Under the pieces are notes generated by a model. It saw only the letters and a program-made list of their open reading frames with translations. It was not told the origin of the DNA and did no database searches. Made by a program: the position numbers and the translations under genes. 64,000 bases of DNA. Origin: Dicyema japonicum (lineage: Eukaryota > Dicyemida > Rhombozoa > Dicyemidae). Shown in pieces: positions 1-64,000 of the stretch. The DNA lies in contig RDEW01000005.1 in assembly GCA_011109175.1 (NCBI GenBank), positions 1,046,643 through 1,110,642 of the forward strand, given 5' to 3'. The first letter of the stretch is position 1. Each line of letters begins with the position of its first letter.

Positions 1-135
1 CGGTTGACACCTCAAGTACGGGAAGACCTCGACAGGCTGCGAAACGAGGCAAAGAATCGCCAGAGTTGGAAGAAACTAGGTATTCATTTGATTTCTAGTG
101 TTGGACATGCTTTATCACGTCCTATGACATAAAGT
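1..135 (+). mobile_element. LINE ORF2 C-terminal fragment
   Basis: Frame 2 reads a short Arg/Lys-rich tail (DLDRLRNEAKNRQSWKKL) ending in a stop near base 129. The same tail pattern (D-x-D-x-LR...NR..WK.L) closes the retroelement fragments at 12440-13130 and 54960-55340. This is the 3' end of a non-LTR element that enters from the left edge. No intact domain is left. Confidence 0.5.
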
Positions 136-1540
136 ACCCATAACAATAAGTGCACTTATGTCTACTCCACACTCGGATGGCTCTAATGTCCCTACTATCC
201 TTACCCACCTAAATGCTATTTTTCAATTAATAATAAATTAATATTATATTTATTTTTTTATCGAAAACTACTATTATTACTTTAAATATTGTAATTCTAT
301 ATTTACTCACATCCTATTGTAATATTTAGCAAAATAACAAACCTTCGACTTCACAAACGAAATTTAGTTTTCCTCTGCAATCGAATGCATTCCATTTTCC
401 AGCAAACCACATATTGACGCAATGCTCTCCATTAATATGGTTTGGTTCCATTATATCGTAATTTGTATATCCCTAATAAGTTATTGAACAGTTAAACTTG
501 TCTTTCATGTTTCAAATTATAGGAAAGCATATGATATGTTTTAACTCCAATATAAAACCATTTTTTAAAACTCAAATAAAATGTGCCTTTAAAATTTACG
601 AAAATAATTAAACTGTATATAAAATTATTTGTCGAGCAATCGTTGATTGAGACCAGTTGACCTCCAATTTCAATACATGTTTTTTCAGCTTCCACAAAAT
701 TCTTTTTCTCTTCGAAGTAAATATAACAGTGGTTTTCGTAGCATTCGACAAGTTCTAGAGAATAATAATATTATTTACGCTTCTCTTTAGACCTTATTAG
801 AAAAATTAAGGAAAACAAAAATAACATTGCAGTAAACTGTGAACTGCCAATTAATTAAAATTATTATTTATAGGATTCGAAAAACATATGGTTTTATATC
901 AATTTGTCGATAAAAATTAATTGTGCCAATTTTTGTCCAATTTTCTATTTTTCCTGAATTTTAATATAAATGATATTTTGAGTCAACTTGGAGGAATAAG
1001 CGGGAAATCGTTACATTTCCTCAAAAAGCTGGGACGTCTGGTTAAATCACAACGCATGTGAGACTCAGTGGCTTCTCCAGTTATCAACGTCGATTATATC
1101 GGCTGGGACCATTTTTGATTAATTTTTTTTCATTTAAATTAAATTATTATGACCTACAAATAATCTCAACCAAATATTATAAAAGATAATCAAAATATGT
1201 TAACTTTAAAGATAATTGAAAATTATCCAGATGTTTCTTTTTTAATGACATATTTTGGAACAATAAATTTTAATTAATGCATATTCGTATTGATTAGTTT
1301 CGTAGTTAGAAGCATTCCCGCGATTCCCATAAGCATGTGGGTACTTAGGGTTCCGCTTCTGCCGTACTCTTTACTATCCATAGTTCATCAAAGTTTTTTT
1401 CATTTTCAACCAACTTGTACATAATCCAGACAGAGATGGTGCGTTGTTCTCCGCCGTTCATGGCTCCTCGCTTTAAACTCAGCGAAGGAGAAATGTCTGG
1501 GGTGACCAGTTAAACGGGTCATTTCCGATTTAAGGAAATT
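136..1540. other. AT-rich intergenic DNA with short repeats
   Basis: No gene is recognised. About 1033-1130 belongs to a small repeat also found near 38420-38470 (+) and 42930-43065 (-), recognisable by a shared core (ATCGGCTGGGACCA-like) followed by a T-rich end. About 1315-1380 is repeated near 16600-16690, both ending in the same GTACTCTT..ACTATCC words. Confidence 0.5.
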
Positions 1541-4500
1541 GAGTCTCTCCATTTATCTGAAATCCCACTGGTGGTATTCGACTGCTGGTTTAATGACCTG
1601 GTTGTATAGGAGAACTAGCATTCCTCCACACAGGGGCGAAAATGACACTTTTATGTGATTCAGCTTTTGAAATTCGCTAGTGGGAACCTTTTTAACATGA
1701 TGGGAGAACGATAACAATGGATCAAAAGTTACTCCCAATATTTAAGGTTCCAGTTTTTTGGAATAGGCTTTCCAAATAGCATAATATCCGAATCTTCCTT
1801 CAATCTCCAATCGGTGAAATAATCGTATAGGAAATTTCCTCAGACCGACTGTCAGTTTGTCGCTAACCAGGTTTTAAGTTTCGCAAAAAAGTCTCAAGTT
1901 CTGTGGTGGCCTCATAAGTGGAATTACTACGACATCCAATGATCAAATCACCCACATGTGTCAGCAGAGAAATTGTTTCCCTCAGAGTATGACATTATGT
2001 TGAAATAAATTTATAAAAGCTGGAGAGAGCGGAGATACTTGAGGGATACTATTGGGGAAGAAAAGAGATCATGATCTCGAGAGCCAATGCAAATACGTGT
2101 TCTGCGTTTGTTAAGTTATTTTTACTGTAGAATAACTTCTTAGAACGTTTGTGGACATTAGGGCTTTCTAAATATCCGAGGTAAGCAATAAAATCTGAAG
2201 AGGATGACCAAATGTGACAAGTCTTTCGGTAGTAAACTGACTTAAAATCAAATACATTTTTGAAGACCAATCCGTTTTTGAAACCACGTGGGATATCAGG
2301 TCAGGAAGAATCTTTCACATGACATCTTTCTCTATGAGCGGTGAGAGACAACACGTCACGGATATAAGGCGGAAAAAAGGTGGTGAATGTTCTGTTTTAC
2401 CAGGTTTCGGAATAAATCCATGATAGAGTTTTTTGACTTGTTCAGAATTCAGTTTTTGTTTATGGACAGTCAATGGCTATATCGCCTATATATTTCAAGA
2501 GAATTGGGAAAACAGCATTAGGACCGACAAAAAGGGTTCATCGGTCCAATAACAATTTTTTAACAGTTTCCAGGAGGAATACATCAGACCAGAGATGGTC
2601 TTGAGCTTCTGAGTCTATATCGTGGGAGACGGAACATATAGCGTCTAAAAAAGTCCTTGTGGTTTACCATGGGGTAATTAGACATTATTTTGTTAATTTT
2701 CTTTTGGTTTGCGGTTGTTATTACTGTGATTGATTCGTTTTCATTTGGCGAAGACCTCAACATAATGAGACCGTAAAATTTTTCTTCCCAAGAGAAGATA
2801 TTATTAGATTCCGTGATTTTTATTGATTAGTTTTTATTAGAGTCATAATTTGTCTGTTAAGTAGACGGATGTTAAGCAAAGTAAGCTAACTTCTCTTTAG
2901 TGAGTTTCTATTTTTATGAGGCAACAGGTTTCTGAGTCAATGGTTGGGTTTATGGGCTTATAGGTTACCCGAGGCACTAACCGACTCTAAAAAATAACAT
3001 CGTTAAGTAATTCAAGAATATTGACATAAGAATAGCTCTCAATTTATTAACCCCCAGTATCACTTACCTGTAGGAAACTTGTGACCGTCAAAAACGCGCC
3101 GCTAAAGTAGGACGCTCCCAGAAATCCACCACTTTCACGCCGAGCCCAGGTGGTCCAAAGAAAGAAGAGATCCCAAACAACTCTTCTGGACAGAGATGGA
3201 TAATGTTCACATCACAAGCGTGCTAGTTCCACTCTGAAGGCCCCAGAAGTTATGAAGCGCTAATCTCAGGAGGTTTATATTGCAATATCTTGTTCTCTTC
3301 AAGGTTCCGTATGGCACGCATAGACATAAAGTCATGCATACTCTTAGTCCAGGTTTGGTTTTTTGCCTGAGGTGGGATTCTCCTGAATGTTCATTGGAGG
3401 TCAATTAAGATTTCTCGGATGTGTCTGTGGTTAGTTGATTTGAGTAATGAGAAGGTTGGGTAATTGGAGTCAAATGATTGTTGGAGATGTTGTAAAACTC
3501 CTCATTCAAGGTCAACATCATTCAACATCAGGATCTTCGATTCTCAGTGGGAGATGACTTTATTAGCCTATTATGAGTCTCAATGCTTAACTTTGTACTT
3601 TTTTTTAGCTTTTGTATGATGGAGAGTGATAAGCATGATGATAGGTTGAGGATTCATAATTCAATGTCGTCTTGAATTGTTCGTACGGGAGCTTAGGAAA
3701 TTCCTTTTTGCCCGTTTGAGTGCCTACCTACCACTCGAAAGACACTTGATTTTTGTTTTGCTCTGGTGCGAAGTTATTCTACGTGTTTACTGATGGTGAG
3801 AGATGGCTCAAAAAACTCTGAGGATTCAAGGATGTTTGTCCACTGGAAGTAATTCGTCGTCCATGGATAAAATAGGACTGTAATTGAATCGATTTTGGTG
3901 TAGAATTATTAAAGATTTCGATGGGAATGGAGACAGTTTAGAACTATTTAGTCGGAAAATGGATTTAAATGGGTTTGGACATTTTCCAAGGTCATTTGGA
4001 CGTTTCTATTCCTTGCTGGAATTATAAAATCGTTTTCTAATAGAAGCAACGATAGATGGAGCGTTTTCCAAATCGATGGAATGTCGTTGAGGTTGAGATT
4101 AAATAGTTAATGGGAAAGAACAGATCCCTGAAAAAACCGTTGGAAGGTAACAAAACCAGGAAATATGGGACTATAAACAGATTTGACATGGAAAGGAAAT
4201 TTGTTAGTCAGGACTATTAAACTGAATGGCTATTTGATGATCTGATCTTGTTTGAGAGGACCACACAAGAAATTCAGCAAAAACATTTGTCAGGTCGATT
4301 GAAACTTGAGCAGTTTTTTTCAGGGAGCATAGAATTGTCTCAATAAACTGCGTCAAGGTGGAAAGGTAGGAGGTTGTTGAGTGAAGGGGACAAGATTCAT
4401 TTCACCATTTGGAAAAGTTGAGGTGGCATAAAATCTCATTCAGAACTATTCTTTCCAGGATCTTCGATACCATCGAGGTAAGAGAAGTTGGTCTGTAAGA

Positions 4501-4556
4501 GGATGAGGAATCCTTATTGTTTTTGAGTACGGGGGTAATGGTCGACTTTTTTCATT
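1540..4556 (-). mobile_element. Degenerate LINE reverse transcriptase region
   Basis: Read on the minus strand, about 4550-4240 encodes early reverse transcriptase blocks (a YRPTSLTS-type motif followed by an SIDLTNVF-type block), with stops and frame changes. About 1738-1553 encodes the post-palm segment (GVTFDPLLSFSHHV) of non-LTR reverse transcriptases. The stretch between is decayed beyond confident reading. The order of blocks suggests one old element, but it could be two fragments. Nothing here looks active. Confidence 0.6.
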
Positions 4557-4560
4557 TTTA

Positions 4561-4883
4561 GGGGATAGCTTAGTGGTTGAAGTGTCACGCCTGAACACTA
4601 GTCATGGGTTGGAAATTCCCGCTGGCTACTAGGTTTCCTTCCTTGTTCTACTAGAGCGACATCATGTGATCTACCTACCTCAAATGACGCCCAGTACCAG
4701 GATGACATGGAAAATGATCATTTGCTTCCCCCATCTGAAATGATTGGATGTGTTCTGGATAACTTGTATGTGATATGGAAGGACTCTTCAGCGACTGTGG
4801 GAACTGAATACATTTAATTGGCTGTCTACTGTTAATTTATTCCTCGGTGTATCCGGGGGTTAATAAATTAAGGAAAATAAATT
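4561..4883 (+). mobile_element. tRNA-derived SINE, family 1, most complete copy
   Basis: The head resembles a tRNA gene: an A-box-like TAGCTTAGTGG at about 4566-4576 and a B-box-like GGGTTGGAAATTCC near 4607-4620. A non-tRNA body follows (GACATCATGTGATC...), ending in a CGGTGTATCCGGGGG-TTAATAAATT tail. The same body and tail occur, without the head, at 17120-17400, 17820-17965, 40560-40745 and 41690-41915. That is the pattern expected of a 5'-truncating SINE mobilised by a LINE. Confidence 0.6.
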
Positions 4884-4932
4884 ATTTTAAACGATAATAT
4901 TTTTAATTAAAAATTACTAAATATTATTTCAC

Positions 4933-7668
4933 TCAGTCTTTAAAAAACACGTGTTTGAAAAAAACGGCGAAATCGTGATGATCATATTTAAAATGTTTTC
5001 TCACATTTCCAGAAAAATGATATTTTTCATAATGAGCAACCAACTCTTCGTGTTTCCTACTGACTTCTTCTAAACATCTTTCATAAATTATTTCTCTATA
5101 TTTCTTTGATGGTATAGAAAAAACTGAGTGCTCTTCTCCCATTTTCTCAAATCCAATGTTAAATTTCTAGAATAATTAGTTCATAAAAAACCGAGAACAT
5201 CTTTTTAATTTTCATTTTGTTGAATTTTCCAAGCTAAATTATATTTTAACAAATTTACAGGAAGTTTAAAATTACTATCGATTGGTATATTCTTAAAAGG
5301 CTTCCCCCACCTAATAAAAATGAAATCAGTACAGATTTACGTAATCAATTATTGAATCGTCAATTTTTGAATTTATCCACTTTTCGACGTCTTCAATCAT
5401 TTTTAGATGATCGTAGCTTCTGTAATAATTAAAAAATGTACATCAAATCAACATCAGTAAAAAAATTTATGTTACTTAGGATATGAGCGTAGTTATTGAT
5501 TAAATATATATATTTGAATCCGTCTGTATACTTATCTGCATTTTTCTTAATGTTCCAATTTAACACTGGAATAAATACAGTAACTAAATTTAGGTAAAAT
5601 TATACCAATGAATTCTATAGACTTTGAGTTGTAATTTGTATTTAAATTTGTATTCTCACTAAAATCGTAGTTTGGGAGGATAAAACTGAAATTATATCTT
5701 ATAGAACTTCAAAATACGTTATATCGAAGTTATCATTAGTATTGTCAAATGCCTCTCTTACAATTTCGTTACTAAGAAGAATTTTCAGTAAAACAGTCAT
5801 CTAATAAAATACAAAATAAAAAAACGTTTCCTGTTATGTTAGTTATTGTCCCATCAATCGAGTCTACTTTATTATTTTGCTTTAACATTTTTTATACAAG
5901 TACCTTCAGAAAATTGATTATTACTTGAATTAACTAAATGATAATTTAACAATTTAACTGAGTTTTCCATTTCTCCGTATAAATTCGGTATTGACGAGGT
6001 TATTTCTTGAGTGCAATCCTAACGTCACAAACAGAAAGTACCTTTAATATGGAATTATAAAATGGCATAAATTTCTTAATGTAACTCATGACAATTAGCA
6101 GGTTTTTTAAAATTTGTGATACACGTTGGTGAGTTAATTTCGTAGGCCAAGTCAACAAACAACTGAAATTTATAATTTTCGATACTTGTCCATAGTCCAC
6201 TATTTTCTCAATAAAAGACATAGCCAGTTCATTTTGGCATATAATGGACACTTTTATGGGAAATATTATTCTCATGACTTCGAATTCGAATTTCAATATT
6301 TCTTTAATGTTATAAATAAGGAATATAAATTCATCCGGATCTACGACTAGAGAGTCTATTATCATCGGTTAATGTAAAATACAGGTTTTTTCGAATTTAA
6401 AAGACTTTGTTCGAGAAGACTTCATCTGATTTGACTTTGTTTTAAAAGATTTTAATCTAATTGAAAATTATTTATGTACGATTTCTGAACAGCAGTTAAG
6501 AAGTTGCCGTACTTTGCTTTGCCAACAAATTTAAATTTCCTTTTTATAGACTTCACATCAAAGGACTTGAATTTAATTGATTTGAGCCTTTTTTATTAAA
6601 AACATTTTATTTACGATTTTTGGAAAGTGGCCAAGGAATCAGTATATTTTCTTTTAATAAAATTTTTTTCCTGCAAATTAATAATTAAATTAACTTTTTG
6701 AATAAAATTCGTTTTAATCGATTCCATATTAAAGGACTTGACTTTAATCGATTTGACTCTAACAAGTAAATCAATTCATTTACGATGACTGGAAGGAATT
6801 GAGATATTTTCTTGAAGCGGACATTTTTTTCTAAAAATTGATTAGCAAATTAACTAGATTATCGTAGCTTATATTGAGCATTCTAAAATTAAGTTTAAAG
6901 GAGGGTTACGGATCCTTTATACTCTCAAAAGCATAATTTAGTTTTTTTTTACGACTGGCAGAATACAGATGACAAAAATCCATGATGAGTTGAGAATCAT
7001 GGATCAAGTTGATAATTCTATTAAGATAATTTGCCGTTTCTAAATTAATTAGGAAAGAATTAGAAATTTCTTTATTTTCATCTGACATTAAAAAACCACA
7101 AACCAACCGACATCTTTTATCGAGTTGATTAATTCATATTTTTTTAATTCTTCTTGCTTTAATAAAATTTCATCAAAAATCGACTTGAACTTATCCGCAT
7201 GAGTTTTCATCGTCTCTTTCTGTAATTTTTAAATAATTTATTAAAATACAGCGGTAATCAAATCATCTGACCCAGCACGATTTCTCTTTAAAAATTCCAC
7301 AGCTTTAACGACATTTTTAAAAACCGAAGCACAGTCTTTTAATGAAGTCACTCTAAATCTTAAATTCGTAAAGACTTTTTGGCTTCATTTAAATTTTTAT
7401 AGTGAACAAGAACTTGGTCAACTTCAGTGACATTTTTAACGGAATCTAAAAAGTTATTTCAAAGGACTTTGAATTTCTTTGATATTTTCATATAATGGTC
7501 CCAATTGTGCTAGAATTTGATCAAAGTTTGTGTTTAAGGAATTGGATAAAATTTCAATTTCTTTTGTCAAATTCTCAGATGTTGAAACGATCGCATTGAG
7601 AGTAGTCAAATTTTCTTTAGCCTTTTTTATCAAAAATTAACTATTACCCCAAAATCAACTAAAAGCAT
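4933..7668 (-). CDS. EXOC7: Exocyst complex component 7 (Exo70)
   Basis: Exo70 tethers secretory vesicles to the plasma membrane as part of the exocyst. The start is ATG at 7668 (MLLVDFG). The N-terminal coiled coil (LNTNFDQILAQLGPLYENI, then VTEVDQVLVHYKNL) and the C-terminal helical domain, ending in ERCLEEVSRKHEELVAHYEK before the stop at 4933, follow the family order. Small introns are placed at 7622-7647, 7446-7467, 7353-7375, 7220-7249, 7082-7107, 6883-6909, 6831-6854, 6759-6783, 6671-6694, 6588-6614, 6457-6479, 6356-6382 and 5167-5191. The central basic linker (about 6383-6830) is a tandem triplication, see the separate entry. Exons between about 5200 and 6200 were not all resolved. 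The N-terminus is shorter than in vertebrates. Identity is by recalled family pattern, and I am fairly sure of it. Confidence 0.82.
6383..6830 (-). repeat. Triplicated basic linker inside EXOC7, with its intron
   Basis: Three consecutive units of about 40 codons each read roughly (R/A)KY-x(4-8)-(F/V)Q(K/S)S-(V/L)KS(I/F)K-x-KS(F/N). In every unit a phase-2 dwarf intron (6759-6783, 6588-6614, 6457-6479) splits the serine codon just before (V/L)KS, so exon and intron were duplicated together. A further intron (6671-6694) exists only in unit 1. The segment replaces the basic, poorly conserved linker of other Exo70 proteins. Confidence 0.7.
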
Positions 7669-7834
7669 TAATTGGATATGAAAATATTTATTAATTACTT
7701 TTTATTGTGGAAAAATGTTTTTATTAATTTTAAAAATTTATTTAAAATATTTTATAAATTAAATTGCTGAAATTTAGCAAAATTGTCAAATAATTTATTA
7801 ATTTTTTGCTTTATGATAATTATAATTAAGGGGC

Positions 7835-9912
7835 TCTATCTGTCTGCCAAAATGTTCTACAAAGTTTAAAAACTATTCGAAAGCAAATTGGTTTGGATTC
7901 AGCACGTATGTGGATAATTGTCTATCGGGACTTGTGGAAGATTTTTCTATTGACAAGGCAGCCATGATGTTAACTTAGTTATTCGAAAAGCGGACAGAAT
8001 GTTCATCCCAATATCCTCTTACAAAAAATTTAATCCGAAACTATCTTCGGGCATCCTTGAACTTATCAAGAAACGGGATGCTTTGAAGAAAACCGGAATT
8101 AATTCAGATGGCTCTATATCGTCCATACGCTCTCTAAATCGCAGAATTTCCGAACTAATCCGTGATAAACACAGACACAAGCGAAGTCGGCTTGTTGGTC
8201 GACTATGCCACAAGAACTCGTGTGGAACCTTCTGGAAGACACTAAAGAGTATCAACAGCCTCACAAAGGAAGATGACGGCGGAGTTGAAACCGTACCCCT
8301 GCCCTTGAAAATGCACGGAAACTCGCTAATAACCTCATGAAATACTATGTGTCGATCAGCCACAAGGACTTCTCTCATTTCTGCATGTCAAACAAGATGG
8401 TCCACAACAGTCGACATGTACGACGTTCTTCACTCCCTACGACGTGGAAAGGACTATTAAATTATACGACCAACCAGAGCCTGTGGCCCCGACGGTGTCT
8501 GTGATATCCACCTGAAACACCTAGGACCTCAGGCTCATATTATGTTATCAAAACTATACAACCAGTCTATAAATTCCCATACAATACCAAACATATGGAA
8601 GAACTCATTGATTACTCCAATCCTCAAGCCTGGAAAATTAAAAGATATTCCATCCTCTTACCGCCCTGTCTCCATAACTTGTGCCTTGCCAAAAGTGTTG
8701 GAGAAGCTTGTACTACTGTTAATCACCCCAGTTCTACAAATTCCTGATTTTCAACATGGCTTCAGATCATGCCGTTTTAAAACGACGCATTTGATCTATA
8801 TCCCAGTTCATCACAGACGGCTTCAACATGAAGACGCACTTACGGACGGCTCTGGTGTCTGCAGATATACAGAAAGCCTTCGACTCGGTTTCGAGGACTT
8901 TCCTAACAAAGAAGATCTTTAACTCAAATTTACATCCGAGCATCATGCTATGGCTGGAAAATTTCTTAAATGGCCGACGTGGAAGAGTCCGGATTGGAAA
9001 AATTAATTCAAAATCAAGACTACTTCCTAATGGGGTCCCACAAGTCTCCCCTCTGTCTTTTCTTATTTAACTTATTTCTACACGATTTACTTACTATCAA
9101 TGATCAGGACACCATGTTTTTATCTTATGTGGACGACTTGATTATCGCTGCAAGGGACAAATCTCCCTCCAGGGCTGTGGCGGTGGTTCAGTCAAACCTC
9201 AACCAGGTGTATGACTGGCTATCCATGAATTTGCTGTCTGTGTCTGCATCCAAGTCTCAGTTCACTTTATTTACTACGGACAGAAGATTTAAAGGTGGAC
9301 TTGAGATATTCCTCGGAAACATTCCTATCCCTTATACACGAATTCAGAAATCTTTAGTGTAACTTTCGACTCTCTGATGACGTTCAGTCACACGGAGGAG
9401 GTGTTAACCAAGGGTCTTCGAAAATGGAACGTCCTAAAACCCATCGTAAAGAAGAGCCCCTTAGCTCCTACTGCTTGATCAGCAAGTATATCTCCAAGTT
9501 ATTGCGCCGACGATTGAATATGCCTGTTCTGCCTGGAGATTCGCTATTCTTTCTACGAGGGTGGAGCGTATGAACTTTCTCAGACGGAAGATCATGAGAC
9601 ATATATAATCAGACTCCACATCCGTCCCCAGTCTACTTTCAGACGAGGCGACGGTGAGAAATCTGGGCTTCCTACGCATGGTCAATGAGCTAGGAAATCC
9701 ATTCAGAGAGAGAATGGTTCATGCGGAGGAATGCAAATCGGCATTAAAAAAGTGCACTCCGATAGAATTCCTCTGCAGAAATAAAAGAAGACACTTCAGA
9801 AACGCTGGAGCATTCGAAGAGAATTCGAGAGATGTTGGAGGCTTGGATCACTTAATTTAGCAAGTTAATTCTTTCTTTCTTGGTGGTCTTGAGGTTAAAT
9901 AAATAAATAAAA
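7835..9912 (+). mobile_element. Non-LTR retrotransposon (APE-type LINE), broken ORF2
   Basis: The plus strand carries, in three frames, the region before the reverse transcriptase (7999-8337) and then the RT blocks. These are IPNIWKNSLITPILKPGK and SYRPVSI (8542-8700), ALVSADIQKAFDSV (8850-8890), LPNGVPQ (9025-9045) and the catalytic YVDD (9128-9139). A post-palm segment and a C-terminal tail (about 9654-9860) follow. Frames change at least three times, and the element ends in an AAATAAATAAATAAA tail. It is the best full-length relative of the 5'-truncated tail-A copies at 16135, 22225 and 56160. The endonuclease is missing. The element is inactive. Confidence 0.8.
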
Positions 9913-10339
9913 AATAATTAAGGGGCTAACGGACAAGTTTTCCTTCCAACCGATTTTTATGAAGACGTCTGGGGACACCCACAGTAATATAGTATTTTTC
10001 AAAAATAATTGGACGACTTGTAAGAAAGCGGAAGAGGAAGCCCAAAACAAGGGTTAACTCTCTGAATATTTTTTCTCTTTTAGACTTTTCTGCGGCGGAT
10101 AGTGCCTCTACTGCGCCTGATGATATTAGTAGAAGATAGTCGATATAAGTGACGTCACATCAAATACCTTCCTTCCTCATGCGAATTGATAATTATTCCA
10201 CTGTAGTTCCGTTTTCCGTCTTACCTGTCGAGCCTAGCGGGCAACAGAGTGGTATTCAGCAGACTCGAATCACGTTTTACGACACCATTTAATAAATTTT
10301 TTCAGGAGTGCTTTTTTGAAAATAAGACTATGGTTTCCT

Positions 10340-10660
10340 TAGATATCGACTGTTCTACTGATTCGCTTGACATATTTTCAATCCAAGTTGGATAGAAATC
10401 CAAATGAAGGCTTTGTAAAGGTTTTCGTGGACACCTCTAAACCCTACATTTTTTGAGGAATTAGTGAGGAAAACCGGAGTCTTACTACCCTCCAAAAAAG
10501 TTAGAAACCCCTGCCCAATCCGGAAATGCGTTGGAACCCGGGCAGAACACCGAGCAAGAATGAGATGGCTACTCGAGGCGGCCGGAATCACCTGACGGCT
10601 ATGTAGTTATTTAATTTGTCGGTGATTTTTGGTTTTTAATAATAATAATAATCATCATCG
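10340..10660 (+). mobile_element. 5'-truncated LINE 3' end, tail family B
   Basis: One frame ends with KCVGTRAEHRARMRWLL followed by a stop at about 10597, then an (AAT)n tail at 10638-10655. The same EHRA-x(M/L)-(R/K)-x-LL ending occurs at 16850-16990 (-), 41975-42150 (-) and 48490-48775 (+). The trinucleotide tail is typical of LINE 3' ends. Confidence 0.5.
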
Positions 10661-11629
10661 GGATGATTTCCAATTCTATTGATCAAGAGAGCTCCCTCGG
10701 ATCTCCCATCAACCAGACTGGCGATGATGATTGGAACTTTTCACTGATTTCTCAAATTTATCTTCGAACAGAATTATTAGTCTTTCTGAGAATGTCGTTT
10801 TTAGTAGTTCTTATGTTTTAAGAGCGATTCCTTCCTCTTTAGAGGGAATCCGAGTACGTACAACTGGTATGCTGAGGTTTTTGAAGCCCTGGGAATGATC
10901 TTCCTGAATAAAGAAAGGGACATCTAAATTGACCCCACAGGTTAAATCGAAGACCGATGATATCTAAAACTATTGACCTTACAGGGTTAGGTCAGTGTGA
11001 GTCTCACACACTGTGTACTGCAGCTTCACAACCTTCAAGAGTGGCGATTCCTACTTTTACTAACTGCAAAGTTTTTTTGAGTCCGATAAGAATTGTCCTT
11101 AGCTAGTATTTAGGCTAGGCGTCAGAAAACGAAATCCACTGTAATAGGACGTATTCTCATTCCTTTTTGATCGAAAGAAAGTAGTTTGGTATAAGACTAA
11201 GAACATCAAGTCATCTACTGATGCTCGGGATGAAAGAGAGAATCCAATCTCTTACGTTATTTTTAGAGACAAATATGCTAGCTGTTTGTCCACAGGAAAG
11301 GAGATTCTGCTGGTCGTTTGGGAAATTTGAGTGCTACATGTATTGGACTTCAGACGGCTCCATTATGCGGTTTTGATCTGCAAGAATCCTCATGGTCGCA
11401 TTGATTCCACCTTTTGCTGCATATTACGCATCGTTTTCTTGAAGGATATATTTGGGCGATTTCTCTTGTTTTCTTCTCACGGGGGGTATGTATATTGTGT
11501 ATGTGACAAAGCAAAATTATCGTACCCAGTGTTTCCTTTTGTTGAATTTTTGCAAATCTTTTTTTCACTTGTTTTTTGAGCTTTTCCCAACACTATGTTA
11601 TTGCTAGAGAAATCCAACACTACTTATTC
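10661..11629. other. Intergenic, no recognisable gene
   Basis: Short unrelated open frames only. No domain, RNA gene or repeat tail was recognised. The frames open on both strands at 11331-11579 show no family pattern. Confidence 0.4.
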
Positions 11630-11830
11630 ATGTTGCCGAGCACATATGAGTTTATCAGGTTAATCGAACGGCTTGCAGGGCTGCGGAAAGATGAGCCTAG
11701 AATGACGCGATGCCCTTCCAGAACATTGGGCTACGATCATGAGGGGTAACACCCATTGCGTGGTCAATGCCTGCAGGCCATAATGGAGAGCTTGTCATAA
11801 CAACTAACTTTATTTTTATTTAAAAAAATT
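11630..11830 (+). repeat. Interspersed repeat C
   Basis: A segment with words such as GAGTTTATCAGGTTAATCG and CCTAGAATGACGCGATG recurs in the same orientation at about 58140-58320 and inverted at about 26180-26265 and 34885-35000. It may be the 3' region of another retroelement or a SINE. No coding sense is visible. Confidence 0.55.
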
Positions 11831-12439
11831 TCACTTAAAAATATTACTCTTAAGAGAAATTTGTTAGACGTAAAAATACAAATTGACGTCATTCAACATA
11901 TACTGTCTCGCATTAATCTGGTCGGCAAAAGTTCAGTCCCTAGTGTTTTCATTGTGCTTGAGAAAAAAACGATTCTAGTCGAAATCGAAATAGTTTTGAA
12001 TATCGTCACCAATTTGATATGACTTCATATATAAAAAGATTTTCTCTATGTTCAGCCTTAAATGTTATCACTTGAAAACGATGAGATTATTTTTCTACTC
12101 GGAATTGTCATTTAAATAGTTTCATGGACTGAAAAATTCAATGGCAAAAAGAATGCCACGTGGTACTACAAAACCTCAGCTTTGAGCTAATAAGACACAA
12201 GTTTAAGATCCACCAGTCAAGTAAAGCCATGAATCGAAAAACTCAATCCACGGAAGAGATTTCAGAAGACTCCTAATAATGCAGAACATTTGGTTAATAT
12301 TCATGACTTATGAGGTCCGACAAATCAGTGATCCCGGTATCAAATGCTTCACTTAGCGAATCGCTTACTATATCAAGGTACCAGATATTTTCAGGAGAGC
12401 AATTCTGTAAATTTTTTATTATTATAGGCAACATGAGTG
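11831..12439. other. AT-rich intergenic DNA
   Basis: No gene, RNA or repeat family is recognised. Confidence 0.35.
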
Positions 12440-13130
12440 AAACCATAATAGTTATAATTTCACTCGTGCAGCATTCGAAACAATCCTCCGAACCAACCTC
12501 TTCCAACCTCCCCGATTATAAGAGAGTTTCCTCAGCTCGTCTATATCGTCACTACTTCTTAGACTTGTGTTCACAAGCTTTAGATCTCCATAAAGTGTTT
12601 CTGGAAGTGTAACACGTCGACGTTCACGGAAACACGGTCCCTGTCTCATGAAGTAATCCTTCATTGCTATGTTAGCTGGAGCATCCAAGTCCATTCGTAA
12701 GATATGTCCAAATAGCCTCAACGCATGTCAACAATTTCGAGACTCAGTGGACCCGTACTTTTATATAGTGATTCCTTGTTCATTCTTGTTGGACAGTTCA
12801 GTCCTATTAAGGATCTAAGCTGTCTTTGGTGGAAATAGTCTACTCCAAGTTGTTCGGTTTTGGACGTCCCTTATGTCGATGAATTGTATATTAGGATCGG
12901 CTTGACAAAGGCTTCATGCAGTCTCAAACGAAGTGATGTGCAGGATCGTCGTTTGCCAATCCACTATTTCATCATCTTGTTCATCGTTACCCAAGCGAGG
13001 GCCTTTCCTCTGGCAATATCTTGGCTGTCTCCAAGTAAAGAGCCAAGTTTGTTTTTCGCTATGTTTGACAAGATCTGCTTTCCATTCTCCTGATTTCCGC
13101 AATGTCGGTTTTGCGGTGTTCATTCTGAGG
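12440..13130 (-). mobile_element. Non-LTR reverse transcriptase C-terminal fragment
   Basis: On the minus strand, about 13100-12452 reads a familiar retroelement C-terminus with frame changes. The blocks are LRLHEAFVKPILIYNS, then DYFHQRQLRSLIGLNCP, then LRLFGHILRM with a PANIAMKDYF block, closing with LRKLSYNRGGWKRL. This ordered set occurs downstream of the RT domain in several LINE clades. The copy at 54960-55340 shares the closing block, and 51090-51730 shares the GHI..MDQRMP block. Confidence 0.65.
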
Positions 13131-13539
13131 AACCATCTGTTCAGCTCACCATTTATTTTATTTTTAAATAAATACTCAAATCCGGCGTATCCGTATGATC
13201 CTTACTAATTTCGAAAGAATACTAAAGAAAATCCTACGTCCGCCAGACAAACCCAGATTGAAAGAATTCTCGACTTTGTGTCCATACGGACCCTAAAGAC
13301 AACAAAATATTGAGGCGCAAACTTCCTGAGATCAACAATTCGAATTGTTGTTTCCAAGGACCATCAGAATGAGTGAATATGAAAACACTTCATTTCTGAA
13401 TGATGAGAAGTTTAATATTTTTTTGCTTGCTTAGGACGACCAGGACTCGACATCAAATTAAAGTATCATGAGACCAAACAGTCTTGGATCAGGCTTCCTA
13501 CATGTTAACGAAGATGATGTTAAACTGCACTTTTACGCA

Positions 13540-13815
13540 GAGCAATTTCTCCACTCAGACAGTACACAAACTTTATTTAAGGTAAGAACAGTTATTATAA
13601 CTAATCGTAGCGGGAAAACCAGGGAATGCTCTTCACTTCGTATTTGTATGCAAGTCCTTTTATAAACTATCCAGTTCTGCAGTGAAATATTCACTCACTA
13701 AGCCAAAGCGTCGTAGAAACGTGGAACCTTCAACAGGAATGTAAAGCAGCGAGATTCGAACTAGGGGTCATCAGACCTCTTGCCTTGCAATCGTTGCACT
13801 GCGCGGCCGCAGCAC
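13540..13815 (-). mobile_element. tRNA-derived SINE, family 2
   Basis: On the minus strand the element begins near 13812 with a tRNA-like head: an A-box-like GCGCAGTGCAACGATTG and a canonical B-box-like AGTTCGAATCTC. A body follows with words TTCCACGTTTCTACGACGCT and GAAGAGCATTCCCTGG. Relatives lie at 25240-25505 (-, with head), 17410-17610 (-), 33220-33410 (+), 51890-52055 (-) and 57365-57500 (+). Confidence 0.65.
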
Positions 13816-13887
13816 TAACAAATGGAATAAATATTTATGGATGAAAAAAATTTTACACCAAAAATTAAATAACAAAACCAATATAAA

Positions 13888-15709
13888 TTAAATATCATTA
13901 ATTTGATCCAAAACCCTTTTCAATTCATTCACCATTTCATTCCGAGGAACTTTTATCTGACGATTAAATAAAAAAGTACTTCTTCCCTTGATTTTATTGT
14001 CTGAATGATGACAAAATCATTCTCAATTTCATCCTGTCCAACAATCACCGCCAATTTAGCTTGTTTGTCTTGACTCGCTTTTTTCTGCGCTTTAAAATTA
14101 CTATTCGTTTTGTAGCTGAATTCAGTCTAAAAAAGTAATGAGCCAGAAAACATTAAATCCAGCATCGAACAATTCTCTGCATATTTTTAACCGTTCCTTG
14201 ATCATTTCCATCGCATCGTCATTCCTGTCCGGAATGGTAACGACAAAAACGTCAGTAAAATTAGTCTTCAGGTTACACTTTTTTTCCTCAGGTTTTAAAA
14301 TTCACTGAAACTTTATTTTCAACGAAGGAAAACAATCTCTCAACTCCAACAGAAAACCCGACACAGGGAATCTTAACATTACTATCCTGAAACATATCGA
14401 CCAGGTTATCGTAACGACCACCACCAGCAACACTCCCAACAGAAATACCATTTTCCGACTCTAATAACAATAAATCAAAATTAACCCAAAAGTCGAACCT
14501 CGAAAATAAGTCCGGTATAATAATCCAACCCACGTGCCAAACTCAAGTCAAAATTTATCTTAACGATAAAGAAAATAAAATGCCTTTGATATAATTCCAA
14601 ATGCCTCACAATATTCAAAAAGTAGGTCCATCTCCCTCAAGGCGTCAGCAGCTGTAGAATTGGAGGAAAGTGATTCATCGTCCAACAATTTAGACACCAA
14701 TTCTCTACCCCCTCTTGTAAGATTGCAATCAACCATTCATTTCAACGTAATATTTGAGCATATTGACGATCGACGGGTCAATTTCCTTAACATTTACCAA
14801 CTCATGGGCTACTTCTTCCCAGGGAACCTAAATAACAAGCAATAGATACCTTATCCAGTTTATCTACGGAAGAACAAATGGTGGTAAATTTATTTGACGG
14901 GGAATTCAACGAAAGCAACAATCCGTCAAGGAGTTTTCTACTGTTAATCTAGAAAATGACATTATCTGTACTTTGATAACAAATTCGCCCAGATTTAGGC
15001 AAGTAAATACTTCATAGACAATTCTCAGTATCTCTGCATCTGGAAGCATGGGGGAGTAGTCACCGGCAATGTCAAAATCCTAAACAGTTTGAATCACTAT
15101 AAACGCATTGCAGGAACTCCCTGAACCTTCCTCTGTTCATAGCCGGATTGTCTCGTCTGTAAACTTTACCAATGTGGTATCTCTTCATCTTGCTAATCTT
15201 CCGAGAAGCCAAATATCTAGCAAATGGGACCTTTTAGGATAAAAAATAAATTCACAGTCAGATCATATCTAAGTGATAAAAGTTCACCCCCCTGATCAAC
15301 CAAATCGTAGATTAGCTTAGATTCCTCACCATATTTTCCAGTAAGAATTTCCTTGAATTTAAAGCCTTAAATAACTTTCAATTCAAAGACAGGAGTGTCT
15401 ATACTCTCAGCTCCATGTTTCTTGAAACATCTTACGATTTTTCCCATAATCTGATCTCTTATTATCATCTGAGAAGGAATAAAATCTTGTGTTCCCTTGA
15501 ATATTACCATTTTTTTACTTTGGCGGTTTTTATTTTGACCTTTTCAGAGTTAGAACGTTTTGCTCTCAATGAAAAAAGCTTACTTATTTCTAATTGAATC
15601 TAAAAATAGATATAATGATTTCTAAGACTTGATTATTATCGAGGTTTTGAAAATCCAAATTTCTGAGTATTTTATATTGTCTGTCTAACTCACCTTCTGA
15701 AGTGCACAT
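13888..15709 (-). CDS. HARS: Histidyl-tRNA synthetase, 14 exons
   Basis: A class II synthetase that charges tRNA-His. Joining 14 exons gives 501 residues in one frame from ATG 15709 to the stop at 13888, close to the roughly 500-residue animal enzyme. A WHEP-like helix pair at the N-terminus precedes KTAKGTQDF (motif 1 region). Motif 2 is [16 protein letters not shown], the histidine-specific loop is [10 protein letters not shown], and motif 3 is [10 protein letters not shown]. The C-terminal anticodon-binding domain ends in [17 protein letters not shown]. The introns are 15600-15628, 15496-15518, 15352-15375, 15231-15255, 15080-15104, 14949-14971, 14828-14849, 14712-14733, 14559-14583 (GC-AG), 14461-14485, 14287-14311, 14127-14151 and 13957-13979. 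It probably serves the cytosol, as no targeting peptide is apparent. Start exon and first intron (29 bp) are the least certain parts. Confidence 0.95.
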
Positions 15710-15827
15710 GCGTCTCACCAGAAATAAACAACGAGATAAATGCTTTATGTTGATCATTAATTTGAGTTTTTATTTATAAAACATTCAAATATTAACTAAA
15801 ATATTTTATAAATGAGACGTTTTCCTT

Positions 15828-16475
15828 TTGGCAACTATAAAATTAGATTTTGACTTACAAACAATCCACCATCCCTATATACCAACGTACGATGTCCTCT
15901 GTCCATTTTGCAACCTCTACGTGTTGACAACAAATCACTTATTTGAATGTCATGAATTAGTACAACGTTCGTCTACATTGCCGGGACTGACCGATCTATG
16001 GGAGCGACCAACATTATCTGCGTCCTATTTAATAGCTGCTGGCCTCCTACAAGTTAGTGAGGCCTGGATTACTTAACTAACAATCCACTACGCTCCACAG
16101 ATTCAATTCAATATAGAGGAAAACTATTCATACGATGGACCCTCATTCTGGATCAATGGTTAATCCCCTACTCACGAAAGCTACTATCCGTAGTCGCGGA
16201 TCCGGGTTCTTTCGGGTCTGTGAGGAGGATGGAAACCCGCTTAGCCTGTCTTTTTCCAAAACAAAAGAAAGTCGATTGGTTAGGAAGTTCCCCTCCCTAA
16301 TCGGATTCCTCTGTAGGGATGAGAGAGGGTTCTTTCGGACGGTAGAGAGAACAATGGGAGACTACAGACTTTGGATGGCTCGGTTGATTGCGGGAACTGG
16401 GATTACCTAACTGTCTGACGTTTTTCTGTCTTTCTCGGTATCCCTGAGTTCTAAATAAAATAATAAAATAAATGG
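15828..16475 (+). mobile_element. LINE 3' ends: zinc-knuckle piece and tail family A
   Basis: 15828-16073 encodes an end-of-ORF2 segment with a Cys/His pattern (CPFCNLYVLTTNHLFECH), common at the C-terminus of LINE ORF2. It is followed at 16135-16407 by a second tail (RSRGSGFFRVCEEDGNPL ... stop) and an AAATAAAATAATAAAATAAA tail. Tail A also occurs at 22225-22530 (+) and 56160-56560 (-). The join may be one element or two nested ends. Confidence 0.65.
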
Positions 16476-16849
16476 GCCTCTTGTGCTATCATAATAGATT
16501 TCTTCGCTATCAACCGAGATTAAGTCTCAATGGATGTGTTCTTGCCCTGGAATTTACCAACAAATGTGTGGATTATTAATTTGAGGAATGTTAGTTAGTT
16601 AAATGCATTTCCGCGTTACCCATAAGCATATGAATACTTAGGATTCTGCCTGTGCCGTACTCTTCACTATCCGTTCTACCAGTTTTCTCCCTGTAACTTT
16701 TCTCCTCGCACGTCTCCGCAGTTCATCGAGGTCGTCTGCAGTCCTCTGACGTTGAAAGTTTCAATTGTAAACGGGGTAGAATAGACATACTGATAGTAAG
16801 ATAGACATAGACATTACTAGAGGTTTCAACCACTTAACCAACTGATTTG

Positions 16850-16990
16850 ATGAAATTAAAGAATTCCAAAAACTACGGTAACACCAGACTAACGATTCAC
16901 ATGATTCCAGCACGCTCCAAGAGAGACTTCAACTTGGCACGATATTCCTCACTCCGATGTACTGCTTGTAGATAGAGTTCAAGACTGGAT
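16850..16990 (-). mobile_element. LINE 3' end, tail family B
   Basis: The minus strand reads EEYRAKLKSLLERAGI then a stop, matching the endings at 10340, 41975 and 48490. It is a 5'-truncated fragment. Confidence 0.45.
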
Positions 16991-17119
16991 ACGGTATTTA
17001 TTAATTTTTACTTTTCATTTAATTATAAACATTTTTTTATTTTAATAATGAATTACTTATATCATTATCTCTGTTATTGTTCATGTGGTTCTGCGTGGTT
17101 AATTTATTGAAGTTTTATG

Positions 17120-17400
17120 CTTGCTTGCCTATTCCTCCTCTCTTTTCCTATTAGAGTGGCGTCATGTGATCCACCTGTCTAGGTGGCGCCCAGTGCCAGG
17201 CCGGCACAAAAAGGATCATTTGCTCTCCCCCACTCCACTGGAGGGGTTTCCACAACTGCATGTAATGGACGTCCTACCTTTTATGCTTATTCCGGATGGA
17301 CTCTGTTTCTGTAGAAGTGGAAACTGGATACACTTAATTAGTTGTTTACCTTAACTTCTTTCTCGGTGTATCCGGGGTTAATAAATAGAATAAATAAATT
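17120..17400 (+). mobile_element. SINE family 1, head missing
   Basis: It shares the body GTGGCGTCATGTGATCCACC, a GCCCAGTGCCAGG block and the CGGTGTATCCGGGG plus TTAATAAATA tail with the copies at 4561 and 41690. A small open frame here (17121-17351) is incidental. Confidence 0.6.
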
Positions 17401-17409
17401 GTTCCTCAA

Positions 17410-17610
17410 AAACAGTCAGATATCATCAGGTATGGAGGACTTGGTTGAGAAAGATATGAGGATAGTTGTGAGTTCCAGAAGACAATCGAGTTTCGCAGTG
17501 TTGAAACACTGATGAAGGTGTGATTCGTCAATTTCAAAGCATTGTAGATGCGTGAAACCTTCGACCGAATGGGCAGCAGCGAGAATTGAATCGGGGACAT
17601 CATTATTTTA
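17410..17610 (-). mobile_element. SINE family 2, decayed copy
   Basis: On the minus strand it keeps the GTTTCACGCATCTACAATGC-like block and the diverged head found at 13540 and 25240. The A-box is damaged. Confidence 0.45.
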
Positions 17611-17819
17611 GTGCGGAACTTATTACACTGAGAAATTCATTATAAAAGAAAAGGAGACGCCAAGTTGACGATTGACAGGTCAATTTAAAGGTAAAAGTTA
17701 AAAAATCATTCATTTGGAGGTTGAACTCTCCTATATCTCAATGAACAGAGTAACCTTATTCATTTATTTTTAGCTTGAATTGACAATTTCTTTTATACCA
17801 CTCCCTAAAAGACGTCAGA

Positions 17820-17965
17820 ACATCCACCTAACTCAAGTGATGCCCAGTGCCTTGCCGACATCCAAAATTCCTTTCTTCCCTATCAAAGTAAAAGAACTCC
17901 CACAATGAAGAATATAGTAAAAATACGTCCCACATCGGCCATGGGAACTGGATAAAATTTATTTC
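17820..17965 (+). mobile_element. SINE family 1, short fragment
   Basis: It retains the GTGATGCCCAGTGCC block and the AACTGGATAAAATTTATTTC block of the family. Both ends are lost. Confidence 0.4.
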
Positions 17966-18084
17966 AACCAAAGACCGACCATTTTCAGATAGTAATACGG
18001 ATAAACATGCTGGATTCATTTGCTCTTGGCAGAAACGGGAGAATCCGCAGCCATAACTTCGTAGTGACGAATTCGACAGAGGAG

Positions 18085-18420
18085 TTACGAGGGGTTAGGA
18101 TCTGTTCGGCACTGCAAAAGACGTATATTCTTTTCGTACAAGGACCTGATTTTGTCCAACGACGACACAGAGACTGAGGATGAGTCATTCTTAGTTTTTC
18201 CAGGCTTTAAAATAGGGCTAATGATTGAATTTTTCCAGATGTTGGGAATTGTGTGCACATTTACAGAGTAGTTGTATATCCTCGTCAATATCAATCTCTC
18301 CTAGGGCTCCATGTGCTTCAGGTGACATTCAGACACGCCATCACGCCATCGGAGCTACAGTCACGTGAATCCACAAGGATCAGATTATTTTCTGCACTTA
18401 TTCGGGACTGAAAAAGTCAT
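18085..18420 (-). mobile_element. LINE reverse transcriptase fragment
   Basis: The minus strand reads VHTIPNIWKNSIISPILKPG, nearly the same peptide as in the LINE at 8542-8640. It is therefore a piece of a related element, interrupted after about 35 codons. Confidence 0.6.
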
Positions 18421-18659
18421 ACAGTAAAGTCCCTTAAATTGGCTCAAAATTGTTCCTGAACTAACGATGCATAGTGGTTGAGAAGCATGTTAGTGAGTTT
18501 TAGTGCATTCCTTATTGGTGTTAAACCGTCTTCATCTTCAAGCTGATGTTTGATCCGCTTCGCAATCTTATGTGATCTCTTGTGGTTGAGACATCTAATT
18601 ATACGGTTCACTTCATGTATTGCCGTGAAATGGGAATGTTATGTTGTCTTATAGTCAAT

Positions 18660-18925
18660 AGTACCTGCATCATGCGTTCTTGACTATTTGAGTATATTCC
18701 TCTCCCTTATGAGAGTAAGTCTGTGCGAGCATAGCTTGGGATTGAAGTCCTTGTATGATAGAGGGATGAATAATTTGTCCGCTTTTAGAATGGTACTGCT
18801 GGATCCCACGACGCCTCTTAGGAATTGAAAGGAGGATTCCTTCGGTTAAGTAATAAACGAGGTGAGAATTAAACATACAGTTAATCGCGAGGCGGGCGAT
18901 ATTCTAACCATTACGCTACTTGGAC
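18660..18925 (-). mobile_element. tRNA-like SINE head, third type
   Basis: On the minus strand, near 18920-18850, an A-box-like TAGCGTAATGGTTAGAATAT and a diverged B-box (GTTTAATTCTC) resemble a tRNA gene without a foldable acceptor stem. It is probably the promoter of a SINE or a tRNA pseudogene. Confidence 0.4.
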
Positions 18926-19393
18926 AATAATTTCTTTTAAAAATATTAGCGTGGCAGAATGACATTTATTATCTGATTTATCACCTTGTGAATAGCCTAC
19001 TTCCTCCAAACATGCTGTGACTGCAACTAACCCAGGCTCAGCAACGGAAAAGGCTGTGACCCTAAAGATAAAGACATAAGAATATCTCGTCAGTTCATTT
19101 TTGAACCAATCGCCGTGGAAAAGTCAGGAATCATAGTAAGCAAGTCACTAACCCTGCTAAATAGGATCACATTGAAAAGGAAAACGATAGAAGAGATGGC
19201 TCTTGGCAAATCGTCAGGGGAAATGAGTTCCAAATCATGAGAGCAGCCAGTGATTCCTAACTGTTAGTTTATATCTTTAATGGCTTAATAAATAAATTAT
19301 CAATAATTTTATTTAGTTTTATTATATAAGCAATATTCAACAGTTTTAAATATATTGGTGATTTGGGTTGCATTTTTTCTAAAATTAATACAA
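18926..19393. other. Intergenic, no recognisable gene
   Basis: AT-rich sequence lying downstream of the 3' end of the FBXL13-like gene. No structure is recognised. Confidence 0.3.
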
Positions 19394-22139
19394 TTAAAAC
19401 GGAGTAATTGATGTACAACCGACTAGTCTCAAATTCTCCAATCTCTTACTACCAACTTTTAAATGTTTCAGTGTTCTGTTACTAAATTAATAATACATAA
19501 TATTTAAACCTAAGTAAATGACACCCTGACAAATCTAATTTTGTAATATACGGACAAATAGTAGATATACACTTTATACTGATATCCGTTATCTACATTA
19601 TACATCCAGCGAACCCCATAGCATCTGGCTAGTTTTAGGGTTTTGAGATATCTGCAATTTATAGACAAAAATTTAACTCCAGAATCCGTTATTTTCTAAT
19701 TTTAAATAATCATATAAAAACATGGCAATTTGACAAATCAAGATGTTCTAGTTGGAAATATTGATATGTTAATTTTTGAAGTCCATTATCTGTGATTGAA
19801 ACGCAGTCCATTAATGTTAACGAAGAAATCATTCTATTAAAGTTGATAGAAGCCAATGTCTAATTAAAATTAAATAAAGTACCTGATCCGTACATGAACA
19901 TCCTGACAAGTCCAATATTTCAAGATTCTGCAAATTTGATAACAGTTCTAGATTTTGTGAGTTAATTTGGTCGCAGTAGCATAACCAAAGTGATTTTAGT
20001 CCAATACACCTAACCATTAAGTCAAAATAAACTTTCGTGATATCGACTGGATTGCAATATTTCCAATTAAATAACAATTTGTGAGGTTTAATTCTGTGAG
20101 ATGTGAGCAATGGCTTCCTTCACTAAAATTACGAATTCCGTTATCTGAAATTCTTGCAATTGAAAATAATAAAAATACCGGACACAATTCGAAATATTTA
20201 GACTTTTTAAATTTGTGAACAAAGCAATGACTTTCATTCCCTTGTCGTTCAATGAAAAACAATTAATGAGGCTTAGTGTCGAAATCAACTGACAGTTTAC
20301 ATGTGCGAACTTTAATGTTTCATTTGTGACAAAACTGGTATCTAAATGTCGTTTCGAATGTAAATACATCCAATTTCAATTTTCTTTATATTTTTGGCTT
20401 GGTCACAAAGATCGTGAAAAGCCTTATCAGTTAATCTCGTTGCCCCAATCAAAGAAATGTGTTCTAGGCTGTGCATTCTCTGTCCAATATACTTTAATAT
20501 ATTTGTGAAATTAACTTTTAGGCAAATATCAGTTATTCCCGGCACGTGATTTATTATCAATGTTTTGACATTCACGCATTTATCTGCTAGTTCGTAGAAT
20601 CCCTTTTGTGTAATCTCGAATTGTTAACTGTTTTAACCTGACCGCATCCAGAAATGTCGAGATATTCCAATATTCTAATCAAGTAACATTTTGTGAGAAA
20701 ACAAATTCCCTTTTCGGTTATTTCTTTACAAAAACTAATATTTAAAAATTGTAAATTTTTGCAGTTTCTTTGAAAATTAAATTCATTTTTAAACTTTCCA
20801 ATCTTTTGTAGAGCAACGTCCGTGAGATTTGTCTGTGAAATGTTCAAGTATTTGAGATTTTTATTTGATTTTACAATTTTGCACAAATGTGGATCCTGAA
20901 GACTTTAATTTGCAAATTACAGTTAAATATAAACAGCCTGAGAGATTGAGATCAATGATATTCTGACAATCACCGACCACAGTGAAAGATATATGTTTGA
21001 TTGGGCAGTTTTTTAAATTTAAGGATAATAAATAGGGTTGGGCTCGATTTAGTTGTCTACACACAAACTTATCAGAGATCCTATCAAAGTCAAAATATTT
21101 TATACCAGTGTTCATATTCGCTAAAGTTGATCTGAAAATATATTAAACTTTACTTTTGTCCATAAAATATTTGCTTGAACGATTGCATTCCAAGATCTCG
21201 ATACGGCTTCACATCTGAGCAATGATTGAAGGTCTAAGTAACTGAAGATCTTAAATATTGTCAATAAATGTACAGCGGAACTAATGGAAATAGGTAATAA
21301 GGATATTTCATCAATTCCTGAGGTACCGTCCTTAGCGGAAGGACTTGTATTCGAAATATCTCCGACTTCTAAATTCTTTAACTTGAATTAAAACAAAAAC
21401 TTCGAAATATTCCCTCGTACTCTTAGATTCCTGCGCCCTGCTGTCTCCATAATTTTGATAATTAAGCGGGCTAAAAAGACTCTGATATGACTTTTTTGAT
21501 TATAGCCAAGGCCACTGGGACTCATATTAAAACTAACTAATTCTGATTCCTCTTAATTTCGCTATATTTTTCCTTTAATTATTATAATTTTACTCTGAAA
21601 ATGCTAAAATAATAAGATAAGCATTTCATTCTGTACATTCTTTCACACGTTTTTTGAAAAGTTTTCGTTTCATTTCTGTTGGCTTCTCCCTGATATGATT
21701 TTGCATTAAAAGGCTTTAATAAATATTTATTCACTTAAAATATTTACGGGTTGATTTATTTATGTAATAATCATAGGCTATTCTCTTAGATTCTATGGAT
21801 GGCTTAAATTAGTGGGATGTATTACCTCGAATTCATTGTCAGAAAAAAATATTGAATTTATGTGGAATTTTATCATATTCGTTAATTTTTGTTTTAGTCT
21901 TTCAGAAACAAACATATCCCTATTTTTATAAAGTCAAAATACCGAGCGATAACTGGATTTTCGTTAAATAATTTTGTGAGACAATTTATTATGAACTGAA
22001 TGTGATTTTTGGTTGCACAACTATTAGTCCTGTCAAAATTGCCTGAATAATACAAGAAAATAACCTCGTAAATTTCTGGAAGATTATTATTTTTAAAATA
22101 TAAAATTAACGTTTGATCAGCTTGTTCGATTGAAACCAT
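19394..22139 (-). CDS. FBXL13: F-box/LRR protein of the nexin-dynein regulatory complex (FBXL13/DRC6-like)
   Basis: FBXL13/DRC6 is an F-box leucine-rich-repeat subunit of the ciliary nexin-dynein regulatory complex. From ATG 22139 the protein starts with a dimerisation-type motif (NNNLPEIYEAILTGLIV), followed by a basic helical part. An F-box follows (IFKIFSYLDLQSLLRCEAVS, then SWNAI and LWTKINF), then about 14 LRRs of the cysteine-containing type (for example LEYLDISGCGQIT), ending at 19394. Seventeen introns of 21-29 bp were placed: 22043-22064, 21920-21942, 21803-21825, 21714-21734, 21132-21153, 21081-21105, 20896-20920, 20768-20794, 20615-20637, 20492-20515, 20342-20367, 20153-20178, 20047-20075, 19860-19882, 19696-19721, 19593-19614 and 19482-19509. 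The stretch 21380-21690 could not be joined in frame. Family assignment rests on LRR order and the IxFS...(I)xDK block after the F-box. Ciliated dicyemid cells would need it. Confidence 0.85.
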
Positions 22140-22224
22140 TTCAAAGTTACTACGGTAATTAAATTTTTATTAAAAAAAATATTAATTATTTAAATAATTG
22201 GATTTAACTACATGGAGATTAAAG

Positions 22225-22530
22225 ACAACCAGAAGCATTCACTCCCCTATTCAGTCGCGGACCAGGATTCCTCCGCTTCAGTGAGGGAGATGGAAACCCG
22301 CTTTGCTTGTCCATATCCAAGGCAAATAAAACCAATTAGCACAAAAGTTCCCTTCCCTAGTCGGATTCCTCTGCATGAATGAAAGAAGGCTCTTGCGTAC
22401 GGTAGTGGGTACAATGGCAGACCGCAGATGTTGGATGGCTCAGTTGATTGCGGGAACTGGGATCAATTAACTGTTTGAAGTTTTTCTGTCTTTCTTTCTT
22501 GGTGATCCCGTGTTATAAATAAAAAATAAA
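22225..22530 (+). mobile_element. LINE 3' end, tail family A
   Basis: It is nucleotide-similar to 16150-16470 (GAGATGGAAACCCGCTT, TCGGATTCCTCTGCA, GATTGCGGGAACTGGGAT) and ends in an AAATAAAAAATAAA tail. Frames are broken. Confidence 0.6.
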
Positions 22531-23232
22531 TGGAGGAAAAGATGGGGGTCTTTTAATCGCATATAACGTTCAAGGTGATTAAAAATGGTTGAAGTGATGA
22601 TGTACCTCTATTTCAAAGGTTTTCAGAAAATAATTCTCGCTGCACACTAATCACACACATTAAAAATGAAAAATGAAATTTTTTCGAATACGTAAAAGTG
22701 AGGACAAAGTTGGTAATTTAATGTGCAAATTTTTATTAATATAAAACAACAATAAATTAGAGAATGCGTGAATTGGTAATTGAATCATGATTCACTAAAA
22801 ACAAATATAAAATTAAAAAATGAAATCCACTTAATTATTGTCGTATGTCATAAGAACCCGGGCCGTTGATACAGTCCGGGTTGATAAAGCCAGTCCATTA
22901 CTTGAAATCATTAACAATCTCTAAGTTTTGTTTCAAGAGAAACAAAAAGAACAAAATATAGAAAAAGTTAAATCATACAGTGACAAATTGCTGAAGTGAT
23001 CAAAAAGATGTTAACCACCTTCAAGCAAAAAAAGAACTGAAATAGACAGTAACCTTATACCATTTTCGAAGATAGATAGATTTTATTAACACAACAAACT
23101 CGTTACTAATTAAAAACTAATTAAACAGGGAGAACCAATGAGTTTGTCCTAATTGATGGGGTCTGGCATAACAAGACACATATGTCTCCTCTTCGAATTA
23201 TTGACCCCTTGCACCAAACAAGAATTATTTTT
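22531..23232. other. AT-rich intergenic DNA
   Basis: No gene or known RNA is recognised. Confidence 0.3.
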
Positions 23233-23780
23233 TCAAGTGGTGCAATATTTTTTCAATAGATTTTCACGTCTTGCATAAATAGGCGGTAATTTAGATTTTA
23301 AATCAAGTCCATATGCCAGTTTAATAGCATATCTCCTCGATCTATCGATAAGCTCTACAAGAATACTTCTCTCTTCACTTTCATACCATCCTTGAAGCCA
23401 TAAATCAAGAATGGTTCTATCCAAGCTGTATACACATAGATTAAAGTTTCCGGACTCAATTGAAAACGTAGAAGCGATTTCAATATCGCTGTAGCTTTTT
23501 TTCTTGATGTAATTTATAAAGGAACCCTTCGAGTTTACACAAACACCAAGATACCTCAACTGTTCCATGCACTTGATTGCTCCAGTATTAATACAAATTT
23601 TTGACTTATTTTTTGTTATTAACAATCCATGAAGCAGTACACTTTTCAAAAGATAAGGATAAACCTTTATCTCTGCACCAACATTTAATTTTTCGATATG
23701 TGCTGAAACACGTTTCCAGGAAATCTTCGATCAAGCAGAAGAATGTGATCAGCATAAATATGCATTTTCGAATTTGAGTG
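23233..23780 (-). mobile_element. Reverse transcriptase fragment (third LINE lineage)
   Basis: On the minus strand, near 23765, the palm motif appears as HIYADHILLL, where the usual second catalytic Asp of YADD is His. 23646-23233 then reads the thumb region (CMEQLRYLGVCVNSKGSF). A related remnant lies near 26850-26930 on the same strand, sharing the block around ATAGCATATCTCCTCGATCT. It is inactive. Confidence 0.6.
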
Positions 23781-24112
23781 TTCAACCTTCGGAATGTCTC
23801 TTTTCGCTTGAGGGTGTTTTGTCTTTTCGCTAACCAACGCTTCAGCGTTTGATTATAGCCTTCGAGTTGTTCTTGTTATTGAGAGTGTCTTGGTCTTCCA
23901 TGAATCTCCTTTATCCCCAATCACATAATAATCTTGAAACTTCAGAGTTACAAAACTGCATTATCCGTATGTAAGGTTTTAGGTGGCCCAACTGATTAAA
24001 ACATGTCTTCAAAAGCATTTCTTATATTTTGTAGAATTTACTTATTAGTTAGTAGAAATAAATATGCAAATTTTGAGTACCGAGCTATTACATTAATATC
24101 CACAAAATAAAA

Positions 24113-24690
24113 TTTTTGTTTTTTGATGGAAAAAGGGACCGATCCTTCGACCTCTTCCATTTTCAACACTTTTCACGCTTAATCGATTTATTGAGTCAAA
24201 ATAATTTTTTTTGTTTTTTATGGAAAAAGGGACCGATCCTTCGACCTCTTCCATTTTCAACGTTTTTCACGCTTAATCGATTTATTGACTCAAAATAAAA
24301 TTTTTGTTTTTTGATGGAAAAAGGACCGATCCTTCGACCTCTTCCATTTTCAACATTTTCCACGCTTAATCGATTTATTGACTCAAAATAATTTTTGCTT
24401 TTTGATGGAAAAAGGGACCGATCCTTCGACCTCTTCCATTTTCAACACTTTCCACGCTTAATCGATTTATTGACTCAAAATAATTTTTTTTGTTTTTTAT
24501 GGAAAAAGGGACCGATCCTTCGACCTCTTCCATTTTCAACATTTTCACGCTTAATCGATTTATTGACTCAAAATATTTTTTGTTTTTTGATGGAAAAAGG
24601 GACCGATCCTTCGACCTCTTCCATTTTCAACGCTTTTCACGCTTAATCGATTTATTGACTCAAAACTATTTTTTTGTTTTTGATGGAAAA
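24113..24690. repeat. Minisatellite, about 93 bp x 6
   Basis: Six head-to-tail units have their GATCC words at 24141, 24234, 24328, 24420, 24514 and 24605, giving periods of 91-94 bp. Each unit holds AAAAAGGGACCGATCCTTCG, ACCTCTTCCATTTTCAAC and CGCTTAATCGATTTATTGA, separated by a T-rich stretch of variable length. Open frames across it are incidental, since they shift with every T-run change. Confidence 0.95.
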
Positions 24691-25239
24691 TCAACCCGGA
24701 CAGTATCAACAGCCCGGACGGAAGCTATGAATACGACAATTATTATGAATTAAGTTCTTCATTTTCTTTAACAGATAAATGTCTTGACTGAAACACAAGA
24801 AAAGGATTTCGTATATAAAAAAATATTTATAGTTTCAGAATTTCCCTGCCTACTTGCATTAACATCGTTTAATATTTGTAAAATATTTGACAAATAAGCA
24901 AATTTTATAGACCACAATGCATTCTGAATTTTTTGAACAAATTCAGAATGCCCTTCCAATCAAAGAAAACTCGCACATCTAATTTTTCAACTCGAAAACT
25001 CTTGTTAATGCTTTACCCTTTGACAGCCTTCGTATTTCCGTATGAAATAACACATTTGTAAAGTTCGCCCTCATTTCATCGCAAATGGTAGAAAAAATAC
25101 GCGACTTTTTTTATATAATTTATCATTCGAATAACATCATCCATAATAGATTTTAAATTTATGGGTAATGTTTTATTACCAATACAAACAATGCACTTTC
25201 CGAGGAGCCTATCAGCTATCGCTTCCCTCAGGTGGAACA

Positions 25240-25505
25240 CACACTTTATTTTAAGCAAAGAACAGTTATCATAGCTAATCGATGAGGGAGAATCAAGGAA
25301 TGCTCTTCACTTCTTTGTTTTCTTTTTGTTGGTTGTATGTCCTATATAGACGATCTGGTTTCGCAGTGAAATGTTCATTCGTCAAGCCAAAGCATAGAGA
25401 TGCGTGGAACCTTCAACCGAAATGTACAGTATCGAGATTCTAACTAGCGACCTTAAGGCCCCTTGCCTGGCAACCGTTGCACTGCGCCACAACCAATACT
25501 GTTCG
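25240..25505 (-). mobile_element. tRNA-derived SINE, family 2, with head
   Basis: The minus strand starts near 25488 with TGGCGCAGTGCAACGGTTGC (A-box region), then a B-box-like GTTAGAATCTCG. The family body follows, down to the AAAATAAAGTGTGTGTTC end near 25240. It is the clearest head of this family in the window. Confidence 0.65.
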
Positions 25506-26800
25506 GTGCAAAAAACAATGTGATGATACTAACTCATTATTTTTAGATTTAACTAAAAAAAGTCCATTAAGACGACATAGACGGGGCTCCATCTGTACAT
25601 ATACCAACACAATTGGCAAATCAATATTATTGAATAATCATTCGATATCGTAGACATGTCAACTGCTCGAGTAGTAGTTAAGAGAAGGCGACGAACTGAT
25701 TTATCCACTATAATAAGTAAGAATGTTATTTAAATTTATTCAAATTTGTATTTTACTGGCGGCACACACCCTTTGACAATCTATGCTCTATTTCATCAAA
25801 TGTCTTCATCTATTGGATAAAGTATTTCTGGGTTTGGCACAATTTTGAGGTATTTGGACAGGCCCATCTTGAGGAGGAACAACAGGATTATTTTTAGATT
25901 TTTAATTCTCGAACGTTCCTGACTATGATGCAACATCTGGTCCTGACATAAGATGACTCACATTGAAAAATAGTGAGGGTTGAACGCTTGAAAATGGTCC
26001 TCTTCCAAATAGGTAGTGATACTAGAATCACTAATTTTATTATTAAATTCTAACTTTTACTGTCAGTATTGATTTTTACCATAATTTTTCTACATAATAA
26101 TAATTCTTTAATCTAATGACGTATTTCGATCGTATTTAGTTGTGCATGAAGACCTGCTGGCATGAACACGTAATGAAAGTTTCCGCCGTGATCATGCACC
26201 AAATATTCTGAAATAGTCATCGCGTCATTCTAGGTTCACCCTTCCGCAGTCCTGCAACCAGAATTTCGTTGGTATACACACCTTCAATCATTCAAGTAGT
26301 GAAGTTACCACAGGCTCGTATTTATTGGCCAAAATATAAAAACGAGACTCCTTACTAAATATGAAAATGTGGGGGCTATAAACCAGGAAGTGATAAAATC
26401 TCGCTGGCGACTTTTTTCATATTCTACGTGCAACCTTATTGTGGAAAACATCTTCAACCAAAATAGAATTGAGGGCTTTCGTGGACGGCAGAGAATTACG
26501 CTTCTTCTATGTCAATAGCACCAAAATTGGGGAGGAAATGAAAACAGCGGAAGACGTGGATCACGGAAGAGAGCAATGAGGAAAGCTGGATGGAAAAAAC
26601 TATTAGAGGAATAATAGGGAGCGAAACCTTAAGTATACATATGATTTTGAGAAACGAGAAAGTTCCTTAACTAAAAATCGTCTTAAGAGTTCGAATGGAG
26701 GCTGATAGGGTTAACTATATATCTCTTCTCTGTTGAATAACCTACTTCACATCTTCACGTAAAAAATGAATAATTTGTTGTATAAAAATTGTCAATTGTT
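25506..26800. other. Intergenic, contains repeat C inverted
   Basis: Only about 26180-26265 is recognised, an inverted partial copy of the repeat at 11630 and 58140. The rest shows no gene. Confidence 0.35.
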
Positions 26801-27429
26801 CTTATATCACTCTCATATTTTGATGATATTTTGGATTTTCAATCTTTAAGTCAATTTGATAGCATATCTACTCGATCTATCGAAAAGCCCAACAAATTTG
26901 CTTTTCCTTTTCATACCACCCTGAAAAATAAATCGGTAATAGTTCAATGCATAAACAGAAAAGACTGCTGATTTAAATGAAGAGTAGAATGAACTTAAGA
27001 TAACGTCTTTATTTTCTACTGATATAACCTTTGAAATATCTTTTTTAATCTATACAAACTCAAAGATACTTTAGATTTTCCAAGGTCTTAATTTAGTCCT
27101 CATTTAGTAGTCGTTACTTTTCTTGCTTTTGTTGACTATCCGAGAAACATTTTTCACAATAAAAACATGAAAAATATTTGCCCTCGTTTTTTGGGAATTT
27201 TTTAATTGGTGCTCTAACTGGGGTCATGTGTATAATCCTTTTTTATTGACTGCTCCAAATTGATATTTGGTTTATCACAATTAAATACAAGTGGAATAGG
27301 AACAGACCCTCTAAGAACCCTTCCTCTAAACACAATTTTCTTCGATATTCGTCAATTGAAAAGTACATTGTAAATTTAAAAAAGTACGAAATTTTAAAGT
27401 ATAAAATAACTGCAGCGTAAATTAATAAA

Positions 27430-28309
27430 ATGAGAATAGTACTTCAAACCATAATGACATTTCTAATAATATTTATTAATTTCGAGTATATTCAGTCAGG
27501 TATTTTGGCTATTTTTATCAAGACAACTATACGGTGGCAAAATACAACAACCACGAATATTACTTCTCAGTTGAACACCTTAATAACCATGATTATATCT
27601 GAAATGTAATGAGATCGGGGCATACCCAGCGGAAGTAAATGACAAAGCAGAAAATGATTTTCTACAAAGTAAATTTAATATAAAATTTTAGGTCAAATAA
27701 ACAGTGATTATCTCATTGGAATTTATAAAAAGAGTAAAAATGAAAATATTTTGTTAAAAAACAATAAAAATTCTGTTATAAATTATAATTTACTTTAGAC
27801 ATACACAAATTGGGATAAAATTAAAATATATTTGGATTTTTGGCCAAGATATCGAAATCTACAGGAAAATGGTCCACCTCATCACGTGGCGCAGAACCTT
27901 ATATTTGCGAAAAGGGTATTTCTTTTAATTTAACAGATCCTCCTAAAATAACCACAACTACTATTACTACTACTACTACAACTACTACCACAACTACTAC
28001 CACAACTACTATCCCAACTACTACACAGCGACTTCCGCAAAAACTACCCGGATTATTACCCAAACTCATTGATGAGCAGCAATCGCAAATCCGAAAAGAA
28101 ACCCAGGTGAAGAAGTAAACTCAAAAGCAAGTCAAAAAAGTAAATATTATTTGTATAAAATTAAAGAAGGTTCGAATACTTTAAAAATCGTTATTCCATT
28201 GGTTTTGGTTGGATTGATTGTTGGAGGAGTTTGTATTGCTTACTTCTACAAGTCAAATATTATATTATTTGGTAGAAAAAGAAATTCAGCACAAATTGAC
28301 CAATACTAG
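27430..28309 (+). CDS. C-type-lectin-like single-pass membrane protein
   Basis: ATG 27430 opens a hydrophobic leader (IMTFLIIFINF). A C-type lectin-like fold follows across several dwarf introns: CNEIGAYPAEVNDKAENDFL, then YLIGIYK, TNWDK and GKW...EPYICEK. After that come a Thr-rich mucin-like stalk (about 27950-28025, ACT repeats), a short charged linker, and a transmembrane helix (IVIPLVLVGLIVGGVCIAYF, near 28190-28245) with a basic cytoplasmic tail ending at the TAG 28307-28309. Only the outer cysteine pair of the lectin domain is visible. One base seems missing in the T-run near 27836-27840, and the frame after the stalk needs an intron I could not place exactly. It is probably a cell-surface recognition protein; the ligand is unknown. 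Confidence 0.65.
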
Positions 28310-29099
28310 TCAACTAATTTTAACAAAACTAACAGTTTAACACATTATTCTGCTAATAAAACTAATTATTGTCATTGCACTTTTTGGGGTTAAATTTTAG
28401 TAAATTTATACTATGACGCATTTTTCAATCATTTGCTTCGATATAATCACACCCTGCATATAATTGCATATATAATTTAATCACAAACTTGCGTATGAAA
28501 AACAAACTTTCACATAAAAAATCAAACTCTTTCAAATATTCAGCTACAATCTAAAGAACTTTTTCTTAACCAATAAACATTTAATATATTTTGTACTAAC
28601 TCATTAATCAAATGATGTTTGCACTAAAATACTATTCATGCATTAAGGATAACCCAAAATATTTGTTATTATTTATTCCGCCGAAGATTAGAAATGTTTC
28701 CATTACTCATCTCAGGAACTCACACTTAATTGTTCTTTACAGTTATGCTAATTTATCCAAGACATCAAAATGTTCTTTTTATAGTTTTTTTCTTTTTGAT
28801 TGTGTGTGTGAGTTCCAGAAAAATCCGCTTTCCAAGTGCTGAATCACTGCTGACATTTACCTTCTTTTAGTAATTTTTAAGAAAAGCTCTTGTTTATAGA
28901 CTTTTTTAACTACCATGTTGCCATTCCTGATCTGATGTTAGAAATATTCAATTCTAGAAAAGTATTTAATCATTTCTATGAGATACTGATCTAATTTGAT
29001 CCTTTATCTTGCTATAACAGTAACTACATGTCTTTTGCGTCTTAATAAAATTTCTTGTTTAGTTATGATGACAACATTGCCTTTGTTAATGGTTAATGA
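28310..29099. other. Intergenic, AT-rich
   Basis: No gene is recognised. A 76-codon frame at 28612 has no family pattern. Confidence 0.3.
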
Positions 29100-29345
29100 A
29101 CCTTTAAATATTAAGTGATAGAGGTACGCCTAAAGAAACTCCTGAGGATTGTCCCAATAACCATGATCCTAAAGAGACATCTGAGGATCGTCCCAATGAT
29201 TAAGAACTCTAACCATCAGGATAAAAAATCCTGAGAACCCTTAATCCGACTAAAGACAAAGAACCTTAAAGAATCCTAAGGACCAAACCACTAGCCCTAA
29301 AGATCAAGAACTTAATAAAGGATCCTAAGAACCAAACCACTAGTC
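29100..29345. repeat. Degenerate short tandem repeats
   Basis: Imperfect units of about 40-60 bp repeat CCTAAAGA, GATTGTCCCAATAA and GGACCAAACCACTAG words. There is no clear coding sense. Confidence 0.5.
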
Positions 29346-29568
29346 CAAAATACCAACTTCCTATAATATAAAATTCCTAATTTTGTCATTTCTCAAAAAA
29401 GGTAAATTGTGAGCTATGACGTCATGTTGTTACTAAAAGACCGAGTGAAAGTTTTCAGATATATTGAGAGGGGATAAAGACAAATAATAGTCAAATTTTA
29501 TATACACCTATATGAGGTTTTATTAGACTCGCAATCATTAGAATTTTTTTTTAATTATTTCAAATTTA

Positions 29569-29700
29569 CCAGAAAGAAAAGGGATCAACGAGAAGGGTTA
29601 TGGCTAAGACGAAAGATTGGAATAGCCATGCTCGGAGGGAACTCGTTCGCAATCCACGCAGCAGGCTTCCTCAACTGACATTTGTTTAATTGTTAAAAAA
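29569..29700. ncRNA. Candidate structured RNA or conserved repeat, copy 1
   Basis: This stretch of about 130 bp is about 90% identical to 45303-45425. Both keep a perfect stem ATGGCTA/TAGCCAT enclosing a 16-base loop, and the block ACTCGTTCGCAATCCACGCA. It is not a tRNA, and I could not match it to U1-U6, 5S, 7SL or RNase P from memory. It may be an snRNA pseudogene or a SINE-like repeat. The strand is unknown. Confidence 0.35.
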
Positions 29701-29981
29701 AATTATTTCAAAATTAAATATTGGATGCAACGAATATCAGTTTAAAATATAAAATACATTGTCATCTGTAAATTTATATTAACCTATTCAAGTTCGGTTG
29801 ATAGACCGATGCAGACTTATATTGGCGCAAGTCTGTTTTTGAGATTTTTATAAACATTATCTTTAAACAAGTTGCAATCAATAATGAAAATCTTGTCATA
29901 ATAAATGACTTTATTAATTTAAAAAATAATTACACTAATCTTCGTATCGATGTTATTCGGTTAATTGTTCGACTTTGTAAT
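29701..29981. other. AT-rich spacer
   Basis: Nothing recognisable lies here. Confidence 0.3.
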
Positions 29982-30946
29982 CTATAGTTCCCTCAAACTC
30001 ATAAAAATATTGAAAGGTCTTTCCCGTTGAGGAATTGACTTTTTGTTGTAATCAAAGACAATATCTTTGATTAGGGTACAAAAATTTCCAAAACAATCTC
30101 TAGAAGAAGATGTCAAAGACATCCAACGTTTAACAATTTGATAAAATCTGCAAAATTATAACTTACAAATTACCTTTCGACTTGTTCTTGGATCAAGGGG
30201 GCTCGTGGCCCACCTCGGACATGTTTACGGAATATTTTCTGCATAAATCCTCCATTAAGGAATTGCAAAATTCCTCACCATTGTCTGTATGCAAGATCAG
30301 TGGCGATCCGACAAAGGAAAACATATTTCGTAACATGGCCACAATTTCTTCTGCTCGTTTATTTTTAGTCAGCTCAACCATAACATATTTTGAGAAAAAA
30401 TCCAAAACAACCAAAATCTAAACTTTATATCAGTAAATCATACCCATCATTCACTTCTGAGTATCCCCTTAGGTCTATTAAGTCAGCAATATAGCGATCC
30501 CTTGGTCTTCTAGCTAAGATCGGTGTTATTGGCGGTTCCGTGTTTAATAGTTTCTTTGACTGAAAATAAAAATAAAAATACCTGACAAAATGCACAATTT
30601 GAGATTACTGTCCCAATCAAATTCCTACCAATCCCGTAATACTTCTTCCTCATTATCGAAAATAGTCGGTCTCTACCGAAGTGATTATCATTATGTTCTG
30701 ACTAATAAATTGTGACTTTAAGGATACCTCTATTGTTTTTAGAACTAATTCATGTTCTTCACAAAAAAACCGCAGTTTTTTATTACCGTGTAAAATATAG
30801 GCCTTTTCCTCTTCGAAAACAAATTTTTTAAAGATTTTCTTAAGCCGAAACCTGTCACGTGAACTGATCTCTCCTCCTACGTCAGGATTGTTACTGATTT
30901 CTTTTAATTTATTTAATTTTTCTTTGTTTAATCGCACTAGACGCAT
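29982..30946 (-). CDS. Retroviral-type DDE integrase gene with dwarf introns
   Basis: Read from ATG 30946, a Lys-rich N-terminus leads to an HHCC zinc-binding module (H-x4-HFGRDR ... NCAFCQ). The catalytic core has D in IADLIDL, D in LHTDNGEEF and E in the EQVER block, and a C-terminal KRW ... DYN ... RPFNIFM segment ends at the TAG 29982-29984. Dwarf introns of the host type sit at 30702-30727, 30560-30581 and 30148-30173. Another is likely near 30415-30450, but its borders are unclear. One base is missing near 30222-30235, before the third catalytic residue. Terminal repeats, RT and gag are absent, so this is either a domesticated integrase (as in GIN1/KRBA2-type genes) or a Ginger-like DNA transposon remnant. 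Confidence 0.75.
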
Positions 30947-31330
30947 TTGTTCACGTTTATTATTTATTAATTTTATTTATTAATTATTAAAATTTATAGA
31001 TATATTTTAATATCTAATGAAAGATTCATGAAATTTCATATTTTTAATTAATTTGCGAAAAAAAAACAATTAATTAGTTATTATGTGGGCTTGTGAAGAA
31101 AACTGTCTACATTTGTAGCGAACAGACCCAACTTATTACCCTCACCTAGCAGCTACCAAATAGTTCTTGGTAGTGTCTACGTGACGAGCGACAAACTAAC
31201 GTTCCCAGATTTCTTTAATCAGATGTGGTGATGTTGAACCAAACCTGAACCCGTGTTATTTCAGCGAAAGTTGAAGATACTCCAGTTGAAAATCAACGGT
31301 CTTTCCAAAAAAATGTATTGATTTACGTAA
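30947..31330. other. AT-rich spacer
   Basis: No gene is recognised. Confidence 0.3.
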
Positions 31331-33225
31331 CTTCTTGCACAATCATTGTGTAGACATTGCCCTTATCCAAGAAACTAAACTTAAACCGAAATCTAATATT
31401 CCTCACTTCAAGAACTATTCCGTATTATATTCCGAACTACTCCAGCTCAGCTGGGGGTGGTTTAATTATTCTTGTACACATTCCTATTCCTTTGCTGATT
31501 CCTCAACTTTTAATACACCTCTCATATCTGATGATCTTCATATTGAAATTTTATCTATCTGGGTCAATATCAACAAGTCCTGTTCACTATGTCAATGTTC
31601 CCTCCTCTTTATAACTATACGCCGAACTTACTTCCACGTTTTTCTATTGAAAACTGTATCTTATGTGGTGATTTTAATGCTCATCATCCTGCATGGCTAT
31701 CCTCCAACAAACCTGATAAACGTGGAGTGCAAATTTTGCATGATATGGAGGACTTAGTTATTCTGAATATCCTGTTCTGCGTACTCGTTGTGCTCTACGT
31801 TTAGCTCATTCTAATACTTCCCCAGATATCCACCTCCGTTCTCAAAGTATGGCTCCCGATGATCAATGGTATGTCCTTTATGATCTCCAAACTGACCACA
31901 ACCCGATTTTAATTATCTTCAACCATAAAACTACCAAGAGGAGGATCACAAAGACGTATATAAACTATAAACGTGGAAATTGGGATTCTTACAGAAACGA
32001 GACCTAAGTCGTACTCAAAAACTTTTCTTGTGCTACTTTCCACTCTTTTGATGCTGCTGTTGAGTTCTTCACAAACTGTCTAATTGCTGGGGACAAAAAA
32101 TTTATTCCCCGTTGATTCATCGCGCCCCGCTCTTAATCCAATTTAAGTGGTCTCTAAGAAAAATTGTCTTATTCTATGCGAAGATAAGCCAACTTTCTAC
32201 CCCAAAAGGACTCCGCTCTAAGAGACCGCATGCTCTGAAGTCAACAGGCCTTTTCATTATTCCGCAATCTCTAATTACTTAACTTATTGACAACTCTTGA
32301 TACTCGAATGCAAGAGGGCCTGACGGTCTTCCCATATATCATCTAAAAAATCTAGGACTTTATGCTTTAACCAATTTAATCAAACACTGAACTGATCACG
32401 GATCAGTACCTATGCTCTGGAAAAAATCCTATTTTGAAGCCTAACCGCGACTTTTCTGATCCTTCTTCTTATCGTCTATTTCCCTTTGCCTGTTGTCTCG
32501 AAGATTGGTTAAAGAGTTCTACTAATTTTAATCAAACCGTACTTGTCATTTTCCGAATCCCAACATGGCTAAACTGACTCTTGAAACCTCCGGAAAGAAC
32601 AATTTTTGCAGAACATCCTGAAAGTTTTTAACAGTAAAATCCTTTCTACAAAAATACAATCTCGTTTGAAATTATGGCTGCCTACTTTCTCTCTGGTCAC
32701 TTTAGTCGTTTTATTATTTCAACCCACTCTCATTATCGATACCTTCCAAACGGCGTTCCCCAAGGTTCGGTGCTATCTTCAGCCTTGTTTAATCTTCATC
32801 TAACAAGCTTACCAACAAATCAGGACACACATATTCTTTCTTATGCCGATGATACATAAGTTTTTCTCGTCACCGCGACGAACCGTTGCTTCCATGGTCT
32901 GCAAGAAATTACAAAATTTCTTTTGGATGGACCAAAATCTCCTCATCCCTTTTAACGAAAATTCAGCAATCACGCTTTTCACTCCAGACCGTCGTCAATT
33001 AACTTGGACTCAACTTCCTGTGGTTAAAAATCCTAAAATACTTAATGTGATATTTATACTCAAACAGGATGTCTCCCTACCTATAGGAATCTTCAATGCC
33101 TTATCTACCACATGCCAAAAACAACTAAACCAGTCCTACACTATCCCTAAATATGAATTTCTTCCAGTGAACAAACATCCGAAAATTCTAAGAGTCGTTT
33201 TTGAACCGCCTCTGTTTTGAAAAAC
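31330..33225 (+). mobile_element. Non-LTR retrotransposon with endonuclease and RT remnants
   Basis: The APE-type endonuclease is readable in pieces: IALIQETKLKPKSNIPHFKN (31357-31415), AGGGLIILV near 31450, and CGDFNAHHPAW at 31660-31695. The reverse transcriptase follows with LPNGVPQGSVLS (32740-32780) and the catalytic ILSYADDT (32834-32857), then a thumb region to 33220. Multiple stops and frame changes show it is dead. It differs from the YVDD element at 7.8-9.9 kb. Confidence 0.8.
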
Positions 33226-33410
33226 CTTTGGCTTGACGAGTGACGCCGTCATCAGTGAACATCTCACTACGGAACCGGATCGTCCACAAATGGACTCGCA
33301 CCCAACAAAAAGAAAAAAGAAGTAAAGAACATTCCTTGGCTCTCCCTCATAGTTTAGCTATGATAACTGCTCGTTACTTAAAATAAAGTAATGTCCTGCC
33401 TGGGAGGAGC
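33220..33410 (+). mobile_element. SINE family 2 / LINE tail
   Basis: It shares TTGGCTTGACGAGTGACGCC, GAACATTCCTTGGCTCTCCC and the CTTAAAATAAAGT end with the copies at 13540, 25240, 51890 and 57365. It abuts the LINE directly, so this may be the LINE 3' end from which the SINE tail derives. Confidence 0.5.
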
Positions 33411-34689
33411 TGTAGCTAATATGGCTCAGAGAAAATCAAATGTTCTTCAAGTTGCTATTAAAAAATTTCTAATGCTCTTGAAGACAGTTTATATATTTTC
33501 AAGGTGGCCTTCATGTATATCACTGTCTTTCTTACAAAAGCTACAGAAGGTGCAAATTCAGCACTGAGAGCTATAACGGTCTTTTTAAATCATCTCATGT
33601 TGGCCACTTACAAATATCTCGAACAATCACTTAACCCAACCAACTAACTTTCCCACTATTTAAATTCATTAACAGCAAACACATCCATAGGACCTTCAAT
33701 GACCTTCAAAGAACACTTCGGAAAATCTCACCTTGAACCTAGAATATGCTATACATGACTCTGTGCTCACGCGTGCCTTACAGAGCTGCCTAAAGACAAA
33801 AAGAAACTGTAGATGGATGGAAGCTGATAAAGCAAACCAATTAGTTTTGAAAGTTGGTTGTGAGTTTAGTAATTCTTGTTTTTATGACAAAATAAAGTAA
33901 TAATAATTTTGAAGAGACAGTAGCATCGAGTGAACAGATTTCCACGTGAGTTGTTGTAAAACTGAGGTTCCTAAAAAGCTCAGCTGGTTTCTAGGTGCTG
34001 GAGACATCGCTCGTGGAAAAATGATTGCATTTGTGGAATGCAAAAAAATGTCAAGCAGAAAGAAAATCTCTATGAATCTCCGGATAAGTTTATATAATGC
34101 TTTTTCGTACAACCAATCCTACTTTATAACTCGAGAACGTTGGAAAAGTCGAAAACAGATCTTAAGAGACTTGAAGGGTTCCACAGAAATTATTGAGTAA
34201 AATCTTGTGCATCCATTGCCCAGAAATATAAAAAAAGTGAAACTCTGTGGATACCGGGATTATTTAACTTAGACGGCAAGACTCTACAAGCTTTGAAAAT
34301 GCAAGCCGATACACGAAGAAGTCTTTTATGATCTCCCAACAATACACCATTCAACACAGAAAACTCTGAATTATCCACGGTACTAATTTTTATTTCGATT
34401 GGTTCTAGTAGAGTACGGCGAAGTTTCACGAGTGGACGGTGACATTTAACTTTTCAATTTTTATATTTATTAAGAATTGCTATTTTAAGGAAGTTCTGTT
34501 GAAAGAATAATAACCGTTTTATTGCTAATTATTGGGAATGTTATGTCTCGATTATTTTTAAAAATCTTACATTTCAGAAAAATGTGAATTATCCAGCAAG
34601 GATCACTGGAAAAGAGAGATCCTTTTTGAACGTCTCCTTAGTCAAGTGGATCCCATAACGATCTTGGGAATTGAAGAAAGCACATAGCA
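33411..34689. other. Intergenic with unassigned open frames
   Basis: Plus-strand frames at 33946-34197 (Lys-rich) and minus-strand frames at 34190-34429 show no family pattern I can name. Confidence 0.3.
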
Positions 34690-35000
34690 AAAAATGAATT
34701 TTCGACATACTAGGCAATGGTCTGGGAATTTAACCGGACGTGAGAGACATCACTAACCACTACGATTCCTAATCAGCTTATAATATTAACAATCACCAAT
34801 GGCAACCTACAACCACAAGACCATATAATCAATAATTGTAGCAATGACAATGTAAGTGGTCCATTATGGACTGAAGGAAGTAAACCCCTCATGACTGCGA
34901 GCCCAATGTTTTTGGAAGAGCCATCATGTCATTTTAGGCTCTCCCTTCCGGAGTCCTGCAAACCGCCCGATAAACTTTGATGTGCTGGGACCAAGTACCG
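34690..35000 (-). mobile_element. tRNA-like head and repeat C fragment
   Basis: On the minus strand, about 34770-34720 resembles a tRNA gene (CGTAGTGGTTAGTGATG then GTCCGGTTAAATTCCC), which suggests a SINE head. About 34885-35000 is an inverted copy of repeat C (as at 11630). Confidence 0.4.
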
Positions 35001-35225
35001 ATCCCCAATGCTACGATATTTACTCTTTTTGGAATCATCAACGGTACTTGCTGCGGAACCCGCGTATAGTGGCCATAATGAAGCCATTTCATTTACATTT
35101 TGCTTTCGTTATTCTTTAATTATTTTTTGAATTAATTTAAAATATAAAATATAAAGTTTAAATATTTAATTTAATATTTAATAATCATAGTAGTAAAAAT
35201 TAAAAATATTATCGTATTGTGGTAA

Positions 35226-36867
35226 ATGGTTGTGAGAATAGACAAGCATAATGATCCGTACGAAATGGTATTCATTATTTTGATGTTTTAGTTGGACACT
35301 GATTACTATGAACGGGAGGATTACCAATATGGTAGCCAGGATGAAGCCAAAGATGTCCCTCTTTTAACGTGTGTTCAGACATATTTCAATTTTTTGGTTC
35401 TCTATATTTTGGGACACATAAGAGATATTTTAGAATATTACGGACTTGTCAAGCATTCCCTTAAAGAACCAAAATTACCTGTTAGCTAAACTTGGCTTAT
35501 TTCAGGGGTTTGGAGATTTATTTTCTAATTTCGAGAGTTTCTACATTCGTAACCTTTATATGAGGATTCGTGATTGCTTTGAACACGTTGTGAGTGGTTG
35601 TCCTGGTGTGCTTGTTGATGTTTTTGAGCGATTCTCCACTGATGGAAACCTCACTTTTCAATATACAGGAAAAAAACTAAAAAACTTAATCAATCTTGGT
35701 TCTTACAACTATCTTGGTTTCGCTCTACCAGCCAATCAGTCCCCTACCTTCACTGCAGTTTCCAACACTATTTACAAGGATGGGGTGGGGACATGCTCTG
35801 CCTACAATGAATTAGGTTTTTACCAAGAACATTTGGAGTTATGTCAAAAAATGGCTAATTTTGTTGGGAAGGAGGCAGCTGTTGTCTTTACTATGGGATT
35901 TGGGACCAATGCCTTCAATATTCTTTCCTTGGCCAGCAAAGTTATCTTTTTAATTATTTCAGGGAGATTTGATAATTTCTGATGAGAAAAACCACACATC
36001 ACTGATTGTTGGTGCTCGTCTCTCGGGGGCTACCATAAAAGTCTTCAAAAACAACGACATGGATGATCTTGAGAAAGTTCTTAGAAAATCCGTTGTTTAT
36101 GGTCATCCTCGAACTCATCGTCCTTATTCTAAGATCCTTGTGATAGCTGAGGGCATTTACAGTATGGATGGCTCTATCCTGAAATTGCCAAGACTTATTG
36201 AATTGAAGAAAAAGTACAAGGCATATATTTTTGTGGATGAGGCACATAGTATTGGAGCTCTTGGACCTCATGGTGGAGGTGTTTGTGATTACTGGAATAT
36301 TGACTCTTCTGACGTGGACATTCTTATGGGGACCTTTCACTAAAAGTTTTGGTGCAGTTGGTGGTTATATTGCTGGTTCTAAAGAACTTATTAATTATAT
36401 TCGGACTAATTCAAGTTTTGCTTACAGTTCATCAATGCCTCCTGCTGTGGCTACTCAAATATCACGTGTCATTGATATTATTCAATCTCCTGAGGGGATT
36501 GAGAAACTAAAGGATCTAAAGAGGAATCAAAGCTATTTCCGTAGAAGACTAAAGGAAATGGGATTTCTCGTGCATGGTCATCGTGATTCTCCTGTAATCC
36601 CTGTTGTGTTCTCATGTTTGTCAAAACTGAGGTTATTAATTTCTGTGAATGTTTAGTATGATTTCGAGATATGCTATGAAAAGAGGATTAGCCCTTGTTG
36701 TGGTAGGATCCCCTGCAACTCCACTAATTGGCGCCAGACTTAGGTTTTGCATGTCCTCAGGTCACACTAGGGATATGCTTGATAAGGTTATTCTTAATAC
36801 TATCTTATAGGCCTTGGAAGTTATGGATGAAATTGGTGACTATTTTATGTTTAAAATTGGCAATTGA
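35226..36867 (+). CDS. SPTLC2: Serine palmitoyltransferase subunit 2 (LCB2), 6 exons
   Basis: This is the PLP-dependent ER enzyme that condenses serine with palmitoyl-CoA in the first step of sphingolipid synthesis. The six exons would give 506 residues. ATG 35226 is joined by a 24-bp intron to a membrane-proximal segment ([13 protein letters not shown]). The alpha-oxoamine synthase fold follows: [23 protein letters not shown], the aspartate motif [12 protein letters not shown], the Schiff-base lysine motif GTF-TKSFGA, and [10 protein letters not shown] near the end. The introns are 35268-35291, 35481-35505, 35941-35962, 36632-36656 and 36787-36810. One extra base near 36335-36338 breaks the frame inside the catalytic lysine motif. 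The rest of the gene is clean, so a sequencing error is more likely than a pseudogene. Confidence 0.93.
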
Positions 36868-38430
36868 TTCTTTTAATTATGGATTGTTCTTATTTTTATT
36901 CTAACACTATAAAAATTTAATAGTTAAGTGTTTCAAGTTCCGAAAGAAAAAGTCCATCCATTACTGCATTTGTGAGTGAAAAGGGAAAAGCATGTGAAAG
37001 AAAGCGAATGAAGTCAATGAAAGTTGTTTTTGGAGAACTGTCATATTTAACGGATATCCAGTACCATTTATCAAATTAGTGACTCGAGAGACGTCGGAGT
37101 TGTATTGGTGAGTGATTTCAATAGAATTAAAAAAAAGTAAGCAAATAGTCATATAGCGGCAGCCCTGACTTCGTGGCTATTCCCTCTTATTCCCTGACTC
37201 AAGAATTCCAGCGTCGCAGGCGCAAGGGAACTAGACGTATCAAAGGCGAGTGGAACAAACAAAAAATCATTGGTAGGACCGTATAGTTTGTCCGTTTCAA
37301 CCTCTCAGTTTTCTCAGAACATCTTCAGAGGGACTCTGGAAAAGGTTGCAAAGGGAAACGTGTCGGTGCAGCTGACGTCCCAGGTTTTCCGGCTTCAAAT
37401 TAGAAGATGGTCATCCCATCTGGTCGTTTTTCTTGGATGACGATTTAAATCATCCAAGTTTTAATCTTCGTCAAGTATCTTTTCGTCAGCACTTGAAACG
37501 TATATAATGATCGATCAGTAGGATTCAGATTCAAGACTAAAAACACCCTGGCTCATTTAACCACTCTTAAGTTCTTTGGGATATATTTCTTGGTTCAGAG
37601 TTCGAATCCTAAGAATTATTTTTGCTGGCCGGTTAATCCTTTCGAGAGATTTTTTAAAAAGTATCTTTCCTAGTATAAAATTTAAGTATTGAAATTGTCC
37701 TGGACTCCAAGATATTGAGGTTGATATAGGCGACCTCTTTGTCAAGGGAGAAGAAACCGCTTTGATGAAAGCTTCCCAAAAAGTGGTCAGTATTTAATCG
37801 GTAGTCTCCTGACGTTTATAGTTGAAGTGTGGAGGCAACCACCTCCGAATTAAGGCTTTTTAACGTTAGTGACGTTATTGGAGTCAAGGAAAGGGAACAA
37901 AAAGAGTCACCAGGAAGAGTTGGTTTGTCAGTAACACTATAGAATCTTCTTGCGCTATTTGATGGGTCGTCGTGATCGTCAATGAGCCCTCTGAAAGCAA
38001 TAGTCTTCCTCATAGTAAGGTCATAGAGAAAACGTCGTATATTTCCAGCATAAATTTAAGGGATATAAGCTTTGTAATCATGAAGGAGTGACATCACGTA
38101 CATCTCACCTCTGAAGTAATCACAGAGGGATCTTATTGAAGCATTCGAAATTGATTCCAAAATTCCGCATTAAATTGCGGCCGTCCCCATTTTTAATTAT
38201 CCGCGGCACCCTAAAGTAATGAAAACCAGTGACAAAAGGAAAGTAATTAACATAAGTGGAGGCTCTCAAAGATCAGTCAAGTACATCTGATCTGACGCGT
38301 AACTTCAAGTCACACTAAAGAGGTGGTCCTCTCTTTTCAAGTCAAATCTTAAATCACTAGAATCAGATGATCCTCCTTTTATTTACAATTAAAAGCACGA
38401 TCATTGTAGCGATCGCTATAACAACTCAAC
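36868..38430. other. Intergenic, probable decayed retroelement on the minus strand
   Basis: Short minus-strand frames at 37557-37742 and 37816-38010 resemble, weakly, the linker upstream of LINE reverse transcriptases. About 38420-38470 is a copy of the small repeat seen at 1033 and 42930. No host gene is recognised. Confidence 0.35.
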
Positions 38431-38540
38431 GTCGATTATGTCGGCGAGGACCACTTTTGATTGATTTTTGTGTTTTAATAAAAATATTTAATTTATAAAA
38501 AATTATAAACAATTATTCAAAACCAAAATAAAAATGAGAA

Positions 38541-40465
38541 TTAAATAAATTCAATAGTATCAATTCCTAGAATGTGAAATAGTTTTCCCAAAACAAGCAT
38601 AGAAGCCTTTACCATAGTCAATCGTTTATGGTTGACAATCTTTCCAGAATCTGAATTATCCACACAATGACACTTTTCGTAAAAATCAGAAAACGTAGAA
38701 CACAAGGAATATGCATATTCACAAAGCACATGCAAAGCAAGTTCATCCAAGGAACGATTAACCACCGTCGGAAACTGCATGACAGCAAAGCAGAGTTTAC
38801 GTTCAGAGGGATGATCAAACTCACTAAAACTGCATTCTTGTATTGGTTGATCTGACTGTCTCAGAATGGAGGACATACGAACATAGCAATACAACAGATA
38901 CACAGCAGTATTCCCACGATCATCCAACATCTAATAAATCAAATAAAAACTCTACCCTATCAAACGAGAACACATAATCGTGGCATCGATTATGCATTAA
39001 ATCAGAATATTTAATGCAACCATAGGCAACCGCTTTCCTTGCTGATTCGAACTGATCAGTCGTCAATACCTACAATTCAACAAATACAAACCTTGTCCCG
39101 ACCCTTTTCTATCAATTTCTCACCTGAACGTTTTAATCCCTCATCCAATAGCTCAACAAGTCTTATCGACTTTCCAGATCGTGTCTTGAGTCGTTTTCTA
39201 TCATCCCCCAAAACAACACCGAATTTAGTGTGGTCAACAAAGTGATCTTGAGTCAACCATCCAGCCATTCTGGCTACCTCATAGATTGCTTCAAAGTGTT
39301 CGGACTGTCCAGCATCCACAACGTAATAAATGGAAGTAACTTTGTCTGTATTGAGTCGATAACGAATAGCTGCCAAATCACTTGTGTCATACGTGAATCC
39401 CCCATCAGATTTCACCAAAGTCAGAGGATACGAAACACCACAACTGACAAATATTAATTTTCTTCCATCTTCAACCTTAACAAGACCCTTCTCTTCCAGT
39501 TCCTCCACTACGCTTGGCATAAAATCATTATAAAATGACTCTCCGCGGTTTATCAAGTCAGGTATGTTCAATCTTTCATAAATTTTTGTAAACTCAATGA
39601 ACGAGGAGTGGCATATCGTCTTCCAGGCCAGAATATGATCGGGGTCATAGCTTTGTAGTTGTACAACAGCTTTATATGCCCTTTTCTTGAATTCTTCGTC
39701 CTTTTCAAACATTACCTTGGCTTCCTTATAAAAGGTTTGTAAATTCTGGATAGAGGGAGGATCAGTGGTAAAGTTAGGGTACATATCCTTCAAATGGGCA
39801 ATCAGCATCCCAAATTGAGTACCCCAATCTCCAATATGCGATATTTTAATGATTTTTCTGTTCCATGAGAATTCAAACAAACGGGAAAAACTTTCCCCCA
39901 AAATAGTTGATCTGAGGTGACCAACGTGCATTTCCTTTGCAATATTTGGGGATGACATGTCGATCAATATTGGGCCTGTTGAGGTTGGAGTACGTGGCAC
40001 CGGTGGACGTACCCCAGAACAGACAATACGACCGACTTGTTGGCACATAAATTGGTCATTTACAAAAATGTTAATAAATCCACTCCCAGAAACTAAGATT
40101 TGACTGACAATGTCGTTTGAGGGAAATTTGTTGGTAATTTCCTTAGCCACCTCTATTGGAGAGGCCAGCATTCCTTGACTTTTCAATTTTTTGACTATTT
40201 TAAAGGCAACGTTGGTCTGATAGTCAGCATGAGTAGTCAAATCTACAGTAAAGTCGGGATTCAGTTGAGGAAACAAACAGTCAGCAACATAAGTGAGAAT
40301 TCTGTGGATTGATAAACTAATATCCACCATATGACTGTCATAGTATTCTTTCTCTTTCTCATATGACTATTAACTTATTTTTATTATTACCTTTGTTAGA
40401 TGAATCAGTCTTATCTGATCTTTACTTAATTCATTAATATCCAACCCATTACTAGATTCGATCAT
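38541..40465 (-). CDS. RARS1: Arginyl-tRNA synthetase, cytosolic type, 4 exons
   Basis: A class I synthetase for tRNA-Arg. Four exons (40391-40465, 39092-40366, 38956-39069, 38541-38930) give 617 residues in one frame, from ATG 40465 to the stop at 38541. The N-terminal additional domain is present (SGSGFINIFV). The catalytic core has the HIGH-type motif SPNIAKEMHVGHLRST, then SHIGDWGTQFGMLIAHL, DGGFTYDTSDLAAIRYR and the KMSKS-equivalent KTRSG. The DALR anticodon domain begins with AVAYGCIKYSDL and LDDRGNTAVYLLYCYVR. The leucine-zipper extension of the vertebrate long form is absent. Introns of 24, 22 and 25 bp all keep GT-AG. No defect was seen. Confidence 0.96.
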
Positions 40466-40559
40466 TTCCTCACTTAAATAAACGTGTAATAATTATTTAT
40501 TTTATTTATTATTTAACTAATATTATTTGTTAACAAAATTAATACAATCTCATTATTCC

Positions 40560-40745
40560 GGTTTCCCGAACTCCACTCGTGAATTTCCACAACTCCAAGG
40601 ACTGGACGTTTTCTTCCTTTTCCTTTGGTTCTGGATGGACCTTTATGACATTGGAAGGACTAATTGCTTTTTCGAACATAATTGTTAACTATTAACTTCT
40701 CGGTGTCCAGGATTAATGAATTAGTAAAATCTTATTATCCTATAA
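40560..40745 (+). mobile_element. SINE family 1, fragment
   Basis: It keeps the CTGGATGGACC block and the CGGTGTCCAGGATTAATGAA end of the family. It lies just upstream of the RARS gene. Confidence 0.45.
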
Positions 40746-41689
40746 CGGCTAATTTATTCATTTAGTTTTTTACTTGGGATCTAGGAAAGATCGCCGAGCC
40801 AAGATTAGGAAGTCGCTGAGCGATATCGGCAACTAAAGTATATTCCAATAGTTAGGTGATTTCAGTTCCATCAATTAGCGGCACCTTATAACCTTTGCGG
40901 TCCTCTATTGACTCACTGCTTACCGAAAAACCCTTCTCACAAGAAACAGATTGGGAAAGAAAACTTCTAGGCCGATCGAATTTCCTTTTCCTGGTAAAAA
41001 TATAGACGAAACGGGTTTACGCCTTTTTTCACAAAGGCGAAGGAATCCGACTCCATATCTACGGGTCTTAGTAAATTTAGAAAATTGGATCATATGATAT
41101 CCTCATTTTATGATATCTCCACTTGTTTTCCAAGTCTGATTCTCGATACTTATTGGACTTTCATATAATCTCCCGTCAGATCCTAATCCGATTATAATAA
41201 ACATCTACCAACAGCCCATGAAGCAGAGAAACGGAGACCTACAATAAATATTAACATGTAAAGTAAAATTCTTATAGGAACTAGATCGATAATTTTCAGT
41301 GACTTCTCTGAAAGATTCAATAAAAGCAGACGCCATCACCAGTCTACATATAACGAGTATCTCTAATAACAAATCTGTGATGTTTTCCGTGTACAATCGA
41401 ACTTACTTATGTGACATTATGCTGAGTTCGGATATCTTTATATCCAAAAAGCCCGCGTTGTAAAAAATTAAATGTTCAGAAGTCATAAGACTTTTTAAGT
41501 GTTCCACAGTCCCTAATTACGCGATTTGTTGCTAACTCTCAAAACTCGAATGTATGTGTTCCAGAATGTCTCGCCAAACTTCACTCAAAAAATCTCCGTC
41601 CGAATAGATTTTTTGCTTTAACCTATCTAATCTATCGGTACCTATCTAGGGAAAAATAAAAATTAGGAAATTTCTGTCTGTTTCACTTT
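40746..41689. other. Intergenic, no recognisable gene
   Basis: Nothing recognisable lies here. Confidence 0.3.
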
Positions 41690-41915
41690 CTTACTACAGT
41701 GGCGCCATGTGATCCTTTGTCTGAGATGGCGGCCAGTGCCAGGATGACACGCAAAAGAAACATTTGCTTTCTACTGGAGGGGTTCTTACGTTCTGCATGG
41801 ACTTGTTTGATATTGAAAAACTCTGTTTCTGTAACAGTGGTAACTGGATACAGTTAATTAGTTATTTACTGTTAACTTCTTTCTCGGAGTATCCGGGATT
41901 AATAATCTTAATCAC
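41690..41915 (+). mobile_element. SINE family 1, head missing
   Basis: It shares AGTGGCGCCATGTGATCC, GCCAGTGCCAGGATGACACG and the GTATCCGGGATTAATAAT end with 4561-4883 and 17120-17400. Confidence 0.6.
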
Positions 41916-41974
41916 ACTACAATTACACTTTTTCTATATACATAGATAAACGATATATTCTATTGGGACTGTCA

Positions 41975-42150
41975 GTGATTTATTTTTTTATTTATTTAAC
42001 CCAAGACCACGGTAAAACCAAACTAATTATCACGTGATCCCGATGCATTCTAACAGTGACCTCAGCTTTGTCCGGTGTTTATCCTCCATGCTCGCGCATA
42101 AACGTACAGGACGGCTGCCTAAATTGGATTCTTTAGTGTTGGATCTCCAC
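41975..42150 (-). mobile_element. LINE 3' end, tail family B
   Basis: The minus strand reads SMEDKHRTKLRSLLECIGIT then a stop, followed by an AAATAAATAAAAAAATAAA tail. It is another 5'-truncated copy. Confidence 0.55.
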
Positions 42151-42233
42151 TAAATATAAAGTTCTCTATTTACCAAAGTTTTTAAACAATTATAATACCC
42201 AAGCAAAAAAATAATTCACCGGGCAGACCTTCT

Positions 42234-42470
42234 TCTCAAGCAGAGGAAGTAAAAAACTCTAAATATTCGGATATCAGCGACAGGTACATTTTCGCACCTG
42301 TCGCGATTGAAACTTCGGGGAACTTTGGCCCTAAAACGCTGAAGTTCCTGAACCATTTGGGAAAACTACTAACTGACAAAACTGGTGATCTTCGTGAGAC
42401 GAGATGACTCAAGGAGAGGCTCTCGTTGGCTGTTGTCCGTGGGAATAGCTTGTGCATCTCCCAACAGCTG
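42234..42470 (+). mobile_element. Retrotransposon C-terminal fragment
   Basis: The plus strand reads FAPVAIETSGNFGPKTLKFL, then TGDLRETR, LKERLSLAVVRGNSL and a stop. This ending (P-V-A-x-E-T-S-G ... GP ... TGD-x-R ... RLS-x-A-x-x-RGN) is typical of the C-terminus of many LINE-like polyproteins. It represents a further lineage in this window. Confidence 0.65.
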
Positions 42471-42559
42471 AATTAAAATTAAAATTAACTATTCTTTTTC
42501 CAATAAAATTTAAATTATAATATTGAACAACATGTAGAGATAATTATATTGTTGTTATC

Positions 42560-42650
42560 TTTAGCACGACAGGTTGCGTTGTGGTTAGTTCTGTCGCTCT
42601 CGACGCATTTAGCTGTAGAATCGATGGGTAAAAGGATTTATTTTTACTTT
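42560..42650 (+). mobile_element. tRNA-like element
   Basis: TTGCGTTGTGGTTAGTTCTG (A-box-like) and TGTAGAATCGATGGG (B-box-like) suggest a tRNA-derived SINE head or tRNA pseudogene. The acceptor stem is not conserved. Confidence 0.35.
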
Positions 42651-42929
42651 TTGTTTTTTTTAATTTCTAAGAGGCTTTATTAGCAAAAATAGAAAAAATA
42701 GTAAAAACAGATAAATACCAATAATAACAAAAAATGCGATCGTCTTTTCCATGAATATTGTATTGGACAGAGAGAATATAGCCAATGACGGGGAAGAAGC
42801 GTAATAATTTGATTATTTGCAAGAGGAGACATCTTACTAAAAGAATCCAAATACCTTGAACCAAGTTCAAGGTTCTTTTAATAAAAATTACTAAGTAAAT
42901 ATAAAATTACTATATTTATTATGGTGGAT

Positions 42930-43065
42930 GCATTTTTATTAATTAAAAATCAATCAAAAATGATCCCAGCCGATATAATTGATGTTGCGTTGCCTTTCAC
43001 AATCGCAAGAAGTCAATTGGAGAAGCCATCGAGTCTCACGTGCGTCGTGGCTTTTTAGTGTAGCT
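42930..43065 (-). repeat. Small interspersed repeat
   Basis: The inverse of 1033-1130, sharing GTGAGACTCGATGGCTTCTCC and ATATCGGCTGGGATCATTTT-like words. Confidence 0.55.
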
Positions 43066-45022
43066 AGGCGTTCCAGTTTCTTTAGGAAACTAAACGATTT
43101 CTCGCTTATTCTCCATGTTGTCTCAATTAAGATGGGACAGAACTGAACCGATCGTGCTTCGTATTTTTCTCTTTTGCTGTCATTGCTTTTTCTTTGGCAT
43201 AGTGTGTCTACCGCGTTCGAGACAGCTTTGGATGGATAAAGGGAGTCTATGCACGTAGCATCCTACACCAATAGCTTTCTCTCCTAAAATGAAAAGATTG
43301 TAATTTCGTCCGACCGTGTTCCTTCTCTTCTGTCCAGGCCAACAGATTCAAGTATGGAGGGGAATTCTGCAGATTTCAGTGCTCACTTAACAATTCCGTT
43401 GATCGCCTTATGTCTTGGGAATTGTCCTGCACTTCTTCGACAAGAAAGGGCATGATGTCCATAACTCAGAGTTTTTAGTGTGACCAGTTTGTATACTCAA
43501 ATTACCTTATGCAGCCTCCGGAGCTTTTTAAGTTTGGCATGCATGTTCTTCCATATTCACAAACTTTCAGGAATAGGCTGATCCATATAACTGATCATCC
43601 ACAGGTGCAATAAAAGGACCACGCCTTAAAAAATAAATAGCTATAGAAAAATTTGGCGATTTCATAGAAAGGCTGAGACTCTAGTGTCTACATGGAACTT
43701 CAGATCTAATGAGACTGTTGACTATTATTGGAAGCAGTTTTCCTATTTTTTTAATTAAACATCTTATAATTTGTGGGGACTAGACGTCTACCATCGAGCC
43801 TAGTTAGCTTCCAACAAGACAGAACAACGTAGATTAACGTAGACTCCAGGATATTGATAATCGTAAATAACTAGACCTACACCCTCGCTGTGCCTCACGT
43901 CATGGATATTCTTACGCCCCCATCTGCTCTCCATGGCTGACCCTGGATGGATACTGAGAAGTTATTTATGATATTTCAACACAAGACAAATTAATTTTGA
44001 TACAAACGACCACTAAAATTGAAAGCAACTAAGACATTTATTAGTTATAAATGTGAAAATGTATTTTTATAGGAACGAGGCTAAGCTTGTGTTTAGACTT
44101 TTTTCTGTTTTTGTCTTATTTCAAAGTCGCTCTACGTTTCTTTAAAAATTGTCTTATTGTCACTTATAAAAAGTACATTCCATATGAATTCAGCAAAGTC
44201 TTCACTTTTCCATGAGATCGTCGATCTGTTCTTAAAAAGCTTCTGGATCAAATCGATGTGCTTGAGAGAATAAGGAATTGAGTCTCTCTGAGATAAAAAA
44301 GACGATCTCATCCATAGACAAAATACCAAAGAATAGAAAGACTCATCACCTCTTTGAAACCCATGATTACTGGAAAGCCATAAATTCAGTAGAAATAGAC
44401 GACTCCTATAGTCTTCCGTGCTTCTGGCTTTTCAACAACAAATCTATGCAATGTTTCCGAGACCACGCTAATTTACAAACGCGTCGATACGTAAAGATAA
44501 CCCGCCTTCTTACCCTACATTTTGACCAAGAAGATCCTCACTGTGGATAAAGACCTGGATAATCACTTTTCTCAACAGTCTTAAACGTTACACTATCATG
44601 TCTACCTGCTCTCTATATTGTAATGGATCCTACCATCATAATGCATCCTCGTTTTGACAACACTCCAAGAACAATTTGATAACATTTCCATTTACACGTC
44701 AATCTCCTCAACTCTTTCCAGCCATCCTGATCCATCTTTATAACCAACCTTCATCAATTCGATCTAGGACTATTACTGCTCATATTGAGACTCATTTTTT
44801 TAACCAAACAACCAGAATACTTAAATGATTTTTGATATTTTCTTGTTAATTTCAAAGCACATCTCATACGTATTTAACAGATTGAAAAAGCTCAACAGTC
44901 TTTGAGTCATGGTTAGCGCATCTTTTAAAAAGAATAAAATAGCCTAACAACTTTCTACAGACAGCTCATCAGAATTGAATTAATAGAATTAACCTTATAA
45001 AGAGTAAGTTATAGATAACAAA
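43066..45022. other. Intergenic, unassigned
   Basis: A 90-codon plus-strand frame (44278-44547) and an opposing minus-strand frame show no family pattern. No RNA or repeat is recognised until the tRNA gene. Confidence 0.35.
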
Positions 45023-45095
45023 GCCTGGTTAGCTCAGTCGGTAGAGCATCGGACTTTTAATCCGAGGGTCACGGGTTCGAGCCCCGTATCAGGCT
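45023..45095 (+). tRNA. tRNA-Lys (anticodon UUU)
   Basis: A full cloverleaf: acceptor GCCTGGT pairs with ATCAGGC, the D-arm is GCTCAGTCGGTAGAGC, and the anticodon stem CGGA/TCCG encloses CTTTTAA with anticodon TTT. The T-arm is ACGGGTTCGAGCCCCGT. It is 73 bases without intron. A T-run (45095-45099) follows at once and would stop RNA polymerase III. The A-box (TAGCTCAGTCGG) and B-box (GGTTCGAGCCC) are intact. Confidence 0.97.
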
Positions 45096-45245
45096 TTTTG
45101 CTTTTATCTTGTTTAAAAAGTATTTTCATCTATTTATTTTTTAAAAGTGCTCCATAGTTAATTTACATTAAAACAATGTACGAATCCGCAGTATTTATGA
45201 ATAGAATTTTTGTATCTAGATTTGTATCTAGATAAAATAATCATC

Positions 45246-45425
45246 GGGAGCCGTTGGTCAAATGACGGCTGAGTTCTTGCGAGAACTCGGAGGATTGCTT
45301 GCCAGAAAGAAAAAAAATCAACGAGAAGGGTTATGGCTAAGACAAAAGATTGGAATAGCCATACTCCGAGGACTCGTTCGCAATCCACGCAGCAGGCTTC
45401 TTCAACTGACATTTGTTTAATCGTT
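45246..45425. ncRNA. Candidate structured RNA or conserved repeat, copy 2
   Basis: It shares its last 120 bp with 29569-29700. In this copy two further perfect hairpins precede it: AGCCGT/ACGGCT with a 10-base loop (45250-45271) and GAGTTCT/AGAACTC with a TGCG loop (45271-45288). On the minus strand the order would be stem-loop, U-rich stretch (GATTTTTTTTC), then two 3' stem-loops, which resembles snRNA layout. It sits about 150 bp downstream of the tRNA gene. Confidence 0.4.
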
Positions 45426-45631
45426 ATAAAAAATTTTTGTTTAAAAAAAAAGATAAAATAAAATAAGAAAAAAAATTGAATTAAATAAAGACTAGATAAG
45501 ATTAAAAAAGACTTAAAATAGTTAAAATGAAGAGTTTTAAGTTTGATTGACTGCACTTTTTGAGTTTTATCGGTCTATCTTTAAAATGATGATCTATATA
45601 ATAAAAGATTAAGTTGTCTGTGATAATTGCA

Positions 45632-46240
45632 AAATAAGATGATTCAACCTCTTCAAGAGATCGGTCCCTTAGAAAATTAAAATTCTAAAAAGAGTTAAAA
45701 AAAGAGATTCATTTGAAAATAAGATGATTCGTCCTCTTCACAAGATTGGTCCCTTAGAAAATTACAATTCTAAAAAGAGCTAAAATAGAGATTCACATAA
45801 AAATAAGATGATTCGACCTCTTCACAAGATTGGTCCCTTAAAAAATTAAAATTCTAAAACAAGTTAAAAACGAGATTCACATAAAAATAAGATGATTCGA
45901 CGTCTTCACAAGATTGGTCTCTTAAAAAATTACAATTCTAAAACAAGTTAAAAAAGAGATTCACATAAAAATAAGATGATTCGTCCTCTTCACAAAATCG
46001 GTCCCTTAGAAAATTAAAATTCTAAAACAAGTTAAAAAAGAGATTCATTAAAAATAAGATGATTCGACCTCTTCACAAGATTGGTCTCTTAGAAAATTAA
46101 AATTCTAAAACAAGTTAAAAAAGAGATTCACATAAAAATAAGATGATTCGACCTCTTCAAAGATTGGTCCCTTAGAAAATTAAAATTCTAAAAAAAGTTA
46201 AAAAAGAGATTCATTAGAAAATAGATGATTCGACATCTTC
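45632..46240. repeat. Minisatellite, 84 bp x about 8
   Basis: The word GATGATTC recurs at 45638, 45723, 45807, 45891, 45975, 46058, 46142 and 46224, giving periods of 82-85 bp. Units carry GATTCGACCTCTTCACAAGA, TTGGTCCCTTAGAAAATT and AAAAAGAGATTCA. Units are about 90% identical and directly adjacent, with no spacers. Confidence 0.95.
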
Positions 46241-46324
46241 AAGAGATACTCATTATAGATAATCACAAAAATAAACACCTCTCCCCCTTACAGAACTTCA
46301 AATAATTCTTTAGAACCGTCAGGG

Positions 46325-46755
46325 ATGCCACATCATACTTTAAAATTAAAAGTAGGAGCGCCAGTTGTTCTATTACGAATTCTAGAATCTCAAAGGTTAT
46401 GTAATGGTACAAGATTGGTAGTAAAAAATTTGATGTCTAATGTTATAGAAGGAACGATATTAACGGGGCGAAATAAAGGAGAAGACGTTTATATTCCAAG
46501 AATTCCAATAATTTCGGATGAATTACCATTTAGAGTTTAGAGACTACAAATTCAATTGAAGTTAAATTCGCGATGACAATCAATAAATCACAGGGACGAA
46601 CTCTTAAAGTAGTAGGTTTATCTTTAGCAAGTGAATGTTTTGCACATGGACAGTTATATGTAGGTTGTTCTAGGGTAGGTGAACGAGAAAACCTATTCAT
46701 ATACACAAAGGACGGTCGTACAAGTAATGTAGTATATCAACAAGCATTACAATAA
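46325..46755 (+). pseudogene. Helitron-type PIF1 helicase, C-terminal remnant
   Basis: 46325-46537 encodes HTLKLKVGAPVVLLRILES, CNGTRL and a TGRNKGEDVYIPRIP block. 46573-46752 encodes the end of the PIF1-like helicase of Helitrons (MTINKSQGRTLKVVGLSL, then QLYVGCSRV, ending TSNVVYQQAL). Between them an in-frame TAG (46537-46540) and a one-base shift near 46555-46565 disrupt the reading frame. No Rep domain is found upstream, where the minisatellite lies. Confidence 0.85.
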
Positions 46756-47612
46756 GATATTTGATAAGTTTTACTATAACAAGTTTTCTCCGAAGGTGTG
46801 AACGACAGCCGTCCGCAGTACCTAGCTCGCAGTGAGCGAAGCGAGCTGCCGAGCTAGTAATTTTTATAAAATCTTGTTTGAATGATTTTTTAATGTAAAA
46901 AATCCATAAAACCAAACATATTAAAAAACCGTAAAATGTTGGACCTTCTAGTAGACAGTTTGTGCTGCTCCACAGTGGATCATCCCCACCCTTCGATCGA
47001 AAATCTAATTTCATATCTTTTTTAAACTAGAGGTCAATCATTAAATTTTCATTTGATCATCAACTGATCTCTAAGAACGTCTATATTTAACGTTACGTTC
47101 CTAAAATCTCCAAATTCTCTTTGCTTGATGAAACTGGGGGTAAATAAATATATTGACTTCATTACACCGGACAAATCTTACCATTTTGTGGTCTGAACAA
47201 ATCCAATAAATAAACACGCCCTGATATCAAAGTAGAATTAATTGCAGATGCAATTATTGCTAGAATTATGGAAAACAAAAATTATTCATTCGCCTAAATA
47301 TTCACACACAAAAATACAAAGTTGAATTCCTATAAGAAATGTTGAATGCCGACCTAATTTCAAGACAACGAATATGCAGGACTTGCGCCTCTTCATTAAG
47401 TCGCTATTTTGGTTTTATTCATAATGGATAATGTGGAGATTATTAGACTTTTTACATAAAATGCTAACATTAATATTAGAAATAATGAATTATTAGCCCC
47501 AATTCACTAACTGGAATGATTTGGGCTAACATGGAAATGTATTTATTCGGAAACAGCTAAGACAGGAAATATAATTTTGTAAGTATTTTTTGATTATTAA
47601 TAAGTTATAATT
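46756..47612. other. Intergenic, AT-rich
   Basis: Includes GAGCGAAGCGAG-type palindromic sequence near 46825-46850, possibly the hairpin near a Helitron 3' end (weak). Nothing else is recognised. Confidence 0.3.
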
Positions 47613-47679
47613 AATTATTTATTCGTTGTCAGAAAATGTGATTATTTTACCACAAATTTCATCATATCGAAATAAATAA
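47613..47679 (-). promoter_or_regulatory. SECIS element of the MsrA mRNA
   Basis: On the minus strand a lower helix (TTATTTATTTCG with CGAATAAATAA) leads to a short internal loop. The quartet strands follow: ATGAT at 47665-47661 and TGAC at 47631-47628. An upper helix of 12/11 bases encloses an apical loop starting AAAA (47648-47645). The 12-base spacing between quartet and apical adenines is that of eukaryotic SECIS elements. It begins about five bases after the MsrA stop codon. Confidence 0.85.
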
Positions 47680-47683
47680 TGAA

Positions 47684-48335
47684 TTAAGAAGGTATCCTTT
47701 GATAAATCATATCTAAAGTAGATTTAGGCAAATCAAATTGAGAAGATTCCTAAACTCAATAAATAACAAAACCTCCAAAAATTTAGCTTTCTGTCCGTAA
47801 TCACTAAAATATCCATTAATTCTGCAGGCTAAATGTGATTCTATGATTTGTTTATCATTCATATTCAATTTGGAGAAAATTAGTTTATTACTACGAAGAA
47901 AATATTTTTGATGATAACTATAATAAATACAAAAATAAACTTTTCAGCGATGTAAAAATATTCGGCAGGTTTTACAATTGTTGTGACTGGTCCCACACGC
48001 TGAGTCTTTGACTCTATTGCTTGAGCATATTGAGTGTCATCACACGTAAAAATGGCTGACATGTATTGATTTGTCCTCTTAACTGAAAAATCATGATTTT
48101 CCCAAAACGTATTCAAAAGTTGAGAGTAACTAACGACATTAGGGTCAAATTCAATTTCAATCGTTTCAGTATGATCTCCTCTATGTTTTAATATAATAAT
48201 ATACAAATCTTTGTAAGTCGGATTAGTAGTTGTACCGCCCGTAAATCCTACTCTAGTCCTAACTACACCGGAGACACATCCAAAGAGTGCCTCCGGAAAC
48301 CAAAATCAGGCCATACCAAATAATGCCTTACTCAT
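47684..48335 (-). CDS. MSRA: Peptide methionine sulfoxide reductase A, selenoprotein
   Basis: MsrA repairs methionine-S-sulfoxide in proteins. Four exons joined over introns 48181-48204, 47918-47940 and 47750-47772 give 193 codons from ATG 48335 to TAA 47684. Seen in order are ALFGMA-TGA-FWFPEALFG, VRTRVGFTGGTTTNPTYKDL, GDHTETIEIEFDP, LLNTFWENHD, NQYMSAIF and AENYHQKYFLR. The TGA (48308-48306) stands exactly where the family has its catalytic cysteine (GCFW). The frame is otherwise open, and a SECIS follows the stop, so the residue is most likely selenocysteine. Selenocysteine MsrA is known from green algae and some invertebrates. The alternative, a nonsense mutation, would not explain the SECIS. 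Confidence 0.92.
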
Positions 48336-48489
48336 TATAACTTTGTGGTTATTTATTTATTTATATAATTATAATAATTATTATAATTATTTTTTTATAA
48401 AATATATTTATTTTTAAGTATTTCTAAATATTCTTCTAAAATGCATCTCTTATGCATGCGGTATATGGGGTCCACTCATCTCTTGGACG

Positions 48490-48775
48490 AATGTCTTGAA
48501 GATCGAGGCTAGCCGGAGAAGAGCCTCCAAATTCACGGAACGCTGGATTTCTGGAGAATTCCAGCCACCAATGCCTCTTGAAACCTTGATAAGAATGAAC
48601 CACGGATCGCGCCATCGTGACTGCGAAGGTCCAGTCACTCGACCGATAAGTGCTTGTGCAGGGACGAGGGAGGAGCATCGGGCCAAGATGAGGTCTCTGT
48701 TGGGATCACGTGATTAGTTAGTTTGTGTGACCGTGGTCTCTGGTGTTGTTATTATTATTATTATTAAAGTTCCAC
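48490..48775 (+). mobile_element. LINE 3' end, tail family B
   Basis: One frame ends in CAGTREEHRAKMRSLLGSRD plus a stop at about 48714, followed by an (ATT)n tail (48749-48765). It is the same family as 10340-10660. Confidence 0.55.
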
Positions 48776-51089
48776 CACATTCATGTACCCATTTAATTTG
48801 ATCACATAATTAGTTGTATTTAATGCTTTCTTTGTATTTTTGGGATTAAATATATTCATTAAAAGTAATTCACTAAGCTAATCAATACTATGCTAATCCC
48901 TTTCCGATTTATTTAATTGTTTCCAGGTTTCATCAGAAGTAAAATTTTTATAGATGGAGTACTTAGTTTATCCTTTAGTAATGACGAGTCCCCTGTTACT
49001 AATTAATATAGTGAGACATTTATTTAGGACCTATTAACTAATGAACCCAATAAAAGCCAGTAATAATGGAGCTCCAGGAGCTGTTTACCACGATTAAAGT
49101 CATTCAAATGTTCCTAAATATTGTCTCAATTTGATTGCCTGGCCCATCTAAATCTCTGCATGGGAATCATCGACAAAGTGAATAATGAAGGCAAAGTCTA
49201 CTGGTGTCTAGAATTCTCTGAGATACACAAGAATGTTTTTAAGCACATGTACTTTAATGATAAGTTTAATCCAATTAACTCTGGAAATCTGAGGGCTTAG
49301 TCAAGTCTAAATAAAATAGCTCTGACACTCAATCGATCAGGAAGGAAAGCTGAAAGATTAAATCCGAAATGGAAAAGGAGTTGTAGCTGCAATCAACGCC
49401 AAACTCCAGAACTATATTAACCCTTTCCTGCCTACTAATTTATGGTGTTTTCTCCGACCTATTCCAAAAACGATTGGATCCAGTATATGAAGGAAACCTA
49501 AGCTGAATTTTCAACTAACAAATCACAAAATTTATCAATCAGAAAGGAAATCAAAAGTTTCTCGATGCAATAATAGATACTTTGTACCAAAATGATATGG
49601 AAAAGGGGAAGAAGAAGAGTATGGGAGAATCTTAGTTTACATGAAATAGAGATTATGGAAAAAACCTAAAATGGATGTATTATGGACAAAACATTCAAAC
49701 GAACGGGAGATACAGAGAGAACGAGAATATTGATTTTGAAACTGAAATCGTATGCTTCTCATTGGCAGTTGCGAGAAACAGGGGAGGATGGAAAGCGACT
49801 TACAGCGTGTATCCTGAAATGCATGGCAAAAGTGGAATCTCAAATTAATTAACTTTTTTGGTTCCAGGGACATTGCTATTAATAATAATGCTTCTCATTC
49901 TGGGTGATATCTGGGGAAACAGGAGAGAAGAGAGATCACAATTACAACGAACAAGATAGTTCGAAGGCAGAATATACGAAAGTGGAGTTATAATGATAAT
50001 CACTTGAGGTCCCGAAAATTTGCCATGGGTTAAAAAGTAGGGGATACTAAACCATTGAAGCAACCATCATAATAGAAATAATCAAACTTCAGCGTGAATA
50101 AACGTGAAAAGGTCTATATGAATCGATGGATCTTATTTACCACCAACTTGGAAGGGGATTGGTATATGCATTCATAAAATTGTGTGAATGTTTCCCCAAT
50201 TCTTCTGAGATCTGTAGAAGGCTCGTCATTGTCTAAGTAAAACAGGCACTCAATCTCAAAATGAAGATATTAAAAGAAATAATGGTTCTTGTCTAATTGA
50301 TAAATATATGATAATTATTCGTAAACGAATAAATAAAAAATACTTAATTTAAAAAAAATTATCATTGATTTTGTTGCAGGAAAGTAGCGGTCATCAACTA
50401 GATAAGTACCGAAATAATTAATCTAACAAAGTTACACTCAGTCAACTTTAATTGTTTGAATGATACTAATTTCGATGCAGCCGAGTCTCCCTGTTGGTTA
50501 CTATAGGGGAACAATCTACTCTATTAGAGGTATTGTTATATCTGCCTAATGATTGCAGACTATTTTTACAGATTGCCTTAGACGAAAATCGTTAATTATT
50601 CGGTCTTTAGCGGAGGAGAAATTTTCTAGAGCGTTCTATGGAGGTCATTACGGTTGTACAAATTTGCATATAGTTAGTTGATTTTAGTTAAAGGACTCAG
50701 TGGTTGAGACTTAAGCATGCATTTGATCAATTAATGACCAAATCCTTGTCTCCCAGTGTAGATAATCAATAGGGGATAGATCGTAAACAGACCCTTTTAG
50801 TTCTCAAGTTGAGTTTTGCGTTTACTGTATTTTTTGTAGGGGAATAAATTGTATTCATGGAACCCAACTTGGAAAAGCATAATTAAACTTTGTCCCGATG
50901 AATTACTTGTATAAAAGGAGGAGATATTTTTAGATGAGCTATTCGAGTGACCTGCTACTGCTGGAGGAACAGTTGGACTGATTTGTGAGGAACTCAGTTT
51001 TGTAGGAAGCGAAAAGAGAATAGCAATTATAACCATATTGATTATATAATCTGTCCTCCATGATCCAGATGGAAGAATAATTATATAGT
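48776..51089. other. Intergenic, unassigned
   Basis: 2.3 kb without a recognisable gene or RNA. Fragmentary frames on both strands may be retroelement debris. None carries a named motif. Confidence 0.35.
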
Positions 51090-51730
51090 CTGTCCTTCAT
51101 CCTGCCGAAAAAGTGGAGGCTGTAGCTTCTCATTTTGAAAATTTCATCAGAGAAGTCAATAAAAAATTCAAAGATGTACACTCTACTGGAAACGATGATA
51201 TTAACTTCAAAACCTGGGAGTCTACGTCTGATATAAAGTGGTGTCATAGATGGCATAGCAAATTCAGAAGAGATTTCGAGGTGCCACAAATATTCTTAAC
51301 TAAATCAGTAAAAGGATAGGAAAATGTTCTGCTAGTCTCCCCCTTCTTCCCAGAATTTATGACGTTTTTGTGAAGTCGGTCCTCTCCAAAAATTCGGACA
51401 AATAGGGAATTTGTAAAATCGAAGAGAAGAGGCTCGAATCATACCGTAAAAATCGATTTTTCTTAGGAGTGAAAAAGCCAATGCATTTGAGGAAGGAAGC
51501 ATTATATGTTAGATGCTCCACGAGACCAATAAGTATGTTAATAACAGAGGCACGTTGAAATATATTTGGTAATATTCAAAAAATGGACCAAAGAATGCCA
51601 GAAAATGTCATAACTCAAAATTTGAGGACAAATTTCACGAACATCTACGCACAACGCTTCCTAAAGGTCTCAATAGTGATCTGAGGCAGGTAAAGAAAAT
51701 ATCGAGAAACGGATAAGACATTAGTGATCT
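51090..51730 (+). mobile_element. LINE C-terminal remnant
   Basis: The plus strand reads KNRFFLGVKKPMHLRKEALY, CSTRPISML and MDQRMPENVI in changing frames. This matches in order the C-terminal module of the fragment at 12440-13130. It is heavily decayed. Confidence 0.45.
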
Positions 51731-51889
51731 GTGAGTCTTGGGTCGAATAGAAATGAGTAAAAGTAATCAGTGAACAGGACATGAATAAAATTATAACTTA
51801 TTGACATGCTCAACCATTACCATGGGAAGGCGAGAGTAATAATAATAACAGCCTTTTCACGAGAGCCATATTATTTATAGCTCCGCATA

Positions 51890-52055
51890 GGCAGGACACA
51901 CACTTTATATAAGTAAAGAACAGTTAATTTTAACTAATCGTAGAACCAAGGAATGATCTTCACTTCTTTTTTTCATGTGTGTGGGCCCTTTCTAGACAAT
52001 CCAGTTCCGCAGTGAGAGTCCACTGATGACGGCGTCACTCGTCAAGCCTAATAAT
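51890..52055 (-). mobile_element. SINE family 2 fragment
   Basis: It shares ACACACTTTAT, AAAGAACAGTTA and AGTTCCGCAGTGA words with 13540 and 25240. It ends about 100 bp upstream of the CTR9 start. Confidence 0.55.
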
Positions 52056-52162
52056 CAATGAAAAATGTTATAAAACTGGTTATCTTTGATCTTTTTTAAA
52101 TATTTTTATTAAAAAAATATTTTAAAATTTTAATATTAATATTTAAAAATCAATTTAGAGCT

Positions 52163-54237
52163 ATGTTGAACAATATAGTCGAAATACCAATTAGAGGATC
52201 AGACGAAGTAATTTTATAAAATAATGCTAGATAATCGAAGTTGACTGTTCAAACCTCCCCTTTTACACAGAAATTATCAATATAATGCAACAAGAACGAA
52301 TACCTCTTTACTCTGCTTATGAACTCGGGGTAATCATCTCATAACACACATAGCTGGCGTACTATCGAGTCAAAGACTTTGATGGCTTTGAATCGATAAT
52401 GTCCTCTAGTGAGAATCTCTGCGACTCGCAATACGAAGGATCAGATCGTGATCTGATGCACATTCTCGACTGTCTGGCGATCTTCTATACAAGAAAGGGC
52501 CAAAAATGTAGTGACGAGTCTTCGAAGCGTTTATTTTTTGAGAAGGCCACCACCATTTACACAAAAACTGACAGAATGGCTACCTACGACCAGGTAGTCT
52601 TACACGTCTCAGCTATAGTTGCATCTACTTGCACGTGCCTTCTTCTATCTGCACCATGGAGGAGCCGTTCAGCAGGCTGAGGAACAATTCGACTTTATTA
52701 TCAGCAAAGTTAGTGTTTTGGTAAGCCAAGGATCCTTACTGCATTCCCGCTCTGCTTGGGAAGGCCAACATCGTCTTCAACAGGAAGGAGTATAAACGGG
52801 CACTAAAATGCTACTCGGACGCGTTGAGGGCTAATCCGAAGGGTCCCCCTTCTATTCGATTGGGTATCGGATTGTGCTACCTTAAATTGGGGAACATGGA
52901 TAAAGCAAGGTTGGGGTTTTACTTGAGTGAAGGATGGCCTTTGGAAGGACTCTCAAATTGGATAGTAGTTGTGTCGGCGCTCTTGTTGGCATGGCTTTGT
53001 TCGAGTTGAACACCAAAGTTGGGGTTTCTGTCAAGAACGGGACAGAACTGCTGTCAGCTGCTTATGGGATAGACCCAAACAATCCAATGGTGCTCAACCA
53101 TCTAGCCAACCATTTCTTCTACCGAAAGGACTACGCCAAAGTGAAGCCTCTTGCACAGCACGCCTTCAACAAGGCAGTCCATGAGGGAATGAAGATGGAA
53201 AGTTTGTACCATATTGCCCGTTATCACCACGCTATGGTTGGTTGTTGTGATATTGTAGGGAAACTACGAGTCTGCCTTCATCTACTACTTTCAATGCACT
53301 CAACACGCATCCCAGACTTTCATCCTTCCCTATTATGGACTGGGACAGATATATCTGTGGAAGAATGATAGAGAGAGAATGTTGGCAACTCACTCAATTG
53401 TAGGCCATTGGAGCCTTCAAACGGGTGTTGGAGACATTACCAAACAACTACGAGACTTTGAAGGTCCTCGGTTGCATGTATGCCACATCAAACAACACTG
53501 ACGACAGAAACAAGGCCAAAGTGGGAGAGATTTAACAATTTAGGAATATCTTGGTAAGGTGACTTCAATGCAGCCAGATGACGTCGAGGCTTGGATAGAA
53601 TTCTCCCAAATTCTGGAACATTCTGACCCTCAGGTTTTTTGTCATACTTATTAGACAGAAATCCTACGAGGCATACAAGAACGCTTCACATATCCTCGAA
53701 AAGAATATGAATGATGTTCCACCAGAAATCCTCAACAACATTGGAGCTCTCTCCTTTAAATTAAACAAACTGAAAGATGCTGAGGTAAGCCTATTCCTAA
53801 TAGCAGAAATACTTGGAGATTGCATTAGAAGGTTGTATGCGAGATCTTGCCAAAAACGAAACTTACTACACCATGATATCAGTTACAGTAAAGTACAACA
53901 TTGGACGAGTACATGAGGCCCTTTACGACAGCGAACGGGCACAACAGATTTACTTGCAGATTCTTGAGACTCAACCTAAATATATTGACTGTATTGTATA
54001 TGAGGGATGTTAGGTCATTTCCGACTGTTCAGTATAATGCAGAGTATTGGGAAACATGAACTTGCTGACGACCACCTCAAACGAGTTTTATCGATAGACA
54101 AGGTTTGGAGTTACATGATATGGTAGAACAATTGTGATGCCAACCAAATGTGGATGCCATGGTTTATACTGACCTTACCCCTCACTCTTATTTCTGGATC
54201 TGTGGACGTTAAGGAGGATATTTCCTTAATGATCTAA
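52163..54237 (+). CDS. CTR9: CTR9 homologue (Paf1 complex TPR subunit), N-terminal half only
   Basis: CTR9 is the TPR scaffold of the Paf1 transcription elongation complex. Thirteen exons yield about 597 codons. The start is [13 protein letters not shown], like the family's IEIPLRDTDE opening. TPR blocks follow in the expected order: [132 protein letters not shown]. The introns are 52208-52230, 52330-52353, 52594-52618, 52709-52730, 52910-52932, 53237-53258, about 53379-53403 (odd borders), 53521-53543, 53634-53658, 53785-53806, 53991-54013 and 54103-54126. Homology ends near 54155, and a stop follows at 54235. The second half of the usual roughly 1100-residue protein is absent, so this is truncated, partial or a pseudogene. 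Confidence 0.9.
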
Positions 54238-54959
54238 ATGACCGAATTAATCTGAAATCTCATTAAGATATGTTTTTGAAAAAGAAAGAGTTTTTTGAGA
54301 GCAATATGATGCTAGAAGGTCTGCTTCAAGATGACTAGAAATTATTCAACAAATGATTGTTTGAATGTATATTCATGAGATAAAATTAGCAACCTTCTGA
54401 CTACGAAGCAGTGAGAATAGCTGCCTCGCTCTGTCTTAACCTTAATTTTGTGTTAAATGAAAATATCCTCGAGGACGGTGGATCAATGGTTATCATCTTT
54501 TAAGCTGATTTATGGCTGTTCTTATACATGATGTCGCAACTTGACATTAAAAATGCATTTTCTATGCTGGCCACAACTAGTTTTTTTTGCGATGGCAACG
54601 CTTCGAAGGGATAACAATATTCCCATTCGATAATGGTGGAAACATGGTTTGGTGCGTTACACGTGTTAAAAACACTCTCCAACAAATTTGGCTGATATTC
54701 AGTTAATGACGACGAAGATCATTAATATCGCCTAGGATCTCGTGGGACTGATTGTTTCGAGATTGTATTTTGCAAGGTAAAATACCTGGCTATTGAAGTC
54801 GCTCAATGTAATAATTAATTTTACTAATTGAAGTTATGATTTGCTAAAATGCCGACAATTAAAAATTCACGGGACCATACTGCAGGGAGATTCTTTTATC
54901 TCGTGATGCGTTCGGTTAACTCATGATTCTAATAATGAACAAAGGAAAACCCTCAATCC
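54238..54959. other. Sequence after the CTR9 break, unassigned
   Basis: No continuing CTR9 homology in any frame that I could detect. A minus-strand frame (54500-54682) has no named motif. Confidence 0.4.
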
Positions 54960-55340
54960 TAAAAATGACTTACGACAGGCAGCTTAATTTTACCAAAAAA
55001 GTTCCATGCCAAAAAAGTTCTCGCCAAAGGACTGCAGAAGATAAATGTCACACGGGCTCTTAGCCAGAAGACCCCAGTAAATATAAATGAAACAATCGGA
55101 ATTATATATCGTCAGACAATCGCAGAGAACCGAGTTTCCGCGTCACCGACATATTACACTTCCGAAACACTTGATGTAGTTTTAAATCTTATGAAAAAAG
55201 TATAAAAAGTGGAAACGATTTGGACAAGTTGAGAAAACTGTCGTACGATCGAAAAAATTTGAAGAAGTTAGTTCGAAAGATTGTCTCGAGTGCTGCACGA
55301 GTGCACTTTCATGCCATAGAGTTGCAACCTGAAAAATAAA
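54960..55340 (+). mobile_element. LINE C-terminal tail fragment
   Basis: About 55215-55305 reads DLDKLRKLSYDRKNLKKLVR and IVSSAARV, nearly the same as the end of the element at 12452-12550. Upstream pieces are in other frames. Confidence 0.6.
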
Positions 55341-56159
55341 CAGCAGCGTATCGTCCTTTACTGTCCCTGTTGCAACAAACTCTGATAGTCCATCTAATCG
55401 TCTCCCCCTCTAAGACAACTCAAAATCTCTGTCTCCGTTGAATGTTCAATGGTTGTCAGGGAAATCGGTAAAAAACTTAACTACTGGACTAAAAATCACC
55501 GAATTTACATATGAAAGCAAATCTAACAAAAACACCAGAAACTAATCGTCATTCAACAAAAACTCCAGTTTCTCAATACAATTTTCAAGGTCCATATATG
55601 ATCATTATTATCCCTTAGTTCAAGACAACCTGGTGACCACAAAGACAACCTGAGAGGCTATTTCCACCACCTCATTTACTTCATTGTCAGAAGGGTGGCA
55701 TTCTGTAGTATATATGTCGCCTTCTTTATCACACGGGAGGGCCATGTGATTGAGGATCGTAAAATTGACGTAATTAAGTTCTTAGGCGAGACAGAATTGT
55801 ACAAATGATGTAAAAATGAAGTCGTTCCTAGACAGTCGACCCACTAATCATTGATTTTGCGGCATTAGTCCAGTCCTTCTCGGAAATGGTTGATTTTGCG
55901 GCATTAGTCCAGTCTTTCTCGGAAATGGTCTTATTCTGTTACTTTGATTAAGTACCTCTTTTCTAAAGAGGAGTAAGTTATTTTTCTGGTTATCGAGTTC
56001 TTCTATCGTTATTTGAACCACTATTAGGGTAAGAATTCGAATTTACCTCCTTTCATGAGATCTATGGGGATAAATCCAAAGAACTTATGTTTATATATAT
56101 TAAAGTTGTCATAAAATTTCGATTAATGAAAAGACAACAAAAGACTATAATTTATTTTT
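55341..56159. other. Intergenic with a 39-bp tandem duplication
   Basis: 55851-55928 consists of two adjacent 39-bp copies (TGATTTTGCGGCATTAGTCC...) differing by one base. Otherwise nothing is recognised. Confidence 0.6.
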
Positions 56160-56560
56160 ATTTTATTTTAATAACCCCGGGAACACAGAGAAAGACAAAA
56201 GAGTCAAACATTTAGGTGATCCCAGTCCTCGCTATCAATTGTGCCATTCGACGTCTGTGATCTTTTATTGTCCCCACTGCTTTCCGGAAGAGCCTTCTCT
56301 CGGTCTGGCAGAGGAATCCGATCGGGGAGGGGAATTTCTTATCCAATCGGTTATCTCTTGCCATGGAAAGGATCAGGCGAAGCGGGTTTCCATCTTCCTC
56401 ACAGACACGAAGAAATCCGGAGCCACGACTACGGATCTTAGCTTCCATGAGTAGTGGGTCGACTGTTGATCCATTACGTGGGCAAAGCATACTGATTGTT
56501 TTCTGGTGTATTGAGTTGACTCTTTGGACCATAGACTCCGATAGCGCGAATCTCCATGTA
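56160..56560 (-). mobile_element. LINE 3' end, tail family A
   Basis: The minus strand keeps an open frame of 106 codons (56532-56212), with RSRGSGFLRVCEEDGNPLRL and ending RMAQLIARTGIT, followed by a poly-A/TAAA tail near 56170. It is the best preserved of the tail A copies. Confidence 0.7.
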
Positions 56561-57003
56561 AAAAGGCATACTCAACGACTGTTCAAAATTTGCGTCACTT
56601 AAATTTTCATATTTCATCTTTAATAAATAACAATGTGATTACATTATTATTTATTTTATACAATAATATATTTTTCGTTCTAGTGGTGGTGTAGAACGAA
56701 AAATATAGTATGTCTGTTTTCACCAGTTTGCTAACAAATCCTTAGGGCCTTCTTACAGAGAATATTGAAGATAGAAACAAATTAGAAGTGAGAAATATAT
56801 CTTAAGGAATACATGATGTTAATGGAACTAGCATAAGATCTACTGTGGGAAATGTTCCTGCTCATCGGCTGTCCTTCAAAGCATTAATCACTAAGAGTCG
56901 ATCAGGTGACAGGATCAAGTGGATCTCAATGGTTGTCAACTATGCGAAAAGGATATTCGGGAGTTTTTTTTGGTTGAGATGGTGACATGCCTCTCTTGCA
57001 CAT

Positions 57004-57500
57004 ATGTCTGCAAAGGATTCAGAACAATTTAATGACCTGACTATCCTAACCTTCAATGTCAGAGGCGTGAATAACGTGGCTAAGAGGCAGCTTCTATTTT
57101 CCGATGTTGAGAAATACCGGGATTCTGTATGCTGCCTGCAGGAGACTAAAATAAAAAATGGACTCGATGAATCACATGCAAATTACAGGTTACTATTGCT
57201 TCCTTTGAAATCGAGGCATTATGGACAAGGCTTTGCCATACAAAAGGACTATATTCCCAGAGTATATGGTTACTGGCAATGACAGAATCAGTGTCTTACA
57301 AATACGTACAAGATCAAGCAGAAATTCGAGGAGACTAATCACAATTGTCAACGTTTACGCACCACTGGATTGTCTAAAAGGACACACACCTAGAAAAAGA
57401 AAACAAAAAGTGAAGAGCATTTCTTGGTTCTCCCTCTACGATTAGTTATGATAACTGTTCTTTGCTTAAAATAAAGTGTGTGTTCTGCCTGTGGAGATGT
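57004..57500 (+). mobile_element. APE-type endonuclease fragment joined to SINE family 2 tail
   Basis: 57004-57280 encodes an endonuclease N-terminus (LTILTFNVRGVNNVAKRQLL, CCLQETKI), continuing in another frame as NDRISVLQI ... IVNVYAP to about 57365. At that point the sequence passes into the family-2 repeat (GAAGAGCATTTCTTGGTTC ... CTTAAAATAAAGTGTGTG). It is a truncated chimera. The endonuclease differs in type from the 31.3-kb element. Confidence 0.7.
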
Positions 57501-57839
57501 TAATTCTATGAAAATGAAATTGTGTCAGTTAAAGCATGGATTGCGTGTTCTGGATCAAACGTCGTCGTGTTGAAAATCGTGGACATAATCTTCGAAAAGT
57601 TGCTAACAAATTCAGATATATCTCAGGATTGACACCGAATTTCTGTCTCAAGCTCTCTAATAAGGAGAAAACCGCTATTGAAGTATGTATTCTATATCTC
57701 TGAAAAGATTGTTTTGAAATAAAGGACTTTCACAAAGAATCGCCTTTAGTCTGAATTTTAACATTTTTATGGTGGATTCCCTGCACTCAAAATTGAGAAA
57801 AAGGAGCTTTCGTAAAAAAATACTTCAAGAATTCATTAG

Positions 57840-58130
57840 CTTTATTGACGGTTGTGAAACAACAATATCATCCGCGTAGGACCGTAATGTGTCGTCATCT
57901 TGTTGAATTGTTAAGTCATTCGTAATTAGATTGCATAAAACTGGAGATAATGGGGAACCCTAAGGAACGGTTGTGAAACAACAATTTTATCCGCGTAGGA
58001 CCGTAATGTGTCGTCAACTTGTTGAATTTTTAAATCATTCGTAATTAGATTGCATAAAACTGGAGATAATGGGGAACCCTAAGGAACCTCGTTTGGTAAT
58101 AATAGTCTGCATGAGGAACATCGATTACCC
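57840..58130 (-). mobile_element. LINE reverse transcriptase palm fragment with internal duplication
   Basis: On the minus strand the block PNEVP-stop-GSPLSPVLCNLI, then DDDTLRSYADDIVVSQP, appears twice in tandem (57966-58085 and 57847-57965, period 119 bp). The stop TAG replaces the glutamine of the usual VPQG motif. The duplication is younger than most of the decay, since the copies differ at only a few bases. Confidence 0.7.
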
Positions 58131-58139
58131 TGGCGGATC

Positions 58140-58320
58140 AGGTTAATGAGTTTATCAGGTTAATCGGGCAGCTGTAAAGAAGCAAGAGGGTGAACCTAGA
58201 ATGACGCGATGGCTTTTCCAAAACATTGTGCTCGAGATTATGAAAGGTATCTCCCATCGCGTGTTCAATATTTCCAGGTCATAATGGAGACCTCATAACA
58301 ACTTTAATTTTAACTTACTT
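58140..58320 (+). repeat. Interspersed repeat C
   Basis: Copy of the element at 11630-11830, sharing GAGTTTATCAGGTTAATCGG and AACCTAGAATGACGCGATGG. Confidence 0.6.
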
Positions 58321-58358
58321 TTTAATAAAATATCTTAATTTCACTTACTATTAGCACT

Positions 58359-58590
58359 TTGATGATTTTGTTAACCAATCGCTTCCGCCCCCTTTATTGG
58401 ACTCCAAATATTTCACTAGGATTAAAGTTGGATACTCTCTTTACATTCGGCGAACACTTCAATGACATTATAACCAGCATATTGAAAATTATGTCCCGAT
58501 CACCAATTGGGCACAACACCTTCTTACTACTGAAAATTTACAGACGATACATACTGCCAGCAATCGATTACGCATGTCCTTTCTGAAGCT
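58359..58590 (+). mobile_element. LINE RT thumb fragment
   Basis: Reads LGLKLDTLFTFGEHFND ... RRYILPAIDYACPF, the post-palm region of a non-LTR reverse transcriptase. No flanking parts in frame. Confidence 0.55.
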
Positions 58591-58849
58591 GATACCTGAA
58601 TCGTCGTCTCAAAAATCTCAAAAATTAGAAGCCGCACAACTTGCTGCCCTTGAAAATAATTAATAAGAAAACTGTGAAAAACGTAATGAATCTTAAAGAA
58701 CATCTAAGGTAAAGAGTGAAGTTATTTCTACAGGGCTGGATTTTGTGTTATGATCCAATTAACTTTATTCAGTCCCCTAGATTGCAGATAGTTTCAATGA
58801 GGAGGATAGTGAAATCTGCATTTCCCATGAAGGATTGCATACGTCATCG

Positions 58850-61270
58850 TTAGTCGGATAAATTGTTCATAAATCGTGATAAGGCCACTAGTTCGGTCTC
58901 TAAGTATTTTTGAGAGTACTTTTAAAATTCACATTTTTTTCAGATTAGTCGGATAAATTGTTCATAAATCGTGGTAAGGCCACTAGTTCGGTCTCTAAGT
59001 GTTTTTGAGAGCACTTTTAAAATTCACATTTTTTTCAGAGCAGAAGTTACTTTGTTTTCAACATGTCGGATAAAGGTGAGTCCCTGATCAAAGGTTACTC
59101 TCAGAATATTCGGTGTTTTGTTAATATGAATAGCTTCGTTCTTCATAAAGAATTTGGTTAGATACAGACCTGTCTTTTGTAGGTAGTAAACAGTGTGACA
59201 AAGAACTTGTTGCTGATGTGTCGAGTCTCCGCTTCGAGAGTCATAGTTCCAGCTTGTCAAGCATTTGTTGAGCGGACTGAGTCCCCTTGAGGGACTCCAT
59301 TTGGGAAATAGCGAGATTTTGATTTGATGTTGTTGATGAGTACTTGTGCTCGTCTTCATTTAGGAAGTTTCCAAGCCAAAGTTGGATGTTGGTTTCAAAT
59401 ATTTTCTTTGTTAGGAGTTTCCTAGGGACTGAGTCGAACGCTTTTGTAATGTCCACGGATATAAGTGCTGTCCTCTGATGGGGTTTGGGGGAGTTAAATC
59501 CTTCCGCAATGAATTGTGTGAGGGTTGTAAGGTGTGTTGTTGTCAAATGGTTATCCCGGAATCTGTGCTGAGTCAGAAGTATTGAGATTGAGTCTTGTAT
59601 TTTTTCCAAAACAAGCGTTTCAAAGATTTTTGAGACCGGACTTAGAATAGATATTGAGCGATATGAAAATGGTTCATCTATTGGTTTGTTGGGTTTTCGG
59701 ATAGGTCTGATTAGAGACTTCTTCCATCTTTCAGGGATTGTATTTGTGTTAATGGATAGGTTGAAGATATAGGCTAATAGTTTCAAGGCTCGATGGCCTA
59801 GGTGCTTCAGTTCACATGTGGTTATATTGTCTGGTCTTTTGGTTTCTGACCCGTTGACTTTGAATATGGCTCAGCGAACATCCTGACTAGTAAATAGGAT
59901 CAAGTCATCGGAGCGTTTCGTTTTAATCTTATTCAGGAATACTTGGTGTTCTTTTGAAAACTTCTTGTAGGAGATAGACGTGTAATATTTTATCAGAGTG
60001 TCTGGTTTTATGTAGACTTCGACTTTTCTCTCTGGGGAGGATCTTTTGATGTTCTTGATCCCCTTGCACACTCTCTGCATTTGGGGGGTTCTTGCAGGAA
60101 GCCTTCGATAACCTCGTCCATCTAATTGCATTTTCTGCCTTTCTGTTGTTGTCGATCTCTCTGTTCAATTCTCGTTTTTTTCTGATGTTTTCTTCTGTTG
60201 GCGATTTTACCATCTTTAGATTATTTCGTCCTCTAATCAGATGTTTCGTCGTTGTGTTGAAACGTTTTGATGACGTAGGTTGTTTCCCCATAGACAGCGT
60301 TTATGGTGGAGTTGAACCATTTCACTAATTGTTCGACGGAGGGAGGATTGGGGAAATTTAATAGTCCAGTACAATTATCGACGTAATCCTTGAATCCTCT
60401 CCAATTCGCAAGGCAGTAGTTAGTTATCGTTGGGCATTGTCCTTTTATCCGTGACCTTGTTTTGACCTCAAAAAATATTGGATTGTAGTCACTCCTGGAG
60501 TCACACTTCACTGACCAGTCAATAAAGTTGCCAAGGACGGTGATGACAATGAGATGTCGATAGAAATAGGTTTATCGTTACGTCGATTAGGTGTTCTTGT
60601 ATGAGATGCAGGATCGTTGAGTATACATAGGCTGTGTAGGTCCTCAATTATCATCTTTCCTCTTAGTTCAGTGGTGCTTCGCATTGAAGTCACCACAGAT
60701 AATCACATCTTTCAGTGATGCGAGAGGATTGATTCTGGGAGGACTGGACGAACAGGAACTCAACAGTGGGAGATATGCGTTGACAATTATTATCATCTTT
60801 CCTCTTAGTTCAGTGGTGCTTCGCATTGAAGTCACCACAGATAATCACATCTTTCAGTGATGCGAGAGGATTGATTCTGGGAGGACTGGACGAACAGGAA
60901 CTCAACAGTGGGAGATATGCGTTGACAATTATTATTGATAGTCTTGGGACTCGTACTTTGATAACTAAAAATTCGAGATTTCTATATCCTTTATGAATAG
61001 TGTAAGCACTGATAGTTAAGTCCTCACACGGAATGCCGTTACGGATAACTGTGAGAAAACCCCCACCAAGTTTGCCAATTCTGTCACGGCGAAATTCTGT
61101 GAAATCCGGAAATACTTGTGTTGAACTCTTTGGAGAAAGCTTAGACTCTTGAATTAGCTACAGATCGATGTGATTTTCTTTCACAAATGTCCGAAGTTCG
61201 TGTATCTTGTTCTTGATTCCATTTATGTTGAGTTGGACTATTCTGGCTGGTTCAGGGTTTGCCTCAACGT
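58850..61270 (-). mobile_element. Non-LTR retrotransposon, endonuclease plus RT, broken
   Basis: On the minus strand the element starts near 61250 with the endonuclease (IVQLNINGIKNKIHELRTFV, then GGGFLTVI and CGDFNA near 60685). A linker follows, then RT blocks: RWKKSLIRPIRKPNKP and SYRSISILSPVSKIFETLV (59730-59600), ALISVDITKAFDSVPRKLLT (59475-59415) and a thumb segment (LRVTFDQGLTFIRHV near 59100-59060). Several frameshifts and the loss of the YADD block show it is dead. Two internal tandem duplications are present: 60648-60931 (142 bp x 2) and 58853-59038 (95 bp x 2). Confidence 0.8.
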
Positions 61271-61680
61271 CTCCGCAGCGGAGGCCTTCCTTAAAGGTCC
61301 ACCCGTGGAGATAGGGAAAAGTGTAGTCCTTTTTTTACAAATGCCACCACGTCGCGAGCCACATGACATTATCACATTGATCTTAATGAATGGATAAATT
61401 NAAGTTTAGACTCTTGAATTAGCAACAGATCGATTTGATTTTCTTTCACAAATGTCCGAAGTTCGTGTATCTTGTTCTTGATTCCATTTATGTTGAGTTG
61501 GACTATTCTGGCTGTTTCAGGGTTTGCCTCAACGTCTCCGCAGCGGCGCAGGCCTTCCTTATTGGTCCACCCGTGGAGATAGGGAAAAGTGTAGTCCTTT
61601 TTTTACAAATGCCACCACGTCGTCGGCGAGCCACATGACATTATCACATTGATCTTAATAAATGGATAAATTTTTACTAA
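61140..61680 (-). repeat. Duplicated LINE 5' segment around an N
   Basis: 61146-61400 and 61407-61672 are near-identical copies of the endonuclease start region, joined by a single N at 61401. A third partial copy begins at 62594 directly after another N (62593). The Ns suggest scaffold joins, so the copy number may be an assembly artefact. Confidence 0.75.
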
Positions 61681-61689
61681 CTCGGTTTT

Positions 61690-63690
61690 CTATGTAAGAA
61701 TATTCTTTGGTTAACAAATCAATTTTTTTATTGCCTTCTCAACAACAATGCTCATAAAATAAGTCGAATCTGCATTGAAAGCATTAAAATAGTCCAAACT
61801 ACGACTGATAGCCTACAGAGTAAACATCATCCAAACCTCATCCATATCCTTAGTCTTTCTTGGAATAACCTACAGATTTTGATAAGTGTTATTTGGATAG
61901 ACATAATTAGGTTAACTTCAGTAAAGTTCCAAGAATTATACATTTTTGTCATAACTAGCTGAAAGCATTCATTTACCGAAGAGAAGAACTGCCTAGGTAA
62001 GTTATTTGGATAGACATAATTAGGTTAACTTCAGTAAAGTTCCAAGAATTATACATTTTTGTCATAAATAGCTGAAAGCATTAATTTACCAAAGAGAAGA
62101 ACTGCTTAGGTAAATGATGATGTAAAACGTCTGAGATTCATCATGGCCTTTAAGGAAAATAGAGGAATTATTAAAATTTGACGGAATTGAATCGTACTTG
62201 TTGTTCTAATTTCGTTGAAATAATTTCCTTTAAATTAAAGTGCGAACCATAAAATCTTAAATAGTAAATGGTTAAGTTTTTTTCAAAAGCAGTAAGTAAC
62301 GGTCTTCAAGTGGGACATCTGCCGCTGCAACGAGATATCACATCCAGAATTTTAAGGGTTTTAACTGCAAAAAGGGGAATTGTTTTGAAACAACGATGGG
62401 CCCAGGTTGAAATGACAAAACTCAGTATTAAAGAACATAAGTTTTCAGAATTATGTGAAAAAGTTTCATCTTCACGTGACAATTGGATATTAGTTTGACT
62501 CTAGCTGCAACGAATCGCAAATATTCCCCTATCAAATGATTCTCAAACCTCAGCTAAGTCGTAATGGCGTCCAAGGGGATCTCCTCTGGATGNTGTTCTT
62601 GATTCCATTTATGTTGAGTTGGACTATTCTGGCTGGTTCAGGGTTTGCCTCAACGTCTCCGCAGCGGCACAGGCCTACCTGATTAATACACCTGTGGAGA
62701 TAGAAAAAAGTGTAGTTCTTTTTTTTCCAAATGCCACCACGTCGCGAGCCACATTGATCTTAATGAATGGATAAATTTTTACTGACTTGGTTTTCTATGT
62801 AAGAATATTCTCTGATTAACTAATCAATTTTTTATTGCTTTCTCAACAACAATGCTCATAAAATAAGTCAAATCCGCATTGAAAGCATTAAAATAGTCCA
62901 AACTACGACTGATAGCCTACAGAGTAAACATCATCCAAACCTCATCCATATCCTTAGTCTATCTTGGAATAACCTAGCAGATTTTGATAAGTGTTATTTG
63001 GATAGACATAATTAGGTTAACTTCAGTAAAGTTCCAAGAATTATACATTTTTGTCATAACTAGCTGAAAGCATTCATTTACCAAAGAGAAGAACTGCCTA
63101 GGTAAATAAAAATGTGGAACGTCTGAGATTCATCATGGCCATAAAGGGAAATAAAGAAATCATTAAAACTTGACGGAATGAAATCGTACTTGGAGTTTAG
63201 ATTTCGTTGAAATAATAACGTCTGAGATTCATCATGGCCATAAAGGGAAATAAAGAAATCATTAAAATTTGACGGAATGGAATCGTACTTGGAGTTTAGA
63301 TTTCGTTGAAATAATTTCCTTTAAAATAAAGTGCGAACCATAAAATCTCAAATAGTAAATGGTAAAGTTTTTTCAAAAGCAGTAATCAACGGTCCTTAAG
63401 TGGGACATCTGCCGCTGCAGCGAGACATCACATCCAGAATATTAAGGGTTTTAACTTCAAAAAGTGGGCGTTGTTTTGAAACAACGATGAGCCCAAATTG
63501 AAATGACAACACTCAGTATTAAAGAACATAAGCTTTCAGAAATAAGTGAAAAAGTTTCACCTACACGTGGCAATTGGATATTAGTTTGACTCTAGCAGCC
63601 ACGAATCGCAAATATTCCCCTATCAAATGGTTCTCAAACCTTAGGAAAGTCGTAATACCGTCCAAGGGGATCTCCTCTGAATGGTTGTTA
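61690..63690. repeat. Tandem duplication of about 1.1 kb with nested repeats
   Basis: Blocks such as AACAATGCTCATAAAATAAG (61746 and 62849), CTGAAAGCATTCATTTACC (61959 and 63064) and CATCTGCCGCTGCA (62317 and 63408) recur at an offset of about 1.1 kb. Nested inside are a 113-bp duplication (61888-62113) and a 99-bp duplication (63121-63318). The open frame 62268-62498 is broken in the second copy. The unit probably is LINE 5' untranslated sequence, as it lies directly upstream of the minus-strand element. Confidence 0.7.
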
Positions 63691-64000
63691 AGTAATGATC
63701 CGTTTGGAATTAATTTAGGATTCCAACAATTTCCGAAAGTTTAGTTAAATTTATCAGTGATTACTCAAAAATCTTCTTAATTTCCTATATTTAATTGATA
63801 TATCATTCACTACTTTTAAATGTGGAAATAATGAACCAAGTGTGATATCTGTTAGTTTAAATTAAATTAGTATGTTAACTAAAATCCAACCAAGAAGTAA
63901 GCTTGATACTTTGGAAGGACGAGATATGGACGAAGTAACTAACTTACGCTCCTGAGTGCTTACTACAAAATTAAAATCATTTGTTGTACTTGTGAAGCTC
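63691..64000. other. Window end, no recognisable feature
   Basis: AT-rich sequence without a recognisable gene. Confidence 0.3.

Follow-up and report, generated by a model that had tools for sequence, protein, structure and literature searches.

The gene for MsrA, the enzyme that repairs oxidised methionine, is almost certainly a genuine selenoprotein gene in the dicyemid Dicyema japonicum, with an in-frame TGA standing where the catalytic cysteine codon would be expected. It lies complete on the minus strand of the window (the whole 64 kb stretch of DNA that was analysed), and when the introns are spliced out of the genomic sequence it consists of four exons with 193 codons plus a stop (Table 1). 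The spliced gene is 582 nt long and in frame, and its sole in-frame stop ahead of the terminal TAA is the TGA at 48308-48306, which aligns with the catalytic Cys of MsrA homologues and has conserved flanks on both sides. An initial annotation of this DNA had proposed that the TGA replaces the catalytic Cys and that the remaining conserved blocks are intact over the four exons; splicing and alignment with homologues bear out the first of these points, and the second holds as well, the other 192 codons being open. The product matched PF01625 with 120.3 bits (cut-off 23.7) over positions 1-148 of the 153 in the profile and scored 106.0 bits against TIGR00401, for which the cut-off is 108.1. The putative C-terminal helical domain (PF20939) gave 16.3 bits against a cut-off of 23.7, and the alignment with the solved structure 4lwj runs through residue 187. 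Tyr41, Glu49, Gln82, Tyr83, His126 and Tyr129 are, by alignment, the counterparts of the pocket residues of the MsrA of C. oremlandii (CoMsrA). The TGA is read as a Sec codon because the frame is intact apart from it, the pocket residues are kept, the statistics of a downstream SECIS-like element are favourable and the genes for the Sec machinery are present. Confidence in this reading is unchanged after the helix distance (three as against five bases), the homologue counts and the background counts were corrected.

Table 1. Coordinates of the MsrA gene, its SECIS-like element and related features elsewhere in the genome (positions without a locus label are those of the window)
Feature	Position	Strand	Basis and remarks
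MsrA exon 1, ATG start and active-site Sec codon	48205..48335	-	splicing, alignment
In-frame TGA, inferred Sec, catalytic position (GMA-U-FW)	48306..48308	-	splicing, alignment
Intron 1, 24 nt, GT...AG	48181..48204	-	removal restores KDLGDHTE
MsrA exon 2	47941..48180	-	PF01625 search, splicing
Intron 2, 23 nt, GT...AG	47918..47940	-	splicing
MsrA exon 3	47773..47917	-	splicing
Intron 3, 23 nt, GT...AG	47750..47772	-	splicing
MsrA exon 4, TAA stop at 47686-47684	47684..47749	-	splicing
SECIS-like element (helix I, quartet strands ATGA/TGAC, helix II, apical AAAA)	47614..47680	-	folding, constrained scan
SPS2 SECIS candidate	L036 2526-2609	-	constrained scan; quartet starts GUGA
SelH-like SECIS candidate	L042 1368-1452	-	constrained scan; quartet starts UUGA
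TrxR SECIS candidate	L053 1761-1847	+	constrained scan; quartet starts GUGA
TrxR C-terminus, GC-TGA-AGT-TAA	L053 1719-1727 (G000:C34)		

The neighbourhood of the gene in the window includes a tandem array at 45631-46241 (an 84-base unit in 7.3 copies with 91% matches), situated between a tRNA-Lys (45022-45096) and MsrA. A weak Pfam helicase match on the plus strand at 46573-46752 (17.1 bits, cut-off 27) probably represents the C-terminus of a Pif1/Helitron-type helicase, and a plus-strand open reading frame at 52934-53368, with no Pfam match at E up to 0.01, presumably resembles the TPR protein CTR9.

The hairpin of the SECIS-like element begins three bases after the TAA of MsrA and not, as first described, about five. 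Helix I pairs 47680-47668 with 47625-47614, the quartet strands are ATGAT (47665-47661) and TGAC (47631-47628), and helix II pairs 47660-47649 with 47642-47632 below a loop, AAAATA, at 47648-47643. Folding agreed with the initial annotation on the quartet strands, the apical AAAA and the long lower helix; the 12-base upper helix that it described was right as to the span of the strands (12 and 11 nt), but these form 10 base pairs interrupted by a 2x1 internal loop. The candidate conforms to the SECIS layout, having a quartet, two helices and an apical AA 11-12 nt above the quartet. An unconstrained fold yields the SECIS shape at -13.4 kcal/mol with a z of -2.18, and a fold at least as good arose in 9 of 200 shuffles, a statistic that taken alone is only moderate. 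Since a filter without the lower helix proved too loose, giving 66 matches in 128 kb with the MsrA element at rank 29, a constrained fold with both helices was adopted, in which a candidate needs UGA/GA strands placed between two helices, and an apical AA or CC. A single candidate was returned from the 300 nt after the MsrA stop, with an energy of -15.9, and dinucleotide shuffles of the same 300 nt contained any candidate in only three cases out of 200 and an equally stable one in none of the 200. The 2667 TGA on the two strands of the window yielded 26 loose candidates in all, and no energy among these reached -20. Three of the 26 are more stable than the MsrA element, which ranks fourth. Its lower helix, at 17 paired bases, exceeds all the others in length, and of the three candidates that combine at least 14 such bases with an AA 11-12 nt above the quartet the MsrA element has the lowest energy. 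The Rfam model SECIS_1 matched neither the element nor, with E allowed up to 10, any other site in the genome, though in control genomes it gave nothing above its cut-off either; in an Rfam scan of the MsrA locus the only matches were two at chance level that stayed under their gathering scores.

Searches of the 64.7 Mb genome assembly recovered the Sec machinery that the initial annotation had implied, namely tRNA-Sec, eEFSec, an SBP2-type domain and SepSecS, and this machinery presumably works. The tRNA-Sec scores 75.7 bits and has the anticodon UCA (TCA in DNA). eEFSec, which was found with TIGR00475 and not picked up by the short domain model PF21208, lies in several exons, includes the eukaryotic C-terminal domain (PF21131, 51.1 bits) and has a PDB match to eEFSec at E 8.7e-21, and the best solved match of the SBP2-type L7Ae domain is SECIS-binding protein 2 (E 6e-10). 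SepSecS occurs at two loci, on C113 (L037) and C143 (L038); the copy on C143 has an open frame up to a run of N, and that on C113 is spread over several frames, a layout that may represent introns or decay. A PSTK-like sequence comprises three collinear exons and is weak, the best score being 30.2 bits against a cut-off of 382. Three further genes have an in-frame TGA at the Sec position. In SPS2 (selD match, E 1.3e-24) it lies in ELKG-U-GCKVPQ. The end of TrxR reads GC-TGA-S-TAA once a 23-nt intron is removed, and the protein probably ends in GCUS in place of the usual GCUG. The third gene, with TGA after TS, belongs to the SelT/SelW/SelH family (52.3 bits against 34.2) and is called SelH-like here; its exon 1 was not located. 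A second SelH-like fragment, on C137 (L043 1441-1640, minus strand), has a TGA within the matched region, gave no SECIS candidate in the constrained scan and looks like a remnant. SelT and SelW were not seen in an Rdx search of the genome, which gave two places, both SelH-like, and the single GPx match in the genome is a Cys form.

With stop positions set by eye, the constrained scan of the 300 nt past the stop gave exactly one candidate each for SPS2 (-25.7), the SelH-like gene (-28.8) and TrxR (-22.8). Shuffles contained any candidate in 10, 13 and 13 cases out of 200, respectively, none of them as stable as the real one. As controls, about 600 nt 3' of each of DLD and eEFSec yielded no candidate in the same scan and the Cys-GPx locus yielded one weak candidate, at -10.2. 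A covariance model built from the two MsrA copies missed the candidates of the other three genes, and the four can therefore be said to share layout and not sequence; a MAFFT alignment also failed to bring all four into register. Their quartet starts differ, AUGA in MsrA versus those listed for the other genes in Table 1. Invertebrate SECIS elements outside sponges are almost all AUGA according to the available part of PMC3473315.

With an E limit of 0.001, the PF01625 search of the genome found two places. The second, on C77 (L002 1501-2240; G000:C77:590690 onwards), shares 96.7% identity with the first across an alignment of 540 nt. It lacks exon 1, and with it the active site, keeps its introns and has an insertion between the coding end and its copy of the SECIS, in which the quartet strands are kept (ATGA/TGAT). 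It is a truncated duplicate made at the DNA level. No Cys-MsrA was found in the genome by this search, and the second intact Cys-MsrA gene that the initial annotation had considered as a counter-case is absent from its results, the C77 copy being without the active-site exon and PF01625 giving no other place. The existence of the truncated copy means that MsrA has been duplicated and has decayed at least once, which lends some weight to the idea that the gene in the window is itself a pseudogene and its TGA an ordinary nonsense mutation at the catalytic codon. This is very improbable, however, given that the other 192 codons and the three introns are intact, that many related proteins appear to have TGA at the same codon, that a SECIS candidate follows the gene and that the pairing of TGA with a SECIS recurs in three other genes. 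One changed base would also suffice for a sequencing or assembly error to turn TGT or TGC into TGA, but such an error would be unlikely to fall on exactly this codon with a SECIS downstream, and the same pattern is seen in SPS2, TrxR and the SelH-like gene, so that the chance of this is minimal.

The reading of the TGA as Sec can also be set against the homologues, of which 321 were found. Among the 120 matches listed, to which the site counts apply, the catalytic site is occupied by Trp in 45 and by Cys in 61, and 14 are without the site. In our reading the Trp probably arises where gene callers used on metagenome sources translated a TGA. That Trp is printed in 45 of the 120 homologues listed could also suggest that TGA has been reassigned in the genome, for example to Trp, but it is established that Trp is incapable of the catalytic chemistry; moreover, MsrA is without a second in-frame TGA, both of its Trp codons are TGG and a tRNA-Sec with the anticodon UCA is present. 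Reassignment is thus scarcely credible, and decoding as Sec is preferred. The tree places the dicyemid MsrA within a clade (support 100/99) whose 62 rows comprise the gene itself, 40 Trp rows, 7 Cys rows and 14 without the site. As the clade is dominated by rows with Trp, read as TGA, Sec looks to be ancestral in it and to have been retained by the dicyemid. The dicyemid branch is long (1.17) and sits beside Crassostrea and Trichoplax (100/88), a placement that is not pressed as it rests on the long branch. The aligned animal MsrA records of Crassostrea, Penaeus, Panulirus and Oppia are without the Sec site. The Trp-printed and site-less records, with several named animals among the latter, are probably the product of a systematic annotation fault. 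The available part of PMC6736024 describes a D. japonicum genome of 67.5 Mb in 377 scaffolds with a mean intron of 38 bp. Contamination from the octopus host was rejected, since five of the genes (MsrA, TrxR, SPS2, eEFSec and the SelH-like gene) each have GT...AG introns only 23-27 nt long, in line with that genome.

C. oremlandii is a bacterium and inserts Sec by the bacterial route, not via a 3' UTR SECIS. Its MsrA is by sequence the closest solved relative of the dicyemid protein (PDB 4lwj, 4u66; E about 5e-47 over residues 2-187), and the two are alike in their pocket residues and may be so in a C-terminal helical domain, the catalytic Cys16 of the bacterial protein occupying the position of the dicyemid TGA. 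The C. oremlandii enzyme is natively a Sec protein (PMC4333827; also PMC4479559) with active-site residues Tyr47, Glu55, Gln89, Tyr90, His137 and Tyr140 (PMC4333827), as given in the parts of these papers that were available. Among animals, excerpts of PMC3473315 list MsrA for five of six marine invertebrate species, in Sec and Cys forms, and excerpts of PMC4244043 report Sec-MsrA from the centipede, D. pulex, I. scapularis and amphioxus, with a SECIS downstream of each selenoprotein gene of the centipede. The dicyemid gene is like these in being an animal MsrA in which Sec apparently replaces the catalytic Cys, and, as far as those excerpts go, which make no mention of dicyemids, differs from them in its introns of 23-24 nt and in a SECIS candidate three bases past the stop. 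The novelty suggested by the initial annotation is accordingly narrower than proposed: no report of Sec-MsrA or selenoproteins in dicyemids or orthonectids was found in the literature searched, most subscription papers lying outside it, and the available main text of the D. japonicum genome paper (PMC6736024) contains no word beginning 'selen', but Sec-MsrA is already on record for several invertebrates and amphioxus. Since it has been reported from marine invertebrates, some arthropods and amphioxus, only its occurrence in a dicyemid seems to be undescribed.

MsrA is presumably transcribed, translated with insertion of Sec and active as an enzyme. The pathway roles of tRNA-Sec, SBP2, eEFSec, PSTK, SepSecS and SPS2 are established, and along these lines Sec would be built on tRNA-Sec by PSTK and SepSecS, with selenophosphate supplied by SPS2, here apparently a selenoprotein itself, and the SECIS in the 3' UTR would recruit SBP2 together with eEFSec carrying Sec-tRNA(UCA), allowing UGA codon 10 to be decoded as Sec. 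In a pocket predicted to be formed by Tyr41, Glu49, Gln82, Tyr83, His126 and Tyr129, a selenolate in place of the usual thiolate would then attack the sulfoxide of oxidised methionine.

The nearest comparison for selenium use in a reduced parasite is with the parasitic flatworms Schistosoma and Taenia, which, in the available part of PMC3828610, have reduced selenoprotein sets with SPS2 and TR kept, as in the dicyemid. Seleno-MsrA is present in free-living planarians and has been massively lost in the parasitic flatworms, which keep GPx as a selenoprotein, whereas the dicyemid keeps Sec-MsrA and its one GPx match is a Cys form. We incline to the view that a dicyemid of some 30 cells keeps every part of the Sec pathway to serve a few proteins (MsrA, SPS2, TrxR and SelH-like), that it has no MsrA other than Sec-MsrA, and that within its one genome the quartet starts of the SECIS elements have diverged (AUGA, GUGA, GUGA and UUGA). 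If this is true, the SBP2 of dicyemids would tolerate a looser core than is expected from the idea of one pattern per organism proposed for animals in the part of PMC3473315 consulted. The case is a warning that genes of the Sec-MsrA type are missed or cut by automatic gene models. A parasite far more simplified than the flatworms appears to have retained Sec-MsrA, with no other form of MsrA, along with the entire and costly Sec pathway. Dicyemids can thus serve to examine for what purpose selenium use persists when gene loss is extreme.
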